Of a stretch of 64,000 bases of DNA, positions 1 to 64,000 are shown one piece after another. The translations under genes and the position numbers were made by a program. Under the pieces are notes generated by a model. It was not told the origin of the DNA and made no database searches. It saw only the letters and a list, made by a program, of their open reading frames with translations. Each line of letters starts with the position of its first letter. Position 1 is the stretch's first letter. This stretch comes from Thermodesulfobacterium hydrogeniphilum (GTDB taxonomy: Bacteria; Desulfobacterota; Thermodesulfobacteria; Thermodesulfobacteriales; Thermodesulfobacteriaceae). Location of the stretch: NCBI RefSeq assembly GCF_000746255.1, contig NZ_JQKW01000014.1:1-64000 (forward strand), written 5' to 3'.

Positions 1-1392
1 TTCCAAATAAAAAACCAAAGGACCTCTTTTTTCTTCTGAAACAGTATAAGTTTTATCTGTAATACCTACTATAACTCCTGGATAAACTACCTCTAAAACC
101 TTAATTATCTTGTTTTTAAAAACAGTTATCTGCTTTTTTAAATCTGTTATAGCAACACGAATTTTATCCAATTCATCCAAGTGCTTTTGAAACTGATCTT
201 TAATTTTTTCTAAAATACCCTCTTTTTCTTTGGTTAATCTACCTTCTTTTTTCAATTTCTCTCCTAATTCCAAACCCACTTTCAATTTCTTAAGAGATTC
301 TTTAAATAATATCTCTTTTTGTATACATTTTAGGTAAGACTCTATGATATTAGCTTTATAACCTGCGAGGATTTGGGTAGGGGTTTGGGATTCATTTCCC
401 AAGATTTTAGCTTCTATATTTCCACTGCATTTTATTGATCCGCCATAGATTATGCCTTTTCCTGAGGTTGCCAGGATATCTCCCATAACATAAGTATCCG
501 AGAAAATGAGATAGCTATCAATGACGAGATTACCTTCTATTTCCAGTTTAGCATATTCAACACCTTTAAGTTCTGCGGTTCCCTTTACTTTTAATTTTGT
601 ATTTTCACCTCTTATAATACCATTGCATTTGAAATTTCCTTCCACATCTATAAGGACTTTGTTTTCGGTGCCACCTTCAAGTTCTACATCGCCTTTAGCT
701 TTTACTTTAAAACCGAATTTAATATCACCCTTTATGATAAGTTTTTTGCCTATGAAATTTACATTGCCTACAGAGAAATCTACATCACCTTTGATGGTAT
801 ATTCAGGGTATATTTCTATTTTATTGTTTTCAATCAGTATAACTCCAGCCTCTTTTGCTCTTATAAAATTGTTCTCATCTATATAAAGATTGTTTCCCAA
901 AGTAAAAGGGGCTTCATCAATTTCTGGAGGTTCTATAGGTTCTCCGAAGATATTAACTCCTGCCACTCCTGGTACAGGAGGATACCATTTACCTATGGAT
1001 TCATCTTTTTCAGCACATATAATAGTTTGATAAGCCTCTCTAAGATCTTCCCTTTTTGTTTCTTCCTTTTCGGGAGTTGATAATTTTTCATCCTTTAAAA
1101 CACAAACAAATTTTTTAAAAAGTTCTATCTTCTCAGGAATAGGAGGTTTTGGTGGAGTAGCTTTAGCTATTATTATTTTATTGTCAATAAGTTCTGGTTC
1201 ATCTAAAATTCCAAAAAAATTTTTGGTTTTTAAATCAGTTTTTATTTTTTCCCAATTTTTTTTAAAATTATCAATAAATTCTGAATCTGAAGGATCAACT
1301 TCCAGATAGAGAATAGTTTTATCAGAAGAAGGTTTTATTAAAAAATCACCAATCCAGATTTCTTCTTGTTTAATTTCGTTATTATCAGACAT
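1..1392 (-). CDS. FapA-like DUF342 polymer-binding protein (3' end beyond window)
   Basis: The reading frame is open from an ATG at 1392 down to the window edge, so the C-terminus is missing. The translation starts MSDNNEIKQEEIWIGDF. Its middle part (about residues 150-320) is a run of short beta-strand repeats rich in G-D/G-N-V/I steps (for example KGDVDFSVGNVNF, KGDIKFGFKVKAKGDVEL), typical of the DUF342/FapA right-handed beta-helix. A charged, probably coiled-coil segment (about 350-440) follows. FapA proteins are cytoplasmic and in some bacteria affect flagellar assembly or surface polymers; the role here is not shown. The start overlaps the plsY stop by 8 bases, so the two are probably translationally coupled. 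No flagellar gene is adjacent. Confidence 0.8.
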   Translation of the reverse strand, partial: MSDNNEIKQEEIWIGDFLIKPSSDKTILYLEVDPSDSEFIDNFKKNWEKIKTDLKTKNFFGILDEPELIDNKIIIAKATPPKPPIPEKIELFKKFVCVLKDEKLSTPEKEETKREDLREAYQTIICAEKDESIGKWYPPVPGVAGVNIFGEPIEPPEIDEAPFTLGNNLYIDENNFIRAKEAGVILIENNKIEIYPEYTIKGDVDFSVGNVNFIGKKLIIKGDIKFGFKVKAKGDVELEGGTENKVLIDVEGNFKCNGIIRGENTKLKVKGTAELKGVEYAKLEIEGNLVIDSYLIFSDTYVMGDILATSGKGIIYGGSIKCSGNIEAKILGNESQTPTQILAGYKANIIESYLKCIQKEILFKESLKKLKVGLELGEKLKKEGRLTKEKEGILEKIKDQFQKHLDELDKIRVAITDLKKQITVFKNKIIKVLEVVYPGVIVGITDKTYTVSEEKRGPLVFYLE

Positions 1393-1996
1393 TTTTTATT
1401 TTTTTCCAAGTTTTTTCTTCACCTCTGAGTAATCTCTTAATATTATCTTTATGTTTGATCCAGATTAAAATAGCTAAAATTGAACTACATATTATATATT
1501 CGGAAGGATAACCGAAAATAAAAATGTTTAAAGGAAGTAAAGCAGTGGCTAAAAGAGAACCTACAGAAACATAACCAGATAATAAAACAGCAAAAAAGAA
1601 AATAGCTAAACTTAATAACATAGCCTTAGGGGTAAGAATAAGGAAAATACCTATGGTAGTAGCAACACCTTTTCCACCTTTAAACTTAAGGAAAATAGAA
1701 AAAAGATGTCCTAAAACTGCAAAAAATCCGGCTCCAGCTAAAACTAATTCCTTAGGGTAGGGCAAATTTTTAAATAGAAAAAAAGCTAACAGAAGAGCAA
1801 AAATTCCTTTACTTGAATCACCTATAAAGGTAATAATACCCCATTTTTTTCCCAGAAGACGCGCTACATTAGTAGCGCCTGGATTTTTACTACCTTCTTT
1901 TCTGGGATCAACTCCTTGAGGTAAAGCTACAAGAAGAGCAAAAGGAATAGACCCTAAAAGATAACTTACAAGGAACAAAAATATTAATTTAATCAC
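1385..1996 (-). CDS. plsY: Glycerol-3-phosphate acyltransferase PlsY
   Basis: An integral membrane enzyme that transfers an acyl group from acyl-phosphate to glycerol-3-phosphate, the first step of phospholipid synthesis. The 203-residue protein has the usual PlsY length. It shows the family motifs LLGSIPFA near the N-terminus, GSKNPGATNVAR (residues 35-46, glycerol phosphate/phosphate-binding loop) and GHLFSIFLKFKGGKGVATT (about 96-114). Several hydrophobic helices span the chain. The start is GTG at 1996, the only initiator that keeps the first membrane segment whole. There is no Shine-Dalgarno sequence, but a TATAAT lies 7 bases upstream, suggesting a leaderless message separate from rpmA. 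The gene overlaps the FapA-like gene downstream. Confidence 0.97.
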   Translation of the reverse strand: MIKLIFLFLVSYLLGSIPFALLVALPQGVDPRKEGSKNPGATNVARLLGKKWGIITFIGDSSKGIFALLLAFFLFKNLPYPKELVLAGAGFFAVLGHLFSIFLKFKGGKGVATTIGIFLILTPKAMLLSLAIFFFAVLLSGYVSVGSLLATALLPLNIFIFGYPSEYIICSSILAILIWIKHKDNIKRLLRGEEKTWKKIKNV

Positions 1997-2003
1997 AAAA
2001 TTT

Positions 2004-2031
2004 ATTATACATAATTTTTACAAAAAAACAA
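2004..2031 (-). promoter_or_regulatory. Sigma-70-type promoter of plsY, leaderless arrangement
   Basis: On the minus strand TTGTTT (2031-2026) and TATAAT (2009-2004) are separated by 16 bases. Only 7 bases separate the -10 from the plsY GTG, so the transcript should begin at or next to the start codon. Confidence 0.6.
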
Positions 2032-2060
2032 GATAAAATAGACTTATACTTTTTAATCTT

Positions 2061-2315
2061 TTACTGATTTGGATAAACACTTACTACCTTTTTACCACCT
2101 CTGGTTTCAAATTTAACAATACCGTCAATTTTAGAAAAAATAGTATAATCTCTTCCTAAACCAACATTAAACCCTGGACGAACTTTTGTTCCTCTTTGTC
2201 TAACAATTATTTCACCAGCTTTAACAAATTGGCCACTATATCTTTTAACTCCCAGTCTTTTAGAATGAGAATCTCTTCCATTTCTTGATGATCCACCTGC
2301 TTTCTTATGAGCCAT
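2061..2315 (-). CDS. rpmA: 50S ribosomal protein L27
   Basis: L27 of the large ribosomal subunit; its N-terminal tail reaches the peptidyl-transferase centre. The 84-residue protein begins directly with [16 protein letters not shown] and shows the conserved [10 protein letters not shown] and [10 protein letters not shown] blocks. It lacks the cleavable N-terminal extension found in Firmicutes. It lies 12 bases downstream of rplU in the standard rplU-rpmA pair. The GTPase gene obg, which often follows this pair, is absent and plsY follows instead. Confidence 0.98.
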
Positions 2316-2327
2316 TTAAAAACCCCC

Positions 2328-2636
2328 TTATATAATTTCTTTAATTTCTATAGTAGTATAAAATTGCCTATGTCCTCTTTTTCTTTTATAGCCCTTTTTA
2401 GCTTTCTTTTTAAAGACAATTACCTTAGAAGCTTTACCCTGTTCCACAATGGTTGCTATTACTTTAGCTCCTTCTACTAAAGGAGTTCCTATTTTAACTT
2501 CTCCATTTTTATTAATTAAAAGAACTTCTGAAATCTCAACAGTATCTCCTATTTGTCCTTCAATTTTTTCAACCTTTAACTTATCTCCAGGTTTTACAAT
2601 ATATTGCTTTCCTCCAGTTTTTATAACTGCAAACAC
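2328..2636 (-). CDS. rplU: 50S ribosomal protein L21
   Basis: L21 binds 23S rRNA in the large subunit. The 102-residue protein shows the family opening FAVIKTGGKQYIVKPGD and the C-terminal basic block KKAKKGYKRKRGHRQ, with the usual length. Translation begins at GTG (2636), preceded by the ribosome-binding sequence AAAGGGGG, with 9 bases between it and the start. It is the first gene of the rplU-rpmA unit, and a promoter lies about 30 bases upstream. Confidence 0.98.
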   Translation of the reverse strand: MFAVIKTGGKQYIVKPGDKLKVEKIEGQIGDTVEISEVLLINKNGEVKIGTPLVEGAKVIATIVEQGKASKVIVFKKKAKKGYKRKRGHRQFYTTIEIKEII

Positions 2637-2666
2637 AGATAATCCCCCTTTCTAAGGTTTTCTTTA

Positions 2667-2694
2667 AAAATAGCTTAAAATTGAATTTTGTCAA
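2667..2694 (-). promoter_or_regulatory. Promoter of rplU-rpmA
   Basis: Minus strand TTGACA (2694-2689), 16-base spacer, TATTTT (2672-2667). The leader of about 25 bases carries the AAAGGGGG ribosome-binding site of rplU. No leader hairpin is obvious. Confidence 0.65.
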
Positions 2695-2811
2695 TATTTA
2701 AAAAACTTCTTTTTAATATCCTTTAAATATTAAAATTTTATCTTAAATTTACCCTTGAATAAATTCAATATAGATGTTAATTTTTTAATAAAGTTTTTGG
2801 AGGAAGTAAAA

Positions 2812-3414
2812 ATGGGAGATGAAATAAGAAGTACTTTAGAGATAGCTCTTGAAAAAGCTGAGAAGATAGGGAAAGCCTCTAAAGAAGAATTAGAAGTTTT
2901 AAAATTACAGGAAGAAGCTCAAAGATTAACTGCTAAATTTCTAAGAGAAGATTTTCCAGAGTTTGAAAAAGAAATCCATAAACTTTTAGAAAATAAAACA
3001 TCTCAACAGAAAAAAGCAGTTTTAAAAAGCATAATTGGTGTTTTTTTAAAAAATATAGTTCTTCCTTATACCCAATATCAATTAGATGATGCTAAAAAAG
3101 CTTTGGAAGGCTTAAAATTGCTTTTTAAAAAAATTCCGGATATTTCAAGACTTTGTCAAGAAATAGAGAAACTTCTAAATGAGTATTATCTTCATAAAGA
3201 GACTATTTACAATGAGCTTTCAAAAAGATTTAGTGCAGGAATTGAAGCTTTGGAGCAAGCTTTATCTAATCAAATGGGAACAGAGGTAAAAATAAATGTG
3301 GAAGAGCATCCTCAATTTAAAGAAGAGTGGAACAAGATAAAAGAAAAATTAGATGAAGAGTATGGGAAACAACTGGAATATCTAAAAAATATTTTTGAAA
3401 AAATCGTGGCTTAA
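2812..3414 (+). CDS. Unknown helical, charged protein (200 aa)
   Basis: I do not recognise this protein. It is rich in Lys, Glu and Leu and looks almost wholly helical, with probable coiled-coil stretches at both ends, no membrane segment and no cysteine motif. I chose the ATG at 2812 because GGAGG lies 8 bases before it; an upstream TTG at 2755 would add 19 residues without a ribosome-binding site. The last codons touch the next gene, which starts 1 base after the stop, and two DUF21/CBS membrane proteins follow. The four genes probably form one operon. A cytoplasmic partner of the membrane proteins is possible but unproven. Confidence 0.7.
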   Translation: MGDEIRSTLEIALEKAEKIGKASKEELEVLKLQEEAQRLTAKFLREDFPEFEKEIHKLLENKTSQQKKAVLKSIIGVFLKNIVLPYTQYQLDDAKKALEGLKLLFKKIPDISRLCQEIEKLLNEYYLHKETIYNELSKRFSAGIEALEQALSNQMGTEVKINVEEHPQFKEEWNKIKEKLDEEYGKQLEYLKNIFEKIVA

Positions 3415-3415
3415 A

Positions 3416-4258
3416 ATGTCCTATAATAATTTAAGAGCTCTTTTATATCCTCAAACTTTTCTTTTGCCAGATTTTGGAAAAATAATCCTTCCATATCTTT
3501 CTTCTATTATTGTTTTTCAGCTTCCTTCAACTTCTGAAATATGGGAGAAATTTTATAATAATTTTCCCATATCCTGGCAAGAAAAACTTAAATTCTTAAC
3601 TCTTAAAAAAGATCTTTCAATAGATTGGGAACAATTGAAAAAGGAAAGAAAAACTTTAGAAGAATGGGGACTTAATTTTAGAACTCCTGAAAATTTAAAG
3701 TATTTTAGTCAATTCAAAGAAGTTTTAGAAGAATCCTTGGAAACCCTTTTACCTACTATAAAGGGTGTTAAAAATACCTCAAAACAAGAAGTAGAAATTA
3801 AAAAAGCTTTAATTACTCTTTTATTAGCTGAAGATCTTGATACAAAATTATATGAAGTCTATATTTCTTTAAAAGAAATAGATCAAAAATATAATGAAAT
3901 TTTTAAAGAAAAAATTATAGGAGAAGATCTTACTTTTCAGAAAATTTTGGATATTTATTATCCTGTTTCAGAACCTTATATATTTTTTAAAAATTTATCT
4001 GGCCTTTTTTCCAGAATTAATGCCTGGAAAACTGTGGGTAAATATTTAGAATGGGGAATATATCCAGATTTATCAAACTTAGTTATTACAGATATTGAAC
4101 TTTTGGAAAGGTGGAAAGATAAATTTGAATTTAAAGAAGAAAATATTTCAAAAGAAATAAAATTTTATAAATTTAAAGCTTCTTTATTTCAGATTCTGGA
4201 AATACCACTAAACACTTCTAAATCTCAGGAAACAGGGGTGATTTTAGTAACCTCCTGA
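3416..4258 (+). CDS. Unknown protein (280 aa) in DUF21/CBS operon
   Basis: I do not recognise this protein. It opens MSYNNLRALLYPQTFLLP and is rich in aromatic and charged residues, with helical periodicity, no signal peptide and no clear membrane helix. The ATG at 3416 follows the previous stop by 1 base; a TTG at 3395 would overlap the upstream gene and has no better ribosome site. The stop TGA overlaps the ATG of the next gene (TGATG), implying translational coupling with the CorC/CNNM-like protein. Confidence 0.7.
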   Translation: MSYNNLRALLYPQTFLLPDFGKIILPYLSSIIVFQLPSTSEIWEKFYNNFPISWQEKLKFLTLKKDLSIDWEQLKKERKTLEEWGLNFRTPENLKYFSQFKEVLEESLETLLPTIKGVKNTSKQEVEIKKALITLLLAEDLDTKLYEVYISLKEIDQKYNEIFKEKIIGEDLTFQKILDIYYPVSEPYIFFKNLSGLFSRINAWKTVGKYLEWGIYPDLSNLVITDIELLERWKDKFEFKEENISKEIKFYKFKASLFQILEIPLNTSKSQETGVILVTS

Positions 4259-5526
4259 TGGTAGAATTTTATATAGTTTTTACTCTTATTTTGCTTTTTG
4301 CTTCTATGATATTTACTGTTAGTGAAACCAGCATTTTCTCTTTTTCCCGTATTGAATTAGCAGGTCTAAGAAGCATAGGGTTACCAGAAAAATTTTTAAA
4401 AATTTTTCAATTTCCAGAAGAACTCCTTATTGTTTTAATTGCTGGTAATGAAATAGTAGATTATTTTGCCAGTTTTTGTAGTTCTAAAATTTTTTCTTAT
4501 TGGTTTCCTAATGAAGGGAAAAAATTAGCTTTTTTAATCTTTAGTTTTATCGCTTTTTGGTTTGGTGATTTTTTCCCAAAAGTAATAGGTTTTAGATTTA
4601 AAAACTTTTTGATTACTAAACTTTTATATATAGACTACTTTTTTTATCAAATGTTTTATCCTTTAAGGAAGATATATTCTTTTTTATATCAATTTTTAGA
4701 TAAAATTCTCCCTAAATATTCTTATTATACTCGTACTTTTTCTCCTGTTGAACAACTTATTCTTTATATGTTAGACCAAGCTTATAATCAAAAAAAAATC
4801 ACTGAAAAAGAGAAAAATTTTATAAGAGGTCTTTTTCTTTCTGAAAAAATACCTGTTTCTGCAATTTTTACTCCACGTTCGGAAATCCTGGCTTTTCAAG
4901 ATCAATTAATAACTTTGTCCTTTTTAGAAAAATTAAGATATTTACCCTACAACAAATTTCCAATATACAAAGAAAATTTAGACGATATTATAGGAATTTT
5001 ATATGTCAAAGATCTAATCAAAAATTTTTCTCCAGAAATTTTAAACAAAAAAATGCTTTCTGACTTTATAAGGCCAGCTTTTTTTATTCCAGAAAACTTT
5101 AAGGTTAGAGATCTTCTTTTTGAATTTCAAAATAAACATATAAAAATAGCCTTAGTAGTAGATGAATATGGAATTCTTAAAGGTTTGGTTACCTTAGAAG
5201 ATGTTTTAGAGGAACTTTTTGGAGAGATTTATGAAGAAAAAGAAGCCAAAATAGAGCCTATTCAAAAACTAAGCGAGAATAAATGGCTTGTTTATGGAAA
5301 AGTTCTTATGGAAGACTTAAAGCAGGTATTAAATATAGAAATTTTAGAAGAAGATTTACAGGATATAAAAACTCTTAATGGTTTTCTTTTAGCTCTATTT
5401 AAAGAAATTCCAAAAGAAGGGAATAGTATTATTTATCAAGATCACAAGTTTATAGTAAAAAAGATAAAGGGAAGAAAAATTATCTGGGTTGAAATAGAAA
5501 AATTAAAAACAAAAGCTGAAGAATGA
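4258..5526 (+). CDS. DUF21 (CNNM) membrane protein with CBS pair and CorC/HlyC domain
   Basis: A membrane protein of the CNNM/CorC-HlyC family, whose members act in Mg2+ (or Co2+) export. Residues 1-140 carry the hydrophobic DUF21 transmembrane domain, which opens with SETSIFSFSRIELAGL, the acidic/serine motif of the ion site. The CBS pair spans about residues 195-325, with VDEYGILKGLVTLEDVLEEL in the second CBS. The C-terminal transporter-associated CorC_HlyC domain is about 330-420 (LNGFLLALFKEIP). It overlaps the next gene, a paralogue, by ATGA. The substrate cannot be told from sequence. Confidence 0.9.
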   Translation: MVEFYIVFTLILLFASMIFTVSETSIFSFSRIELAGLRSIGLPEKFLKIFQFPEELLIVLIAGNEIVDYFASFCSSKIFSYWFPNEGKKLAFLIFSFIAFWFGDFFPKVIGFRFKNFLITKLLYIDYFFYQMFYPLRKIYSFLYQFLDKILPKYSYYTRTFSPVEQLILYMLDQAYNQKKITEKEKNFIRGLFLSEKIPVSAIFTPRSEILAFQDQLITLSFLEKLRYLPYNKFPIYKENLDDIIGILYVKDLIKNFSPEILNKKMLSDFIRPAFFIPENFKVRDLLFEFQNKHIKIALVVDEYGILKGLVTLEDVLEELFGEIYEEKEAKIEPIQKLSENKWLVYGKVLMEDLKQVLNIEILEEDLQDIKTLNGFLLALFKEIPKEGNSIIYQDHKFIVKKIKGRKIIWVEIEKLKTKAEE

Positions 5527-6737
5527 TTAGTGCTTTAATTTCTTTTACTATTTTTATATTAGGAGAAGCTTTCTTTGCCTGTAGTGAAATAACTTTTATT
5601 TCAGCAGAAAGGTTTTTTATAGAAAGTCTTGCTAAAAAACATGTAGCAGCCAGAATTTATTTAAAATTTTGGCAAAATCCAGAAAGATTATTTACCACTA
5701 CTATAATGGGAATCACGCTTTGCGTTGTAGGAAATGGTATTTTTACTTCTCACTTTTTAATAGAAACCTTAGGACATTGGGGAGTACTTTTATCTTCTAT
5801 CGTGCTGCCACTTCTGATGATTATTTTTGGACAAATTATTCCAAAAACCATAGGTAAAAAATTAGCCTATCCCTTGGTACTTTATTTAATCCCTGTGCTT
5901 TATTTAGTTTCTTTTTTATTTTACCCTTTGGCCTATTTCAACACTAAAATTTCTCAACTTTTCCTTAAATCCAAAAATGATAGTCCTTTATTTCTAACTA
6001 AATTTAGAGAGGTGTTTTTAAATTTTGTTTATTATGAAAAAGAAATAGACTTTAAAGAAAAAGAGCTTATGCATAAGATTTTAGAGTTTGCCAAGAAGAA
6101 AGTTTCTCAAGTAATGATACCCATTACCCAGGTGAAAGCACTTCCAATAACAGCTACTATAAAGGATGTTATAGAATTTAGTAAAAAATATAATTTTTCT
6201 TATATTCCTCTTTATGAAGAAAGTATAAACAACATAGTCAGTATAGTTAAAGTCCAACATTTGATAGGAAAAAATCTTTTGGAAGAGAATAAGCCTCTTA
6301 AAGATTTTTCTATAATACCTCTTTTTGTCCCTGAATTAGCTTTTGCTCATGAAGTCTTATCACAGCTTCAAAAAAGAGGAACAGAAATAGCTGTAGTTGT
6401 AGATGAATATGGTTCTACTACAGGAATTGTTACTATAGAAGATTTGGTAGAAGAAGTTTTAGGAGAGTTTAGAGATGCTTTAGATTATTATGTCCCTGAA
6501 TATTATAAACTTGATAAAAATTTATACAAAGTAAAAGGATTTATAGAAATTGAAAAACTTCAACACTTAGGTCTTCCTATTCCTTCAGGAGATTATGAAA
6601 CCTTAAACGGGTTTATTTATTCTTTAATAAGAAGAATTCCTTCTGAAGGAGAAATAATTAAATATAAAAATTTAGAATTAAAAATTCTAAAAGCAACTCC
6701 TCATAAAGTAGAAGAAGTTTTAATAAAAATTAATTAA
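5523..6737 (+). CDS. Second DUF21 (CNNM) membrane protein with CBS pair and CorC/HlyC domain
   Basis: A paralogue of the preceding gene, 404 residues. The DUF21 domain occupies residues 1-140 (ACSEITFISAERFFIESLAK; GQIIPKTIGKKLAYP). It is followed by two CBS motifs (about 185-310, including VDEYGSTTGIVTIEDLVEEV) and the CorC_HlyC domain (about 320-404, LNGFIYSLIRRIPSEGE). The ATG overlaps the previous stop in an ATGA. Two such genes in tandem suggest a heteromeric assembly or a recent duplication. Its 3' end overlaps the convergent lipoprotein gene by 18 bases. Confidence 0.9.
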   Translation: MISALISFTIFILGEAFFACSEITFISAERFFIESLAKKHVAARIYLKFWQNPERLFTTTIMGITLCVVGNGIFTSHFLIETLGHWGVLLSSIVLPLLMIIFGQIIPKTIGKKLAYPLVLYLIPVLYLVSFLFYPLAYFNTKISQLFLKSKNDSPLFLTKFREVFLNFVYYEKEIDFKEKELMHKILEFAKKKVSQVMIPITQVKALPITATIKDVIEFSKKYNFSYIPLYEESINNIVSIVKVQHLIGKNLLEENKPLKDFSIIPLFVPELAFAHEVLSQLQKRGTEIAVVVDEYGSTTGIVTIEDLVEEVLGEFRDALDYYVPEYYKLDKNLYKVKGFIEIEKLQHLGLPIPSGDYETLNGFIYSLIRRIPSEGEIIKYKNLELKILKATPHKVEEVLIKIN

Positions 6738-7322
6738 TTTTATTTTTCTAAATTTTTCTTCAGAGATTTTAAAGTAATTCTTTTCATTTTTAGCAAGTTC
6801 TAATTTTTTTATTATCCAAATTAACTTGAAATAAGGAGAAGAAAGAATCCCTTTTTTTTCTTTTTTGGAGAAAAAATAAAATATTTTAATTTTAGAAAAA
6901 ACTACTTCTGTTTTTCTTTCTTTCAATCCTAAAAAATAAAAGGGAATTTCATAAGTTTTAAATTTTTGGGGGATTTCTATAATATAGAGCTTTTTATGAT
7001 AGAAATCATAGATTTTAATTTTATCAAATAAATTTTTATCCCATTTAATCAATCCTAAGCTTGAACCCATGGGAGTTTTTAATTCTATATAAAGAAAATT
7101 TTTGTTAACAATAAAATTAGCATACCCTGCATTTGATTTAACTTTTCTGTCTTTAAAAAGATCTACCCTCCACCAAATAACACCCTTTAAAGAAATTTTT
7201 TTTTCTTTAAATAATGAAATATTGTGAGTTTTTATAGAAGTAATTTTAGGTTTGGCACAGGAAAAACATATGATAGAAATTGCAAAAATTAAGAATTTTA
7301 TAAATTTTTGAATAAAATCCAT
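6720..7322 (-). CDS. Probable outer-membrane lipoprotein (LolB/DUF4292-like)
   Basis: The N-terminus has a hydrophobic stretch ending in a lipobox (IICFSC, with the lipidated Cys near residue 22), so the product is a predicted lipoprotein. The remaining 178 residues are beta-rich, including KGVIWWRVDLFKDRK and FLYIELKTPMGSSLGLIKWD, and resemble the antiparallel barrel of LolB or DUF4292 proteins. That assignment rests on pattern alone. It follows the TPR gene by 5 bases and is the last gene of the minus-strand unit. A TPR protein next to a LolB-like lipoprotein would fit envelope assembly. Confidence 0.6.
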   Translation of the reverse strand: MDFIQKFIKFLIFAISIICFSCAKPKITSIKTHNISLFKEKKISLKGVIWWRVDLFKDRKVKSNAGYANFIVNKNFLYIELKTPMGSSLGLIKWDKNLFDKIKIYDFYHKKLYIIEIPQKFKTYEIPFYFLGLKERKTEVVFSKIKIFYFFSKKEKKGILSSPYFKLIWIIKKLELAKNEKNYFKISEEKFRKIKLINFY

Positions 7323-7327
7323 TTAAT

Positions 7328-8899
7328 CTAAAATTGTTTTAATTTTTTTTGGATTCTTTCTTTATCTATTTTATGAATAGCAGCTTTAAGAGCTCTTTGA
7401 TATAGCTTATAAGCTTTATCTTTTTCTCCTTTTTTCATCAATACATCTGCTAAATGTTCTAAAATTATTGCTTCGTCTTCATCAAGTTTATTAACCGCTT
7501 TTTCTAAATATTGTAAAGCTAAATCTAAATCTCCTTTTTTATAATAAAGCCAACCTATGCTGTCAAGAATATAAGGATCCATTATTTTAATTTGCAGGGC
7601 TTTTAAAAGCAATTTTTCAGCTTTATCTAAATTTATTCCAAGCTCTACATAACTATAACCTACAAAGTTTAATACATAAGGATCTTCTGGATATTTTTTT
7701 AATAAAGGTTGAGTTATTTCTAAAACTTTTTTATAATTCCAGGTACAAGCATAATTGGAAGCTAAAGCTAATTTTAAATCCAGATCTTCTGGATAATATT
7801 TAAGGCCTTCTAAAGCATACTCTATACCTTTATTACAAAGGTCTAAAACTTCTGCAGAATTGGATAAAAAAACATACAAATTTTTACTTTTATTTTTGGT
7901 AGATTCCAAATGTTTGAGATAATTGATAGCCTCTTTTTTATCTTTTTTTCTTAAAATATCTATTATTCTTTTAGAAGCTTCCCAAAACCAATCATTATCA
8001 GGCAAAATTTTTTCATAAACTTTTAAGGCTTCTTCTAATTTATTCTGTTTCTCTAAGGAATATCCCAAGAAAAAAAGAAATTTAGGATCATATTTTATAG
8101 TTTTTAGATATTGTTTAAGAAGTTTTTCAGATTTTGTCCAGTTTTTATTTTCTATATAAAACCTTAGTAAAATCTTAACAAGTTCCTCATCTTCTGGATA
8201 TTTAGATACAAATTTTTTTAATAAAATTTCTGCAGTTTTGGAATCATGAATTTCATCTAAAAATTTTAGGGTTTCAATTAATACAGTTTTATCATCAGAA
8301 GAAAGTTCTAAAGCTTTTAAATAAGCCTTTTTGGCTTCTTTATACTTTTTTTGTTCCTTTAAAACACGAGCTTTAAAAAGCCAAGCTATATAATTATTTT
8401 TATCAATTTTGAGAAGTTTATCAAGATTTGTAATAGCAGAATTCCAGTCTTTTTGATCTAAATAAATGCTTATAAGGAGACTTAAAATATTTTTATCCTT
8501 GGGATTTTTTTCTAATATATTTTCAAGAATAGAAGTTGCTTTATATGGTCTATTTTCAAAAAGATAGATTTTGGCTAAAAGCAAATTAAGTTCTTTATCC
8601 TTTGGATATGTTTTGTAAAGTTCATTAGCTAATTTTTCAGCTTCTTTTATTTTTTGATTTAAGAGATAAAAAATTACTAAGTTTTTTTTAAGATATAAAC
8701 TTTTTTGATCATATTGGATAGCTTTTTTAAGATAGTTTTCTGCAAGCTCTGGATTGTTTTCATTCAAACTTAATAAATAATAATAATAAGCTTGGGCATT
8801 ATTATTAGCAAAAGACTTTATAGGAAAAATAAAGAGAAAAAAAATTATAAAAACAAAACTAATCTTTATGCGGTAAAGCAAGAGGATAATAGTAGGCAT
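7328..8899 (-). CDS. Exported tetratricopeptide-repeat protein
   Basis: A 523-residue protein with one N-terminal hydrophobic segment ending ...FPIKSFA (signal peptide or anchor), followed by at least ten TPR-like helix-turn-helix units over the rest of the chain. Typical units contain YKEAKKAYLKALELSSDD and GDLDLALQYLEKAVNKLD. I chose the ATG at 8899 because GAGGAG lies 10 bases before it; a TTG at 8917 would add six residues. The start lies inside the 3' end of rpoH (41-base overlap), so it is co-expressed with the sigma factor. The likely role is a periplasmic or outer-membrane scaffold; no specific partner is shown. Confidence 0.85.
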   Translation of the reverse strand: MPTIILLLYRIKISFVFIIFFLFIFPIKSFANNNAQAYYYYLLSLNENNPELAENYLKKAIQYDQKSLYLKKNLVIFYLLNQKIKEAEKLANELYKTYPKDKELNLLLAKIYLFENRPYKATSILENILEKNPKDKNILSLLISIYLDQKDWNSAITNLDKLLKIDKNNYIAWLFKARVLKEQKKYKEAKKAYLKALELSSDDKTVLIETLKFLDEIHDSKTAEILLKKFVSKYPEDEELVKILLRFYIENKNWTKSEKLLKQYLKTIKYDPKFLFFLGYSLEKQNKLEEALKVYEKILPDNDWFWEASKRIIDILRKKDKKEAINYLKHLESTKNKSKNLYVFLSNSAEVLDLCNKGIEYALEGLKYYPEDLDLKLALASNYACTWNYKKVLEITQPLLKKYPEDPYVLNFVGYSYVELGINLDKAEKLLLKALQIKIMDPYILDSIGWLYYKKGDLDLALQYLEKAVNKLDEDEAIILEHLADVLMKKGEKDKAYKLYQRALKAAIHKIDKERIQKKLKQF

Positions 8900-9839
8900 C
8901 TGGTAATTTCTCCTCAAGAAATTTTTTTAATTTTTTTATAATTTTTTCTTCAATTTGTCTTACTCTTTCCTTAGAGATACCAAGTTTTTGAGAAAGTTCA
9001 TTAAGGGTTTTGGGTTTTTCTGCTAATAATCTTTCATAGAAAATAACATAATCTTTACCTGTAAGATTTTGCGCAAATTCTTTAAGCAGACGTTTAAAAT
9101 TATTTAAAACTTCTTCTTTGGCATAAATATCTTCAGGAGTAGGTTTAGTATCTCTCAAAAAGTTAGCTAAAGTATCCTCAGAATCATGAGTAATGGGGGC
9201 TTCTATACTTATATCTTGAGAAAACATTCTTTGTTCCATTTCTTCTACTTCTTTTTCTTTTACTCCCAATCTTTTAGCAATTTCAGCAGGAGTTGGTTCA
9301 AATCCAAGTGCAGCAAGTCTTTCCTTTTCTTTTCTTAGCTTATAGAATAACTTTCTTTGGGCTTGAGTTGTTCCCATTTTAACAAGTTTCCAATTATCCA
9401 TAATGTATTTTAAAATATAAGCTTTTATCCAAAAAGAGGCATAATAAGAGAATTTTACACCTTTATAAGGATCAAACTTTTTTACAGCTTGCAATAAACC
9501 TAAATTACCTTCTTGAATTAAATCCAAAAAATTATAAGCCCAAAATCTTTGAAACTCTAAAGCTATTTTTACCACTAATTTTAAATTAGAAACTACAAGT
9601 TTATAGGCTAAACGGGGGTCTTTAGTTTTATAATAAGCTTTGGCTATTTTTTCTTCTTCCTCTCTTGAAAGAACAGGATATTTACTTATTTCTTGAAGAT
9701 ATTTTTGTAAAGGATCAAATTTAGTAGGAAGTTTAGTTTCTTCCTCTTCTGTTGCAGAGGGTAATATTGCAATATTTTCTAATTTAGAAGAATTTGTAAT
9801 AGCTAAAGGATCTTCTTGGTTATTTTTTTTATTTTTCAT
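8859..9839 (-). CDS. rpoH: RNA polymerase sigma factor of the sigma-32 (RpoH) type
   Basis: A sigma-70 family factor of 326 residues. An acidic N-terminal tail is followed by region 1.2 (LQKYLQEISKYPVLSREEEE), region 2 (NLKLVVKIALEFQRFW, LDLIQEGNLGLLQAVKKFDP, KFSYYASFWIKAYI), region 3 (PTPAEIAKRLGV) and region 4 helix-turn-helix (TLNELSQKLGISKERVRQIE). The absence of region 1.1 and the short region 2 point to an RpoH-type alternative factor rather than the housekeeping one. Only a poor TAAAAT lies just upstream of the ATG. It lies 41 bases after queE. Confidence 0.88.
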   Translation of the reverse strand: MKNKKNNQEDPLAITNSSKLENIAILPSATEEEETKLPTKFDPLQKYLQEISKYPVLSREEEEKIAKAYYKTKDPRLAYKLVVSNLKLVVKIALEFQRFWAYNFLDLIQEGNLGLLQAVKKFDPYKGVKFSYYASFWIKAYILKYIMDNWKLVKMGTTQAQRKLFYKLRKEKERLAALGFEPTPAEIAKRLGVKEKEVEEMEQRMFSQDISIEAPITHDSEDTLANFLRDTKPTPEDIYAKEEVLNNFKRLLKEFAQNLTGKDYVIFYERLLAEKPKTLNELSQKLGISKERVRQIEEKIIKKLKKFLEEKLPDAYYYPLALPHKD

Positions 9840-9880
9840 ATTAATATTTTAGCATAAACTTAAAATATTTCCAAATTGAA

Positions 9881-10531
9881 TTATTTAAGCCCTAAAACTT
9901 TATGAAGCTGTACTTGGAATCTTATGGGCAGTTTTGTATCCAATACCCATTCAGCCAAAATTTTTGGTTCTAAAAAAGGTGATACAGGAGAAAAGAATAC
10001 CTGTGTGTAATAAAATATCTGAAATTTTTTGACTATTTCTATAGAAAATTCAAAATCTTTTTTATCTTTGATAACAAATTTTACTGCATCTTTTTTATTA
10101 AGATACTTTAAATTTTGATATAAATTATATTTTTCCATTCCTGAAGAGGGGGTTTTTAGATCCATGACCTTTATAACACATTTTGGAACTTTGCTTAAAT
10201 TTATACTGCCATTTGTTTCAAGCACTATAACGGTTTTTTCTTTTAAAAGTTTAGCTATCAAAGTATAAACAGATCTTTGTAAAAGAGGTTCACCTCCAGT
10301 AATAGTTATATAAGGAATATCTGAATAATTTTTTTCCCAGAAATTAATAATTTCTGATATTTTAACTTCTTTATAAGAATTATTACCTTTGGCATAAGGG
10401 GTATCACACCAAGTACAATTTAAATTACATCCAAAAAGTCTAATAAAAAAACTAGGGTAACCTATTAAAGGCCCCTCACCTTGGATACTAAAAAATATTT
10501 CTGAGATTTTGAGAATTTCATTTTTTTTCAT
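9881..10531 (-). CDS. queE: 7-carboxy-7-deazaguanine synthase QueE (radical SAM)
   Basis: A radical SAM enzyme that converts 6-carboxy-tetrahydropterin to 7-carboxy-7-deazaguanine in queuosine synthesis. It shows the opening SIQGEGPLIGYPSFFIRL and the short radical-SAM cluster motif GCNLNCTWCDT (C-x3-C-x2-C). The SAM-binding ITGGEPLLQ follows at about residues 78-86. The 216-residue length is normal. It lies 18 bases after queD, which makes its substrate. Confidence 0.96.
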   Translation of the reverse strand: MKKNEILKISEIFFSIQGEGPLIGYPSFFIRLFGCNLNCTWCDTPYAKGNNSYKEVKISEIINFWEKNYSDIPYITITGGEPLLQRSVYTLIAKLLKEKTVIVLETNGSINLSKVPKCVIKVMDLKTPSSGMEKYNLYQNLKYLNKKDAVKFVIKDKKDFEFSIEIVKKFQIFYYTQVFFSPVSPFLEPKILAEWVLDTKLPIRFQVQLHKVLGLK

Positions 10532-10549
10532 TTAAAAAATATTATTAAA

Positions 10550-10921
10550 CTATTCAAAATAAATTGCACAAGAATTTTCAGTTTCATAAACTCTGACTTC
10601 TTTAACTTTTATATTAGGGTGTTTTTTAAGCTTTTCCTGAGCTTTTTTAAAGATAAATTCTGCTAATCTTTCTGAAGATGGATTAACCTTAAAAAAATAA
10701 GGGTGGTCATTTATAAGGATATGATCCAATTCATCAAGGACTTCTTTCAAGATTTTTTTAAGCACTTTAAAATCAATAAGAAGATCTGCTTCATTTAGTT
10801 GAGATCCTTCTACAATTAATTCAACCTTCCAATTGTGTCCATGAAGATTTTCACAAAGACCTCCGTAATTTTTTAAAAAATGAGCTGCTGAAAAGTAGTC
10901 TTTGACTTTTAATCTGAACAT
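10550..10921 (-). CDS. queD: 6-carboxy-5,6,7,8-tetrahydropterin synthase QueD
   Basis: Converts dihydroneopterin triphosphate to 6-carboxytetrahydropterin, the second step to queuosine. The 123-residue protein has the zinc histidines of AAHFL (His14) and LHGHNW, the catalytic Cys of GLCENLHGH, and a C-terminal VYETENSCAIYFE block. The ATG at 10921 is only 13 bases downstream of the tRNA-Cys 3' end and has no clear Shine-Dalgarno site. Its message is therefore probably released by tRNA 3' processing. Confidence 0.95.
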   Translation of the reverse strand: MFRLKVKDYFSAAHFLKNYGGLCENLHGHNWKVELIVEGSQLNEADLLIDFKVLKKILKEVLDELDHILINDHPYFFKVNPSSERLAEFIFKKAQEKLKKHPNIKVKEVRVYETENSCAIYFE

Positions 10922-10934
10922 AAGTTAAAAGATG

Positions 10935-11006
10935 AGGCGGCGCGGGGATTCGAACCCCGGATTCACGGCTTTGCAGGCCGTCGCCTTACCGCTTGGCTAC
11001 GCCGCC
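10935..11006 (-). tRNA. tRNA-Cys (anticodon GCA)
   Basis: A complete cloverleaf reads on the minus strand from 11006 to the discriminator U at 10935. The 7-bp acceptor stem is GGCGGCG/CGCCGCC. The anticodon loop CTGCAAA puts GCA at 10974-10972. The T-arm is CGGGG-TTCGAAT-CCCCG. U73 is a cysteine identity element. CCA is not encoded. Confidence 0.97.
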
Positions 11007-11019
11007 GTTTTTATTTAAA

Positions 11020-11093
11020 TGGCGGCGGAGGGACTCGAACCCCCAACCCTGTGGATATGAGCCACATGCTCTAACCAGTTGAGCTACGCCGCC
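11020..11093 (-). tRNA. tRNA-Met, elongator type (anticodon CAT)
   Basis: The cloverleaf runs from 11093 to the discriminator A at 11020. The acceptor stem is GGCGGCG/CGCCGCC and the anticodon stem-loop is TGTGG-CTCATAT-CCACA, with CAT at 11059-11057. It pairs at position 1-72 and lacks the GGG/CCC anticodon stem of initiators, so it is an elongator Met rather than fMet. CCA is not encoded. It lies 13 bases upstream of tRNA-Cys. Confidence 0.94.
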
Positions 11094-11107
11094 ATTTTTA
11101 AAGTATA

Positions 11108-11136
11108 AATATATAATTTTTTTCTCTTCCTGTCAA
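11108..11136 (-). promoter_or_regulatory. Promoter of the tRNA-Met-tRNA-Cys-queD unit
   Basis: Minus strand TTGACA (11136-11131), 17-base spacer, TATATT (11113-11108). The expected transcription start (about 11100) is only a few bases upstream of tRNA-Met. It is one of the two best sigma-70 promoters in the window. Confidence 0.85.
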
Positions 11137-11181
11137 GAGGGGAAAAATAAAAATTCCATTTAATAATTATTTAAAAAAATA

Positions 11182-11210
11182 TTGGAGAAAATTGATTAGA
11201 GTATTATAAT
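11182..11210 (+). promoter_or_regulatory. Promoter of the UvrD-type helicase gene, leaderless arrangement
   Basis: TTGGAG (11182-11187), 17-base spacer, TATAAT (11205-11210), then only 8 bases to the ATG at 11219. No Shine-Dalgarno sequence fits in between. Confidence 0.65.
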
Positions 11211-11218
11211 AAAAATCT

Positions 11219-13360
11219 ATGAAAACAATGAATTTTATTAATGAATTAAATTATGCCCAAGCTGAAGCTGTAAAGACAATTTTTGGTCCGCTTTTAGTGA
11301 TAGCAGGGGCTGGTTCTGGTAAAACAAGAACTCTTACTTGTAGAATGGCTTATTTAGTAGCTCAAGGTGTTTCTCCTGAAAAAATTCTTCTTTTGACCTT
11401 TACCAGAAGAGCCTCTAAAGAAATGGTAGAAAGGGCTGGAGCTCTCCTTAAAATGGATTGTAATAAAATTATAGGAGGCACCTTTCACTCTTTATGTCAA
11501 TATATGCTTAGGTTCTACGGATATCTTTTGGGATATAGCCCCAATTTCACCATATTAGATAGAAGTGACGCAGAAGATTTAATAAATCTTTTAAGAAATA
11601 GTTTAGGGTTAGCAGAAAGAAAAAAAAGATTTCCCAAAAAAGATACCTTGACTAATATTTATAGCAAAATCATAAATCAACAGAAAACTTTGGAAAATAT
11701 TTTATCTTCTGAATATCCTCAATTTTTAGATTATTATCCAGAAATAGAAAGGCTTTTTATAGAATATACCAATTATAAAAAAGAACATCAGCTAATGGAT
11801 TATGATGATCTTCTTTTAAATTGGCTTAATATCTTAAAAAGCTATCCTCAGGTTAGAGAAGAAATCAGTAAAAGATTTGAGTTTATTATGGTAGATGAAT
11901 ATCAGGATACCAATATCTTACAAGGAGAGATTATTAAATATATGGGAGAAATTCATCAAAATGTAATGGTAGTAGGAGATGATTCACAAAGTATATATGG
12001 CTTTAGAGGAGCAAATTATAAAAATATTTTTGAATTTCCTAAGCTTTTTCCAAATACTAAAATAATTAAATTAGAGCAAAATTACAGAAGCACTCAGGCT
12101 ATTTTAGATGTAGCAAATGCTATTATTTCTAATTCAAAAATAAAATATACAAAAAATCTTTTCACTCTTAAAAAAGAGGGAGAAAAGCCTATTTTGTTTT
12201 TTGCTAAAGATGAGACAGAATCGAGCAAATTTATAGCAGATAGAATTTTAGAATTAAGAGAAAAAGGGCTTAAGCTTTCTCAAATAGCTGTTCTTTTTAG
12301 ATCAGCTTTTCATTCTTTTGATTTGGAAGTGGAACTTACTAAAAGAGGAATTCCTTTTGTAAAATATGGAGGTTTAAAGCTTTTAGAAGCAGCTCATATA
12401 AAAGATATTATAGCTTTTCTTAAAATTATAAGTAATCCAAAAGATTTTTTGTCTTGGAATAGAGCACTTTTACTTTTAGAAGGTATAGGTCCAAGAACCG
12501 CAGAAAAAATTATAAACCTTTTAAAACAGAATCAATTAGATATGTTCTTTTCCTTGGATAAATTAGCTTATCAATTTCCTCAGTCAGAGTTTAAGGTTTT
12601 TATAAATCTTTTAAAAGATTTACAAAGTTCTAAAATTTTACCTTCGGAATTATTAATAAAAATTTGGGAATTTTACAAACCTATTTTTGAAAGAGTTTAT
12701 TATGAAGATTATTTTAGAAGAGAAAAGGATATAGAAGGTCTTATAGCTCTTTCAGAAAAATATAAAACCTTAGAAGAATTTTTAACTGATTTAGTATTAG
12801 AACCCATAGAAGTAACAGATTTTGAAAATATTCCTAAGGATGAAGATTATTTGGTTTTGTCTACCATTCATTCTGCTAAGGGATTAGAATGGCATACTGT
12901 ATTTATACTCTCTCTTATTGAAGGAAGGTTCCCTTCTTTATATAGTCTGCAGAAAGAAGAAGAATTAGAGGAAGAAAGGCGACTTTTTTATGTAGCAGTT
13001 ACAAGAGCAAGAGAAAAACTATTTTTCATTGCTCCCATGACAGTTTATATTCCTGGAGAAGGAAAAATTTTGGCTAAAATTTCGCGTTTTATAAAAGAAA
13101 TACCTTCCGATTTGATAAATGTTTATGAAGAAGACAAAGAAAAAATTGTAAACATTAAAGGTAATGGAATTAATAAAACTAAAAAGTTTTCAAAAATTTT
13201 ATCGCCCTTTAAAGTAGGTGATATGGTTAAACATCCTCATTTTGGAGTAGGAGAGGTTTTGGAAGTACTCAGCCCCGAAAAAATTAAGGTTTTATTTCCT
13301 AATAAAGGTGCTACACTTTTACACTTAAAATATGTAAAATTAGAAAGATTGATTAATTAA
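11219..13360 (+). CDS. UvrD/PcrA/Rep-type ATP-dependent DNA helicase
   Basis: A superfamily 1A 3'-5' DNA helicase for repair and replication-fork clearance. Across 713 residues the motifs appear in order: Q motif (LNYAQAEAV), Walker A (GAGSGKTRTL), motif Ia (LTFTRRA), motif II (VDEYQDTN), motif III (VVGDDSQSIYGFRGA), motif IV (QNYRSTQ), motif V (STIHSAKGLEW) and motif VI (FYVAVTRAREKL). The C-terminus carries the short Tudor-like FKVGDMVKHPHFGVGEVLEV segment that in PcrA/UvrD contacts RNA polymerase. UvrD and PcrA cannot be separated from this. The PilZ gene starts 5 bases downstream. Confidence 0.95.
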   Translation: MKTMNFINELNYAQAEAVKTIFGPLLVIAGAGSGKTRTLTCRMAYLVAQGVSPEKILLLTFTRRASKEMVERAGALLKMDCNKIIGGTFHSLCQYMLRFYGYLLGYSPNFTILDRSDAEDLINLLRNSLGLAERKKRFPKKDTLTNIYSKIINQQKTLENILSSEYPQFLDYYPEIERLFIEYTNYKKEHQLMDYDDLLLNWLNILKSYPQVREEISKRFEFIMVDEYQDTNILQGEIIKYMGEIHQNVMVVGDDSQSIYGFRGANYKNIFEFPKLFPNTKIIKLEQNYRSTQAILDVANAIISNSKIKYTKNLFTLKKEGEKPILFFAKDETESSKFIADRILELREKGLKLSQIAVLFRSAFHSFDLEVELTKRGIPFVKYGGLKLLEAAHIKDIIAFLKIISNPKDFLSWNRALLLLEGIGPRTAEKIINLLKQNQLDMFFSLDKLAYQFPQSEFKVFINLLKDLQSSKILPSELLIKIWEFYKPIFERVYYEDYFRREKDIEGLIALSEKYKTLEEFLTDLVLEPIEVTDFENIPKDEDYLVLSTIHSAKGLEWHTVFILSLIEGRFPSLYSLQKEEELEEERRLFYVAVTRAREKLFFIAPMTVYIPGEGKILAKISRFIKEIPSDLINVYEEDKEKIVNIKGNGINKTKKFSKILSPFKVGDMVKHPHFGVGEVLEVLSPEKIKVLFPNKGATLLHLKYVKLERLIN

Positions 13361-13365
13361 TTAAA

Positions 13366-14193
13366 ATGCTTGATAAAGTAGAGCTTTTAACTAAAATAAA
13401 AACAAGAGTTTTAAATAAAAATATTTCTCTGGGTGCTTTAAACCTTCTTCCTCAAGACTTACAGAAAAATTTGAATTTTATTTTACAAAAAGCTGTTCTT
13501 TTTTATAACCAAAAATTACTTAAAGCTAATTTAGAAGTTATAAATAATAAAAAATTATTGATAAAAAATTTGCCAGAAAATATTACTCTATCTAAAGGGG
13601 AGTTAATCCTTATTATCTTACCTGCTGAAAACAAAAGATATGTTTTTCAAACTGTTGTAAAAGAGAAATTACCAGAAGGGTATAAAGTTGAAATTTTAAA
13701 TCCAAGATATGAAAAAAGAATTAAAATAAAAGCTGAGGTTCCTGTTTTTTTATCTTTAACACCTCAAAAGTTGTTTTTTAATTTTTTAAATAACGACTAT
13801 TATTTAATTCGAGAATCTAATTTATCTTTTGAAAATGGAAAAGAAAATGATATTTATTTTTTTGATTTAATTTTTGATGAAAAAAATCTATTAGAAGAAG
13901 AGTTTAGAAGTTTAATCAGGAAAACTCATATTAAAGGCAATTTGGTAGATATAAGTAGTAGTGGAATTTGTGTAAAAACACATGGTATTATTCAACCTCC
14001 TGAAAATTTATTTTTGCTTTATGCCCGATTTGAAATTTCAGTTTTACAAAAGAAAATTAAATTTGGTTTGCTTTGCCATTTAAGAAATCTTCGCTATGAG
14101 GGCAATTTCACCTATTTCCACTTAATGTTTTTGATTAGTTTTAAAGCAAATGTTTGGGAAAAAATAAAAGAATTTTTAGAAAAATTAAGTTAA
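13366..14193 (+). CDS. PilZ-domain protein (possible c-di-GMP receptor)
   Basis: A 275-residue protein with an N-terminal helical part (1-75). A YcgR-N-like beta domain (about 75-125) leads into a PilZ-like region with the basic patch YEKRIKIKAEVPVFL (about 120-134) and LVDISSSGICVK (about 192-203), which matches the D/N-x-S-x-x-G half of the c-di-GMP site. The RxxxR half is imperfect (RIKIK), so nucleotide binding is uncertain. It follows the helicase gene by 5 bases and overlaps the convergent mfd by 9 bases at the 3' end. Confidence 0.7.
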   Translation: MLDKVELLTKIKTRVLNKNISLGALNLLPQDLQKNLNFILQKAVLFYNQKLLKANLEVINNKKLLIKNLPENITLSKGELILIILPAENKRYVFQTVVKEKLPEGYKVEILNPRYEKRIKIKAEVPVFLSLTPQKLFFNFLNNDYYLIRESNLSFENGKENDIYFFDLIFDEKNLLEEEFRSLIRKTHIKGNLVDISSSGICVKTHGIIQPPENLFLLYARFEISVLQKKIKFGLLCHLRNLRYEGNFTYFHLMFLISFKANVWEKIKEFLEKLS

Positions 14194-17100
14194 AAGTGTA
14201 TCACAAATATTTAAAGCTAAATTTAAAGGATTTTCTTTAAATTTAAAGATTATTTTATTGAAATTTCTTTCTTTTTTAACATAAAAAGTATTTCCGCTTT
14301 TTTTAATTTTTCTAAATTTAATAAGTAATTCCTGATTTTTTAATAAAAAAATCAAATCTTTTCCTTTAGTTTCTATAGAAAAAAGTCTTAATTTTTTCAT
14401 ATAAAGTTTTAACAAATAAATTTTAATCAAATTTTCTACAGGTTCAGGAATTTGTCCGTATTTATCTTCTAAAAATTTTTTAAAATCTAATAAATCTTCT
14501 TTGTTTTTAATTAAAACAAGTTCTCTATATAAACTCAGTCTTTCTTCAGCCTCAGGAACATAGCTTGGAGGAATATAAGCAGGGATTTTAATATTTACTT
14601 CTGGTTCCCAATCTTCTATTTCTTCACCTTTTAAGGCTTTTATAGTGTTTTCAAGAAGTTCTAAATAAAGCTCATAACCTACTGTATTGATATGCCCGGA
14701 TTGTTTTATTCCAAGTAGTTCTCCTGCACCTCTTATTTTCAAATCACTTAAAGCCAATTTAAAACCAGATCCAAGTTCTGAAAATTTCAAAAGGGCTTTA
14801 AATCTCTTTTGAGCTTCTTCTGAAATAGCTTTTAAAGAAGGGACTAAAAGATAAGCATAGGCTTTTTCTTCTGATCTTCCCACTCTTCCTCTTAATTGAT
14901 AAATATCTGCTAATCCAAACATATCTGCCCTATTTATTATAATGGTGTTTACAGAAGGAATGTCTATACCACTTCCTATAATTGGTGTGCATACCAAGAC
15001 ATCTATTTTTTTATTTAAAAATTTATAAAGGTTCTTTTCTATCAAATCTCCGGGCATTTGTCCATGAATTAACTCAACATTTGCTTGAGGGACTAATTTT
15101 TCAAGATACCGGGCTAAAGCTGCTAAACCTTGGATTCTTGGATTTACAAAAAACACCTGTCCCCCTCTTTGGAGTTCAGTTTCTATAGCATATTTAATAA
15201 TCTCTGGTTCAAATTTAGCAAGAATGGTTTTTATAGGTTTTCTTCCAGGAGGAGGAGATTCAATAACAGAAAGATCAAAAATTCCTAATAAACTGAGCTG
15301 TAGGCTCCTTGGTATAGGAGTAGCTGATAAAATAAGAACCTTTATGTTTTTTTTAAGCTGTTTAATTTTTTCTTTTTGTTTTACTCCAAATTTATGTTCT
15401 TCATCTATTATTAATAATCCAAGATTTTTAAATTCTACATCTGAGGAAAGCAAACGATGGGTTCCTATAATTACTTTTATATCTCCTTTGGCAAGTTTCT
15501 TAAGAGTTTCTTTTTGTTCCTTTTCAGATCTAAGTCTTGATAAGATTCCTACTTTTATACCAAAAGATTCTAATCTTGATTTTAAATTTCTATAATGTTG
15601 TTCTGCTAAGATAGTGGTTGGAACTAAAAAAGCTACCTGTTTCCCAGAGTAAGCTACCAGGAAGATAGCTCTTAAAGCTACTTCTGTTTTACCAAATCCA
15701 ACATCACCTACTAAAAGTCTTTCCATAGGTTTATCGCTGCAAAGATCATTTATAATTTCTTCTATAGCTATTTTTTGATCTGGTGTTTCTTCATAAGGAA
15801 AAGTAGCTGCAAATTCTTCATAAGCAAGAGCAGGGAAAGAAAGAGTATAACTTTTTAAAGCCTTTCTTTCTGCATACAAAGACAAAAGTTCTTGAACAAC
15901 TTCTCTTAGTTCTTTTTCTATCTTTTTTTTCCGATTAATAAAGGTCTTTTTGCCAAGCTTGTCAAGTTTTGGCTCTTTGTCTGTAACTCCTACATAAGGA
16001 TAAAGCTCGTCTAAACGAGCAACAGGTAAATAAAGTTTATCTCCCCCTTCATATTCAATTTGCAAAAATTCACCTTCTACTCCTCCTATTTCTAACATGG
16101 TTAATCCAAGATATTTTCCAATTCCATGAAGTTTATGAACTACAAAATCTCCGGGTTTTAAATCCTCAAATTTTCTGAAGTGGCTTTTAGCTCTCTTTAC
16201 TCCCTCTTTAGAAATTTCTTTTTTAAAAGCAATTTTTCCAAAAAGTTCATACTCAGAAGTAACCCATAGAGAAATTTCTGGAAAATAAAAACCCTCTTTA
16301 AGATAACCTCTTTTAAATTCTAAATTTTTAAAATTATCTATTCCTCTAAACTGAAGCCCTTCCAAGATGGTCTTTTCAGTTTTCTCATCAGAAACTACCA
16401 AAATGATTTTTTCTCCTTCTGTTAAAGATTTTTTTAACAACTTAAAAGCATGATCAATTTTATTTAAACCTGGAGAGGCTTCTATCTCTTTTTTAAAAAT
16501 AGAAAAGACTATATGCTTTTCTGATGATTCCATAGCAAAAGAAAGCTCTCTTGCCTGAATAATTTTAAAAGATTTAATAGAATTTCTGAAATCATTAATA
16601 GATGAATATATAAAAGTTTCATCAAAGAAGAATTTATTTCTTTCCTTAGCTTTTAGAGCATTAATATAAATTTTATCCCAAAATTTTTCCAAATTTTTTT
16701 CTATATGTTCTGGTTCATATAGCAAAACAAGAGCTTCTTCATTAGAGATATTTTCTAAAATTGATTCTAATTTTTCAAAAAATATAGGTAATAAAAACTC
16801 TGAATTTTCTGTAATAGCTTTGTTTTCAATTTGTTGAAGAATTTCTGCAAAACGTGATTCAGGAATTTTATTTTTCAAATTAAAAAGACTTTTATAGATA
16901 GATTCTATATTTTCTGGAAAAAATATTTCCTTACAAGGAATAATGCTAAATTCTTCTAACTTATCAAAACTTCTTTGAGTTTCTGGATTGAAAAGTTTAA
17001 AACTTACAATTTCATCTCCGAAAAAATCTATCCTTACAGGATAATCATAATTAGGAGACCAAATATCTATTACTCCTCCTTTAACAGTAAAACTACCTTT

Positions 17101-17574
17101 TTCTTTAACAATTCCTGTTCTTTCATAGCCAAGATCAATAAGTTTCTTTAAAAATTTTTCTCTATTTATTTTTTCTCCAATGATGAGATATATGTAAATT
17201 TCTTTTAAAAATTTTCTGGGTACATTTTTTCTTACAAAACTGTTTATACTTCCTGCTAAAATTTTGATATTTGGTAACTTCCAGATAATATTAATTCTTT
17301 CCATTTCTTCCAAAGAAAGAGTATAAGTTTCTGAAAAAGGAGGTAAATCTATTTCAGGATATAGTTCTACTTTTTCTGTAGTGAAAACTTTTAAAGCTGA
17401 AATAAAGTCCTTGACCTGGTTTTCTTCAGGAAAAATTGCTATAAGTTTTTTAAATGTATTCCTTTGCTGAGACAAAAGATAGGCTAAAAAAGATATATTA
17501 ATACCAGAGATATTTAAAATTTTTTTATAATTACTATTTTCTAAAAATTCTTTTAAATTAAAAAATTTTAACAT
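14185..17574 (-). CDS. mfd: Transcription-repair coupling factor Mfd
   Basis: A DNA translocase that removes RNA polymerase stalled at lesions and recruits UvrA. The 1129-residue protein has the usual length and order. The UvrB-like N-terminal domains include ISFLAYLLSQQRN and GVIDIWSPNYDYPVRIDFFG. The CarD-like RNA-polymerase-interacting domain is at about 480-540 (LKPGDFVVHKLHGIGKYLGL). Helicase motifs are GDVGFGKTEVALRA (Walker A) and IDEEHKFGVKQKEKIK (DEEH box), followed by the translocation motif with QLRGRVGRS. A C-terminal TRCF domain follows. The ATG at 17574 follows AGGTGAG. It is divergent from nrdR. Confidence 0.98.
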   Translation of the reverse strand: MLKFFNLKEFLENSNYKKILNISGINISFLAYLLSQQRNTFKKLIAIFPEENQVKDFISALKVFTTEKVELYPEIDLPPFSETYTLSLEEMERINIIWKLPNIKILAGSINSFVRKNVPRKFLKEIYIYLIIGEKINREKFLKKLIDLGYERTGIVKEKGSFTVKGGVIDIWSPNYDYPVRIDFFGDEIVSFKLFNPETQRSFDKLEEFSIIPCKEIFFPENIESIYKSLFNLKNKIPESRFAEILQQIENKAITENSEFLLPIFFEKLESILENISNEEALVLLYEPEHIEKNLEKFWDKIYINALKAKERNKFFFDETFIYSSINDFRNSIKSFKIIQARELSFAMESSEKHIVFSIFKKEIEASPGLNKIDHAFKLLKKSLTEGEKIILVVSDEKTEKTILEGLQFRGIDNFKNLEFKRGYLKEGFYFPEISLWVTSEYELFGKIAFKKEISKEGVKRAKSHFRKFEDLKPGDFVVHKLHGIGKYLGLTMLEIGGVEGEFLQIEYEGGDKLYLPVARLDELYPYVGVTDKEPKLDKLGKKTFINRKKKIEKELREVVQELLSLYAERKALKSYTLSFPALAYEEFAATFPYEETPDQKIAIEEIINDLCSDKPMERLLVGDVGFGKTEVALRAIFLVAYSGKQVAFLVPTTILAEQHYRNLKSRLESFGIKVGILSRLRSEKEQKETLKKLAKGDIKVIIGTHRLLSSDVEFKNLGLLIIDEEHKFGVKQKEKIKQLKKNIKVLILSATPIPRSLQLSLLGIFDLSVIESPPPGRKPIKTILAKFEPEIIKYAIETELQRGGQVFFVNPRIQGLAALARYLEKLVPQANVELIHGQMPGDLIEKNLYKFLNKKIDVLVCTPIIGSGIDIPSVNTIIINRADMFGLADIYQLRGRVGRSEEKAYAYLLVPSLKAISEEAQKRFKALLKFSELGSGFKLALSDLKIRGAGELLGIKQSGHINTVGYELYLELLENTIKALKGEEIEDWEPEVNIKIPAYIPPSYVPEAEERLSLYRELVLIKNKEDLLDFKKFLEDKYGQIPEPVENLIKIYLLKLYMKKLRLFSIETKGKDLIFLLKNQELLIKFRKIKKSGNTFYVKKERNFNKIIFKFKENPLNLALNICDTLLT

Positions 17575-17662
17575 CTCACCTTTATAGAAACAGATTGTCA
17601 GGTTTTAATTTTTGGTAAAAAAATTTAATGCGATCTTATTAAAATTCAACTTTTTAAAAGGC

Positions 17663-17691
17663 TTTATAAAATCTTAGTTTTAGATTATAAT
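17663..17691 (+). promoter_or_regulatory. Putative nrdR promoter, leaderless arrangement
   Basis: A perfect TATAAT (17686-17691) lies 8 bases before the nrdR ATG. The -35 region at 17 bases is poor (TTTATA, 17663-17668). No Shine-Dalgarno site is present. Confidence 0.5.
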
Positions 17692-17699
17692 AAAATTCA

Positions 17700-18152
17700 A
17701 TGAAATGTCCTCGTTGTAAAGATATAGAGACTAAAGTTATAGATACTCGTGTAATAGAAGATGGATTTACTATAAGAAGACGAAGAGAATGTAACAAATG
17801 TGGATACAGGTTTACCACTTATGAAAAGATAGAGCTTGATATTATGATAGTTAAGAAAGATAAAAGAAGAGAGCCTTATAATAGGGAAAAACTTCTTGCT
17901 GGTATAAGAAAAGCCTGTCATAAAAGACCAATTAGTGAAGAGAAGATCAGAAAATTTATTCATGAATTAGAGCTTGATTTAATACAAAGAGGTGAAAAAG
18001 AGGTGCCTTCTCAATATATAGGTGAAAGAGTTATAGGAGCACTTAAAAAATGGGATAAAGTAGCGTATATAAGATTTGCTTCTGTTTATAAAGAATTTAA
18101 AGATGTTAATGAATTTATAGATCAAATAAAAGAATTGGGACATGTTAAGTAA
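17700..18152 (+). CDS. nrdR: Transcriptional repressor NrdR
   Basis: A zinc-ribbon/ATP-cone regulator of ribonucleotide reductase genes. The 150-residue protein opens MKCPRCKDIETKVIDTR, with the second CxxC at ECNKCGYRF, and then the ATP-cone (IVKKDKRREPYNREKLLAGI). The start is fixed by the conserved MKCPxC. It is the first gene of nrdR-pyrF-DUF763, with pyrF overlapping its end by 11 bases. No ribonucleotide reductase gene is in the window. Confidence 0.98.
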   Translation: MKCPRCKDIETKVIDTRVIEDGFTIRRRRECNKCGYRFTTYEKIELDIMIVKKDKRREPYNREKLLAGIRKACHKRPISEEKIRKFIHELELDLIQRGEKEVPSQYIGERVIGALKKWDKVAYIRFASVYKEFKDVNEFIDQIKELGHVK

Positions 18153-18873
18153 CAGTTCAAAACCTCAAGAAAGAATAGTTTTCCCTCTTGATGTTTCTAC
18201 TCAAGAAGAGGCTTTAAAATGGGTGGAGAGGTTAAATGGTTTAGTTGGAGTATTTAAAATTGGTTTAGAATTGTTTACAAGTTGTGGTCCTGGAATAATA
18301 GAAGAGATAAAAAAAAGAACAGATCATAAAATTTTTTTAGATTTAAAGCTTTATGATATTCCTAATACTATTTTAAGAACCATTAGAGTTATTTCAAATT
18401 TAGGTGTGGATTGGATTACAGTTCACACACTTTCAGGAAGTGAAGCTTTAAAAAATGCAGTTAACTCAGCTTATAACAATTTAAAAATTATAGCTGTTAC
18501 TATAATTACTTCTCTTGATAGAGCAGATTTGATGGAACTTGGTTTTAATTCTGAATTAGTAAGGGATACAAAAGAACTTGTATTTAAATTAGCTCAAATA
18601 GCTTATAAAACAGGTTGTGATGGAATTGTTTGTTCTGCTAAAGAGGTCAGTAAAATCAAAGAAATATTTCCAGAATTTATTACAGTAGTTCCAGGAATTA
18701 GATTAGAAGAAAGTAAAGATGATCAAGTTAGAGTTTCAACTCCTTATGAAGCAATTTTAGCAGGAGCTGATTATTTAGTAATAGGAAGACCTATTAGAGA
18801 AGCCTTTTCTCCTGAAAAGGTATGTAAAACTATAGCAGGACAAATTAAAAAGGCCTTAGAAGAAAAAAAATGA
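18142..18873 (+). CDS. pyrF: Orotidine 5'-phosphate decarboxylase
   Basis: Decarboxylates OMP to UMP, the last step of de novo pyrimidine synthesis. The 243-residue TIM barrel shows VFPLDVSTQEEALKWV, FKIGLELFTS, the catalytic block IFLDLKLYDIPNT (Asp-Lys-x-x-Asp), VPGIRLEESKDDQVR and YLVIGRPI. The ATG lies within the last codons of nrdR, so it is probably translationally coupled. The next gene overlaps it by ATGA. Confidence 0.97.
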   Translation: MLSNSSKPQERIVFPLDVSTQEEALKWVERLNGLVGVFKIGLELFTSCGPGIIEEIKKRTDHKIFLDLKLYDIPNTILRTIRVISNLGVDWITVHTLSGSEALKNAVNSAYNNLKIIAVTIITSLDRADLMELGFNSELVRDTKELVFKLAQIAYKTGCDGIVCSAKEVSKIKEIFPEFITVVPGIRLEESKDDQVRVSTPYEAILAGADYLVIGRPIREAFSPEKVCKTIAGQIKKALEEKK

Positions 18874-19955
18874 TAAGTAGAAGCACAGTTGATCTTCCTT
18901 TACACGGAGGAAAATGTCCATCTTGGTTATTTGAAAGAATGGTTAAATTAAGCAAGGCTATTTTACTTATAGTATACCAGGAATTTGGCAAACAGGAATT
19001 AATTAAAAGACTAACTGATCCTTTTTGGTTTCAAGCTTTGGGATGTCTTTTAGGTTTTGATTGGCATTCTTCAGGATTAACTACTACTGTGGGAGGAGCT
19101 GTAAAAGAGGCTTTAAAACCTTATTTTAAAGATTTAGGTGTCTATATATGTGGAGGAAAAGGGAAGACAGCCTTAAAAACTCCTCAGGAAATTATTAAGT
19201 GGGCTGAAAAAGAAGGTCTTCCTCATGAAGCTTTTAAATTTGTTACTTTAAGCAGACTTACCGCAAGAATTGATAACAATGCTATCCAAGATGGTTTTCA
19301 ACTTTATTTTCATCTTTTTATCTTTTCAAAAGATGGAGTTTGGGGTGTAATTCAGCAAGGAATGGATGAAAATACCTGTTATGCTCGTAGGTATCATTGG
19401 TATAGTGAAAAGATAATTGATTTTTGTGAAAATCCTCATACTGGTATAATATCAAATATAAAAAAACAAGAGGTTTTAAATCTGGTAGATAAAGAGAGTG
19501 TCCCGGTTCAAAAAAATATGGTTTCTTTAGTTAAAGAAAGATTTGAGTTAGTATTGAAAGAATTATCCCCTAAGGTACATATTATTTTTAAAAAAGATCA
19601 TGCCTTAACACAAAGAGATCTCTCACTTAGTTCTTTAAGAAAAATTTGGGAAAAAATTTATGAAAATCCTCCCTCAGATTTTAAAGATCTCATTTTAACT
19701 CCGGGGCTGGGAGCAAAAGCTTTAAGAGCTTTAACTTTAGCTTCAGAATTGATTTATAATGTTCAGGCTTCAAGAAGAGATCCAGTAGTTTATAGTTATG
19801 CTCATGGAGGTAAAGATGGGCATCCTTATAAATTGAATAAGAGGTTGTATGATCATACTATACAAGAATTGGAAGAGATACTTAGAAAAATAAAAATAGA
19901 GGAATCAGAAAAGGTAAAACTTTTTAAGAAATTGCCTAAGTTATTTAATATTTAA
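18870..19955 (+). CDS. DUF763 family protein, function unknown
   Basis: A 361-residue protein of the DUF763 family, found mostly in archaea and thermophilic bacteria. Recognisable features are the opening STVDLPLHGGKCPSWLFERM, WFQALGCLLGFDWHSSGLTT, ICGGKGKTALKTP and DGFQLYFHLFIFSKDGVWGVIQQGM, with a C-terminal SYAHGGKDGHPYKLN. A helix-hairpin-helix-like LILTPGLGAKALRALTLAS segment (about 270-288) hints at nucleic-acid contact, but no function is established. The start overlaps pyrF by ATGA. The next 130 bases hold no gene, only the promoter of the dsr region. Confidence 0.85.
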   Translation: MISRSTVDLPLHGGKCPSWLFERMVKLSKAILLIVYQEFGKQELIKRLTDPFWFQALGCLLGFDWHSSGLTTTVGGAVKEALKPYFKDLGVYICGGKGKTALKTPQEIIKWAEKEGLPHEAFKFVTLSRLTARIDNNAIQDGFQLYFHLFIFSKDGVWGVIQQGMDENTCYARRYHWYSEKIIDFCENPHTGIISNIKKQEVLNLVDKESVPVQKNMVSLVKERFELVLKELSPKVHIIFKKDHALTQRDLSLSSLRKIWEKIYENPPSDFKDLILTPGLGAKALRALTLASELIYNVQASRRDPVVYSYAHGGKDGHPYKLNKRLYDHTIQELEEILRKIKIEESEKVKLFKKLPKLFNI

Positions 19956-20046
19956 AAATTGCTTGAAAATTTAAAAAAAACAAAAAAAACCTTTCTTAAA
20001 ACTATGATATATGTCAAAAAGAGGAATAAATTTATAAAAATCAAAT

Positions 20047-20074
20047 TTGACTTTTTAAAAAGGAAAGCTATAAA
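20047..20074 (+). promoter_or_regulatory. Putative promoter of the RsbRD-dsrMKJOP operon
   Basis: TTGACT (20047-20052), 16-base spacer, TATAAA (20069-20074). The ATG at 20086 is 11 bases further on, so the leader is very short if that ATG is used. A TTG at 20107, with AAGGGG 6 bases before it, would give a normal leader. Confidence 0.6.
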
Positions 20075-20085
20075 AATCTGTTAAA

Positions 20086-20688
20086 ATGGCACCGAAGGGG
20101 ATAGAATTGTCAAAATCGTTTTTAGAATTTTTAGAAGAAAAAAGAGAAGATATTTTAAAAAAGTGGAAGTCTATATTTTGGGATTCTTTTGGGGAGGAAG
20201 CTAAGAGATTTTTAAGTAAAGAGGTAGATAGATTTCAAAATCCTTTTGGGTATCGTATAGATGAGTGTTTTGATGGTTTAATAAAAGAGCTTTTTGGAGA
20301 ATTTAATTGGGAAGAGGTGGATTATTTTTTGAATAGACTTGTTCAAATAAGAGCTATTCAGGAAGAGACACCTTCTAAAGCTTTATATTTGTTTATACAA
20401 CTCAAGAGTATTATAAGAGATAAATTAGGAGAAGAGATTATAAAGAAATTTGGTATTGAGGAATTTTTAAAATTGGAAGACAGAATAAATACTTTGATTA
20501 TTCGTAGTTTTGACCATTTTACCAAGTATAGAGAGTTATTGTATAAAAATAGATTTGAGGAATGGAAAAGAAATAATTTTATGTTATTAAAGAAAGCAGG
20601 AATAGTATATGATCCTATGGAAGGTATTCCACCAACTGTATCAGAAAAAAATATTAATATCAATAAAATGAGAGGGAGAGAGGTATGA
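20086..20688 (+). CDS. RsbRD N-terminal-domain protein preceding dsrMKJOP
   Basis: A 200-residue protein resembling the RsbRD/RsbT co-antagonist N-terminal sensor domain. This globin-like, all-helical domain often sits directly upstream of dsrMKJOP in sulfate reducers. Visible features are LEEKREDILKKWKSIFWDSF, RFQNPFGYRIDECFDGLIKELF and the distal YDPMEGIPPTV tail. It has no membrane segment or haem CxxCH. The start may be ATG 20086 (near-leaderless) or TTG 20107 (with AAGGGG). It overlaps dsrM by ATGA, so it is co-translated with the complex and may be a sensor or assembly factor. That role is inference. Confidence 0.75.
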   Translation: MAPKGIELSKSFLEFLEEKREDILKKWKSIFWDSFGEEAKRFLSKEVDRFQNPFGYRIDECFDGLIKELFGEFNWEEVDYFLNRLVQIRAIQEETPSKALYLFIQLKSIIRDKLGEEIIKKFGIEEFLKLEDRINTLIIRSFDHFTKYRELLYKNRFEEWKRNNFMLLKKAGIVYDPMEGIPPTVSEKNININKMRGREV

Positions 20689-21716
20689 ATGTAGGATGGA
20701 GTCTATTAGCTGTTATTGTATTACTTCTCATCCCCTGGATAGGGGTAGGTGTATTGGGTTTAGATAGTTTATTTGGTATAGTAATACCTTATGCTTGTTT
20801 TTTGGTTTTTATAATTGGATTGATTTATAAAATGATTTATTGGGCTAAGTCTCCTCAACCTTTTAAGATTCCGACTACTTGTGGTCAACAAAAGAGTTTA
20901 TCTTGGATTAAGCATAGTAGATTAGAATCTCCTTTTACTACTTGGGAAGTGGTTTTAAGAATGTTTTTTGAAATTGTATTTTTTAGGAGCCTTTTTAGAA
21001 ATTTAAGAGCCGAGCTTCAGGGAAGAAGATTGATTTATGGTTCTGCAAAATGGTTATGGTTAGGAGCTATTTTATTTCATTGGTCTTTTTTTATCATTCT
21101 TTTAAGACATTTAAGATTATTTACTAATCCTGTTCCTGAAATTATTCAAGGCTTAGATTTTATGGATAGCTTTTTACAAACCTTAGGGGTGCCACCTGTT
21201 TATATAACTGATGTGTTAATTATTGCTGGATTGACATTTCTGCTTTTAAGAAGATTAGTGGATCCCAAGGTTTCATATCTTTCTCATGGTTCTGATTATT
21301 TTCCCTTGTTTTTAATTTTGAGTATAGCAATTACAGGAGTTTTGATGAGATATGCTATAAAAGTAGATATTTATGGAGTAAAACATTTAACACTTGGTTT
21401 GGTTACTTTAAAACCTACTATACCAGATGTTAAGATTGGAACAATATTTTATATACATATATTTTTAGTATCTGTGTTAGCTGCTTATTTTCCATTTAGC
21501 AAATTATGCCACATGGTAGGAGTATTTTTCAGTCCAACTCGTAATATGGCTAATAATAACAGATATGTTAGACATGTTAATCCTTGGGATTATCCAGTGA
21601 AATATACAACTTATTGTGAATGGCAAGAAAGATTTAGAGATTTATTAGAACAAGCAGGTTTACCCATTGATGATGAGTGGTGTAAAGAACAACAACAAAC
21701 CCAGAAGACTCAATAG
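20685..21716 (+). CDS. dsrM: DsrM, cytochrome b subunit of the DsrMKJOP complex
   Basis: A NarI-like dihaem cytochrome b subunit, which with DsrK exchanges electrons between menaquinone and the cytoplasmic DsrC trisulfide. The 343-residue protein has two N-terminal helices and then the NarI-type bundle (about 120-280), including FHWSFFIILLRHLRLF, ITGVLMRY, and FYIHIFLVSVLAAYFPFSKL with haem histidines. The C-terminal tail NPWDYPVKYTTYCEWQERFR is typical of DsrM. It overlaps the upstream RsbRD gene, and dsrK follows after 14 bases. Confidence 0.96.
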   Translation: MNVGWSLLAVIVLLLIPWIGVGVLGLDSLFGIVIPYACFLVFIIGLIYKMIYWAKSPQPFKIPTTCGQQKSLSWIKHSRLESPFTTWEVVLRMFFEIVFFRSLFRNLRAELQGRRLIYGSAKWLWLGAILFHWSFFIILLRHLRLFTNPVPEIIQGLDFMDSFLQTLGVPPVYITDVLIIAGLTFLLLRRLVDPKVSYLSHGSDYFPLFLILSIAITGVLMRYAIKVDIYGVKHLTLGLVTLKPTIPDVKIGTIFYIHIFLVSVLAAYFPFSKLCHMVGVFFSPTRNMANNNRYVRHVNPWDYPVKYTTYCEWQERFRDLLEQAGLPIDDEWCKEQQQTQKTQ

Positions 21717-21730
21717 AGGGAGGTAAAAAT

Positions 21731-23344
21731 ATGGCTCTTCCAAAACCAGATGAATTATTGCAGAATGTAAATTTAAATAGAACCCCATCTCAACATTGGA
21801 TGGATATAAAAACAGAATTTAAACCTGGGACTTATTGTTATGCTGTTGAACCTCAGGTTATGAAGGATTTAGGACTTCCTAATTTAGGAAGTTGGCAACC
21901 TCATGATGAAAAATGGCCACTTCCTGAAAATTGGAAAGAGATAGTAAGAGATGCTATTAAAACTCGTATGGAAAGGTTTAGATCTTTCAAGCTTTTTATG
22001 GATATTTGTGTAAGATGTGGAGCCTGTGCTGATAAGTGTCATTTCTTTCTTGGAACCGGAGATCCTAAAAATATGCCTGTTTTAAGAGCAGAACTTATTA
22101 GGTCTATTATAAAAGGAGAATTTTCCACTTTTGCTAAATTATTTGGCAGATTTGCAGGTGCAAGGCCATTAACAGAAGATGTTATAAAAGAATGGTTTTT
22201 TTATTTTTATCAATGCACTGAGTGTAGAAGATGTTCTGTCTTTTGTCCTTATGGAATAGATACTGCAGAAGTTACTATCATAATGAGAGAAATTTTACAT
22301 GAGTTAGGAATTGCTATAGATTGGGCGATGAAACCTGTTAGATTTTCTCATTTTATTGGTAACCATATTGGAATTCAGCCTCATACTATGAAAGAGATTA
22401 TTGAATATTTAGTAGCTGATATTGAAGAGATTACAGGAGTAAAGATAGAGGTTCCTTTTAATAAAAAAGGAGCGGAAATATTATTTGTTCCTCCTTCTGG
22501 TGACTATTTTGCTGATCCAGGAATTTATAATTTTATGGGATATTTGATTTTATTCCACCACTTAGGACTTGACTATACTATAAGTACTTATGCTTCTGAA
22601 TCTGGAAACTTTGGATTTTTCAATAAATTAGAACTGGCTAAGAAGTTGCATGCTAAAATTTATGAAGAAGCAAAAAGATTGAAGGTTAAGTGGATTCTTG
22701 GTGGTGAATGTGGTCACATGTGGAGAGTTTGGCATCAATATCACAATACTTGGTATGGTCCTGTTAATTTTCTTGAAGTGCCAAAATCTCCTATTACTGG
22801 AACTGTTTTTGAACATGCTAAGGATAATAAAATTATTCATATTTGTGAGTTTACAGCAGATCTCATTGCTCATAACAAGATAAAACTTGATCCATCTCGT
22901 AATGATCATGTTATAGTGACTTATCATGATTCTTGTAATCCAGCCAGAGCTATGGGATTTTTTGAAGAGCCGAGATTCATTTTAAAACATGTTTGCAATA
23001 ATTTTGTAGAAATGCCTGAAAATACTATTAGAGAAAAGACTTTTTGCTGTGGAAGTGGATCTGGATTGAATACTGATGAATATATGGAAATGAGAATGAG
23101 AGGAGGATTTCCAAGAGCTAATGCTGTAGAGTATGTTCATAAGAAGTATGGAGTGAATCATTTAGCCTGTATCTGTGCAATTGATAGAGCAGTATTTCCA
23201 GCTCTTATGAATTACTGGGTTCCTGGTGTAGATGTGTGTGGAGTCCATGAATTAGTTGGAAATGCTATTGTACTTGATGGAGAAAAAGAAAGAACTACAG
23301 ATTTAAGATATCGTCCATTAAAAGGTAAGGAAGAGGAGGTATAG
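21731..23344 (+). CDS. dsrK: DsrK, HdrD-like iron-sulfur catalytic subunit
   Basis: A cytoplasmic-side subunit related to heterodisulfide reductase HdrD; it is thought to reduce the DsrC trisulfide. Two ferredoxin motifs are present, CVRCGACADKCHF (about 95-107) and CTECRRCSVFCPYG (about 162-175). The CCG-type cysteines for the special catalytic [4Fe-4S] cluster occur around GGECGHMWR, YHDSCNPARAM and TFCCGSGSGLN. The length is 537 residues. The ATG at 21731 follows GGGAGG. The stop is 2 bases before dsrJ. Confidence 0.97.
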   Translation: MALPKPDELLQNVNLNRTPSQHWMDIKTEFKPGTYCYAVEPQVMKDLGLPNLGSWQPHDEKWPLPENWKEIVRDAIKTRMERFRSFKLFMDICVRCGACADKCHFFLGTGDPKNMPVLRAELIRSIIKGEFSTFAKLFGRFAGARPLTEDVIKEWFFYFYQCTECRRCSVFCPYGIDTAEVTIIMREILHELGIAIDWAMKPVRFSHFIGNHIGIQPHTMKEIIEYLVADIEEITGVKIEVPFNKKGAEILFVPPSGDYFADPGIYNFMGYLILFHHLGLDYTISTYASESGNFGFFNKLELAKKLHAKIYEEAKRLKVKWILGGECGHMWRVWHQYHNTWYGPVNFLEVPKSPITGTVFEHAKDNKIIHICEFTADLIAHNKIKLDPSRNDHVIVTYHDSCNPARAMGFFEEPRFILKHVCNNFVEMPENTIREKTFCCGSGSGLNTDEYMEMRMRGGFPRANAVEYVHKKYGVNHLACICAIDRAVFPALMNYWVPGVDVCGVHELVGNAIVLDGEKERTTDLRYRPLKGKEEEV

Positions 23345-23346
23345 TT

Positions 23347-23733
23347 ATGTATAATGCCAACAAAGTTATTCCAGGAATAATTATTTTTATTTTATTTTTT
23401 ACTGCACCTATATGGTTAAATTTTGGGAGACTTGAGGCTATACCTCAACCAGAGTTGCCAAAAGGAGAAAAGAAATGTGTAGAATCAAAGGAGTATATGA
23501 GAGCTTATCATATGAAACTTTTAGATGATTGGAGAAAAAAAGCTATCCGTGAAAATCAATATATATACATAAACAGCAAAGGAGAGAAATATAGGATTAG
23601 TTTACAAAAAACTTGTTTAAAATGCCATAATAACAGGGAAAAATTTTGTGATAGATGTCATAATTTTGTAATTACACATCCAGATTGTTGGCATTGTCAT
23701 TTTACAAAGGAGGAGGCCAAAAAATGGCAATAA
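23347..23733 (+). CDS. dsrJ: DsrJ, triheme periplasmic cytochrome c
   Basis: A membrane-anchored periplasmic cytochrome c of the Dsr complex. An N-terminal hydrophobic helix (about 8-25) acts as an uncleaved anchor. Three CxxCH sites are present: CLKCH, CDRCH and CWHCH. Before them lies the DsrJ signature KKCVESKEYMRAYHMKLLDD, whose Cys is the candidate axial ligand of the unusual His/Cys haem. The length is 128 residues. The last 10 bases overlap dsrO. Confidence 0.97.
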   Translation: MYNANKVIPGIIIFILFFTAPIWLNFGRLEAIPQPELPKGEKKCVESKEYMRAYHMKLLDDWRKKAIRENQYIYINSKGEKYRISLQKTCLKCHNNREKFCDRCHNFVITHPDCWHCHFTKEEAKKWQ

Positions 23734-24518
23734 AGAGAAGGGACTTTTTAAAATTAGGTGGTTTAACTTTAGTTGGTACTGCAGCATCTGCTGCAGTGGA
23801 AAACCTTTTAATTAAAGGTGAGGCTAAAGCTGAAGGTTATACTTCAGCTCCAGAATCTCTAAAAGGTAAAAGATGGGCTTTAGTAATTGATGTTAAAAAA
23901 TGTAAAGAAAACCAATCTACTTGTGGTTTTAAATGTATTGAAGCCTGTAATGTTTATCATAATATTCCTAATATCCCTGATCCAAAGAAAGAGATTAAGT
24001 GGATATGGAAAGATAATTTTGAACATGCTTTTCCTGAAGAAGGTACTAACAAATATTTAGTAGAAAAATTGGAAGGGATTCCTTTTATACTTTTATGTAA
24101 TCATTGTGAAAATCCTCCTTGTGTAAGAGTTTGTCCAACCAGGGCTACTTTTAAAAGAGAGGATGGTATTGTAATGATGGATTATCATAGATGTATAGGA
24201 TGTCGTTTTTGTATGGCAGCGTGTCCTTATGGAGCAAGAAGTTTTAATTGGTATGATCCTCGTAAATATCTTTCCAAAGTAAACCCGCTATATCCTACAA
24301 GAACAAAGGGTGTAGTAGAAAAATGCACTTTGTGTTATGAGAGACTGGCAGATGGTAAAGTACCTGCCTGTGTAGAAGCGTGCCCAGCTAAGGCTATTAT
24401 ATTTGGAGATTTAAATGATCCTAATTCTGAAGTTAATAAAGTTTTAGAAGAAAGAATGGCTATCAGAAGAAAAGAGGAACTTGGAACAGGACCTTCAGTA
24501 TTTTATTTAATAGATTAA
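23724..24518 (+). CDS. dsrO: DsrO, periplasmic iron-sulfur subunit
   Basis: A Tat-exported ferredoxin-like subunit that links DsrJ to DsrP. I chose the ATG at 23724 because it follows AAGGAGGAGG and gives a clean twin-arginine signal (KRRDFLKLGG) followed by an Ala-rich stretch. Four cysteine groups are visible: CKENQSTCGFKCIEAC, CNHCENPPCVRVCP, CIGCRFCMAACPYG and CTLCYERLADGKVPACVEAC, consistent with up to four [4Fe-4S] clusters. The length is 264 residues. It overlaps dsrJ by 10 bases, and dsrP follows after 25 bases. Confidence 0.97.
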   Translation: MAIKRRDFLKLGGLTLVGTAASAAVENLLIKGEAKAEGYTSAPESLKGKRWALVIDVKKCKENQSTCGFKCIEACNVYHNIPNIPDPKKEIKWIWKDNFEHAFPEEGTNKYLVEKLEGIPFILLCNHCENPPCVRVCPTRATFKREDGIVMMDYHRCIGCRFCMAACPYGARSFNWYDPRKYLSKVNPLYPTRTKGVVEKCTLCYERLADGKVPACVEACPAKAIIFGDLNDPNSEVNKVLEERMAIRRKEELGTGPSVFYLID

Positions 24519-24543
24519 TAAATTTTAGAGGAGAGGTGTAAGT

Positions 24544-25734
24544 ATGATTGAAAAGGCTTTAAGAGGAAGTAAAAAATATTGGTTATGGCTTGCTTTTTTA
24601 GCATCTATTATTTTTATTGGATTTTTATGCTATCTAAAACAATGGAAAGTAGGTTTAGGTATTACAGGAATGAGCAGGGATGTGTCATGGGGATTTTATA
24701 TTGCTAATTTTACTTTTTTGGTTGGAGTAGCTGCTGGAGCTGTGATGATAGTTCTTCCATACTATTGGCATAATTATAAAGAATATGGCAAAATTACAGT
24801 TTTAGGTGAATTTTTAGCTGTTGCTGCAGTTTTAATGTGTATGTTGTTTATTTTTGTAGATCTTGGTCAACCTATGAGAGCATTGAATGTTTTAAGATAT
24901 CCTACACCTCACTCTGTATTCTTCTTTGATGCTTGTGTTCTTTCAGGATATTTATTACTCAATATTCTTTGTGGTTGGACAGTTCTGCATTCTGAATATA
25001 AAGGGACCAAATATCCTTCTTGGTTAAAGCCTTTTATTTATTTAGCTATACTTTGGGCTCCAAGTATTCATATTGTAACTGCTTTTATTTATCAAGGGTT
25101 ACCTGGACGTCATTTCTGGTTGACTGCTGTTATGGCTCCAAGATTTCTTGCATCTGCATTTTGTGCAGGCCCAGCATTTATAATCATTGCAGCCCTCCTT
25201 TTAAAAAGAGTAGCTAACTTTGATCCTGGTAAAAAAGCAATAGAAGCACTTTCTAAAACAGTTGCTTATGCATTTATTATAAATGTTTTACTTTTCTTCT
25301 TTGAACTTTTTACTTCATTTTATAGTGGTATTCCCAGTCATAAAGCACCTATTAAATATTTATTTGTAGGACTTCATGGACATGCAGAATGGGTTCCTTT
25401 TATGTGGGCTGCTGCTATTTTAGCTGCTGTTGCAATAATTTTATTAGTAATTCCTGCTACTCGCAAAAATGAAGCTACATTAGTTTTAGGATGTATAGCT
25501 GTTTTTCTTGCTTGCTGGATTGATAAAGGTATTGGTTTGATTGTAGGAGGATATACTCCTACACCATTTGAGACTATTACTGTGTACAGACCTACTTTAC
25601 CAGAAATTGGCATTGCTTTAGGTGTCTGGGCTTTGGGATTTTTTGTTCTTAGTGTATTATATAAAATAACAATAGAAGTTAAAAAATCAAAAGAATTAGT
25701 AGTAAAATATAATGGAATTTTATTTAAAAAATAA
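24544..25734 (+). CDS. dsrP: DsrP, NrfD-like membrane subunit
   Basis: The 396-residue NrfD/PsrC family integral membrane protein of DsrMKJOP, with about ten hydrophobic helices. It is thought to bind menaquinone on the periplasmic side and pass electrons through DsrO/DsrJ. Recognisable blocks are GMSRDVSWGFYIANFTFLVG, FVDLGQPMRALNVLRYPTPH and GRHFWLTAVMAPRFLASAFC. GGAG (GAGGAGAGG) lies before the ATG. It is the last gene before a strong hairpin terminator, which separates it from dsrN. Confidence 0.96.
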   Translation: MIEKALRGSKKYWLWLAFLASIIFIGFLCYLKQWKVGLGITGMSRDVSWGFYIANFTFLVGVAAGAVMIVLPYYWHNYKEYGKITVLGEFLAVAAVLMCMLFIFVDLGQPMRALNVLRYPTPHSVFFFDACVLSGYLLLNILCGWTVLHSEYKGTKYPSWLKPFIYLAILWAPSIHIVTAFIYQGLPGRHFWLTAVMAPRFLASAFCAGPAFIIIAALLLKRVANFDPGKKAIEALSKTVAYAFIINVLLFFFELFTSFYSGIPSHKAPIKYLFVGLHGHAEWVPFMWAAAILAAVAIILLVIPATRKNEATLVLGCIAVFLACWIDKGIGLIVGGYTPTPFETITVYRPTLPEIGIALGVWALGFFVLSVLYKITIEVKKSKELVVKYNGILFKK

Positions 25735-25770
25735 AATATAAGGGGGTTTTTTTTCCCCTTATATTTTTTA
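25733..25770 (+). terminator. Rho-independent terminator of dsrMKJOP
   Basis: An 11-bp stem AATATAAGGGG/CCCCTTATATT (25735-25745 with 25755-25765) encloses a T-rich loop and is followed by a T run. It begins immediately after the dsrP stop. Confidence 0.9.
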
Positions 25771-25793
25771 AATATTATGTTATTTTTCTATTT

Positions 25794-27182
25794 ATGTCAA
25801 TTGTTTATAAAATTCCAAGAATTTTGATTTCCTCTCATAAAGGTGGTGCTGGCAAAACTCTATTTACAATAGGGTTAATCTCAGTCCTTAGAGATCAAGG
25901 ATTAAAAGTTTCAGCTTTTAAAAAAGGACCTGATTATATAGATGCTGGTTGGCTAAGTAAAGTTTCTCAAGTCCCTTGTAGAAATTTAGATTTGTTTCTT
26001 TTTAACGAAGCAGATAATTTATATTCTTTTTACTTAGGTTCAAAAGATTCAGAGATTGCTATTATTGAAGGAAATCGAGGTCTTTTTGATGGAATGGATA
26101 TATATGGTAGTTGTAGCACAGCTAAATTGGCTCAAGTTTTAAAAGTTCCTATTATAATTGTTCTTGATTGTACAAAGGTAACCCGAAGTTTAGCAGCTTT
26201 AGTTAAAGGGTTTTTATCTTTTGAGGAAGGAATTGATATTAAAGGAGTTATTCTGAATAAAATAGCAAGATCAAGACATGAAAATATTATAAGAGAATCT
26301 ATAGAATATTACACTAATATAAAAGTTTTAGGATCTATACCTAAGCTTAAAAATTTACCACCTGAAAGACACTTGGGACTTATTACTTCTTATGAATACG
26401 AAGAAAGACCATTTTTAGAGGAGTTAAAAGAAGCTATAAGAGAAAATGTAGATTTAAATAAAATTTTAGAAATAAGTAAAAAAGTAGAAGATCTAAAAAT
26501 AGAAGAACTACCTGATATACAAACACAAAAATATAAAGATTTAAAAATAGGAGTTTTTAGAGATGAAGCTTTTCAATTTTATTATCCTGAAAATCTGGAA
26601 AGTTTATGCAGATTAGGTGCTGAAATTAGATATATAAATGCTTTTAAAGATAGAAACCTTCCTTCAGATATTTCTGCTTTATATTTAGGAGGTGGATTTC
26701 CTGAAGTTCAAGCAGAAGCTTTGTCAGAAAATAAAGGGCTTTTAAAAGATATAAAAGAAGCTGTTTTAGAAGGGATGCCAGTTTATGCAGAATGTGGTGG
26801 ATTTATGTACTTAGGAAAGAAAATAATCTGGAAAAATAAAGAATATCCCGTGTGTGGAGTTTTACCTATTGTTTTTAAAGTAGAAAAAAGACCTCAGGGA
26901 CATGGTTATGTAATAGCTAAGGTTATTAAAAAAAATCCATATTTCAAATTAGGTTATTTTATAAAAGGTCATGAATTTCATTATTCTAAACCTATTGAAG
27001 TTGACGAAAATAAAGAAATGAGATATATATTTGAATTAAAAAAAGGATTTGGAATAGATGGAAAAAAAGACGGAATTTTATTTAAAAATTTATTAGCGAG
27101 TTATACCCATATTCATATTTTTAGTGTAAAATATTGGGCGGAAAAATTTTTAGAAAAAGCGCAAGAGTTTAAGCAAAAATAA
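25794..27182 (+). CDS. dsrN: DsrN, CobB/CbiA-type glutamine amidotransferase
   Basis: An ATP-dependent amidase related to cobyrinic acid a,c-diamide synthase. In sulfate reducers this paralogue (DsrN) is assigned to amidation of sirohaem for dissimilatory sulfite reductase. The 462-residue protein has an N-terminal dethiobiotin-synthase-like P-loop (SSHKGGAGKTLFTIGLI) and YIDAGWLS. Its C-terminal class I GATase domain has LYLGGGFPE and the nucleophile loop YAECGGFMYLG, plus a late His of GHEFHYSK. No other cobalamin gene is near, which supports DsrN over a B12 role. The ferredoxin gene follows after 18 bases. Confidence 0.88.
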   Translation: MSIVYKIPRILISSHKGGAGKTLFTIGLISVLRDQGLKVSAFKKGPDYIDAGWLSKVSQVPCRNLDLFLFNEADNLYSFYLGSKDSEIAIIEGNRGLFDGMDIYGSCSTAKLAQVLKVPIIIVLDCTKVTRSLAALVKGFLSFEEGIDIKGVILNKIARSRHENIIRESIEYYTNIKVLGSIPKLKNLPPERHLGLITSYEYEERPFLEELKEAIRENVDLNKILEISKKVEDLKIEELPDIQTQKYKDLKIGVFRDEAFQFYYPENLESLCRLGAEIRYINAFKDRNLPSDISALYLGGGFPEVQAEALSENKGLLKDIKEAVLEGMPVYAECGGFMYLGKKIIWKNKEYPVCGVLPIVFKVEKRPQGHGYVIAKVIKKNPYFKLGYFIKGHEFHYSKPIEVDENKEMRYIFELKKGFGIDGKKDGILFKNLLASYTHIHIFSVKYWAEKFLEKAQEFKQK

Positions 27183-27200
27183 AATCAAAGGAGGTGTAAC

Positions 27201-27389
27201 ATGTTTGAGATTACTGTAAATTATGACACTTGTGAAGCATGTGGAACTTGCATTGAATCTTGTCCAGGTCAAGTTTATGACAAAGGAGATGATGATAAGC
27301 CAGTAGTTGCAAGACCTGAAGACTGTTTAGGATGTATGACCTGTGTAGAAGTTTGTCCTACAGGTTCAATTACCGTAAATGAAGTTTAA
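27201..27389 (+). CDS. Small 2x[4Fe-4S] ferredoxin
   Basis: A 62-residue ferredoxin with two complete cluster motifs, CEACGTCIESCPG and CLGCMTCVEVCPTG. An acidic loop (DKGDDDKP) lies between them. GGAGG precedes the ATG. A ferredoxin next to dsrN is the usual arrangement in sulfate reducers, so it is probably an electron carrier for the Dsr pathway. A hairpin terminator follows 9 bases after the stop. Confidence 0.95.
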   Translation: MFEITVNYDTCEACGTCIESCPGQVYDKGDDDKPVVARPEDCLGCMTCVEVCPTGSITVNEV

Positions 27390-27398
27390 AAAAACATA

Positions 27399-27418
27399 GG
27401 GGGCTTATGCCCCCTTTA
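27399..27418. terminator. Hairpin terminator between ferredoxin and coaD
   Basis: The stem GGGGGC/GCCCCC with a TTAT loop is followed by TTT on the plus strand. It lies between convergent genes and includes the coaD stop codon. Its minus-strand copy could also act on coaD but lies within the gene end. Confidence 0.8.
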
Positions 27419-27919
27419 AAAATTAAATCTTTCTTTTAATTTCTTAGCTACAATAGTTGGGACTAAATCGTCAATTTTTCCTCCTAATTTTGCAGCTTCT
27501 TTAATTATAGAAGAACTTAAAAATATCCATTTAAGACTTGGTATTAAAAAAATAGTATCAATACTATTTGAAAGTTTTCTATTCATCAAAGCTAATTGCA
27601 TTTCATATTCAAAATCTGAAACCGCTCTTAAACCTCTAATAATAGCACAAGCAGATTTTTTTTTGGCAAAATCTACTAATAAACCAGAAAAAATTTCTAC
27701 TTCTACTCTATCATGTTCAGGCAATTCTTTTATAGCTTCTTTTACTAAAAAAAGACGTTCTTCCTTAGAAAATAAAGCTTTTTTAGCGGGATTTTCTCCT
27801 ATAGCAACTATTATAGTATCAAATAATTTCAAAGCACGCTTTATAATGTCCATATGTCCATTAGTTATAGGATCAAAAGTTCCAGGATAAATTACAATTT
27901 TTTTACAAATCTTGCTCAT
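27416..27919 (-). CDS. coaD: Phosphopantetheine adenylyltransferase
   Basis: Adenylylates 4'-phosphopantetheine to dephospho-CoA in coenzyme A synthesis. The 167-residue nucleotidyltransferase shows YPGTFDPITNGHMDIIKRA (with the T/HxGH-type nucleotide site), RGLRAVSDFEYEMQLALMNR and the ISSS-like LSSSIIKEAAKLGG. It lies 2 bases after the WPF-repeat gene and is probably co-transcribed with it. Confidence 0.97.
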   Translation of the reverse strand: MSKICKKIVIYPGTFDPITNGHMDIIKRALKLFDTIIVAIGENPAKKALFSKEERLFLVKEAIKELPEHDRVEVEIFSGLLVDFAKKKSACAIIRGLRAVSDFEYEMQLALMNRKLSNSIDTIFLIPSLKWIFLSSSIIKEAAKLGGKIDDLVPTIVAKKLKERFNF

Positions 27920-27921
27920 TT

Positions 27922-29346
27922 TTAATCCCTAAAATTTATATATAGAATTTTTAAAATTGACTTTCCTTCAATTTTCCCTATACCTAAGAGCCCTTCTAAA
28001 AATTCTACATAATTAGTATTTTTATCTTTTATTACCCTTAGAAAGAAAGCCAATTCTTGAGTTTCTCTATTTCCAAATTTTTCACATCTATAAAGCCCCC
28101 ATAATAATTTAAAAAAAGAATATTTATTTTTCTTATAATATTCCATTAATTTTAAAAATGCACTATAATTTCTTTCTATTCCTTCATCATAAAAAGGCAA
28201 TATAGCTGGGAAATACCAATATTTTAAATGGATAGAATTACTGTCTAATTGATAATCATACACAAAAGGCCATAATCTTATTTCTTTTTTTATAGTATTA
28301 TTTTTATTAATATAAGTAGATTTAGAAAGTAATAAAAATCTATGTTCAACTTTTTTATAATGAAATTTTCCTTTATATATATTATCAGTTTTATAAAAAT
28401 ATAGAGGCCATAAAATAAAGGAATCTGAAGAATTTTTTCTTTTTACACAACCATAAAATGGCCAAATTCTTATTCCATTAATATTTTTACCTTCTATTTT
28501 TCTATAAAATGGCCAAGGAGCATCTATTTGTTTATAACAAGAATTTTTTGCATAAATTTTCTGGAAAAAAGGCCATAAAATTATCCATTTATTATAAGAA
28601 TCTGTATTTTCTCTAATATATAAAGGAAAAATGATAAGTTTTTGAGAAAACGGATCTTTTTCTTTAATATAAAAAGGCCATAGGATAAAAGTTCTTTCCA
28701 TAAGTCTTTCTTTAAAATGTCCATAAATAGGCCATATTTTAAATCCATTATATTCTTTAGATTTAGGTTCATTTGGTTTTATAATTCTAATAAAAGGCCA
28801 GAAGAAATTTTCAGAGGTGTATTTTTCATATTGAGCTTTGCTATATACGGGCCAGAGAAAAAAAGTTATTTCTTTAGCCCCCAATCTATTTTTAAGTTTC
28901 CCATAGAAGGGAAAAAATCCACCATAGGTTTGATTATCCGAAGTAACCCCTGCAAAAATAGGGAAAAATTCCCAGTTTTTAACATTTTTTTCTTCTTTAG
29001 CTTTATGCCAGGTTTTTTTGAGAATAGGAAATAATTTAAGAGTTGAGGTTTCATTATCAGATTTATAAACACCTAAGGGAGAAAGAAAATAAGCCTTCCT
29101 TCCCTGAGAATTGCTTACAGAGGAATAAAAAGGTCTTATAAAAAGACCATTTTCCTCAGGAAATTTATACTTGTAAAAAAATGGACCCAGAATTTCTATT
29201 TTTTTTATATTTGTTTTTTTATTTTTATAAAAAACTAAAAAAGGCCAGAGATTTAAAGATTTTTCAAAACTATCTTCATATGCTGAGCAAAAAGAAACTT
29301 TAAAGAGGAACAAGACTATAAAAATAATAAATAACAAGTTTTGCAT
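27922..29346 (-). CDS. Exported protein with about 18 WPF/WPxY beta-strand repeats, function unknown
   Basis: A 474-residue protein with an N-terminal signal peptide (hydrophobic to ...VSFCSAYED). The mature part is built from a short recurring motif, (I/L/F)(L/I/W)(W/F)P(F/L/I)(Y/F)-x-K/R, repeated about every 20 residues from residue 33 to about 400. Clear copies are LNLWPFLVFYK, GGFFPFYGKL, FFLWPVYSKA, FKIWPIYGHF, FILWPFYIKE, IILWPFFQKI, IRIWPFYGCV and FILWPLYFYK. The mix of aromatic and charged residues without long hydrophobic helices fits an outer-membrane beta-barrel or a beta-solenoid. I know no function. It has its own leaderless-type promoter and is followed by coaD. Confidence 0.8.
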   Translation of the reverse strand: MQNLLFIIFIVLFLFKVSFCSAYEDSFEKSLNLWPFLVFYKNKKTNIKKIEILGPFFYKYKFPEENGLFIRPFYSSVSNSQGRKAYFLSPLGVYKSDNETSTLKLFPILKKTWHKAKEEKNVKNWEFFPIFAGVTSDNQTYGGFFPFYGKLKNRLGAKEITFFLWPVYSKAQYEKYTSENFFWPFIRIIKPNEPKSKEYNGFKIWPIYGHFKERLMERTFILWPFYIKEKDPFSQKLIIFPLYIRENTDSYNKWIILWPFFQKIYAKNSCYKQIDAPWPFYRKIEGKNINGIRIWPFYGCVKRKNSSDSFILWPLYFYKTDNIYKGKFHYKKVEHRFLLLSKSTYINKNNTIKKEIRLWPFVYDYQLDSNSIHLKYWYFPAILPFYDEGIERNYSAFLKLMEYYKKNKYSFFKLLWGLYRCEKFGNRETQELAFFLRVIKDKNTNYVEFLEGLLGIGKIEGKSILKILYINFRD

Positions 29347-29353
29347 GTGCTTA

Positions 29354-29381
29354 ATTATAATTAAAGATATAATAAAGTCAA
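29354..29381 (-). promoter_or_regulatory. Promoter of the WPF-repeat gene, leaderless arrangement
   Basis: Minus strand TTGACT (29381-29376), 16-base spacer, TATAAT (29359-29354), then 7 bases to the ATG at 29346. There is no ribosome-binding site. Confidence 0.75.
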
Positions 29382-29453
29382 TTTTAAGTGTTAAAAACCA
29401 AAAATTAAAAGATAATAGAAATAATTATTTGAAAAAATTTATTTGGGAATATA

Positions 29454-29481
29454 TTGACATTGTAATCAGAATTGATATCCT
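29454..29481 (+). promoter_or_regulatory. Promoter of the archaemetzincin gene, leaderless arrangement
   Basis: TTGACA (29454-29459), 16-base spacer, TATCCT (29476-29481), then 9 bases to the ATG at 29491. It is divergent from the WPF-repeat promoter. Confidence 0.65.
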
Positions 29482-29490
29482 AAAAGTGAA

Positions 29491-30033
29491 ATGAGGAAAA
29501 TAATTGTATTTTTGATTTATACTCATTTAAGAGATGAAATTTTAAGAGAATTAAAATCTCATCTTGAAGATGTTTTTTCTTTAGAAACTGAATTTTATGG
29601 ACTTAGTATAGACATAAATGATGCATATAATTTTACCAGAAATCAGTATTTGGCTTCAAAAATAATAAAAAAAATGTTTCCTTATAAAAATAATTGGAAA
29701 GATAAATGGATTTTTTTTGTGGATGTAGATCTTTATACCCCTGGTCTTAATTTTATTTTTGGAGAGGCTTATCCCAGATATGGTATTGCTATTGTTTCTT
29801 TAACAAGATTAAAACCTGAATTTTATGGATCTAAACCCAATGAAAGATTATTTACTGAGAGACTTTTAAAAGAAACAACCCATGAGTTGGGACATCTTTT
29901 TTATCTTCATCATTGTGAGAATCCTAATTGTGTGATGCATTTCTCTAATAGTATTTTAGATACTGATAGAAAAAGTAAATATTTTTGTCTAAATTGTAAT
30001 TTTTTATTAAAAGCAAACATGCTGATAATTTAA
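29491..30033 (+). CDS. Archaemetzincin-type zinc metalloprotease
   Basis: A 180-residue protein with the archaemetzincin signature: the HELGHLFYLHHC zinc site (HExxHxxxxxHC), then ENPNCVMHFSNS and a closing FCLNC. The four cysteines form the second, structural zinc site of the family. The N-terminal half carries VDVDLYTPGLNFIFGEAYP and the IVSLTRL block. Archaemetzincins are cytoplasmic and common in archaea but sporadic in bacteria; their natural substrates are unknown. There is no signal peptide. It is followed by a CoA-ligase gene. Confidence 0.93.
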   Translation: MRKIIVFLIYTHLRDEILRELKSHLEDVFSLETEFYGLSIDINDAYNFTRNQYLASKIIKKMFPYKNNWKDKWIFFVDVDLYTPGLNFIFGEAYPRYGIAIVSLTRLKPEFYGSKPNERLFTERLLKETTHELGHLFYLHHCENPNCVMHFSNSILDTDRKSKYFCLNCNFLLKANMLII

Positions 30034-30062
30034 AAAGAATTTCAATGAAAAGGGAGGGCGAG

Positions 30063-31337
30063 ATGTTTAATTACAAGATTGAAACTTTGCCAAGAGAAGA
30101 GATTGAAAAACTTCAATTATCTCAACTGAGAAAAACTTTAAGATTTTTAAAAAATTCACGTTCTAAATTAAAAGAGAAATACAAAGATATTGAACCTGAG
30201 GACATAAAAAGTTTGGATGATTTAAAAAATCTTCCTTTTACTACCAAAGATGAATTAAGAGATTGTTATCCCTTTGATCATACAGCAGTAGATCCTTCTG
30301 ATTGTGCCAGAATGCATATGAGTTCAGGAACAACAGGTGTTCCTGTAATTAACGCTATGACCAGAAATGATATAAATCAATGGGGAGAAATTATGGCAAG
30401 ATGTCTTGCCTGTGCAGGATTAACATCCAAGGATAGATTGCAAATAATGCCCTCTTTTGGATTATTTAATGGCGGTTTCGGATTTCATTATGGAGCAGAA
30501 AAACTGGGATGTTTTGTGGTTCCAGCTGGGGCAGGTAGAACCTTGATGCAATTAAAATTCATAAAAGATTTAGAAGTTACTGCTATAGGAGCTATTGCTT
30601 CTTATCCAGCAAGACTTATAGAAGTAGCTAAGGAAATAGGTTATGATTTTAAGGAAACCAAATTAAGAGTTGCTATTCTTGGAGCTGAGACATGGTCAGA
30701 TGAATATAGAAAACGTATAGAAGAAATTATGGGAGTTAAGACTTTTGATATTATTGGTATGACTGAAACCGGAGGGGTAGGGCTGGGTATAGATTGTGAA
30801 GCAAGAGTAGGAATTCACATCTGGGAAGATCATTATATTGTAGAAATAGTAGATCCTAATACTGGAGAAGTCTTACCTGTAGGAAAAGAAGGAGAACTTG
30901 TTATAACTACCTTAACAAGAGAAGGCTTACCCTTAATAAGGTACAGAACCAGAGATATTACAAGAATAATAAGTTATGAAAAATGCGATTGTGGAAGAAC
31001 TCATGTAAGAGTTGACAGAATAAAAGGAAGAACAGATGATATGTTAAAGGTAAAAGGAGTTAATTTTTATCCTTCACAAATAGAGCAAATTTTGATGAAA
31101 TATAAAGGTTTATCTCCTTATTATCAATTAGTTATAGAAACTGTTAAAGGTAAAGATGAAATGACCATAATAATAGAAAAGGTTGATAATGGAATTACAG
31201 AGCCAGAATTAGAAAAATTAAATGTAGAACTTTATGATTTCTTAGGATTTCATAGTAAAATTCAGGTAGTACCTGAAGGTACTATTCAGAGAGTTCCAGG
31301 TAAAGCTGTAAGGATAATAGATAAAAGAAAAAAATAA
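30063..31337 (+). CDS. Phenylacetate-CoA ligase family AMP-forming enzyme
   Basis: A 424-residue adenylate-forming CoA ligase of the PaaK family. It has the AMP-binding P-loop MSSGTTGVPV (about residues 86-95), MTETGGVGLGIDCE, YRTRDITRI and the C-terminal domain with RIKGRTDDMLKVKGVNFYPS. I chose the ATG at 30063 because AAGGGAGGG precedes it by 4 bases; an ATG at 30045 would add six residues. In anaerobes such enzymes activate aryl acids from amino-acid oxidation. No indolepyruvate oxidoreductase is adjacent, so the substrate is uncertain. Confidence 0.9.
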   Translation: MFNYKIETLPREEIEKLQLSQLRKTLRFLKNSRSKLKEKYKDIEPEDIKSLDDLKNLPFTTKDELRDCYPFDHTAVDPSDCARMHMSSGTTGVPVINAMTRNDINQWGEIMARCLACAGLTSKDRLQIMPSFGLFNGGFGFHYGAEKLGCFVVPAGAGRTLMQLKFIKDLEVTAIGAIASYPARLIEVAKEIGYDFKETKLRVAILGAETWSDEYRKRIEEIMGVKTFDIIGMTETGGVGLGIDCEARVGIHIWEDHYIVEIVDPNTGEVLPVGKEGELVITTLTREGLPLIRYRTRDITRIISYEKCDCGRTHVRVDRIKGRTDDMLKVKGVNFYPSQIEQILMKYKGLSPYYQLVIETVKGKDEMTIIIEKVDNGITEPELEKLNVELYDFLGFHSKIQVVPEGTIQRVPGKAVRIIDKRKK

Positions 31338-31410
31338 AAAAGAAAAAAGAATATTTAAAAATAAATTTGTTTTATTTAACAAAAACTCTAAAATTTTGGA
31401 TTTATTAAAC

Positions 31411-31438
31411 TTGACTAAGAAATAAGCTTGTATAAGAT
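31411..31438 (+). promoter_or_regulatory. Putative promoter of the multihaem cytochrome operon
   Basis: TTGACT (31411-31416), 16-base spacer, TAAGAT (31433-31438). A leader of about 60 bases ends in a GGGGGG ribosome-binding sequence before the ATG at 31506. The 168-base gap upstream holds no other gene. Confidence 0.5.
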
Positions 31439-31505
31439 TAAAATTAAGTAAAAATAATGGTTGGGTAAAACTTGTTTTTTAATTTTTAAATTTGGGGGGT
31501 AAAAA

Positions 31506-32297
31506 ATGAAAGATAAGAAACTATGTTATTTTTTAATGGTTTTTATTTTTTTCTTTTGTTTTAGTATTAATAACAATTCTTTAGCATTTACTAAAAAATT
31601 AAATCAACAATGTTTGAAATGTCATAAACTAAAAAGAGCTCCTAAGGTATTACCGAATGGAGAAAAAATGTATTTGTATGTAGATTCTGAAAGATTTAAT
31701 AAATCTGCCCATGGAGTTTTAAACTGTATTTTATGTCACCAAGATATAGATCCTTCTAACCATCCCAAGCCTGTCAAGATTCTTAGTAAAAAAAGTTATG
31801 CTAAGCAAGTAACTCAAAACTGTTTAGGTTGCCATGCTGAGAGTGGTTTATCTTCTTTCCATAAAAATGTTATTAAAGAAAATAAAGTTACCTGTGATGA
31901 ATGCCATACAGCCCACTATATTAAAACAATGGAAGCCATTAAAGAACAAACTGAAGCTTGTATAAAGTGTCATAAATTAGAGAGACTTCCTAAAATACTT
32001 CCTAATGGAGAAAAAATGTATCTTCGTATAAATCCTAAAGAATTTGCTAAATCTCCTCATGCTGAAATAGGATGTTTCGCTTGTCATTTTGATATTTACA
32101 ATTCTAACAAACATCCTTATCCTAAACCTATAAAAAGCAAGAGAGCATATGCTAAAGAGGTAGTTAAAAATTGTGTTAAATGTCATACTTATTCTTCTCT
32201 TTCCAAACATCGTGGGCATGCAGCTATTATAAAAAGTAAAAAATTTATATGTATAGATTGTCATGCATATCATAAAAGCAATTCCTTAGGGAGGTAA
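31506..32297 (+). CDS. Periplasmic octahaem cytochrome c built from two tetrahaem repeats
   Basis: A 263-residue secreted cytochrome with a signal peptide (cleaved near NNNSLAF) and eight CxxCH sites: CLKCH, CILCH, CLGCH, CDECH, CIKCH, CFACH, CVKCH and CIDCH. The chain is an internal duplication. Residues about 34-140 and 145-258 each carry four haems in the same order, with the shared hairpin LPNGEKMYL followed by an S-x-H before haem 2. It lies 2 bases upstream of a 13-haem cytochrome and then a cytochrome b. The set looks like a quinol-linked periplasmic electron conduit, but its donor and acceptor are not shown. Confidence 0.9.
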   Translation: MKDKKLCYFLMVFIFFFCFSINNNSLAFTKKLNQQCLKCHKLKRAPKVLPNGEKMYLYVDSERFNKSAHGVLNCILCHQDIDPSNHPKPVKILSKKSYAKQVTQNCLGCHAESGLSSFHKNVIKENKVTCDECHTAHYIKTMEAIKEQTEACIKCHKLERLPKILPNGEKMYLRINPKEFAKSPHAEIGCFACHFDIYNSNKHPYPKPIKSKRAYAKEVVKNCVKCHTYSSLSKHRGHAAIIKSKKFICIDCHAYHKSNSLGR

Positions 32298-32299
32298 GA

Positions 32300-33955
32300 A
32301 TGAGAACTAAAATTAAAGATTTTGGGTGGTTTTCAATTTTAGTTTTAATTTTAATCTTTTTAAGCTTTAATCAATCTTTTACAGCAACTACTTTTAATAA
32401 AAATAACAACTATTGTATGTCCTGTCACAGATTTAGTTTTATAAAAACTTTACCAAGTGGTGAAAAAATAAGCGTTAAAATAAATCCTAAGGAAATTAAA
32501 AATTCAGTGCATGGAAAGTTTAAATGTATAGCATGTCATAGTGATTTTTTAAGGGGTAAACATCCATCTTATAAGTTTAGAAGCAAGAAAGAATATATGA
32601 TAAAAATGTCAAAAATAGTTTGTCAGAGATGTCATACTGATAAATCACTAAGAAAGAACCCTGTACATTATAATCTTTCTAAAACTGCCCCTTGTATAAA
32701 GTGTCATGGATATCACAATGTTAAACCTATAAAAGTTGCTCGGGGTGGTTCTGAAAATCAATATTGCCTACTTTGTCACAGTAGGCCTTTAACTAAAAAA
32801 ATGGAAAATGGAGAAATTTTGTCAGTTCAAGTTAAAGAAAATGTTCTCATGAATTCTGTTCATAAAAAATTAAAGTGTATAGATTGTCATAAAGAGTTTT
32901 CTAAAGGAAAACATCCTTTTAGAAGTTTCAAATCTATAAAAGAGTATAGAGCACAGGCTAATAATATATGTAAACAATGTCATACTAAAGAAATGCAACA
33001 ATTTGAAAAAAGTATTCATGCTCAAGCTTTAGTTAAAGGGAAAAATGCACCTGATTGTTTAAAATGCCATGGTTATCATAATGTAGTAAAAATTTCTAAT
33101 AATAAACAATTACAATTTAATCTTTGTGTAAATTGTCATAAAAAAGAAGCACAAGCTTTTGAGGAAAGCATTCATTATAAAGCTCTTTCTGAAAATAAAT
33201 CCAATTCTCCTACCTGTTCAAGCTGTCATAAAGCACATGATGTACTTTCTACTAATATAGCAAACATAAACAAATCTTGTATAAAATGCCATAAAGGTAT
33301 TAAAGAAGCACACAATAAATGGTTGTATAATCCTCCTTTTACTTTAAAATCTTTTGTAGATGTTCATTTTAAAGGTGCTTCATGTTCAGCTTGCCATGTA
33401 AATGGTAATAAAGCTATAATTCTAACACTTATAAATAAATCTAATAATAAACCATTAACTTTGGAAAAAATAAGTGAATTATTAAATTTAGATCCAGCAG
33501 GAGTGAAAGAAAAAATTGACTTAAATGGAGATAATATAATAGAAGAAAAAGAGCTTTGGCAATTTTTAAACTTTTTGAAACCGCAGGTTAAAATAGATTT
33601 AAAAGGAAGACTGGATATAATTAATGCTAATGATGCTCATAGAATTGTATCTAAAAAAGATGCTATTAAAGATTGTACTGTTTGTCACAATCCTCAAGCA
33701 AAATTTGTAGGTAAATTTGAAATTAATAAGGAAGGAGCTAAACCTGAAAAAATAAATATGGAAAGAAAGGTTGTAAATTCTATTTATGCTATACCTAATA
33801 TTAGAGATTTTTATGTTTTGGGTTTAACAAAAATAACCATATTAGATATTATTTTTGTACTTGCTGCATTAGGTGGTCTTGCTTTTGCTTTTGGACATTT
33901 AGGTTTAAGAATAATTACCACACCAATTAGAAGAAAAAGAAGAGGAGGTTACTAA
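32300..33955 (+). CDS. Membrane-anchored 13-haem cytochrome c with an EF-hand loop
   Basis: A 551-residue protein with an N-terminal signal/hydrophobic segment, 13 CxxCH sites and a C-terminal membrane helix (about 505-535, ILDIIFVLAALGGLAFAFGH) followed by a basic tail. Haems 1-4 and 5-8 repeat the tetrahaem module of the upstream gene, including SGEKISVKINPKE...SVH and NGEILSVQVKEN...SVH. A perfect EF-hand-type loop DLNGDNIIEEKE (about 407-418) lies between haems 12 and 13, suggesting a Ca2+ site. GGGAGG precedes the ATG. The stop overlaps the cytochrome b start (TAATG). Confidence 0.9.
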   Translation: MRTKIKDFGWFSILVLILIFLSFNQSFTATTFNKNNNYCMSCHRFSFIKTLPSGEKISVKINPKEIKNSVHGKFKCIACHSDFLRGKHPSYKFRSKKEYMIKMSKIVCQRCHTDKSLRKNPVHYNLSKTAPCIKCHGYHNVKPIKVARGGSENQYCLLCHSRPLTKKMENGEILSVQVKENVLMNSVHKKLKCIDCHKEFSKGKHPFRSFKSIKEYRAQANNICKQCHTKEMQQFEKSIHAQALVKGKNAPDCLKCHGYHNVVKISNNKQLQFNLCVNCHKKEAQAFEESIHYKALSENKSNSPTCSSCHKAHDVLSTNIANINKSCIKCHKGIKEAHNKWLYNPPFTLKSFVDVHFKGASCSACHVNGNKAIILTLINKSNNKPLTLEKISELLNLDPAGVKEKIDLNGDNIIEEKELWQFLNFLKPQVKIDLKGRLDIINANDAHRIVSKKDAIKDCTVCHNPQAKFVGKFEINKEGAKPEKINMERKVVNSIYAIPNIRDFYVLGLTKITILDIIFVLAALGGLAFAFGHLGLRIITTPIRRKRRGGY

Positions 33956-34587
33956 TGAAGAAAGTATATTTACATCCTTTACCAGTTAGAATTTGGCATT
34001 GGGTAAATGCTATAAGTTTTATAATTTTAATCCTTACAGGACTTCAAATAAGATTAGTAGATAAAATGCATTGGATGTCTTTTAAAACAGCAGTTAAAAT
34101 CCATAGTTATTTAGGTTTTGTGTTGTTAATAAATTATTTCATATGGTTTATTTATTATTTTGGTACCTTAAAATTTTTTAAGATATATATTCCTCCTATT
34201 TGGAGACCTATTGAATTTATTAAAAGAGCTTTACGTCAGGTTAGATATTATGCTTATGGTATCATGGTAGGAGATAAAAATCCTCATCATCCTACTCCTG
34301 AAAATAAATTTAATCCTTTACAGCAAGTAGCTTATTTAATGATTATGATTGTTTGTATTCCTCTTCAGCTTATTACTGGACTTGTTTTATGGGATCCGGT
34401 TAAATTTAAAACCTTAGGTAGTCTTTTAGGTGGTTTGCAGATAGTTTCATTCATTCATACAGCTTTATGGGTATTTTATGCCTTTTTTATCTTTGTTCAC
34501 ATGTATTTAAGTACTTTAGGACATACTCCTTTAGCTCATATTATTGCTATGATCACAGGTTATGAAGAAGAACATGAAGAACATTAA
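33955..34587 (+). CDS. Cytochrome b561/Ni-hydrogenase-type cytochrome b membrane subunit
   Basis: A 210-residue protein with four hydrophobic helices. The histidines are placed as in dihaem cytochrome b subunits of hydrogenases and thiosulfate reductases: HPLPVRIWHWVNAISF (helix 1), KIHSYLGFVLL (helix 2), FIHTALWVFYAFFIFVHMYL (helix 4). It probably oxidises or reduces menaquinone and passes electrons to the two upstream multihaem cytochromes, with which it forms one operon. A terminator follows 11 bases after the stop. Confidence 0.88.
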   Translation: MKKVYLHPLPVRIWHWVNAISFIILILTGLQIRLVDKMHWMSFKTAVKIHSYLGFVLLINYFIWFIYYFGTLKFFKIYIPPIWRPIEFIKRALRQVRYYAYGIMVGDKNPHHPTPENKFNPLQQVAYLMIMIVCIPLQLITGLVLWDPVKFKTLGSLLGGLQIVSFIHTALWVFYAFFIFVHMYLSTLGHTPLAHIIAMITGYEEEHEEH

Positions 34588-34598
34588 ATAGGAAATTT

Positions 34599-34625
34599 AG
34601 AGGGGAGATTTTCATCCCCTCTTTA
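34599..34625 (+). terminator. Terminator of the cytochrome operon
   Basis: The stem AGAGGGGA/TCCCCTCT (34599-34606 with 34615-34622) has an 8-base loop and is followed by TTT. It lies between convergent genes. Confidence 0.8.
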
Positions 34626-34641
34626 AACTTTTCTAAACTAT

Positions 34642-34920
34642 TTATATTTCTTCTCCATCTTCTAAAATTTCTTCTTCATAAATATATTCTTGCTCCTCAA
34701 AACCAAAATTAAAGTCTTGAGAAGGTGTAGAAGTATAAGGGACTCTTATAATTTCTCTTAGCTGATCTAATTCTAAAGGTAAATCCTCATCATTTTGGCA
34801 AGTTTCACAATTTTTAATATGTTTTTCAATTAATTCCATCATTTTAACAGGTGATAAAGTAAAATTTCTAACTTCTTGATACCAATCCCTTATTAAAATT
34901 TTTAAACGCTCACATTTCAT
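34642..34920 (-). CDS. Small acidic protein with zf-HC2-like HxxxCxxC motif
   Basis: A 92-residue soluble protein. The N-terminal half is helical and contains HIKNCETCQND (about 33-43), an H-x3-C-x2-C arrangement like the zinc-binding anti-sigma (ZAS/zf-HC2) motif. The C-terminus is very acidic (EEEILEDGEE). There is no membrane helix, unlike most membrane anti-sigma factors. GGGGG (AAAGGGGGAAATA) precedes the ATG. The function is unknown. It is convergent with the cytochrome operon, and no sigma-factor gene is adjacent. Confidence 0.6.
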   Translation of the reverse strand: MKCERLKILIRDWYQEVRNFTLSPVKMMELIEKHIKNCETCQNDEDLPLELDQLREIIRVPYTSTPSQDFNFGFEEQEYIYEEEILEDGEEI

Positions 34921-35063
34921 TATTTCCCCCTTTTATTAGCAATTTTTAATATTCTAAAATATTTTAAACATAAAATAAGTTTTTTAAAGTTATTTTAAAG
35001 TTTAAAAATTAAAAAAATATGATATTTTATTGATCAGAATTAAAATTTTTGAGGGGTAGGGGA

Positions 35064-38135
<3,072 letters not shown>

Positions 38136-38216
38136 TTATTTAAATTATAAATATTTTTATTTTAAAAGACAATATGGATGATGTTAGATTTTATAAACAT
38201 TTTAAAAAGTATTTAC

Positions 38217-38245
38217 TTGACAAAGTTAAAAAAAGATTATATATT
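38217..38245 (+). promoter_or_regulatory. Strong sigma-70 promoter of the small basic protein
   Basis: TTGACA (38217-38222), 17-base spacer, TATATT (38240-38245), with an A/T-rich upstream flank. The leader of about 30 bases carries AAGGGGG 10 bases before the ATG. It is one of the two best sigma-70 promoters in the window. Confidence 0.85.
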
Positions 38246-38279
38246 TTGAGAAAAATTTGCAATAAGGGGGCTGAGTTTA

Positions 38280-38492
38280 ATGGCAAGGCATAAGAAGAGA
38301 GAAAGGGAGAGAGAAATAGAAAGAAGAAGAAGGAGAAGGGAAAAGCTTCGTAAACTTCGTGCTAAAGGACTTTTTCCAAGACCAGAAGGATATGATACTA
38401 AGGTTTATTCTTATGTTGCATATGCAGTAGCTAAGGGTATAATGACCTTAGAAGAAGCTTTAGCAAGATTGGAACAGGCTAAAGTTTCCTAA
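38280..38492 (+). CDS. Small, very basic conserved-looking protein of unknown function (70 aa)
   Basis: I do not recognise a named family. The first half (residues 1-31) is almost pure Arg/Lys/Glu (starting MARHKKREREREIERRRRRR). It is followed by KLRAKGLFPRPEGYDTKVYS and a helical tail (GIMTLEEALARLEQA). It is likely to bind nucleic acid or the ribosome, but this is inference. The gene is monocistronic, with a near-consensus promoter, a good ribosome site (AAGGGGG) and a strong terminator, which suggests high expression. It is the smallest gene in the window apart from the ferredoxin. Confidence 0.8.
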   Translation: MARHKKREREREIERRRRRREKLRKLRAKGLFPRPEGYDTKVYSYVAYAVAKGIMTLEEALARLEQAKVS

Positions 38493-38525
38493 GGTTTTAA
38501 TAACTTTTTAGTTCTTTTTCTCTTT

Positions 38526-38562
38526 AATCTCCCTAATCTTTAGGAGGTTAGGGAGATTTTTC
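38526..38562 (+). terminator. Terminator after the small basic protein
   Basis: The 11-bp perfect stem AATCTCCCTAA/TTAGGGAGATT (38526-38536 with 38548-38558) has an 11-base loop and a T-rich tail. The loop contains GGAGG (38543-38547), 24 bases upstream of the ABC ATPase ATG. Confidence 0.88.
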
Positions 38563-38571
38563 TTTATTTTT

Positions 38572-39291
38572 ATGAAACCGATTCTCAAGGTAGAAAATGT
38601 CTATAAAAACTTTGGTTCCAAAATTGTTTTAAAAAATGTGTCTTTTGAGCTTTATCCTTCAGATATTTTAGGTATCATAGGTCCTAATGGAGCTGGTAAA
38701 AGTACACTTTTATATATTCTTCTCAATATAATCACTCCTACTTCAGGTAAAATTTTTTATTTTGGAAAAGATTTTTTTAAAAATAGAAGTGAGATTTTAA
38801 AAAAGGTTAGTTTTGCTTCTCAATATGTAAGTTTACCTTATTCCCTTACTGTAGAGGAAAATCTTAAAGTTTTTGCCAATCTTTATGAGATAAAAAAAGC
38901 AGATAAGAAGATTACTGAACTTTTAGATCTTTTTAGATTAAAAGATAAAAAGAAGGTTTTAACAAGGGCTTTATCTTCTGGAGAGATGATGAGGCTCAAT
39001 TTGGTAAGAGCTTTTCTAAATGATCCTTTAATTTTACTTTTAGATGAACCTACAGCTGGACTTGATCCAGAATATGTTAAATATATTTCTGAACTTTTAA
39101 AATATTTATCTAAGGATAAACAATTAGCTATTATTCTTACTTCTCATCAATTAGGGGAACTTGAAAAAATAATTAACAAAGCTCTTTTAATTAAAAATGG
39201 AATAACCCTGGCTTATGGAACTTTGACAGAGCTTTTTAAAAAATTTAAAGTAAATTCTTTGGAAGAGTTATATTTTAAAATTTTAACTTAG
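38572..39291 (+). CDS. ABC transporter ATP-binding protein (ABC-2 exporter type)
   Basis: A 239-residue ABC ATPase with Walker A GPNGAGKSTLLYIL (about 37-50), the Q-loop in SFASQYVSLP, signature LSSGEMMRLNL (a variant of LSGGQ, with SSG), Walker B LILLLDEPTAGLDP and the H-loop LTSHQLGE. It pairs with the permease that starts 3 bases after its stop. The substrate is unknown; such pairs export lipids, polysaccharides or drugs. No clear ribosome site lies close to the ATG, and only a GGAGG inside the upstream terminator loop is visible. Confidence 0.92.
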   Translation: MKPILKVENVYKNFGSKIVLKNVSFELYPSDILGIIGPNGAGKSTLLYILLNIITPTSGKIFYFGKDFFKNRSEILKKVSFASQYVSLPYSLTVEENLKVFANLYEIKKADKKITELLDLFRLKDKKKVLTRALSSGEMMRLNLVRAFLNDPLILLLDEPTAGLDPEYVKYISELLKYLSKDKQLAIILTSHQLGELEKIINKALLIKNGITLAYGTLTELFKKFKVNSLEELYFKILT

Positions 39292-39294
39292 GCT

Positions 39295-40092
39295 ATGAAA
39301 TTAAGTTTTAAAAGAATTTGGGGTATAATTTTAAGACATTTATATCTTTTAAAGCATAGTTTCAGTAGGTGGATAGATCTTTTATATTGGCCTACGGTTG
39401 ATCTTCTTTTATGGGGATTTATTACTATCTATTTACAAAAAGACTTTTATCCTGAGGGGAAATGGGTTTTTCAATTTATAGGAGCTCTTATCTTTTGGAA
39501 TATTTTAATAAGAGCTCAACAGGGTTTAGCTGTAGGGTTTTTAGAAGATATATGGGCCAGAAATTTATTACATTTATTTGTTTCTCCTTTAACAATAACA
39601 GAATACTTATTGGGATTATTTATTTTTAGTTTATTTAAAGCTTTTATAGCTTCTTTGTTAATGGCTATTATAGCTACCTTTGCTTTTAATTTTAAAATAT
39701 GGCTTCAAGGAATAGATATTTTTTTAATGGTTTTTAATTTAATATTTTTTGCCTGGAGTATAGGACTACTTACTATGGCTTTTATTTTATTTTTTGGACA
39801 GGAGGCAGAAATACTTGCTTGGGCTTTAGCTTTGTTTTTTCTGCCTTTTTCTGCAGTTTTTTATCCTGTAGATGTATTACCTAAGTTTTTTCAATATATA
39901 GCACAATTTGTTCCCACTTCTTATATTTTTGAAACCATGAGGAAAGTTTTGTTGGAAGGAGAGGTTTCTTATGTTTTAATTTTAAAAGCCTATTTTTTAA
40001 CCATTATTTATTTTTTTATAAGTGTTGTAATTTTTATTTTATCCTTTAATTTTGCTAAAAAAACGGGAAAATTTACCAAAATAGGAGAATAA
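39295..40092 (+). CDS. ABC-2 type transporter permease
   Basis: A 265-residue membrane protein with six hydrophobic segments and the ABC-2 permease pattern. A cytoplasmic N-terminus with [11 protein letters not shown] comes first, then [25 protein letters not shown] (the coupling-helix region). Further on are [20 protein letters not shown] and [20 protein letters not shown], both typical of NodJ/DrrB-like exporters. It forms a two-gene exporter with the preceding ATPase. lepA follows after 43 bases. The substrate cannot be told. Confidence 0.88.
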
Positions 40093-40135
40093 TACCCTTG
40101 TTTTTTCTTGTAGATTTGTTATTTTTTTAATTGCT

Positions 40136-41935
40136 ATGAAAGCTATACCACAGGAAAAAATTAGAAATTTTAGTATAATAGCACATATAGATCATGGGAA
40201 ATCTACGCTTGCAGACCGTTTACTTGAAATTACTGGTGCTGTTTCTGCAAGAGAAATGAGGGAACAATATTTAGATAAGCTTGATCTTGAAAGAGAAAGA
40301 GGGATCACTATTAAAGCTCAGGCTGTAAGACTTTATTATCAGAAAAAAAACGGAGAGGTTTATCAGCTTAATCTTATAGATACTCCTGGGCATGTAGATT
40401 TTACTTATGAGGTATCTCGTGCTCTTGCTGCTTGTGAAGGGGCTTTGTTAGTGGTTGACGCTTCTCAAGGAGTAGAAGCCCAAACTCTTGCAAATGTCTA
40501 TTTAGCTCTGGAAAACAACTTAGAAATTATACCTGTAATTAATAAAATAGATCTTCCTCAAGCAGATATTGAAAAAACCAAAAAAGAAATAGAAGAAATA
40601 GTAGGTCTTCCTGCTGATGATGCCATTTTGGTAAGTGCTAAATTAGGTATTGGAATAGAAAAACTCTTAGAAACTATTGTGGAGAGAATTCCGTCTCCTA
40701 AGGGTGATAGAAATAAACCTTTAAGAGCTCTTGTTTTTGATTCTTGGTATGATCCATATTTAGGAGTGGTAGTTTTGATAAGAGTAGTAGATGGAAAGAT
40801 CTATCCTGGAATGAAAATAAAATTTCTTTCTACAGGAAGAGTTTATGAAGTTACCAAGGTTGGAGTTTTTGCTCCAGAAGCAAGTTCCTTGGATGCTTTA
40901 TTTGCAGGAGAAGTAGGATTTATAGCAGCTGGAATAAAAGAAGTTAGAGAGGCTAAAATAGGAGACACAATTACTGAGGCTAATGCACAGGTTGAACCTT
41001 TACCTGGTTTTAAAGAAAGAAAACCTGTTGTTTTTGCAGGTATTTTCCCTGTAGATAGTGATGATTTTGATGATTTAAGAGAGGCAATAGAAAGACTCTG
41101 GTTAAATGATCCTGCTTTTTCTTATGAAATGGAGACTTCTGCAGCTTTGGGCTTTGGTTTTAGATGTGGATTTCAGGGACTTCTTCACATGGAAATTGTC
41201 CAGGAAAGACTGGAAAGAGAATTTAAATTGAATTTAATCTCCACCGCTCCATCAGTTAAATATAGAATAAAACTAAGAAATGGTAAAGAAATAGAAGTAG
41301 AAAACCCTGCAGATTGGCCAGATCCTGGACTTATTGAGGAAGTTTTAGAACCTTATATAAGAGCAGAAATATACACTCCTAAGGAATATTTAGGAGCTTT
41401 AATTAAATTGTGTGAGGAAAAAAGAGGTGTTCAAAAAGAAATAAGATTCATTACACCTGAGAGATGTGTTTTAGTTTATGAGCTGCCTTTTAGCGAAGTA
41501 GTTTTAGATTTTTATGATAAATTAAAAAGTTATTCCAGAGGATATGCGTCTTTAGATTATCAATTTATTGGATATAAACCTGGAAATTTAGTGAAAATGG
41601 ATGTTTTAATAAACAAACAACCTGTAGATGCTCTTTCTTTAATTGTTCATAGAGAAAAGGCTTATTATAGAGGAAGAGAGCTTACAACTAAATTAAAAGA
41701 AGTAATTCCAAGACAGCTTTTTGAAGTGGTAATTCAGGCTGCTATAGGAAGTAAAATAATTGCACGTGAAAGGATACCACCTTTAAGAAAAGATGTTCTT
41801 GCAAAATGTTATGGAGGGGATGTTACCAGAAAGAAAAAACTTTTGGAAAAACAAAAAGAAGGTAAAAAGAGATTAAAAGCTATAGGACAGGTAGAGATTC
41901 CACAAGAGGCTTTTTTAGCGGTGTTAAAAATTTAA
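40136..41935 (+). CDS. lepA: Elongation factor 4 (LepA) GTPase
   Basis: A ribosome-associated translational GTPase that can back-translocate stalled ribosomes. The 599-residue length is typical. G motifs are [17 protein letters not shown] (G1), RGITI (G2), DTPGHVDF (G3), NKIDLPQAD (G4) and SAKLGIG (G5). The LepA-specific C-terminal domain includes [29 protein letters not shown] and the basic tail [21 protein letters not shown]. It lies 17 bases upstream of lepB in the classic lepA-lepB pair. Confidence 0.98.
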
Positions 41936-41952
41936 AGAAAGGAGATATTAAA

Positions 41953-42564
41953 ATGGAACCTGCTAAAAGTAAAATTTTAGAATGGGTTAAAAGCATTTTA
42001 ATTGCTTTTCTTTTAGCTTTATTTATACGCACTTTTATAGTTCAGGCTTATAAAATACCTTCAGGTTCTATGATTCCAACATTGCTGGTAGGAGATTATA
42101 TCTTAGTAAATAAACTTTCTTTTGGTATAAAAAATCCTGTTAAAAATGATTTTATTTATTTTAGAAGACTACCTAAACGACAAGAAATTGTAGTTTTCAC
42201 ATGGCCTCGGGATAAAAAACTGGATTTTATTAAAAGAGTAATAGGACTTCCTGGAGATACTATAGAAATAGTTAATAAAAAAGTATATGTAAATGGCAAA
42301 CTTTTAAAAGAACCCTATGTTATACATACAGATCCAACTATTTATCCTAAGGAGGTTAGTCCCAGAGATAATTTTGGACCTATAAAGGTTCCTCCAGGTG
42401 AAATTTTTGTTATGGGAGATAATAGAGATCAAAGCTATGATAGCAGATTTTGGGGATTTGTTCCTATAAAATATTTAAAAGGAAGTGCAATGATAATATA
42501 TTTTTCCTGGGATTCTAAACATTTTAGAATAAGATTTAATCGGATTGGAAAGCTTATAAATTAA
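41953..42564 (+). CDS. lepB: Signal peptidase I
   Basis: A membrane serine protease that removes signal peptides from exported proteins, here including the cytochromes. The 203-residue protein has one N-terminal membrane helix (about 13-30) and the catalytic Ser in PSGSMIPTLLVGDYI. The catalytic Lys is in FIKRVIGLPGDTI, and GDNRDQSYDSRFWGFVP is box E. AAAGGAG precedes the ATG. The stop abuts the convergent phoU stop. Confidence 0.97.
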   Translation: MEPAKSKILEWVKSILIAFLLALFIRTFIVQAYKIPSGSMIPTLLVGDYILVNKLSFGIKNPVKNDFIYFRRLPKRQEIVVFTWPRDKKLDFIKRVIGLPGDTIEIVNKKVYVNGKLLKEPYVIHTDPTIYPKEVSPRDNFGPIKVPPGEIFVMGDNRDQSYDSRFWGFVPIKYLKGSAMIIYFSWDSKHFRIRFNRIGKLIN

Positions 42565-43911
42565 TTACTTAGCTATCATAGCTCTCATTAAATCTGCAGT
42601 ATTCTCAGAATGGTGGGCAATCCCTAAGATTAGATCCACCAATTTTAGAGTATAAAAAAGTGTAAGAGCATCTTCTATTTTATTAAAAATCTCCTTTTTT
42701 ACTGTATTGCCAAAATCCTCTGCTATATACTGGGCATATCTAATTTTTCTCACCAGTTCTTTAGCTTGATTTCTGCTTTCTTCATTTTTGTTAAGCAAGA
42801 AATCCGCTGAAAAATTTATTAAATCTTCCAGATATTTTAAAGAATCTATACTTTTTATCAAAAGGTTTTCAATATTTTTATGTAAATCCTGTGGCAAATT
42901 AACATGTTTGAAGGAAAGCCAATTGAGAATTTCTTCAGCAACATCTGCAATAGCATCCTGTTCTTTTAAATATAAAAACAATTCAAATCTTTCTACAGGA
43001 AGAATAATACCCTTGGGTAAATGACCTCTAATGTTTTGTTTAAGTTTATCTGCTTCTTTTTCTATATCAAAAATATGTTTTGCTATTTCTTTTAATCTAT
43101 TAAGATCGTTGTTATAATAAGCTTCTAAGGATAAAGAAAGTCTTTCAACACACTCTAAAACTAAATGAGCATGTTTTTTTAATAGATCAAAAATCGGAAG
43201 ATCCTTTAAAACTATATTTTTTAATTCCTTAAATTTTTCTATTTCTTTTTCTAATTTGACTATCCTACCTTCAACTGTAAAAATAACTCCTTCTGCAATA
43301 TTAGTAGCTAAATCTGCTATTCTTTCAAGATTTTGAATTACAATAATATAATCTACACCGGTTTCTATAAATCTAGGATCACCTTTTTTCATACAACTTT
43401 TTACTTGGGATATAAGTTCTGTTTGCAATTTATCTACTATAGAATCATATTCTATTACATAACGAGCCTTTTGAGTGTTTTCTGTAACAAAAGCATTAAT
43501 AGCAGAGTGGAGCATTTTTAAAGCTTCATTAGCCATAGTTTCTATTTCAACCTTGCATTGAGGAATTGAGTTGTTTTGATATTTAACCAAATTTGAAACT
43601 CTAAAAGCTATATTTACAGCTTGATCAGCAGTTCTTTCTAAGTTTCTGGCTATATCAATAGAGGTAATCACAAATCTTAGATCTTTGGCTACAGGTTGTT
43701 GCAAAGCTATAATTTCAAGAACAGTTTGAGAAACCATATGTTCATAATAATCTATTTGGTCATCTGCATCTATGACTTTCTGAGCTAAACCAGAATCTAA
43801 TTTCTCTATAGCTAAAATAGCTCCATTAACAATTTCATCTACATTTTTAGCCATATCTGTTAGAAGGTTTTTTAAAACCTGCAATTCTTTTTCTAACATC
43901 AAACGGGTCAT
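42565..43911 (-). CDS. PhoU-DUF47 fusion protein (phosphate regulation)
   Basis: A 448-residue all-helical protein made of two related parts. Residues 1-215 are a complete PhoU (two three-helix bundles, with KDLRFVITSIDIARNLERTADQAVNIA and IVIQNLERIADLATNIAEG, the metal-binding E/D-x-x-x-D motifs). Residues about 235-448 resemble DUF47/Pit-accessory proteins (LYLKEQDAIADVAEEILNWL, LILGIAHHSENTADLMRA). PhoU proteins modulate PhoR and phosphate uptake. A fused second PhoU-like half may serve a Pit-type carrier as well. GGAGG precedes the ATG. No pst or pit gene is in the window. Confidence 0.88.
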   Translation of the reverse strand: MTRLMLEKELQVLKNLLTDMAKNVDEIVNGAILAIEKLDSGLAQKVIDADDQIDYYEHMVSQTVLEIIALQQPVAKDLRFVITSIDIARNLERTADQAVNIAFRVSNLVKYQNNSIPQCKVEIETMANEALKMLHSAINAFVTENTQKARYVIEYDSIVDKLQTELISQVKSCMKKGDPRFIETGVDYIIVIQNLERIADLATNIAEGVIFTVEGRIVKLEKEIEKFKELKNIVLKDLPIFDLLKKHAHLVLECVERLSLSLEAYYNNDLNRLKEIAKHIFDIEKEADKLKQNIRGHLPKGIILPVERFELFLYLKEQDAIADVAEEILNWLSFKHVNLPQDLHKNIENLLIKSIDSLKYLEDLINFSADFLLNKNEESRNQAKELVRKIRYAQYIAEDFGNTVKKEIFNKIEDALTLFYTLKLVDLILGIAHHSENTADLMRAMIAK

Positions 43912-43943
43912 ATATGCCTCCGATTTTTTGTTAATATTATAAA

Positions 43944-43971
43944 ATTATAATATACCTTTTTGTTAAGTCAA
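43944..43971 (-). promoter_or_regulatory. Promoter of phoU-DUF47 with overlapping inverted repeat
   Basis: Minus strand TTGACT (43971-43966), 16-base spacer, TATAAT (43949-43944). The -10 lies in an 8-bp inverted repeat ATATTATA-AAAT-TATAATAT (43934-43953), a possible operator, though the region is A/T-rich. Confidence 0.7.
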
Positions 43972-44107
43972 AATTATAACCAATTTTAAAAACTTTTTGC
44001 TAAAAAAATTTATTACAAACATTTTAAACAATAAAAAAAATGAATTTGACAAAATTTTAGTTGATATTAAAATAGTCTTTAAAATTTTGAAAGGAGGAGC
44101 TTCTGAA

Positions 44108-45292
44108 ATGGATCAAAAAGAGAAAAACCCAGTTAAAGAAAAACATTTTTTAATGGATCAGCAGGATAAAAAGATAAGAGAACAACTTTCTAAAATCAGA
44201 TATAAAATAATGGTAATGTCAGGAAAAGGAGGGGTAGGGAAAAGCACTGTGTCTGTTAATGTAGCTATTGGTTTATCTTTGCAGGATTTTATGGTAGGAT
44301 TATTAGATGTAGATTTACATGGTCCTAACATTCCCAAAATGCTTGGAGCAAGAGATTTAAAACTTTCAAGAAAGCCTGATGGCAAAATAGGAGCAATTAA
44401 ATACTCTCCAAACCTTAAATTTCTTTCTATAGAACCTTTACTTCCTTCAGAAGATGCAGCTGTTATTTGGAGAGGGCCTTTAAAACATTCTGCTATAAGA
44501 CAATTTATAGGAGATATAGATTGGGGAGAACTTGATTATTTAGTAATTGATGCACCTCCTGGAACAGGAGATGAGCCTCTTACTGTTGCTAAAACTATTC
44601 CAGATGCTTATGCTCTTATAGTTACAACTCCTCAAGAAGTTTCTTTAATAGATGTTAAAAAATCTATCAGATTTTGCCAGAAAACAAAAATGAGAATTCT
44701 TGGTATTGTAGAAAATATGAGTGGATTTATTTGCCCTCATTGTGGTAAACCTATAGATCTTTTTAAAAAAGGGGGAGGAGAAAAATTAGCCCAAGAACTT
44801 GGGCTTAGATTTTTAGGGAGAATTCCTATTGATCCACGTGTGGTAGATACTGGAGATACTGGAAGGCCATTTATTGCTGCTTATCCTGAAAGCCCTACAG
44901 CTAAAGCTTTTGAAGAATTAATCAGAAAAATAATATCAGCTACTGAAGAAATGGAAAGAGATGTTTTAGAAGGAAGGTATATGAGAGTAGCCATTCCTGT
45001 GGATACACCTCCTAATAAAATGGAGGCTGATATAAATAAAGCAGATATGTATGCTATTTATGATATTGAAAATGGAAAAATTTTAGTAAAAGATGTAATT
45101 AAAAAACCAGAAAATCAAGATTTATTGGATTTCCTTAAAGAACAAGTAGCTACTCATATTATTTTATTCAATCCGCCCAAAGAATTGGCTGATTATCTTT
45201 CTGATAATGGTATAATAATATTATTAACAGATTCTCCCCAGGAAGCTCCTGATAATTTAATAAATGAACTTATCAAAGTACAAAACCAATAA
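44108..45292 (+). CDS. Mrp/NBP35-type Fe-S carrier ATPase with C-terminal NifX-like domain
   Basis: A P-loop ATPase of the Mrp/ApbC family that carries and delivers [4Fe-4S] clusters. The 394-residue protein has the deviant Walker A MSGKGGVGKSTVSVNVAIGL, LLDVDLHGPNIPKMLG, VIDAPPGTGDEPL and the cluster-binding CPHC (GFICPHCGKPIDLF). After about residue 285 comes a second domain (MRVAIPVDTPPNKMEADI...) like the dinitrogenase Fe-Mo cofactor (NifX/NifB) fold. I chose the ATG at 44108 because AAGGAGG precedes it; the upstream ATG-less extension to 43997 has none. The flavodoxin-like gene follows with no gap. Confidence 0.92.
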   Translation: MDQKEKNPVKEKHFLMDQQDKKIREQLSKIRYKIMVMSGKGGVGKSTVSVNVAIGLSLQDFMVGLLDVDLHGPNIPKMLGARDLKLSRKPDGKIGAIKYSPNLKFLSIEPLLPSEDAAVIWRGPLKHSAIRQFIGDIDWGELDYLVIDAPPGTGDEPLTVAKTIPDAYALIVTTPQEVSLIDVKKSIRFCQKTKMRILGIVENMSGFICPHCGKPIDLFKKGGGEKLAQELGLRFLGRIPIDPRVVDTGDTGRPFIAAYPESPTAKAFEELIRKIISATEEMERDVLEGRYMRVAIPVDTPPNKMEADINKADMYAIYDIENGKILVKDVIKKPENQDLLDFLKEQVATHIILFNPPKELADYLSDNGIIILLTDSPQEAPDNLINELIKVQNQ

Positions 45293-45712
45293 GTGGAAGT
45301 TTATTATTTTACTTTTACAGGAACTTCAAAGAAAATAGCAGAATTTATTGGAAAAATTTTTAATATAAAACCAAAGGAGATAAAAAGTTATAAATTGCCT
45401 TATCTCCTTTGGTTATTTTTATCTTTTATACCTTATTTATCTTTAAAAGCTATTTTTGAACCACCTACAAATGATACCGTTATTCTTTGTTTTCCAAAAT
45501 GGACTTTTAATTGTCCCCCTGTAACTTGTTTTTTAAAAAAAATAAAGTGTAAAAAACTTGTTTTAATAATAAGCTATAAAGGATGGGGAGAAAAAAGTTA
45601 TGCCAATTTATACAAGAAATTGATTTCAAAGGATGTTAAAAAAGTAACAGTTATTTTAATAAAAGAAAGGGTTTGGAAAGAGATTGAAAAAATTATTTAT
45701 AAATCAGATTAA
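45293..45712 (+). CDS. Flavodoxin-like fold protein (140 aa)
   Basis: A 139-residue protein whose opening VYYFTFTGTSKKIAEFIGKI matches the strand-phosphate loop-helix 1 start of flavodoxins (T-x-T-G-T). NDTVILCFPKWTFNCPP and KLVLIISYKGWGEKSYANLY could be the second and third flavin loops. The GTG start lies directly after the Mrp stop. Its place between an Fe-S carrier and the sigma-54 activator suggests an electron-transfer helper, but this is inference. It is shorter and more hydrophobic than a usual flavodoxin. Confidence 0.65.
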   Translation: MEVYYFTFTGTSKKIAEFIGKIFNIKPKEIKSYKLPYLLWLFLSFIPYLSLKAIFEPPTNDTVILCFPKWTFNCPPVTCFLKKIKCKKLVLIISYKGWGEKSYANLYKKLISKDVKKVTVILIKERVWKEIEKIIYKSD

Positions 45713-45717
45713 CATGA

Positions 45718-45723
45718 TATAAT
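45718..45723 (+). promoter_or_regulatory. -10 element of the sigma-54 activator gene, leaderless arrangement
   Basis: A perfect TATAAT is followed by 7 bases and the ATG at 45731. No good -35 hexamer or Shine-Dalgarno site is present. It lies just after the stop of the flavodoxin-like gene. Confidence 0.45.
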
Positions 45724-45730
45724 ATTAAAT

Positions 45731-47254
45731 ATGAAATTTCAACCTTCGGAATTATTAGAAAGAAAAAATAAAGAACTTACAGCTCTTTTTGAAATCAGCA
45801 AAATTTTAAGTTCTTCTTTTGATTTAAAAACCAATCTTGAAAAAGCTTTAAAGGTTCTTTCTGATATTTTGGACATGCAAAGGGCAACTATTACTCTTTA
45901 TGATTCTGATACCAATACACTTCAAATTGCAGTTGCTTATGGACTCACAAAAGAGCAAATAAAAAGAGGTAAATATAAAATAGGGGAGGGTATAGTTGGA
46001 AGAGTTTTTCAAACCGGAGAACCTATGATAATCCCAAATATTGGTAAAGAACCCCTGTTTTTAAATAGAACAGGAGCAAGATTAAATAAAGATAATATAT
46101 CTTTTTTATGTGTTCCTTTAAAAATAGAAGAGGAGATTTTAGGAGTTTTTTCAGTTGATAGGATTTTTAGTGAAGAAATTGATCTGGAAGAAGATATTAG
46201 AGTTTTGAATATTGTTGCCGCACTTATAGCTCAGTATCTGAAACTTTATCAATTATTTAATAAAGAAAAAGCTGAGAAAGAAAGATTATCCTTAGAGCTT
46301 AAGAAAAAATACAAATTACAAAATGTAGTAGGAATATCTGATAAAATGCAAGAAGTTTTTAAAATAGCTTTAAAAGCAGCCAAAAGTAAAGCTACAATCC
46401 TTTTAACAGGAGAAAGTGGAACAGGAAAAGAATTAATAGCCCGTGCTATTCATTATGAAAGTGATAGAGCTAAAGGTCCTTTTATAGCTATAAATTGTGC
46501 AGCTATACCAGAAAATTTACTTGAAGCTGAACTTTTTGGTTATGAAAAGGGTTCTTTTACTGGTGCTTTGATCTCCAAGCCTGGAAAATTTGAATTAGCA
46601 AACGGAGGAACTATCTTTTTAGATGAAATAGGAGATTTACCTCTTTCTCTTCAGGCTAAGCTTTTAAGAGTAATTCAGGATAGGACTTTTGAAAGGATAG
46701 GAGGAACCAGGCCAATAAAGGTGGATGTAAGAATTATAGCTGCTACTAATAAAAACTTGGAAGATATGGTAAAAAATGGTTCTTTTAGAGAAGATTTGTA
46801 CTACAGATTGAACGTTATTCCAATTTACCTTCCTCCTTTAAGAGAAAGAAAAGAAGATCTACCTCTTTTAATTGATTATTTTCTAAAAAAGTTCAACAAG
46901 GAATATGACAGAAATCTTAACATAAATCAAGAAGCTATGAAAAAACTTATAAATTATTCTTGGCCTGGAAATGTAAGAGAACTGGAAAATACAATAGAAA
47001 GATTGGTTGTTCTTGCTGAAGGAGAAGAAATAACTTTAAATGATCTTCCTTTTTATATAAAGCAAGAAGAAAATCCCAAAATAATAAGAATAAAATCTGG
47101 AGAATCACTTACTTATCAACTTGAGCTTATTGAAAAAAAAGCTATAGAAGAAGCATTGAAATCCTGCAATTATAATCAAACCAAAGCTGCTAAAATGCTT
47201 GGTCTTACAAAAAGACAAATTAATTATAAAATAAAAAAATATGGATTAATGTAA
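45731..47254 (+). CDS. GAF/AAA+/Fis sigma-54-dependent activator (NifA/NtrC-like)
   Basis: A 507-residue bacterial enhancer-binding protein in NifA order. The N-terminal GAF domain (about 20-165) contains [19 protein letters not shown]. The AAA+ domain (about 195-430) has Walker [18 protein letters not shown], the sigma-54 loop [15 protein letters not shown] (GSFTGA rather than GAFTGA), Walker [13 protein letters not shown] and [16 protein letters not shown]. The Fis-type DNA-binding helices are at the end ([20 protein letters not shown]). It lies opposite glnA and near sigma-54-type promoters, so it may control nitrogen assimilation. The GAF ligand is unknown. Confidence 0.9.
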
Positions 47255-47270
47255 AGGGGCAAAAGCCCCC
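47253..47270 (-). terminator. Terminator of glnA (bidirectional hairpin)
   Basis: The stem GGGGC/GCCCC (47256-47260 with 47265-47269) has a 4-base loop. On the minus strand a TTTA tail follows it, so it fits glnA termination. It lies in the gap between two convergent genes and may also end the activator transcript. Confidence 0.75.
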
Positions 47271-47277
47271 AAAAGTT

Positions 47278-48615
47278 TTATAATATTGGAAGATATTTTT
47301 CTAATTCATAAGGAAAGACTTGAACCCTATATTTATCCCATTCCATCTTCTTAGCAATAATTAATTCTTTAAAAATATGATCTCCCAATGTTTCTTTAAG
47401 AAGTTCGCTTTTTTCTGCATATTCAATAGCTTCACCAAGACTACCAGGTAAATTATCAATACCTAAGGATCTTCTTTCTTCTTCGCTCATATGGAAAATA
47501 TCTTTTTCTATAGGTTCAGGAAGTTTATAACCTTCTTTAATTCCTTCAAGACCTGCAGCAAGCATACAGGCAAAAGCAAGATAAGGATTACATGCAGGAT
47601 CAGGACTTCTAAGCTCTATACGAGTTGCTTTCTCTTTACCAGGTTTATACATAGGAACTCTAATAAGAGCTGAGCGGTTTCTTCTTGCCCAAGAAATATA
47701 CACCGGTGCTTCATATCCTGGAACAAGTCTTTTATAAGAATTAACCCATTGATTGAGAACCAAGGTAATCTCTTTAATATGAGTTAAAAGACCAGCTATG
47801 TATTTCTTAGCTATATCTGAAAGGTGATATTTATCGTTAGGATCAAAAAAAGCATTTTTATCTCCCTTAAAAAGAGATTGATGGGTATGCATACCACTTC
47901 CGTTTTCACCAAAAATAGGTTTTGGCATAAAAGTAGCATAAAATCCATATTTTTTGGCAACTTCCTTAACAACAATTCTGTAAGTCATTACAATATCAGC
48001 CATTTCTAAAGCATCAGCATATCTTAAGTCAATTTCATGCTGCGAAGGGGCAACCTCATGGTGAGAATATTCAACTCTTATTCCCATTTGTTCCAAACAA
48101 AAGATGGTTTCTCTTCTTAAGTCTTCTGCAGCATCCATAGGGTAGTCAAAATAACTACCTCTATCCAAAATTTCGGTTCCCTGATCATTTTTAAAGTAAA
48201 AATATTCAAGCTCAGGACCTAAATAAAAATTAGTAAATCCCATTTCTTTCATTTTTTCAAGATTTCTTTTTAATACATATCTTGGATCTCCTTCATAAGG
48301 AGAACCATCAGGTCTATAAATATCGCAGAACATTCTGGCAACAGCTTTTTCTTTTGGTCTCCAAGGTAAAATGGTAAATGTCGTCGGATCAGGAATAGCA
48401 ATCATGTCTGATTCTTCAATAGGAGAAAAACCTTTTATAGAGGATCCATCAAAACCCATTCCTTCTTCAAAAGCAACATCCAACTCCTCTACAGGAACTG
48501 CAAAGCTTTTAAGCTGTCCCAAAACATCAGTAAACCAAAATCTTACAAACTTTACATCATACTGTTTGATAAGTTCCATCACATCTTTCTTATCTCTGGG
48601 TTTCTTTTTGATCAT
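47278..48615 (-). CDS. glnA: Glutamine synthetase, type I (alpha subtype)
   Basis: Assimilates ammonia into glutamine with ATP. The 445-residue GSI shows FDGSSIKGFSPIEESDM (Mg site), YFDYPMDAAEDLRRE, the EVAPSQHEIDLRYADALE motif, GSGMHTHQSLF (ATP site), YKRLVPGYEAPVYISW and RIELRSPDPACNPYLAFACM. The region that carries the adenylylated Tyr in GSI-beta reads DIFHMSEEERRSLGIDNLP, so this is GSI-alpha, regulated by feedback or repressor proteins rather than by GlnE. GGAGG precedes the ATG. The amt remnant lies directly upstream. Confidence 0.97.
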   Translation of the reverse strand: MIKKKPRDKKDVMELIKQYDVKFVRFWFTDVLGQLKSFAVPVEELDVAFEEGMGFDGSSIKGFSPIEESDMIAIPDPTTFTILPWRPKEKAVARMFCDIYRPDGSPYEGDPRYVLKRNLEKMKEMGFTNFYLGPELEYFYFKNDQGTEILDRGSYFDYPMDAAEDLRRETIFCLEQMGIRVEYSHHEVAPSQHEIDLRYADALEMADIVMTYRIVVKEVAKKYGFYATFMPKPIFGENGSGMHTHQSLFKGDKNAFFDPNDKYHLSDIAKKYIAGLLTHIKEITLVLNQWVNSYKRLVPGYEAPVYISWARRNRSALIRVPMYKPGKEKATRIELRSPDPACNPYLAFACMLAAGLEGIKEGYKLPEPIEKDIFHMSEEERRSLGIDNLPGSLGEAIEYAEKSELLKETLGDHIFKELIIAKKMEWDKYRVQVFPYELEKYLPIL

Positions 48616-48652
48616 AATACCGCCTCCTTTCTTAGTTTTAGTTTTTTAATAA

Positions 48653-48669
48653 ACAAAATATATGCCTAC
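48653..48669 (-). promoter_or_regulatory. Possible sigma-54-like promoter of glnA (weak -12)
   Basis: Minus strand GTAGGCATATATTTTGT has GG (48666-48665), 10 bases, then GT (48654-48653) where sigma-54 promoters have GC. It shares GGCATATAT with the amt-side promoter and ends 37 bases before the glnA ATG. A sigma-70 -10 (TATATT/CATATA) is the alternative reading. Confidence 0.35.
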
Positions 48670-48722
48670 TTAACCCTTTATTAAATCTAACCTTTAATAA
48701 AGTTTTTAAGCACATTTTTATA

Positions 48723-48750
48723 ACAATTTTGTATCAATAACAAATTTGTT
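48723..48750. promoter_or_regulatory. Pair of ACAAWTTTGT inverted repeats upstream of glnA
   Basis: ACAATTTTGT (48723-48732) and ACAAATTTGT (48740-48749) are near-identical palindromic 10-mers 17 bases apart. The second sits in the perfect 12-base dyad AACAAATTTGTT. They lie about 55-85 bases upstream of the candidate glnA promoter and may bind a dimeric regulator. Confidence 0.4.
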
Positions 48751-48770
48751 GTTTATTCTAAAAAATTTTC

Positions 48771-49000
48771 ACCTGTGAAATCCAAAGCACCTAATTTAGA
48801 GAGGAAACCACCATCCCAGACCCAATGGGCAACAGGAATAGAGCAAGACCTGGTAGAGTCATTAACATAACAAAAGCAGAAGCAACTAAAAGCCAGGCAG
48901 TATCTCCTGTGTTAATTTTAGCAGTTTCTTGAACTAAAGTCAGATTATTAAAACAGAGAACACTTAGTAAACTTATAAACCCAATCCTTTTTAACTTCAT
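48771..49000 (-). pseudogene. amtB: Ammonium transporter (amt) remnant with internal deletion
   Basis: From an ATG at 49000 (AGGAGG 8 bases before) the frame reads a signal peptide and then the first Amt segment ([29 protein letters not shown]). At about 48836-48840 it jumps, without the usual YGG continuation, to a different part of Amt in another frame: [20 protein letters not shown] followed by FTG, the W-V-W-GGG...GALDFAGG signature normally some 130 residues later. The old frame stops at 48791 and the second at 48753. The C-terminal half is absent. The join contains TATTC, which could have been present on both sides. The product cannot be a working transporter. Confidence 0.88.
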
Positions 49001-49092
49001 CTTTTTTTCCTCCTGCAATAATTATTATTTATATTTTTGAAATAAGAAGTATAGGACTCCCTCCTTTATTTTTTTATTTTTTATATAAAATA

Positions 49093-49110
49093 TTGCAATA
49101 TATATGCCAA
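49093..49110 (-). promoter_or_regulatory. Sigma-54 promoter upstream of the amt remnant
   Basis: Minus strand TTGGCATATATATTGCAA has GG (49108-49107), exactly 10 bases, then GC (49096-49095), matching the -24/-12 pattern TTGGCA-N6-TTGC. The expected start (about 49083) gives an 83-base leader to the amt ATG and about 470 bases to glnA, with no terminator seen between. Confidence 0.72.
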
Positions 49111-49154
49111 TTTAGATTCAAGAAATTATAAAGCTTGGAGGAATTTATTTTGTT

Positions 49155-49271
49155 ACAATAATGTTTTAAAAAAATAATAATGTAAAAACTTTTCAAAAAT
49201 TGATAAAACTAATAATGTTTCAATATATACTAAGCCCCAGAATTTTTTTATTAAAAACGGAACAATAATGG
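49155..49271. repeat. Short AATAATG repeats behind the sigma-54 promoter
   Basis: AATAATGT occurs at 49157-49164, 49176-49183 and 49211-49218, and AATAATGG at 49264-49271. The first and last are preceded by AC, giving ACAATAATGT/G, similar to the ACAAWTTTGT sites near glnA. They lie about 50-160 bases upstream of the sigma-54 promoter, a suitable place for enhancer sites. The 284-base gap 49001-49284 otherwise holds only that promoter. Confidence 0.35.
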
Positions 49272-49284
49272 AAAAGAGTCTGAA

Positions 49285-50982
49285 TTAAAAGAATTTAGAA
49301 GTTATAGGCATTCGCCAATCTTTGCCAAAAGCTCTGGAAGTAATTTTGGGTCCAATAGGTGCTTGTTTTCTTTTAAATTCTGCAATTTTAATCATTTTAA
49401 AAACTTTATTAACTATTTCTTTTTTGAAACCTCTTTGAATTATTTCTTTTTCAGAAAGGCCTTCCTCTATAAATAATTGTAAAATTTTATCAAGTATTTC
49501 ATAAGGAGGTAAAGTGTCTTGATCTGTTTGATCAGGTTTTAATTCTGCGGAAGGAGGTTTTTTAAAAACTCTTTCAGGTATATCAGGTTTTATAGAATTA
49601 CGATATTGGGCTAATTTATAGACCCAGGTTTTATAAACATCTTTTAAAGGGCTAAAACCTCCTGCCATATCGCCGTAAATAGTAGTATACCCTACAGCAG
49701 ATTCACTTTTATTAGATGTAGATAAAACCAAGGCTCCTAATTTATTAGAAAGATAAAAAAGAATATTTGCTCTTATTCTGGCTTGTAAGTTTTCATCAGC
49801 CACTGTAAAATTCGGGAAATTTAAAATATCTCTAAATATCTCAAAAATTTTATCAATAGAGTAAATATAAAAAGAAATTTCTAAATTTCTAACCAACTCT
49901 TCAACATCTTCTTTACTTTCTTTAGAAGTAAATTGAGAAGGCATAAAAACACCTATAACATTTTCTTTGCCCAAGGCATCTACTGCTAAACAAGCAACTA
50001 AGGAAGAATCTATGCCTCCTGAAAGTCCTAAAACAACTTTTTTAAATTCATTTTTATAAACATAATCTCTAATACCTGTGATAATGGCTTTGTAGATCTC
50101 CTCTTCAAATTCTGGATTTTTTTCAATCCCTCCTTTTTTATTTTCTAAAATATTTCTTTTATTTTTTAAATTTATAATATCAACACTGTCTTCCATAAAT
50201 TGTATTTCTCTAAGACGAATATTTATAAGCCTTTTTCTTTCAACTTTACTGATTTCCAGACTTACGGTTTGTATATCTTCTTCAAAGGCTTTTAATCTTG
50301 CAATTATATTTCCTTCTGGATCAATTATTAAGCTTCTTCCATCAAAAACAAGTTCATCCTGAGCTCCTACCATATTTATATAAACTAAATAAGCTATATT
50401 ATCTTCAGCTCGTGCTTTAAGAAAATTTTCTTTAAACTGATATTTACCTACATGATAAGGGGAGGCATTAATACTGATAAAAACCTCTGCACCTAAGGAA
50501 GCATATAATCTTTCCCAACCATCAGGATACCAAATATCTTCACAAATAGAAAAGCCAATCTTAATATTATTTAAATTTAAAAGAACTGGTCTATTTCCTT
50601 TTTTAAAATATCTCTTTTCATCAAAAACAGAATAATTTGGTAAATAGCATTTATAATACTTACCTATAATGTTTCCTTTATATATAAGGATTAAAGCATT
50701 AAATAGGTCATTTTCATAATAAGGAGTTCCTATAACTCCAATAGAATTTAAATTTTGGGACATTTCAAGAAGTTCTTTAAGGGTTTTTTGACACTCTAAA
50801 ATAAAATCTAGTCTCAATAACAAATCTTCTGGAGGGTAACCACAAATAGAAAATTCAGGAAAAACTACTAAATGTGAATTTTCGTCATATTTCTTCCAAA
50901 TATCTAAAATTTTATTTAAATTATATTTAAAATCTCCTATTATAGGATCAATTTGAGCTAAGGTTATATTTAAAAATCGCAT
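49285..50982 (-). CDS. nadE: NAD+ synthetase, glutamine-dependent (nitrilase-domain fusion)
   Basis: Makes NAD+ from nicotinate adenine dinucleotide using glutamine nitrogen. The 565-residue protein has an N-terminal nitrilase/glutaminase domain (1-270) with VVFPEFSICGYPPEDLLLR (Glu), the lysine region near CYLPNYSVFDEKRYF and the Cys of IGFSICEDIWYPDGW. The C-terminal synthetase domain (about 300-565) has the ATP P-loop LGLSGGIDSSLVACLAVDAL and STSNKSESAVGYTTIYGDMA. I chose the ATG at 50982 (MRFLNITLAQIDP); an upstream in-frame start at 51039 would add unrelated residues. TATACA lies 8 bases before the ATG, another leaderless-type start. Confidence 0.97.
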   Translation of the reverse strand: MRFLNITLAQIDPIIGDFKYNLNKILDIWKKYDENSHLVVFPEFSICGYPPEDLLLRLDFILECQKTLKELLEMSQNLNSIGVIGTPYYENDLFNALILIYKGNIIGKYYKCYLPNYSVFDEKRYFKKGNRPVLLNLNNIKIGFSICEDIWYPDGWERLYASLGAEVFISINASPYHVGKYQFKENFLKARAEDNIAYLVYINMVGAQDELVFDGRSLIIDPEGNIIARLKAFEEDIQTVSLEISKVERKRLINIRLREIQFMEDSVDIINLKNKRNILENKKGGIEKNPEFEEEIYKAIITGIRDYVYKNEFKKVVLGLSGGIDSSLVACLAVDALGKENVIGVFMPSQFTSKESKEDVEELVRNLEISFYIYSIDKIFEIFRDILNFPNFTVADENLQARIRANILFYLSNKLGALVLSTSNKSESAVGYTTIYGDMAGGFSPLKDVYKTWVYKLAQYRNSIKPDIPERVFKKPPSAELKPDQTDQDTLPPYEILDKILQLFIEEGLSEKEIIQRGFKKEIVNKVFKMIKIAEFKRKQAPIGPKITSRAFGKDWRMPITSKFF

Positions 50983-51099
50983 ATTAAAAATGTATAATAT
51001 TTTTTTAAAATTGTAAGGGTTTTTATAAATATTTAACAAATTTTTTGTAATTTTAAATGTGAAAATAGGTTTTAAAAATAAAATTCCTCTTATTTTATC

Positions 51100-51127
51100 T
51101 TGGAAAATCAGGAATATAAATTATAAT
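51100..51127 (+). promoter_or_regulatory. Promoter of gltB
   Basis: TTGGAA (51100-51105), 16-base spacer, TATAAT (51122-51127). A leader of about 50 bases ends in AAAGGGG before the ATG at 51186. I see no GG-N10-GC element here. Confidence 0.6.
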
Positions 51128-51185
51128 TATTTATTTTAAAAAAAAAGAATTTTTAAATAAAAATTTTAAATAAAGGGGTCTTAAA

Positions 51186-54100
51186 ATGAATTATTTAGAA
51201 TTTGATGCTTGTGGAGTAGGGTTTGTTTGTGATATAAATAACAAAGAAAGTTATCAAATAGTAAAATGGGGGATAGAGGCAGTTAAAAATCTTACACATA
51301 GAGGGGCTATAGGAGGAGATGGAAAGACAGGGGATGGTGCTGGAATACTTATAAACATCCCTAAGAAATTTTTTGGAGACTATTTAAAAGAAAATTCCTT
51401 AGAAATTTCAGATATAAATAATTTAGCTGTAGGAGCAGTTTTTCTCTATAAAGATGTTAAAAATAAAATAGAAAAACATATTAATAGATCTCCTTTTAAA
51501 TTAATTTCCTGGAGAGAAGTTCCTATAGATACCTCTGCTGTTGGAGATTCTGCTTTGCAAGTCATGCCTAAGATTTTTCATCTTCTTTTAGATACTGAAA
51601 AAGTAGAAAAAAATAGGGTAGAATTAGAGCTTTATTTTTTAAGAAGACAGATAGAAAAAGATCCAGATCTGGCAGAAAAGGTATATATTGCTTCTCTTTC
51701 TGCAAGAACTTTGGTTTATAAAGGTATGTTGGTTGCTCCCCAATTGGATAAATTTTATATTGAATTAAGGGATGAAAGAATAGAATCCTCTATTTGTCTT
51801 TTTCATCAAAGATATTCTACTAATACCTTTCCAGATTGGACTTTAGCTCAACCTTTTAGATATTTGGCTCATAATGGAGAAATAAATACTTTACAAGGTA
51901 ATAGAAACCTTATTCTCGCTTTACAAAATGAATTTGAACATGAATTATTTGGAGAAAAAATAGAACTTGTTAAACCTTTGGTTTCTTTGGAAGAAAGTGA
52001 TTCTGCTTCCTTAGACAGAGTTTTTGAACTTTTATGTCTGGCTGGATATTCTCCAGCCCATGTTATTAATATGCTAATTCCTCCTGCTTGGGAAAATGTT
52101 CCAGATATGCCAGAAGAAATTCGTTTATTTTTTGAATTTCAATCTTTTATGATGCAACCTTGGGATGGTCCTGCTGCAATAGCTTTTACTGATGGTGAAG
52201 TGATTGGGGCTCATCTTGATAGAAATGGCTTGAGACCTTGCAGATACATACTTACAGAAGATGGAATAATGGTTCTTGGCTCTGAAGTAGGAATGATAGA
52301 TCTTTCTGGTAAAAAGATAAAAGAAAAGGGTAGGTTAGGACCTGGAGATACTATAATAGTGGAACTCTTTTCTGGAAAAGTAAAAAAAACTGATGAAATT
52401 TTAAAAGAACTCTCAGCCTCCAAACCTTATAAAGACTGGATTAAAAAATATCTGGTAAGACTTTCTAAAATTGTTCAAAATTCAACTATAAATCATCCTC
52501 AAGAAGATAAAGAAAGAATTAGGAAACAAATAGCTTTTGGTTATACTCAAGAGGAATTAGAAAATATTCTTTCTTATATGGCTAATGAAGGAAAAGAGGT
52601 TACTTTTTCTACAGGAGATGATACCCCTATTCCTCCTCTTTCTGAAAGACCTGTTTTACTTTTTAAATATTTTAAACAGAGATTTGCTCAGGTTACCAAC
52701 CCTCCTATAGACCCTATTAGAGAAAAAAGCATTATGTCTCTAAGAATGTCTTTGGGAGCCAAAGGTAATTGTTTAAAAGAAACTGAAGAACATGCCAGAA
52801 AATTAGAAATTGAAAGTCCTGTTTTATTACCTTATGAATTTTCGGCTATAGAAAATCAAAATAAAATCAAAGTTAGTAAAGTTTCTATAACCTATCCTAA
52901 AAATTCTTTTTTAGAAGAAGCTATAAATCAGCTATGTCAAAAGGTTGAAGAAGAAATTTCTAAAGGCGTAGAAATAGTTATTCTTTCTGATAAAGATATT
53001 AATAAAGATAAAATAGCAATTCCCAGTTTATTGGCTATTTCTGCAGTTTTCACTCATCTTTTAAATAAAAGCTTAGCTACAAAAGCTTCTTTAGTTTTAG
53101 AAACAGGAGAAGCTAGAGACACTCATCAGTTTTGCTGTCTTATAGGATATGGAGCTTCGGCTATTTATCCTTATTTAGCTTATGAAACTATTTATGAACT
53201 TTGTCAAAAAGGTCTTGTAAAACATAGTTATGAACAAGCGATTTTAAATTATAAAAAAGCTTTAGAAGCTGGAATTTTAAAAATAATGTCTAAAATGGGG
53301 ATTTCTACTCTAAGCTCTTATTATATAGGAAAAATTTTTGAAACTGTTTGTTTAAATAAAGATTTTGTTGAAAAATATTTTCCTGGAACTCCTGTTACTA
53401 TAGAAGCAGATGGAATAAAAGAAGTAGAAAATAGTCTCTTGAGAAGGCATAAATCTGCTTTTGAATCTGTTGAGCCCAAACTTGATGTTGGTGGAGAGAT
53501 GAGATTCAAAAAAGGTGGAGAATGGCATGCTTGGTCTCCTGAGGTTGTCAGAGCTTTTCATAAATTTTTAAAAACTCAAGATTATAAAGATTATAAAGAA
53601 TTTTCAAAAATTGCCAATAATATCCGTCCAGCCTTTATAAGGCATTTATTAACCTATAAAAAGGCTGAAAATCCAATTTCCATTGAAGAAGTTGAACCTG
53701 TAGAGGAAATTTTAAAAAGATTTGTAATTAGTGCTATGTCCTTAGGAGCTTTATCTCCAGAAGCTCATGAGACTTTGGCTGAAGCAGCTAATAGACTTGG
53801 AATGAAGAGTGATTCTGGAGAAGGAGGGGAAGATCCAGCAAGATATTGGACTGTTAAAAATTCTGCTATTAAACAGGTAGCTTCTGGAAGGTTTGGGGTT
53901 ACTCCCACTTATTTGGCTTCTGCAAAAGAGATAGAGATAAAAATAGCCCAAGGAGCCAAGCCTGGAGAAGGCGGGCAACTTCCTGGTCATAAAGTTAATG
54001 AATATGTAGCCAAATTAAGACATTCTCAACCTGGAGTTACTTTAATTTCTCCTCCGCCTCATCATGATATTTATTCCATAGAAGATCTGGCTCAGCTTAT

Positions 54101-55583
54101 TAACGATCTTAAAGAAGCCAACCCACAGGCTAAGGTCTGTGTAAAGTTGGTATCAGAAATAGGAGTAGGAACAATTGCTGCAGGAGTTGCTAAGGGTTAT
54201 GCAGATGTAATTAAGATTAGCGGAGGAGAAGGTGGTACAGGAGCAAGCCCTTATTCTTCTATTAAACATGCTGGAAATTACTGGGAAATTGGTCTTGCTG
54301 AGACCCAAAGAATCTTAATGGAAAATAATCTTAGAGATAAAGTAATAATTAAAGCTGATGGTGCTATAAGAACAGGAAAAGATGTTATAATCTTAGCACT
54401 TTTTGGAGCAGAGCAATACGGATTTGGTACAGCAGCTTTAGTAGCTCTAAAATGTGTAATGGACAGAAAATGCCATACTAATAGATGTCCTATGGGAATT
54501 GCAACTCAGGATCCAGAGTATAGAAAGAGATTTAAGGGCAAAGTAGAAGAGGTAATGGCTTATTTTAAAGCAGTAGCTCAAGAAGTAAGAGAGATTTTAG
54601 CAGAAATGGGATTTAGAAGTCTTAATGAAATAATTGGAAAAAGAAATCTTTTGGAAATAAGAACTTATGAAGAATTTCCTGGTTCTAAAAGAATAAAACT
54701 TAAAGAGTTTTTAATAGAAAATTATACCAAAGATAAACCTTTGAAATGTCTTATTGATAGAAATGATAATCCCAGAAGATCAGAACTTGCTAAAAGGCTT
54801 GAAGAAGAGATTAAACCTTTTATAGAAAAAGGAGAAAAGGTTTTTAGAGAATATGAGATAAAAAATATAGATAGAAGCATACCTACCAGACTTAATTATT
54901 ACATAGCTGTAAAATATAAAGATCAGGGACTTCCTGAAGATACTATTAATCTTACTTTTATTGGGACTGCTGGGCAGAGTTTTGGAGCTTTTAATCATAA
55001 GGGAATGTCTCTTACTTTAATTGGAGAGGCTAATGATTATGTAGGAAAAGGAATGAATGGAGGAAGAATTATTTTAAAACCTGCTGATATAGAAGACACT
55101 CAAAATCATGTTATTATGGGAAATACCTGTCTTTATGGTGCTACTGGAGGAGAACTTTTTGCTGCAGGAAAAGCGGGTGAAAGGTTTGCTATAAGAAATA
55201 GTGGAGCTATAGCAGTAGTGGAAGGAGCAGGGCTTCATTGCTGTGAATATATGACAGGGGGAATTGTGGTAGTTCTTGGAAATGTAGGATTTAACTTTGG
55301 TGCAGGTATGACAGGAGGATATGCCTATGTTTTAAATTTAGATGGCAATATTGAGAAAAAAGTTAATTATTCCTATGTTACTTTAAGACAACTTCTTACT
55401 GAGGATGAATATATTGAATTAAAAAATTTAATTAAAAAACATTATAAATATACAGAAAGTCCTTGGGCTAAGCATATTCTTGAGAATTATGATAAATTTG
55501 TAGAAATGTTTTTTAAAATTATTCCTTTAGAACAATATCAAAAACACATACCTGAAGTCAAAGAGCCAGGAGAAGAAGGATAA
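51186..55583 (+). CDS. gltB: Glutamate synthase large subunit
   Basis: Transfers the glutamine amide to 2-oxoglutarate. The 1465-residue protein has the full GltB order. A short propeptide is followed by catalytic Cys9 (DACGVGFVCD) of the class II glutaminase domain (1 to about 400, with HQRYSTNTFPDWTLAQPFR and HNGEINTLQGN). A central domain follows. The FMN synthase domain (about 830-1170) contains SAMSLGALSPEAHETLA, SGEGGEDPARYWT and KISGGEGGTGASPYSSIKHAG. The 3Fe-4S cysteines are CVMDRKCHTNRCPMG. The C-terminal GXGXG beta-helix is about 1250-1400. No gltD lies beside it; the reductant subunit must be elsewhere or be a ferredoxin. Confidence 0.97.
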   Translation: MNYLEFDACGVGFVCDINNKESYQIVKWGIEAVKNLTHRGAIGGDGKTGDGAGILINIPKKFFGDYLKENSLEISDINNLAVGAVFLYKDVKNKIEKHINRSPFKLISWREVPIDTSAVGDSALQVMPKIFHLLLDTEKVEKNRVELELYFLRRQIEKDPDLAEKVYIASLSARTLVYKGMLVAPQLDKFYIELRDERIESSICLFHQRYSTNTFPDWTLAQPFRYLAHNGEINTLQGNRNLILALQNEFEHELFGEKIELVKPLVSLEESDSASLDRVFELLCLAGYSPAHVINMLIPPAWENVPDMPEEIRLFFEFQSFMMQPWDGPAAIAFTDGEVIGAHLDRNGLRPCRYILTEDGIMVLGSEVGMIDLSGKKIKEKGRLGPGDTIIVELFSGKVKKTDEILKELSASKPYKDWIKKYLVRLSKIVQNSTINHPQEDKERIRKQIAFGYTQEELENILSYMANEGKEVTFSTGDDTPIPPLSERPVLLFKYFKQRFAQVTNPPIDPIREKSIMSLRMSLGAKGNCLKETEEHARKLEIESPVLLPYEFSAIENQNKIKVSKVSITYPKNSFLEEAINQLCQKVEEEISKGVEIVILSDKDINKDKIAIPSLLAISAVFTHLLNKSLATKASLVLETGEARDTHQFCCLIGYGASAIYPYLAYETIYELCQKGLVKHSYEQAILNYKKALEAGILKIMSKMGISTLSSYYIGKIFETVCLNKDFVEKYFPGTPVTIEADGIKEVENSLLRRHKSAFESVEPKLDVGGEMRFKKGGEWHAWSPEVVRAFHKFLKTQDYKDYKEFSKIANNIRPAFIRHLLTYKKAENPISIEEVEPVEEILKRFVISAMSLGALSPEAHETLAEAANRLGMKSDSGEGGEDPARYWTVKNSAIKQVASGRFGVTPTYLASAKEIEIKIAQGAKPGEGGQLPGHKVNEYVAKLRHSQPGVTLISPPPHHDIYSIEDLAQLINDLKEANPQAKVCVKLVSEIGVGTIAAGVAKGYADVIKISGGEGGTGASPYSSIKHAGNYWEIGLAETQRILMENNLRDKVIIKADGAIRTGKDVIILALFGAEQYGFGTAALVALKCVMDRKCHTNRCPMGIATQDPEYRKRFKGKVEEVMAYFKAVAQEVREILAEMGFRSLNEIIGKRNLLEIRTYEEFPGSKRIKLKEFLIENYTKDKPLKCLIDRNDNPRRSELAKRLEEEIKPFIEKGEKVFREYEIKNIDRSIPTRLNYYIAVKYKDQGLPEDTINLTFIGTAGQSFGAFNHKGMSLTLIGEANDYVGKGMNGGRIILKPADIEDTQNHVIMGNTCLYGATGGELFAAGKAGERFAIRNSGAIAVVEGAGLHCCEYMTGGIVVVLGNVGFNFGAGMTGGYAYVLNLDGNIEKKVNYSYVTLRQLLTEDEYIELKNLIKKHYKYTESPWAKHILENYDKFVEMFFKIIPLEQYQKHIPEVKEPGEEG

Positions 55584-55720
55584 AAGAATTAATTTAACAG
55601 ATAGAACTTAGCTTTATCTGAAATATATAAAAGTTTGGATTTTACTTGAAGAATTAAATAAGTTTGTGGTATCTAATCGATTTTACATAATATACATTAT
55701 CGGAAGTTAATTATTTAAAT

Positions 55721-55756
55721 GTAAAAGATTGTAAAAAGTTGCAAAAAATTGTAAAT
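55721..55756. repeat. Four 10-base direct repeats GTAAAARRTT
   Basis: GTAAAAGATT, GTAAAAAGTT, GCAAAAAATT and GTAAAT follow one another with an exact 10-base period, directly before the truD stop, in the 175-base gap between convergent gltB and truD. The gap also holds a weak CAGATA/TATCTG hairpin (55598-55620) but no gene. Confidence 0.6.
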
Positions 55757-55758
55757 CC

Positions 55759-56898
55759 CTAATCTCTAAAACTTAACAAGTTTAACAAAAAAACAGTAGC
55801 ATAGCTTCCGGAAGGAAGAAAAAATCTAAAAGTAAATACTTTACAGTCATAATTAATTATTTTCATACCTTCTGGAAAAACCATAATTTTCCTTGTTCCA
55901 GAGGTAAAAATTTTTAATCCTAAGGCCTCAGCTTCCAAAACATCCTCTAATTTTTCTTCTTTAATTATTTTCAAAATTTCTTTTTTTATAATCTCTGGAC
56001 CATCCCAATTCAATACTTCAGAACTAATAAATGGCAATTCAAAATCTTTAAAATTTTTTAAAATTGGAGAAAGTTCTTTATAGAAACAAATTTTTTCTTT
56101 ACGAATAAAAGGCAAACAAAAGTGATGTGTTACTTTTTTAATAAAATTTGTTAAAATTCTATTCCATAGTAAACTCTGATAAGAAAAAAAGAATAATAAT
56201 TTCAAAGACTTAGGAAATATTTTAAAGACTTTTTCTGCATTCTGTTTTTTAATGTATGTTATTAAGACTCTTTTTTCTATAGTAGATAAATGTCCTGCCT
56301 CTTTAAAAAATTCCTCCCAATTACCCCAGAATTTTTTGAGAATTCTTTTTTTACCAGGATGTTGGGTAAAATATTCTTTCAAAGCACCTTCATAATCTTT
56401 ATCTAAAAAATATTTCACTAAAGGCTTTTTCATATATAAATCAGGGGCAAACCTTTGTTCTCCAAAATAATTGGCAAAACCAATTCCTTTAAGCTTATTT
56501 AAATTTTTAATAATCCTTTCAGGATTAACATTTTTTAAAGTAATGGTAAAAATATTTCCTTTAGCATCTCCTAATTTTAAAGGCTTACTCCCCTTCCCTA
56601 TATATTCTAATTTAAAATTAGAACCTGTTAGATCTTTTTCAGGACCGTTTTTTATAGAAATATATTGAATGGTTATAGCTCTTTTATCTTTTAATCCGCA
56701 AAAACCTATTCTATCTCTTGAAATTTTCCAGTATTTTTCAATTAAATCTAAAGCTAAAAATGTGTTAATGTTCCTTTTAGTAAGTTTATAATAACTATAT
56801 TCCCCCTGCTCTTCTAATTTTAAATCCACTACTTCTTCAACTCTAAATTCTTCTGGATGAGTTTTTATTTTCCCTTTTAACAATTTTAAATAACTCAT
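55759..56898 (-). CDS. truD: tRNA pseudouridine(13) synthase TruD
   Basis: Makes pseudouridine 13 in tRNA-Glu. The 379-residue protein shows the TruD opening IKTHPEEFRVEEV, YSYYKLTKRNINTFLALDLI, the catalytic Asp in RIGFCGLKDKRAITIQYISI and FANYFGEQRFAPD. The insertion (TRUD) domain follows from about residue 155. It lies convergent to gltB and 70 bases downstream of trmO, another tRNA-modification gene. Confidence 0.95.
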   Translation of the reverse strand: MSYLKLLKGKIKTHPEEFRVEEVVDLKLEEQGEYSYYKLTKRNINTFLALDLIEKYWKISRDRIGFCGLKDKRAITIQYISIKNGPEKDLTGSNFKLEYIGKGSKPLKLGDAKGNIFTITLKNVNPERIIKNLNKLKGIGFANYFGEQRFAPDLYMKKPLVKYFLDKDYEGALKEYFTQHPGKKRILKKFWGNWEEFFKEAGHLSTIEKRVLITYIKKQNAEKVFKIFPKSLKLLFFFSYQSLLWNRILTNFIKKVTHHFCLPFIRKEKICFYKELSPILKNFKDFELPFISSEVLNWDGPEIIKKEILKIIKEEKLEDVLEAEALGLKIFTSGTRKIMVFPEGMKIINYDCKVFTFRFFLPSGSYATVFLLNLLSFRD

Positions 56899-56968
56899 AA
56901 TATAAAAAAATTATTTCACATATTTAAAATTATTTTTTAATTTTTAAAACTAAATATTTGAAATAAAA

Positions 56969-57391
56969 TTAATTTTCTGCTTCAGAATAAGCTTTAAAAG
57001 GTTTAATATCTAAAATCGGAGTTCCGTCAAACATATCTATTCTTTTAACTTTTATAATATTATCTTTTACATCCAGCACATCAAGAACTGAAAGTCCTAT
57101 AGGATTAGGTCTTATAGGAGAACAAAGGCTGAAAACTCCTTTAGGACTATCTTTATGAGGAGGTTTTTGAATAAGTTTATCTTTTGTAAAAGAAGGTGAT
57201 TTATGAAAGCAAAAAAGCACTACTATTTTATCTCCAGGTTTTATATCTTTAAGTCCATCTTTATATTCAGGGTTTATAATAAGTTCTCCTTCTACTTTAG
57301 AATAACTCCAATGCCTCGGGATTTCAATAGCGGAGGTCTTAACATAACCAATTGGTTTAAAAATAAACTCTTCTTGAGATTGTTTTTCCAT
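56969..57391 (-). CDS. TrmO-like tRNA (t6A37) N6-methyltransferase (TsaA/UPF0066 family)
   Basis: A 140-residue beta-barrel protein of the TsaA/TrmO family, whose E. coli member methylates t6A37 in tRNA-Thr with S-adenosylmethionine. Family blocks are FKPIGYVKTSAIEIP, DKIVVLFCFHKS, SLCSPIRPNPIGLSVLDVL and DGTPILDIKPF. I chose the ATG at 57391 because AAGGAG precedes it; a farther in-frame start at 57421 has no ribosome site. The shorter length lacks the C-terminal extension of the E. coli protein, so the exact substrate is uncertain. Confidence 0.85.
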   Translation of the reverse strand: MEKQSQEEFIFKPIGYVKTSAIEIPRHWSYSKVEGELIINPEYKDGLKDIKPGDKIVVLFCFHKSPSFTKDKLIQKPPHKDSPKGVFSLCSPIRPNPIGLSVLDVLDVKDNIIKVKRIDMFDGTPILDIKPFKAYSEAEN

Positions 57392-57627
57392 TTTAAACTC
57401 CTTGTTTTCCCTTAATTTCAATAGTGGTTTTTTATAAATTAAATTATATCACAGAATTTTAAAAATGTTTATGATACACTACCTATAAAGACATTAAACG
57501 ATATTTCAAATAGTTATATTAAAAGGGATAAAAAGGTAAAGGAATAGATTCAAAATTTCTTAACACCATGTTAGAATATGGAAAGAAAAGAGGAAGAAAA
57601 ATAGCAGAACTTTTGGAAGGAGGTTTT

Positions 57628-58572
57628 ATGGATATCCTTGTTTTTGGATTAGGTGCTTTAGGAACTGTATTTGCTACCTGTTTAAAAAATGCAGGCCATA
57701 ATGTATATGCTTTTATTAAAAAAGAGCATCTCTCTAAATTTAAAAATAAAAAGTTAAAAATCATAGGTTTATTTGGCGAAAAAGAAGCAGAAGTAAATGA
57801 ATTCTTTTATGAATTAAAAGATTTAAAAGAAAAATTCTTGGATTTAATCATTCTTACAGTAAAGGCTTTTGATACAGAAAAAGCAATTTATCAAATTAAA
57901 GAAATTATAAAGCCTGATACTTTGGTTCTCCTTGCCCAAAATGGCTATGGAAACTATGAAATAGCCAGTAAAATCTTAGGAAAAGAAAAAGTTATTTTAG
58001 GAAGGGTTATTTTTGGAGCAAGAGTTATAAAACCAGCTTTAGCAGAAGTCACAGTTATCGCTGATGATGTAGTTATAGGACAACCTGATAAAGCTATTGA
58101 TAAAACTACTTTAGAAAACATAGCTAATATGCTTACCAATGCAGGTATCCCAACCCGTGTTTCTGAAGATGTGTATGCTATTTTATGGGATAAAATTCTT
58201 TACAACTCTGCTTTAAATCCTTTGGGAGCACTTCTTGAGTGTAGTTATGGAGATCTGGCTGAGATGGAAGAAACAAGATGGATTATGAATAAAATCATAG
58301 ATGAGATCTTTGAAGTTACTAAAGCAAATAATATAAAACTTAACTGGAAAAACTCTGAAGAGTATAAAAAAATTTTTTATGAAAAATTAATACCTCCTAC
58401 TGCTAAGCATTATCCTTCTATGTATTATGATATAAAATCAGGGAAAAAAACAGAAATTGATGCTCTAAATGGAGCTATTGTTGAATTGGCTAAAAAAGCT
58501 GGTTTAAAAGCTGGGATAAATCAAGTTATTACTAATTTAATAAAAGCTAAAGAAAAATTAGTTTTTAAATAA
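57628..58572 (+). CDS. panE: 2-dehydropantoate 2-reductase (ketopantoate reductase)
   Basis: Reduces ketopantoate to pantoate with NADPH for coenzyme A synthesis. The 314-residue protein has the N-terminal Rossmann motif VFGLGALGT, LTVKAFDTEKA and LLAQNGYGNYEIA. The catalytic lysine region is ILWDKILYNSALNPLGALLE, and GKKTEIDALNGAIVELAKKA is near the end. I chose the ATG at 57628 because GGAGG precedes it; an ATG at 57568 would add a basic 20-residue tail. coaD of the same pathway is also in this window. Confidence 0.93.
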   Translation: MDILVFGLGALGTVFATCLKNAGHNVYAFIKKEHLSKFKNKKLKIIGLFGEKEAEVNEFFYELKDLKEKFLDLIILTVKAFDTEKAIYQIKEIIKPDTLVLLAQNGYGNYEIASKILGKEKVILGRVIFGARVIKPALAEVTVIADDVVIGQPDKAIDKTTLENIANMLTNAGIPTRVSEDVYAILWDKILYNSALNPLGALLECSYGDLAEMEETRWIMNKIIDEIFEVTKANNIKLNWKNSEEYKKIFYEKLIPPTAKHYPSMYYDIKSGKKTEIDALNGAIVELAKKAGLKAGINQVITNLIKAKEKLVFK

Positions 58573-58640
58573 TTAAAAATCTTGAAATTTAACTAATTAG
58601 CTATAATTTGTAAATAGATCCTTTTGAAAAGGAGGCTTTA

Positions 58641-59021
58641 ATGAAATCATTTAAAGATATAGCTAAGATTTTAAAAGCTTTATCTGATGAAACAAGACTT
58701 AAAATAATTACTTTACTTTCTTTTCGTCCTCATTGTGTATGCGAACTTTCTAATATTATTGGTTTCTCCCAACCTACTATTTCAAGACACTTACAGATTC
58801 TTGCTGAAGCAGGTATAGTAAATTTTAAAAAAGAAAGATTTTTTATTATTTATTATTTAGCTCCTAAAAGTGAGTTTATTGAAAAAATTCTGGAAACGAT
58901 TTTAGATACCATAAAAGATTATCCTTTTTATAATAATTTGATTAAAAAAACTACTCCTACTTTTTCTTTTAACGGTGTGGAGTTGCCTTCACAAGTTAAA
59001 AATTTTAAAAAATATCTTTAA
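58641..59021 (+). CDS. ArsR-family metal-sensing transcriptional repressor
   Basis: A 126-residue winged-helix protein. Residues 5-90 hold the ArsR fold, with KALSDETRLKIITLLSF, the alpha-3 metal motif HCVCELSNIIGFSQPTISRH (CxC as in the As(III)/Sb(III) or Cd/Pb type) and a beta wing (VNFKKERFFIIYYL). AAGGAGG precedes the ATG. A TATAAT lies at 58602-58607. It lies 29 bases upstream of the potassium-uptake pair, and no arsenic gene is in the window, so its target is unknown. Confidence 0.9.
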   Translation: MKSFKDIAKILKALSDETRLKIITLLSFRPHCVCELSNIIGFSQPTISRHLQILAEAGIVNFKKERFFIIYYLAPKSEFIEKILETILDTIKDYPFYNNLIKKTTPTFSFNGVELPSQVKNFKKYL

Positions 59022-59050
59022 ATTTAATAAAATCGTGATAATAATTTCTT

Positions 59051-60379
59051 GTGCGTTTATTAGAATTAACTCCCCATAGAATAATATTAATTTCCTATTT
59101 AATTTTAATCTTAATTGGAGCTATTTTACTTTATTTGCCCTTTTCAGTAAATAAACCTATTCATTTTTTGGATGCAATTTTTACTGCCACTTCTGCAGTA
59201 ACAGTTACAGGTCTTATTGTTCTCAATACTGCAAAAGATTTTACTTTTTTAGGTAAATTAATAATTCTTTTTCTTATTCAAATTGGTGGTTTAGGTTACC
59301 TAACTTTTACTACTTATTTTTTAATTACTCTTAAAAGAAAAATAGGATTAAGAGAAAGACTTATTTTAGCAGAATCTTTAAATATCTCAGAAATTTATGG
59401 TTTGGTTAAATTTTTAAAAAAAGTTTTTCCTATAATTATTTTAATAGAATTTATAGGAACAATTTTATTATTCTTTCCTTTCCTTTTTAAATTTAAAGAT
59501 TTTAATTTTGCTTTTTTTGCTGCTTTTTTTCATTCTATCTCAGCCTTTAATAATGCCGGTTTTTCAATTTTTCCTGATAATTTTATACAATTTAGAAACA
59601 ATTTTTTTATTAATTTTATAATTGCTTTGCTTATTATTTTAGGAGGGTTGGGTTTTTATGTATTAGATGAATTATTATTATACATTAAAAAAGAAATTAA
59701 AATGTTGAGTATTCATACTAAATTGGTTCTTTTAAGTTCAATTATATTTATATTTCTGGGAGCATTAATATTATTTATAAATGTTTTTAACTGGAGTGAC
59801 CTAACTTTTAAAGAGAAATTTTTAATTTCCTTTTTTCATAGTATTTCAGCCCGAACAGCTGGTTTTAATACTATAGATTTATCCAGATTTTCAGAAGGCT
59901 CTCTATTTTCTCTGATATGCTTAATGTTTATAGGTGCTTCTCCTGGAGGTACAGGAGGTGGTATAAAAACAATTACCATGGTAGTTATTTTGCTTTCAGT
60001 ATATTCTTATATCCGAGGATATAAAGAGGTAGTAGTTTTTAATAGAAGCATAAAAGATAACCAAATCCACAGGGCTATGATAATATTGAGCTTAGGATTT
60101 TTTTATACTACTTTTATGGCTTTGTTACTTAGTGAATTGGAAGAAAAGCCCTTTCTTGCTACTTTATTTGAAGTGATTTCTGCTTTTTCCACAGTTGGAC
60201 TTTCTATAGGAAATTCTCAAGGATTAAGTTTTTGTGCAGATTTTTCTAACATTGGTAAATTATTAATAATTTTAACAATGATTGTAGGAAGAGTTGGTAT
60301 TTTAAGTTTTATGTTGGCTATAGCTGGAAAAGAAAAAATAAGGTATATTAAACATCCAGAAGCGAGGTTATACTTATGA
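59051..60379 (+). CDS. Trk/Ktr-type potassium uptake channel subunit
   Basis: A 442-residue KtrB/TrkH-type K+ translocating protein with four membrane-pore-membrane repeats. All four selectivity loops keep their glycine: TATSAVTVTGLIVL, SISAFNNAGFSIF, SISARTAGFNTID and VISAFSTVGLSIG. The start GTG at 59051 has GATAAT 8 bases before it and no ribosome-binding site. The stop overlaps the start of the RCK-domain subunit (ATGA), its regulatory partner. Confidence 0.93.
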   Translation: MRLLELTPHRIILISYLILILIGAILLYLPFSVNKPIHFLDAIFTATSAVTVTGLIVLNTAKDFTFLGKLIILFLIQIGGLGYLTFTTYFLITLKRKIGLRERLILAESLNISEIYGLVKFLKKVFPIIILIEFIGTILLFFPFLFKFKDFNFAFFAAFFHSISAFNNAGFSIFPDNFIQFRNNFFINFIIALLIILGGLGFYVLDELLLYIKKEIKMLSIHTKLVLLSSIIFIFLGALILFINVFNWSDLTFKEKFLISFFHSISARTAGFNTIDLSRFSEGSLFSLICLMFIGASPGGTGGGIKTITMVVILLSVYSYIRGYKEVVVFNRSIKDNQIHRAMIILSLGFFYTTFMALLLSELEEKPFLATLFEVISAFSTVGLSIGNSQGLSFCADFSNIGKLLIILTMIVGRVGILSFMLAIAGKEKIRYIKHPEARLYL

Positions 60380-61023
60380 AGGTTAAAAAAGTTTTTGGAG
60401 TTATAGGTTTAGGAAGATTTGGTTCCAATGTAGCTAAATTATTAGCTGAAGCAGGAGCTGAAGTAATAGCTTGTGATATAAACGAAGAAAGAGTTAAGGC
60501 TATTTCAGATCTGGTTTCTAAAGCCTTTATTCTTGATGCTACAGATGAAAAAGCCCTTAGAGAATCAGGTATTGCTAATGTGGATGTAGCTATAGTCAGT
60601 ATTGGAGAGAATATAGAAGCAAGTATTTTAATTGTGGTTCAGCTTTTAGAATTAGATGTAAAAGAAATTATAGCTAAAGCTGCAACCTCTATTCATGGTA
60701 AAATTCTTGAAAAACTCGGTGCAACAAGGGTGATTTATCCAGAAAGAGATATGGCTATAAGATTAGCTCATTCACTTTTAATAGGTGGTTTTATTGAAGA
60801 AATACCTTTTGCTGAAGATTATAGTATATTTGAAATAAAAGTGCCTTCATATTTTATAAATAAATCTCTAAAAGACTTGGATTTAAGAAAAAAATATAAA
60901 ATTACAGTATTAGCTATAAAAAGAGGAGATAATGTTATAATAAACCCTCCTGCTGAAGAAAAATTTATGGAAAATGATGTCCTTTTAATACTGGGTAAAG
61001 CTGAGAGGATATTAAAGTTATAA
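60376..61023 (+). CDS. TrkA/KtrA-type RCK subunit of the potassium system
   Basis: A cytoplasmic regulatory ring subunit that gates the upstream channel. Residues 1-130 form the RCK-N Rossmann domain with GVIGLGRFGSNVAKLLAEAG, ending in an acidic ACDINEERV that fits NAD(H)/ATP binding. Residues 135-215 are the TrkA-C domain (SIFEIKVPSYFINKSLKDLD, ENDVLLILGKAE). The single RCK pair in 215 residues is KtrA-like. It overlaps the channel gene by ATGA and convergent nikO by 6 bases. Confidence 0.93.
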   Translation: MKVKKVFGVIGLGRFGSNVAKLLAEAGAEVIACDINEERVKAISDLVSKAFILDATDEKALRESGIANVDVAIVSIGENIEASILIVVQLLELDVKEIIAKAATSIHGKILEKLGATRVIYPERDMAIRLAHSLLIGGFIEEIPFAEDYSIFEIKVPSYFINKSLKDLDLRKKYKITVLAIKRGDNVIINPPAEEKFMENDVLLILGKAERILKL

Positions 61024-61674
61024 AATTTTATAAAATTTATCTTTTTCTAAATAATAAGTTTTATTTGCAATCTCCTTTAAAAACTCTTTATCATGAGAAA
61101 CAATAACACAATTTTTAACATAATTTTTTAAAAATTCTATAAGTTTAAATTTGGTTTTTTCATCAAGTCCTGCAGAAGGTTCATCAAGAAGATAACAAAT
61201 GGGATTCATAGCAAAAATTCCTGCCAGAGCCACTAATTTTTTTTCTCCTCCTGAGAGTTTGTAAATAGGTCTTTCAAGTAAATGATGTATATTAAATAAA
61301 TCAGATATATTTTGCACTATTTTTAAAACTTCTTCTTTACTTTTTCCAAGATTTAGAGGACCAAAAGCTATATCTTCTTTTACTGTGGGACAAAATAATT
61401 GGGAATCAGAGTCCTGAAAAAGTAGACCAATCTTTTGTCTTACTTCTATAAAATCTTTTTCTTTTTTTCTTTCTTTTCCTAAAATTATTATTTTCCCTTT
61501 TTGAGGTCTTAAAAATCCTGTAATAATATAAAGTAAAGTAGTTTTTCCTGCTCCGTTAGGTCCGACTAAACCGACTTTATCCCCTACCCTAACTTCAAAA
61601 TTAATATTTTTTAAAACTGGAAAAGAATTATAACTAAAAGTAATGTTTTCCAATTTTATTAATATATCTTCCAT
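61018..61674 (-). CDS. nikO: Nickel ECF transporter ATPase NikO (CbiO-like)
   Basis: A 218-residue ABC ATPase that energises a metal-type ECF transporter. It has Walker A GPNGAGKTTLLYI, the Q-loop in LLFQDSDSQLF, the ABC signature LSGGEKKLVALAGIFA, Walker B ICYLLDEPSAGLD and the H-loop VSHDKEF. It is the last gene of the nikKMLQO order, which is the arrangement described for nickel rather than cobalt. The stop overlaps trkA by 6 bases. Confidence 0.88.
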   Translation of the reverse strand: MEDILIKLENITFSYNSFPVLKNINFEVRVGDKVGLVGPNGAGKTTLLYIITGFLRPQKGKIIILGKERKKEKDFIEVRQKIGLLFQDSDSQLFCPTVKEDIAFGPLNLGKSKEEVLKIVQNISDLFNIHHLLERPIYKLSGGEKKLVALAGIFAMNPICYLLDEPSAGLDEKTKFKLIEFLKNYVKNCVIVSHDKEFLKEIANKTYYLEKDKFYKIL

Positions 61675-61686
61675 AATTAGCCTTTT

Positions 61687-62430
61687 CTAATTAAATAAAA
61701 AAATTAAAATAGATATTAAACATATAAAAATTCCAAAGATTATATCTTTTTTCTCCATTTTAAAATGATCTAAAAGAGGGAAAAAACCTTTAAAACCTCT
61801 GCAAAGCATGGCTTTATATACTTCTTCAGATCTTTCAAAACTCTTTAATAATAAAGCTCCTAATATATAAGCATAAGTTTTATAAGTAAAAATATTAGTT
61901 TTTGGATTAAAACCACGAGCCAAAACCGCTCTTTTTATTTTTATATATTCTTCATGCATAACAGTAATATAACGGTAAAATAAAAAAAATACAGTTACTA
62001 ATTTGGTTGGGATTTTAAAATGAAGCATAGCATGAGCAATATCAAAAATAGTAGAAGTAGCTAACAGAGCTATAGTTGCTAAAATTATAGCATTACATTT
62101 AAGTGTTATAGATAAGGCATATTCAATTCCTTTTAAACTTATTTTTAAAAATCCTAAATGAATATAAGGATTAGATTGATAAGTAAAAGGCAAAAATAGC
62201 CACATAAATAAAATAAAAAAATTAGCTGAAAAAATTCTATTTGTTAATTCTTTTAAATTAAGATTTGCTATTAAGATTAAAGACAAGGAAAATAAAAGAT
62301 ACAAAAAGGGAACTAAAAGCCCTTTAGAAATAGCACATAATATTGCAAAAACAGTTAAACTTAAAATTTTTATTCTTGGATCAAGTTTATGTAAGAAGGA
62401 ATTTCCCTCTGCAAAAACTTCAAGATGCAT
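61687..62430 (-). CDS. nikQ: Nickel ECF transporter transmembrane protein NikQ (CbiQ-like)
   Basis: The 247-residue T component of the ECF transporter, with five or so hydrophobic helices. The two coupling-helix Ala/Cys-Arg-Gly motifs appear as VLARGFNPKTN (about 166-176) and MLCRGFKGFFP (about 208-218). The N-terminal NSFLHKLDPRIKILSLTVFA is typical of CbiQ. It lies 12 bases upstream of the ATPase gene and 10 bases after nikL. Confidence 0.9.
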   Translation of the reverse strand: MHLEVFAEGNSFLHKLDPRIKILSLTVFAILCAISKGLLVPFLYLLFSLSLILIANLNLKELTNRIFSANFFILFMWLFLPFTYQSNPYIHLGFLKISLKGIEYALSITLKCNAIILATIALLATSTIFDIAHAMLHFKIPTKLVTVFFLFYRYITVMHEEYIKIKRAVLARGFNPKTNIFTYKTYAYILGALLLKSFERSEEVYKAMLCRGFKGFFPLLDHFKMEKKDIIFGIFICLISILIFLFN

Positions 62431-62440
62431 TTAAAATTTC

Positions 62441-63034
62441 TTATAATCTCTTTCTGGTTTTTAACAGAGCAATTATACCCCAAATTCCAAAAATGTAACC
62501 TATTCCACCTATTATTTCATGAATTTTAGCTTTACTCATGTCTTTTTTTAGATCCATAAGCATAGATTTTATACCTTCTGTTTCCTCAGCTACAACTTGC
62601 CTAACAATCTTTTTTAATTCATCTTTACTAATAGATGTCTGAATTTGAGAATTTTTGGATTTAACAATTTTTTTAGATATTTCTTTTTGAGAGGAAGTTT
62701 GATTCTTTTCAGTTACCTCTTTCAGGCCTTCTATTTCATATTCTGCTAAATGCCCCTCTCCTGCAATTAATTTTATTTTAACAGATCCTTTTTCATTAAC
62801 TAAAACTTTAAATCTCCCTTTTTCATCAGTAGTAGTTTGTGCGATTTTTTTTCCTTGTTCATCATAAATTTCTACTAAACATTTTTTACAAGGAGATCCA
62901 TCAGAAAAATATGATTCTCCTATAATACAGTTTCCCTCTCTATAACCAAAAACACTTACTTTATGAGCTAAAGCTGCTTTAACTGATATCAACATTAAAA
63001 ATAAGCTAAATAATAAACATAACCTTTTATTCAT
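62441..63034 (-). CDS. nikL: NikL-like auxiliary membrane protein of the nickel ECF transporter
   Basis: A 197-residue exported, membrane-anchored protein. It has a signal peptide (to ...KAALAHKVSVF) and a small beta-sandwich (CIIGESYFSDGSPCKKCLVE, TTTDEKGRFKVL) of the carboxypeptidase-regulatory type. A Lys/Ser-rich linker with helical segment and one C-terminal helix (GGIGYIFGIWGIIALL) follow. This build matches NikL, which replaces CbiN in many nickel ECF systems. It starts 8 bases inside the nikM end. Confidence 0.75.
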   Translation of the reverse strand: MNKRLCLLFSLFLMLISVKAALAHKVSVFGYREGNCIIGESYFSDGSPCKKCLVEIYDEQGKKIAQTTTDEKGRFKVLVNEKGSVKIKLIAGEGHLAEYEIEGLKEVTEKNQTSSQKEISKKIVKSKNSQIQTSISKDELKKIVRQVVAEETEGIKSMLMDLKKDMSKAKIHEIIGGIGYIFGIWGIIALLKTRKRL

Positions 63035-63626
63035 AAATTGCCTCCGGTTTAACTTTTAGTAAATAAGTAACTACAAAGGCTGTGATAAAACCTTCTATAA
63101 TTGCTATAGGAAGATGTGCAATTAATAAAGCTTTGGCAACAGAAATAAAATTATGTTCTGTAAAATATAAAGCCAGGCTTGTAAAAATTCCTGCTAAAAA
63201 CACAGATAAAGACCCAGCTAAAAAGCCTCCTATAAAGCTTAATTTTAAATTTTCTTTTTTTTCAAAACTTCTAAATAAATACCAACATATTACAGCCGGG
63301 AGAGCCATATCAAAGGTATTTACTCCCAAGGTGGTAAGGCCTCCAAATTGAAACAAAAGAGCCTGAAGTAATAAACCCAAGAAAATAGCCAGAAAAGAAG
63401 TCCATCCTAAAAGCAACCCTACTAAACCATTTAAAATTAAATGAACTGAAGTAGGACCAATAGGCACATGGATTAAGGAGGCTACAAAAAAAGTGCTTGA
63501 AAGCACAGCAACTTCCGGAAGTTTCTTATTTTTGAGATTTTTTAATCCTATAGCTAAACCAGCTAAGGTTAAAATCCCTCCTGCTAAAAGAACAGGAGGG
63601 GATAAAACCCCCTCTGAAATATGCAT
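63027..63626 (-). CDS. nikM: Nickel ECF substrate-binding membrane protein NikM (CbiM-like)
   Basis: The 199-residue S component. It starts with the metal-ligand N-terminus MHISEGVLS, whose extreme N-terminal Met-His binds Ni2+ or Co2+ in this family. Next come helices with SLIHVPIGPTSVHLILNGLV and a long LLQALLFQFGGLTTLGVNTF, and the later HLPIAIIEGFITAFV block. The protein ends shortly after helix 6, shorter than CbiMN fusions. The gene starts just after the NikK-like stop. Confidence 0.93.
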   Translation of the reverse strand: MHISEGVLSPPVLLAGGILTLAGLAIGLKNLKNKKLPEVAVLSSTFFVASLIHVPIGPTSVHLILNGLVGLLLGWTSFLAIFLGLLLQALLFQFGGLTTLGVNTFDMALPAVICWYLFRSFEKKENLKLSFIGGFLAGSLSVFLAGIFTSLALYFTEHNFISVAKALLIAHLPIAIIEGFITAFVVTYLLKVKPEAIYE

Positions 63627-63627
63627 T

Positions 63628-64000
63628 TTATTTTACCTCTTTTGGTTTTGGATAGGCTTTTACCCACATAACAGCATCAAGTTCAAGAGGATACTCTTTC
63701 CCATCTGGACCTTTCAAAGTGCCGCCATCTCCAAGAGCAGAAAATCCCCACCATCCAGCCCAAGGAATGGTATATTCAAAATAGCCATTTTCATCGGTTT
63801 TTACTACTTGAGTAACAAAAGATTCTGCTGGAGTTTTGACTCCTTTAGTATTTAAGTATTCAACTTCCACATCTATGTTAGAAGCTGGTTTACCATTGAT
63901 GAAAACTCTCCCTCTAAAGGTGTTCCCTTCCCAAAGAGCAAAAGGTTTTACTAAAGGAATAATTTCAGCTTTAAGACCTATAGGTTTATCCCAACCATCT
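63628..64000 (-). CDS. nikK: NikK-like DUF4198 periplasmic protein (5' end beyond window)
   Basis: The frame is open to the window edge, so at least 124 residues are visible and the N-terminus lies outside. Readable segments are DGWDKPIGLKAEIIPLVKPF, FRGRVFINGKPASNIDVEVE and DENGYFEYTIPWAGWWGFSA. These are the two beta-sandwich parts of a DUF4198 protein. DUF4198/NikK proteins are periplasmic partners of nickel ECF transporters. The stop is 1 base before the nikM start. A GTG at 63870 is internal and not the true start. Confidence 0.85.
   Translation of the reverse strand, partial: DGWDKPIGLKAEIIPLVKPFALWEGNTFRGRVFINGKPASNIDVEVEYLNTKGVKTPAESFVTQVVKTDENGYFEYTIPWAGWWGFSALGDGGTLKGPDGKEYPLELDAVMWVKAYPKPKEVK

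Follow-up and report, generated by a model that had tools for sequence, protein, structure and literature searches.

MlaA (VacJ; PF04333) is the outer-membrane lipoprotein of the Mla system, in which MlaEFD is the pump for lipids passing between the inner and outer membranes. The sections of PMC10665443 drawn on here describe, in Veillonella, an MlaEFD complex without MlaA or MlaC, in which a long MlaD carries a fused outer-membrane barrel. In the same sections, a 2023 survey places the fused barrel in only ~10% of MlaD proteins, with most long MlaD having no barrel, and the fused barrel is absent in PVC; unidentified proteins are suggested (PMC10665443).

The window, by which is meant the whole stretch of 64,000 nucleotides of Thermodesulfobacterium hydrogeniphilum DNA that was analysed, contains a gene that would fit this gap as those sections present it. 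Its product, here called WPF after its motif, appears to be secreted, carries a lipobox in some homologues, occurs with a long MlaD that lacks a barrel, and is largely exclusive with MlaA and MlaC. The features of the gene and its neighbour are as follows.

27922..29346, minus strand: WPF gene, 474 aa, ATG start; secreted protein with a predicted beta-meander, put forward as a partner of MlaEFD on the outer-membrane side
29281..29346, minus strand: predicted Sec signal sequence, residues ~1–22; hydrophobic N terminus, modelled as a helix at 2–20
27946..29265, minus strand: predicted antiparallel meander of 45 strands, residues 28–467; hydrophobic (WPF-type) turns alternating with polar turns
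28399..29031, minus strand: most regular WPF-type turns, residues 106–316; motif spacing 17–22 aa
28075..28233, minus strand: conserved C-terminal block, residues 372–424 (FPAxLP..DEG.ERN ... LWGLYR); includes helix 388–398
27416..27919, minus strand: CTP_transf_like (PF01467) gene, downstream of WPF; Pfam match

The PF01467 gene, which we take to be coaD, starts 2 bases past the WPF stop codon, so that the two are probably co-transcribed in the window's genus. Divergent from the WPF gene is a Peptidase_M54 (archaemetzincin-type) gene at 29491–30033 on the plus strand (1.4e-28). Also on the plus strand, at 21731–25734, is a run of Fe-S, cytochrome and NrfD genes with Fer4 and NrfD matches, presumably resembling the dsrKJOP genes of sulfate reducers.

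The WPF protein and its predicted fold

The first-pass annotation, made from the sequence alone, described a secreted protein of about 18 WPF/WPxY repeats. The open reading frame is confirmed, with a hydrophobic signal over its first ~22 residues, and signal sequences are present in most rows of the family alignment, from which the protein is probably exported. There is no lipobox in the window's WPF protein; several homologues have one (6/40, 12/47, and 2/40 loci in three locus sets, by a simple rule). The repeats are real, since [WF]P[FILV] in its strict form occurs 14 times along the mature chain and 20,000 composition-preserving shuffles give a mean of 0.96 and a maximum of 6, none reaching 14. 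As a count, 18 is above the strict number and near the 19 prolines found in hydrophobic motifs when degenerate copies (LGPF, IRPF, LSPL, YFPA, ILPF) are included. In an alignment of 50 rows, 17 of these 19 prolines are each conserved in 44–50 rows; the one at position 35 is present in all 45 ungapped rows and the one at position 129 in 33/50.

An AlphaFold2 model built on 50 sequences, the kind of check proposed for the first reading, is confident and all-beta, with 45 short strands (mean pLDDT 91.9, pTM 0.76). Most strands are of 5–7 residues, with six of 8–10; membrane-spanning barrel strands usually have at least 9, by which measure 5–7 is short. The 44 connecting segments alternate in their hydrophobic-plus-proline fraction, at 0.48–1.00 for the 22 odd-numbered and 0.00–0.50 for the 22 even-numbered (alignment average), which would place all of the W-P-F turns on one edge of the sheet. 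The residues beside these turns tend to alternate between hydrophobic and polar, which would make one face near that edge hydrophobic.

The model is an antiparallel meander and not the beta-solenoid that had been suggested, while the aromatic belt of that suggestion is recognizable as a line of aromatics along one edge. The expected period of about 20 residues holds, at 17–22, between residues 106 and 313. The motif lies mainly in turns rather than strands, and the K/R-rich turns do exist, as K/R/D/N-rich segments that are the turns opposite the WPF turns. The repeats are individually distinct, and the 45 strands of the model can all be aligned in most rows (43–45 in nearly all rows from the window's phylum, 42 in L151, and 36–40 in five rows from the second phylum described below).

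The nearest solved structures in VIA-align, which was limited to folds that Foldseek returned, are single-layer sheets: MORN1 (Z 9.9), engineered OspA (Z 9.9), and the TCP10 domain of CPAP (Z 8.9–9.7). The rmsd is mostly 9–17 Å over partial coverage, with one MORN1 row at 5.8 Å and Z 7.5; porins and LptD (Z 5–6) and apoB score below these. No close known fold was found in the PDB and BFVD, where Foldseek TM-scores by query length are at most ~0.2 among the matches listed. The predicted fold is unusual.

The window's WPF protein has no match in Pfam or NCBIfam at E≤10 in each, including MlaC (PF05494) and the MCE domain (PF02470) in Pfam, and none in PADLOC at E≤1. A single-sequence search for a solved relative was at chance level (E 0.83) and a profile search found none, which bears out the earlier statement that no known family could be assigned. 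The family is unnamed, conserved, and secreted; no prior description was found in the open-licence literature, bioRxiv lying outside it, and a report elsewhere is possible. An anti-phage system was rejected as there is no PADLOC match, and a viral origin was rejected as one scan of viral contigs returned no relative.

Distribution and gene context of the WPF family

A first scan of genome contigs with the single WPF protein as query gave no match. WPF homologues are present in 47/60 relatives, and by profile search in 114/395 genomes (69/246 genera) of the window's phylum, where many matches are full-length and others cover only part of the profile. Among named genomes, 55 loci were found, mostly in Thermodesulfobacteriota and other deltaproteobacterial assemblies, together with six from Kiritimatiellae/Kiritimatiellia and one from Lentisphaerae. 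In the phylum of a Kiritimatiellae genome, which we take to be Verrucomicrobiota in GTDB and refer to as the second phylum, there is a match in 140/288 genomes, some of them weak or partial. Parts of the profile are also matched by long open frames (~865–1,100 aa) in genomes of the second phylum (such as G602:C28, G675:C145, G667:C126, G475:C24), which from their sequences are possible longer paralogues with WPF repeats.

An MCE/Mla transporter locus (MlaE-MlaF-MlaD) has genes for a PF02405 permease, an ABC ATPase, and a PF02470 MCE protein side by side. A WPF locus was counted as linked when a six-frame profile scan placed mlaE, mlaF, or mlaD on the strand of WPF and no more than 3.5 kb away, overlapping genes included. 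Among 40 loci of the window's phylum picked for spread, 32 are linked to mlaE-mlaF-mlaD; the unlinked loci are L066, L081–L085, L096 (at 4.8 kb), and L099. At linked locus L061 the partners match MlaE (2.5e-86), ABC_tran (6.9e-34), and MlaD (2.8e-21) in Pfam. In the named genomes 30/48 deltaproteobacterial loci are linked, the exceptions being mostly relatives of Thermodesulfobacterium and Caldimicrobium or short contigs. At L145–L147, L149, and L150, mlaD-WPF pairs are preceded by a gene of ~524 aa and not by mlaE or mlaF; in L145 this is a TPR protein by Pfam.

In the second phylum 37/40 loci are linked (all but L207, L229, and L236), with WPF first and mlaE directly next. There are two gene orders, EFD-WPF and WPF-EFD, with median gaps of 18–51 bases. 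Of the seven Kiritimatiellae and Lentisphaerae loci from the named genomes two are linked, and the partners at L157 match MlaE (3.2e-63), ABC_tran (1e-32), and MlaD (4.7e-14). The other five have no MCE genes nearby, which counts against a partnership with MlaEFD. Three of the Kiritimatiellae/Lentisphaerae loci without nearby MCE genes (L152, L156, L159) have WPF downstream of a gene for ~1,040–1,110 aa, an arrangement that is a second context of the family, and in L156 this upstream gene encodes a TPR protein, with a UbiA prenyltransferase gene on the other side of WPF.

The window's own genus and a near genus (L081–L085, also L160) are likewise unlinked, and this too counts against the partnership; other genera of the same family (L086–L088) retain the linkage. 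In the window and L081–L085 the WPF gene precedes the presumed coaD instead of adjoining mlaEFD. A function tied to coaD was rejected, as this neighbour is found only in these loci and most others keep mlaEFD.

WPF is a single-copy gene in the window's genome, which has two MCE/mlaEFD sets, both unlinked to it. One unlinked MlaD scores 442 bits with the profile of WPF-linked MlaD, and the second MCE locus scores 62 bits. Next to this second locus (L161:4341–5752) is a gene of 171 aa whose match to ABC_trans_aux (PF03886) is weak (2.7e-4) and below the cut-off.

Other Mla components in genomes with WPF

MlaE is present in 113 of the 114 genomes with WPF, but as it is present in 378/395 genomes of the phylum anyway, this is weak evidence. 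MlaA is present in 209/395 genomes, and there the division is marked: 17/114 with WPF against 192/281 without (Fisher p 5e-23, by genome). Relatedness was addressed by a family-level count only, which gives 9/27 against 61/80 of the 107 families (Fisher p 1e-4). WPF and MlaA are largely mutually exclusive, with the 17 genomes that have both counting against replacement of the one by the other.

MlaC was found in 0/33 genomes with WPF and without MlaA, and in 31/32 with MlaA and without WPF, sampling one genome in three from the first list and one in six from the second; as the genomes were chosen by their MlaA status, this result is conditional on MlaA and not independent of it. MlaC is absent from the window's genome. 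By our reading, 29 of the 32 tested genomes with MlaA have an MCE open frame of less than 200 aa, the other three being G276, G348, and G376.

The WPF-linked MlaD of the window's phylum are mostly 300–430 aa (range 258–431), with repeated GEGTLGKL segments and a C-terminal tail of the type EQTPITVLGT. A pattern for this tail, composed after the WPF-linked tails had been inspected, matches 28/30 of them, the remaining two being variants by eye, and matches none of the MCE proteins of genomes without WPF (0/30 best-scoring, 0/12 long). In the window's genome the tail is present in the unlinked MlaD and not in the second MCE protein. In the second phylum almost every MlaD ends in a like tail, of types RETSPITTFSSIFFGAF and DQGPITAVGVAANSLF; the exceptions are L217, which departs from these types, and L203, which runs off its contig.

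The model of one WPF-linked MlaD (pLDDT 56) predicts the MCE domain with confidence and otherwise shows a transmembrane helix and low-confidence helices, with no C-terminal barrel in this low-confidence region. The number of GEGTLGKL...LY repeats varies among the WPF-linked MlaD of L061–L151, with 0–5 exact copies of GEGTLG, which suggests from sequence an adjustable length of MlaD across the periplasm. Two MCE proteins from genomes with MlaA (L259, 560 aa; L268, 836 aa) have C-terminal sequences that look barrel-like by eye, so that three MlaD arrangements may coexist in the window's phylum.

Proposed role and comparison with known systems

Operon linkage in two phyla, the near-exclusion of MlaA and MlaC, the MlaD tail, and the beta-meander with its aromatic edge together make it probable, on balance, that WPF is a fourth component of MlaEFD, serving a long MlaD without a barrel from the outer-membrane side, in place of MlaA and MlaC; we infer its location and mechanism. 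A functional link with MlaEFD is very likely and the replacement of MlaA and MlaC likely, while edge-on insertion of WPF in the inner leaflet is put forward tentatively. The secreted protein would sit at the outer membrane, on the side facing the periplasm, and the MlaD hexamer would span the periplasm through its long helical part, with its conserved C-terminal tail (EQTPITVLGT-type) docking on WPF. Phospholipid would then move between the leaflet and the channel of MlaD, and the likeliest direction, by analogy with other Mla systems, is inward.

The shortness of the WPF strands for an ordinary barrel is counted against this partnership, and also against the alternative that WPF is itself an integral outer-membrane beta-barrel, acting as a lipid pore for MlaD. 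Such a role fits the published fused barrel, as far as the sections of PMC10665443 used here describe it, and would agree with an all-beta protein whose C-terminal strand ends in hydrophobic or aromatic residues and which has a weak structural likeness to porins and LptD (Z 5–6). With strands mostly of 5–7 residues, however, hydrophobic residues clustered at one edge or turn and not along membrane-spanning strands, lipoboxes in several members, and an end strand number that differs between the phyla in the alignment (43–45 against 36–40), this alternative is unlikely.

The single-layer sheets and apoB-type matches among the structural neighbours, and the hydrophobic and polar faces near the WPF turns, would also suit an open sheet standing beside MlaD as a periplasmic lipid wall or slide, its hydrophobic face shielding acyl chains as in bridge-like lipid transfer proteins. 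Laid flat, ~45 strands at 4.8 Å each would extend for ~20 nm, which is of the order of the periplasm. Yet the hydrophobicity is at one edge with no continuous groove, the long MlaD already supplies a tube, and there is no Pfam family match, so that this alternative is also improbable. That WPF has a structural role in the outer membrane or at its surface, and is near mlaEFD for expression only, would account for loci without mlaEFD neighbours and for its place beside the presumed coaD in the window's genus, but is very improbable given a linkage that recurs in two phyla with opposite gene order, and the association of WPF with the absence of MlaA and MlaC and with the special MlaD tail.

As an outer-membrane-side partner, WPF would be a concrete candidate for the missing component of MlaEFD systems without MlaA and MlaC in two phyla, and would identify the binding target of the conserved tail of the long MlaD. 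Should it insert in the leaflet, it would represent a membrane-protein architecture in one leaflet made almost solely of beta hairpins, and would supply the missing partner in a PVC lineage.

The MORN repeats, the OspA single-layer sheet, and the TCP10 domain of CPAP share with the WPF model consecutive hairpins in a single-layer sheet; they differ in the large rmsd, in having no sequence match (for MORN repeats none in Pfam to the window's protein, the likeness being structural only), and in their unrelated function. There is a weak profile likeness between NCBIfam NF047486 (LA_1737_Cterm) and 7/50 WPF members, L105 and L143 among them, below threshold with a best E of 4.7e-5, and the scores of two members are ~22 bits at best against a curated cut-off of 60; the window's WPF has no match. 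From its name NF047486 is presumably a Leptospira family, and these matches hint at distant relatives of WPF there. A literature search for LA_1737 returned unrelated papers only.

PqiC (ABC_trans_aux, PF03886), the lipoprotein of Pqi-type MCE systems, resembles WPF in being a secreted accessory protein of an MCE system. PF03886 does not match the window's WPF in Pfam, and its weak match is instead beside the second MCE locus. MlaA is alike in the role proposed here, as outer-membrane partner of MlaEFD, and in the lipoboxes of some WPF proteins, but PF04333 has no match to the window's WPF at E≤10, the WPF model is all-beta, and the two nearly exclude each other in genomes. Also comparable is the long MlaD of Veillonella parvula, for which the sections of the paper used here likewise give no MlaA or MlaC, a long MlaD, and a part rich in beta structure that is placed, as a proposal, at the outer membrane; there a 10-stranded barrel is fused to MlaD (PMC10665443), whereas WPF is a separate protein with 45 predicted short strands and its MlaD is short-tailed.
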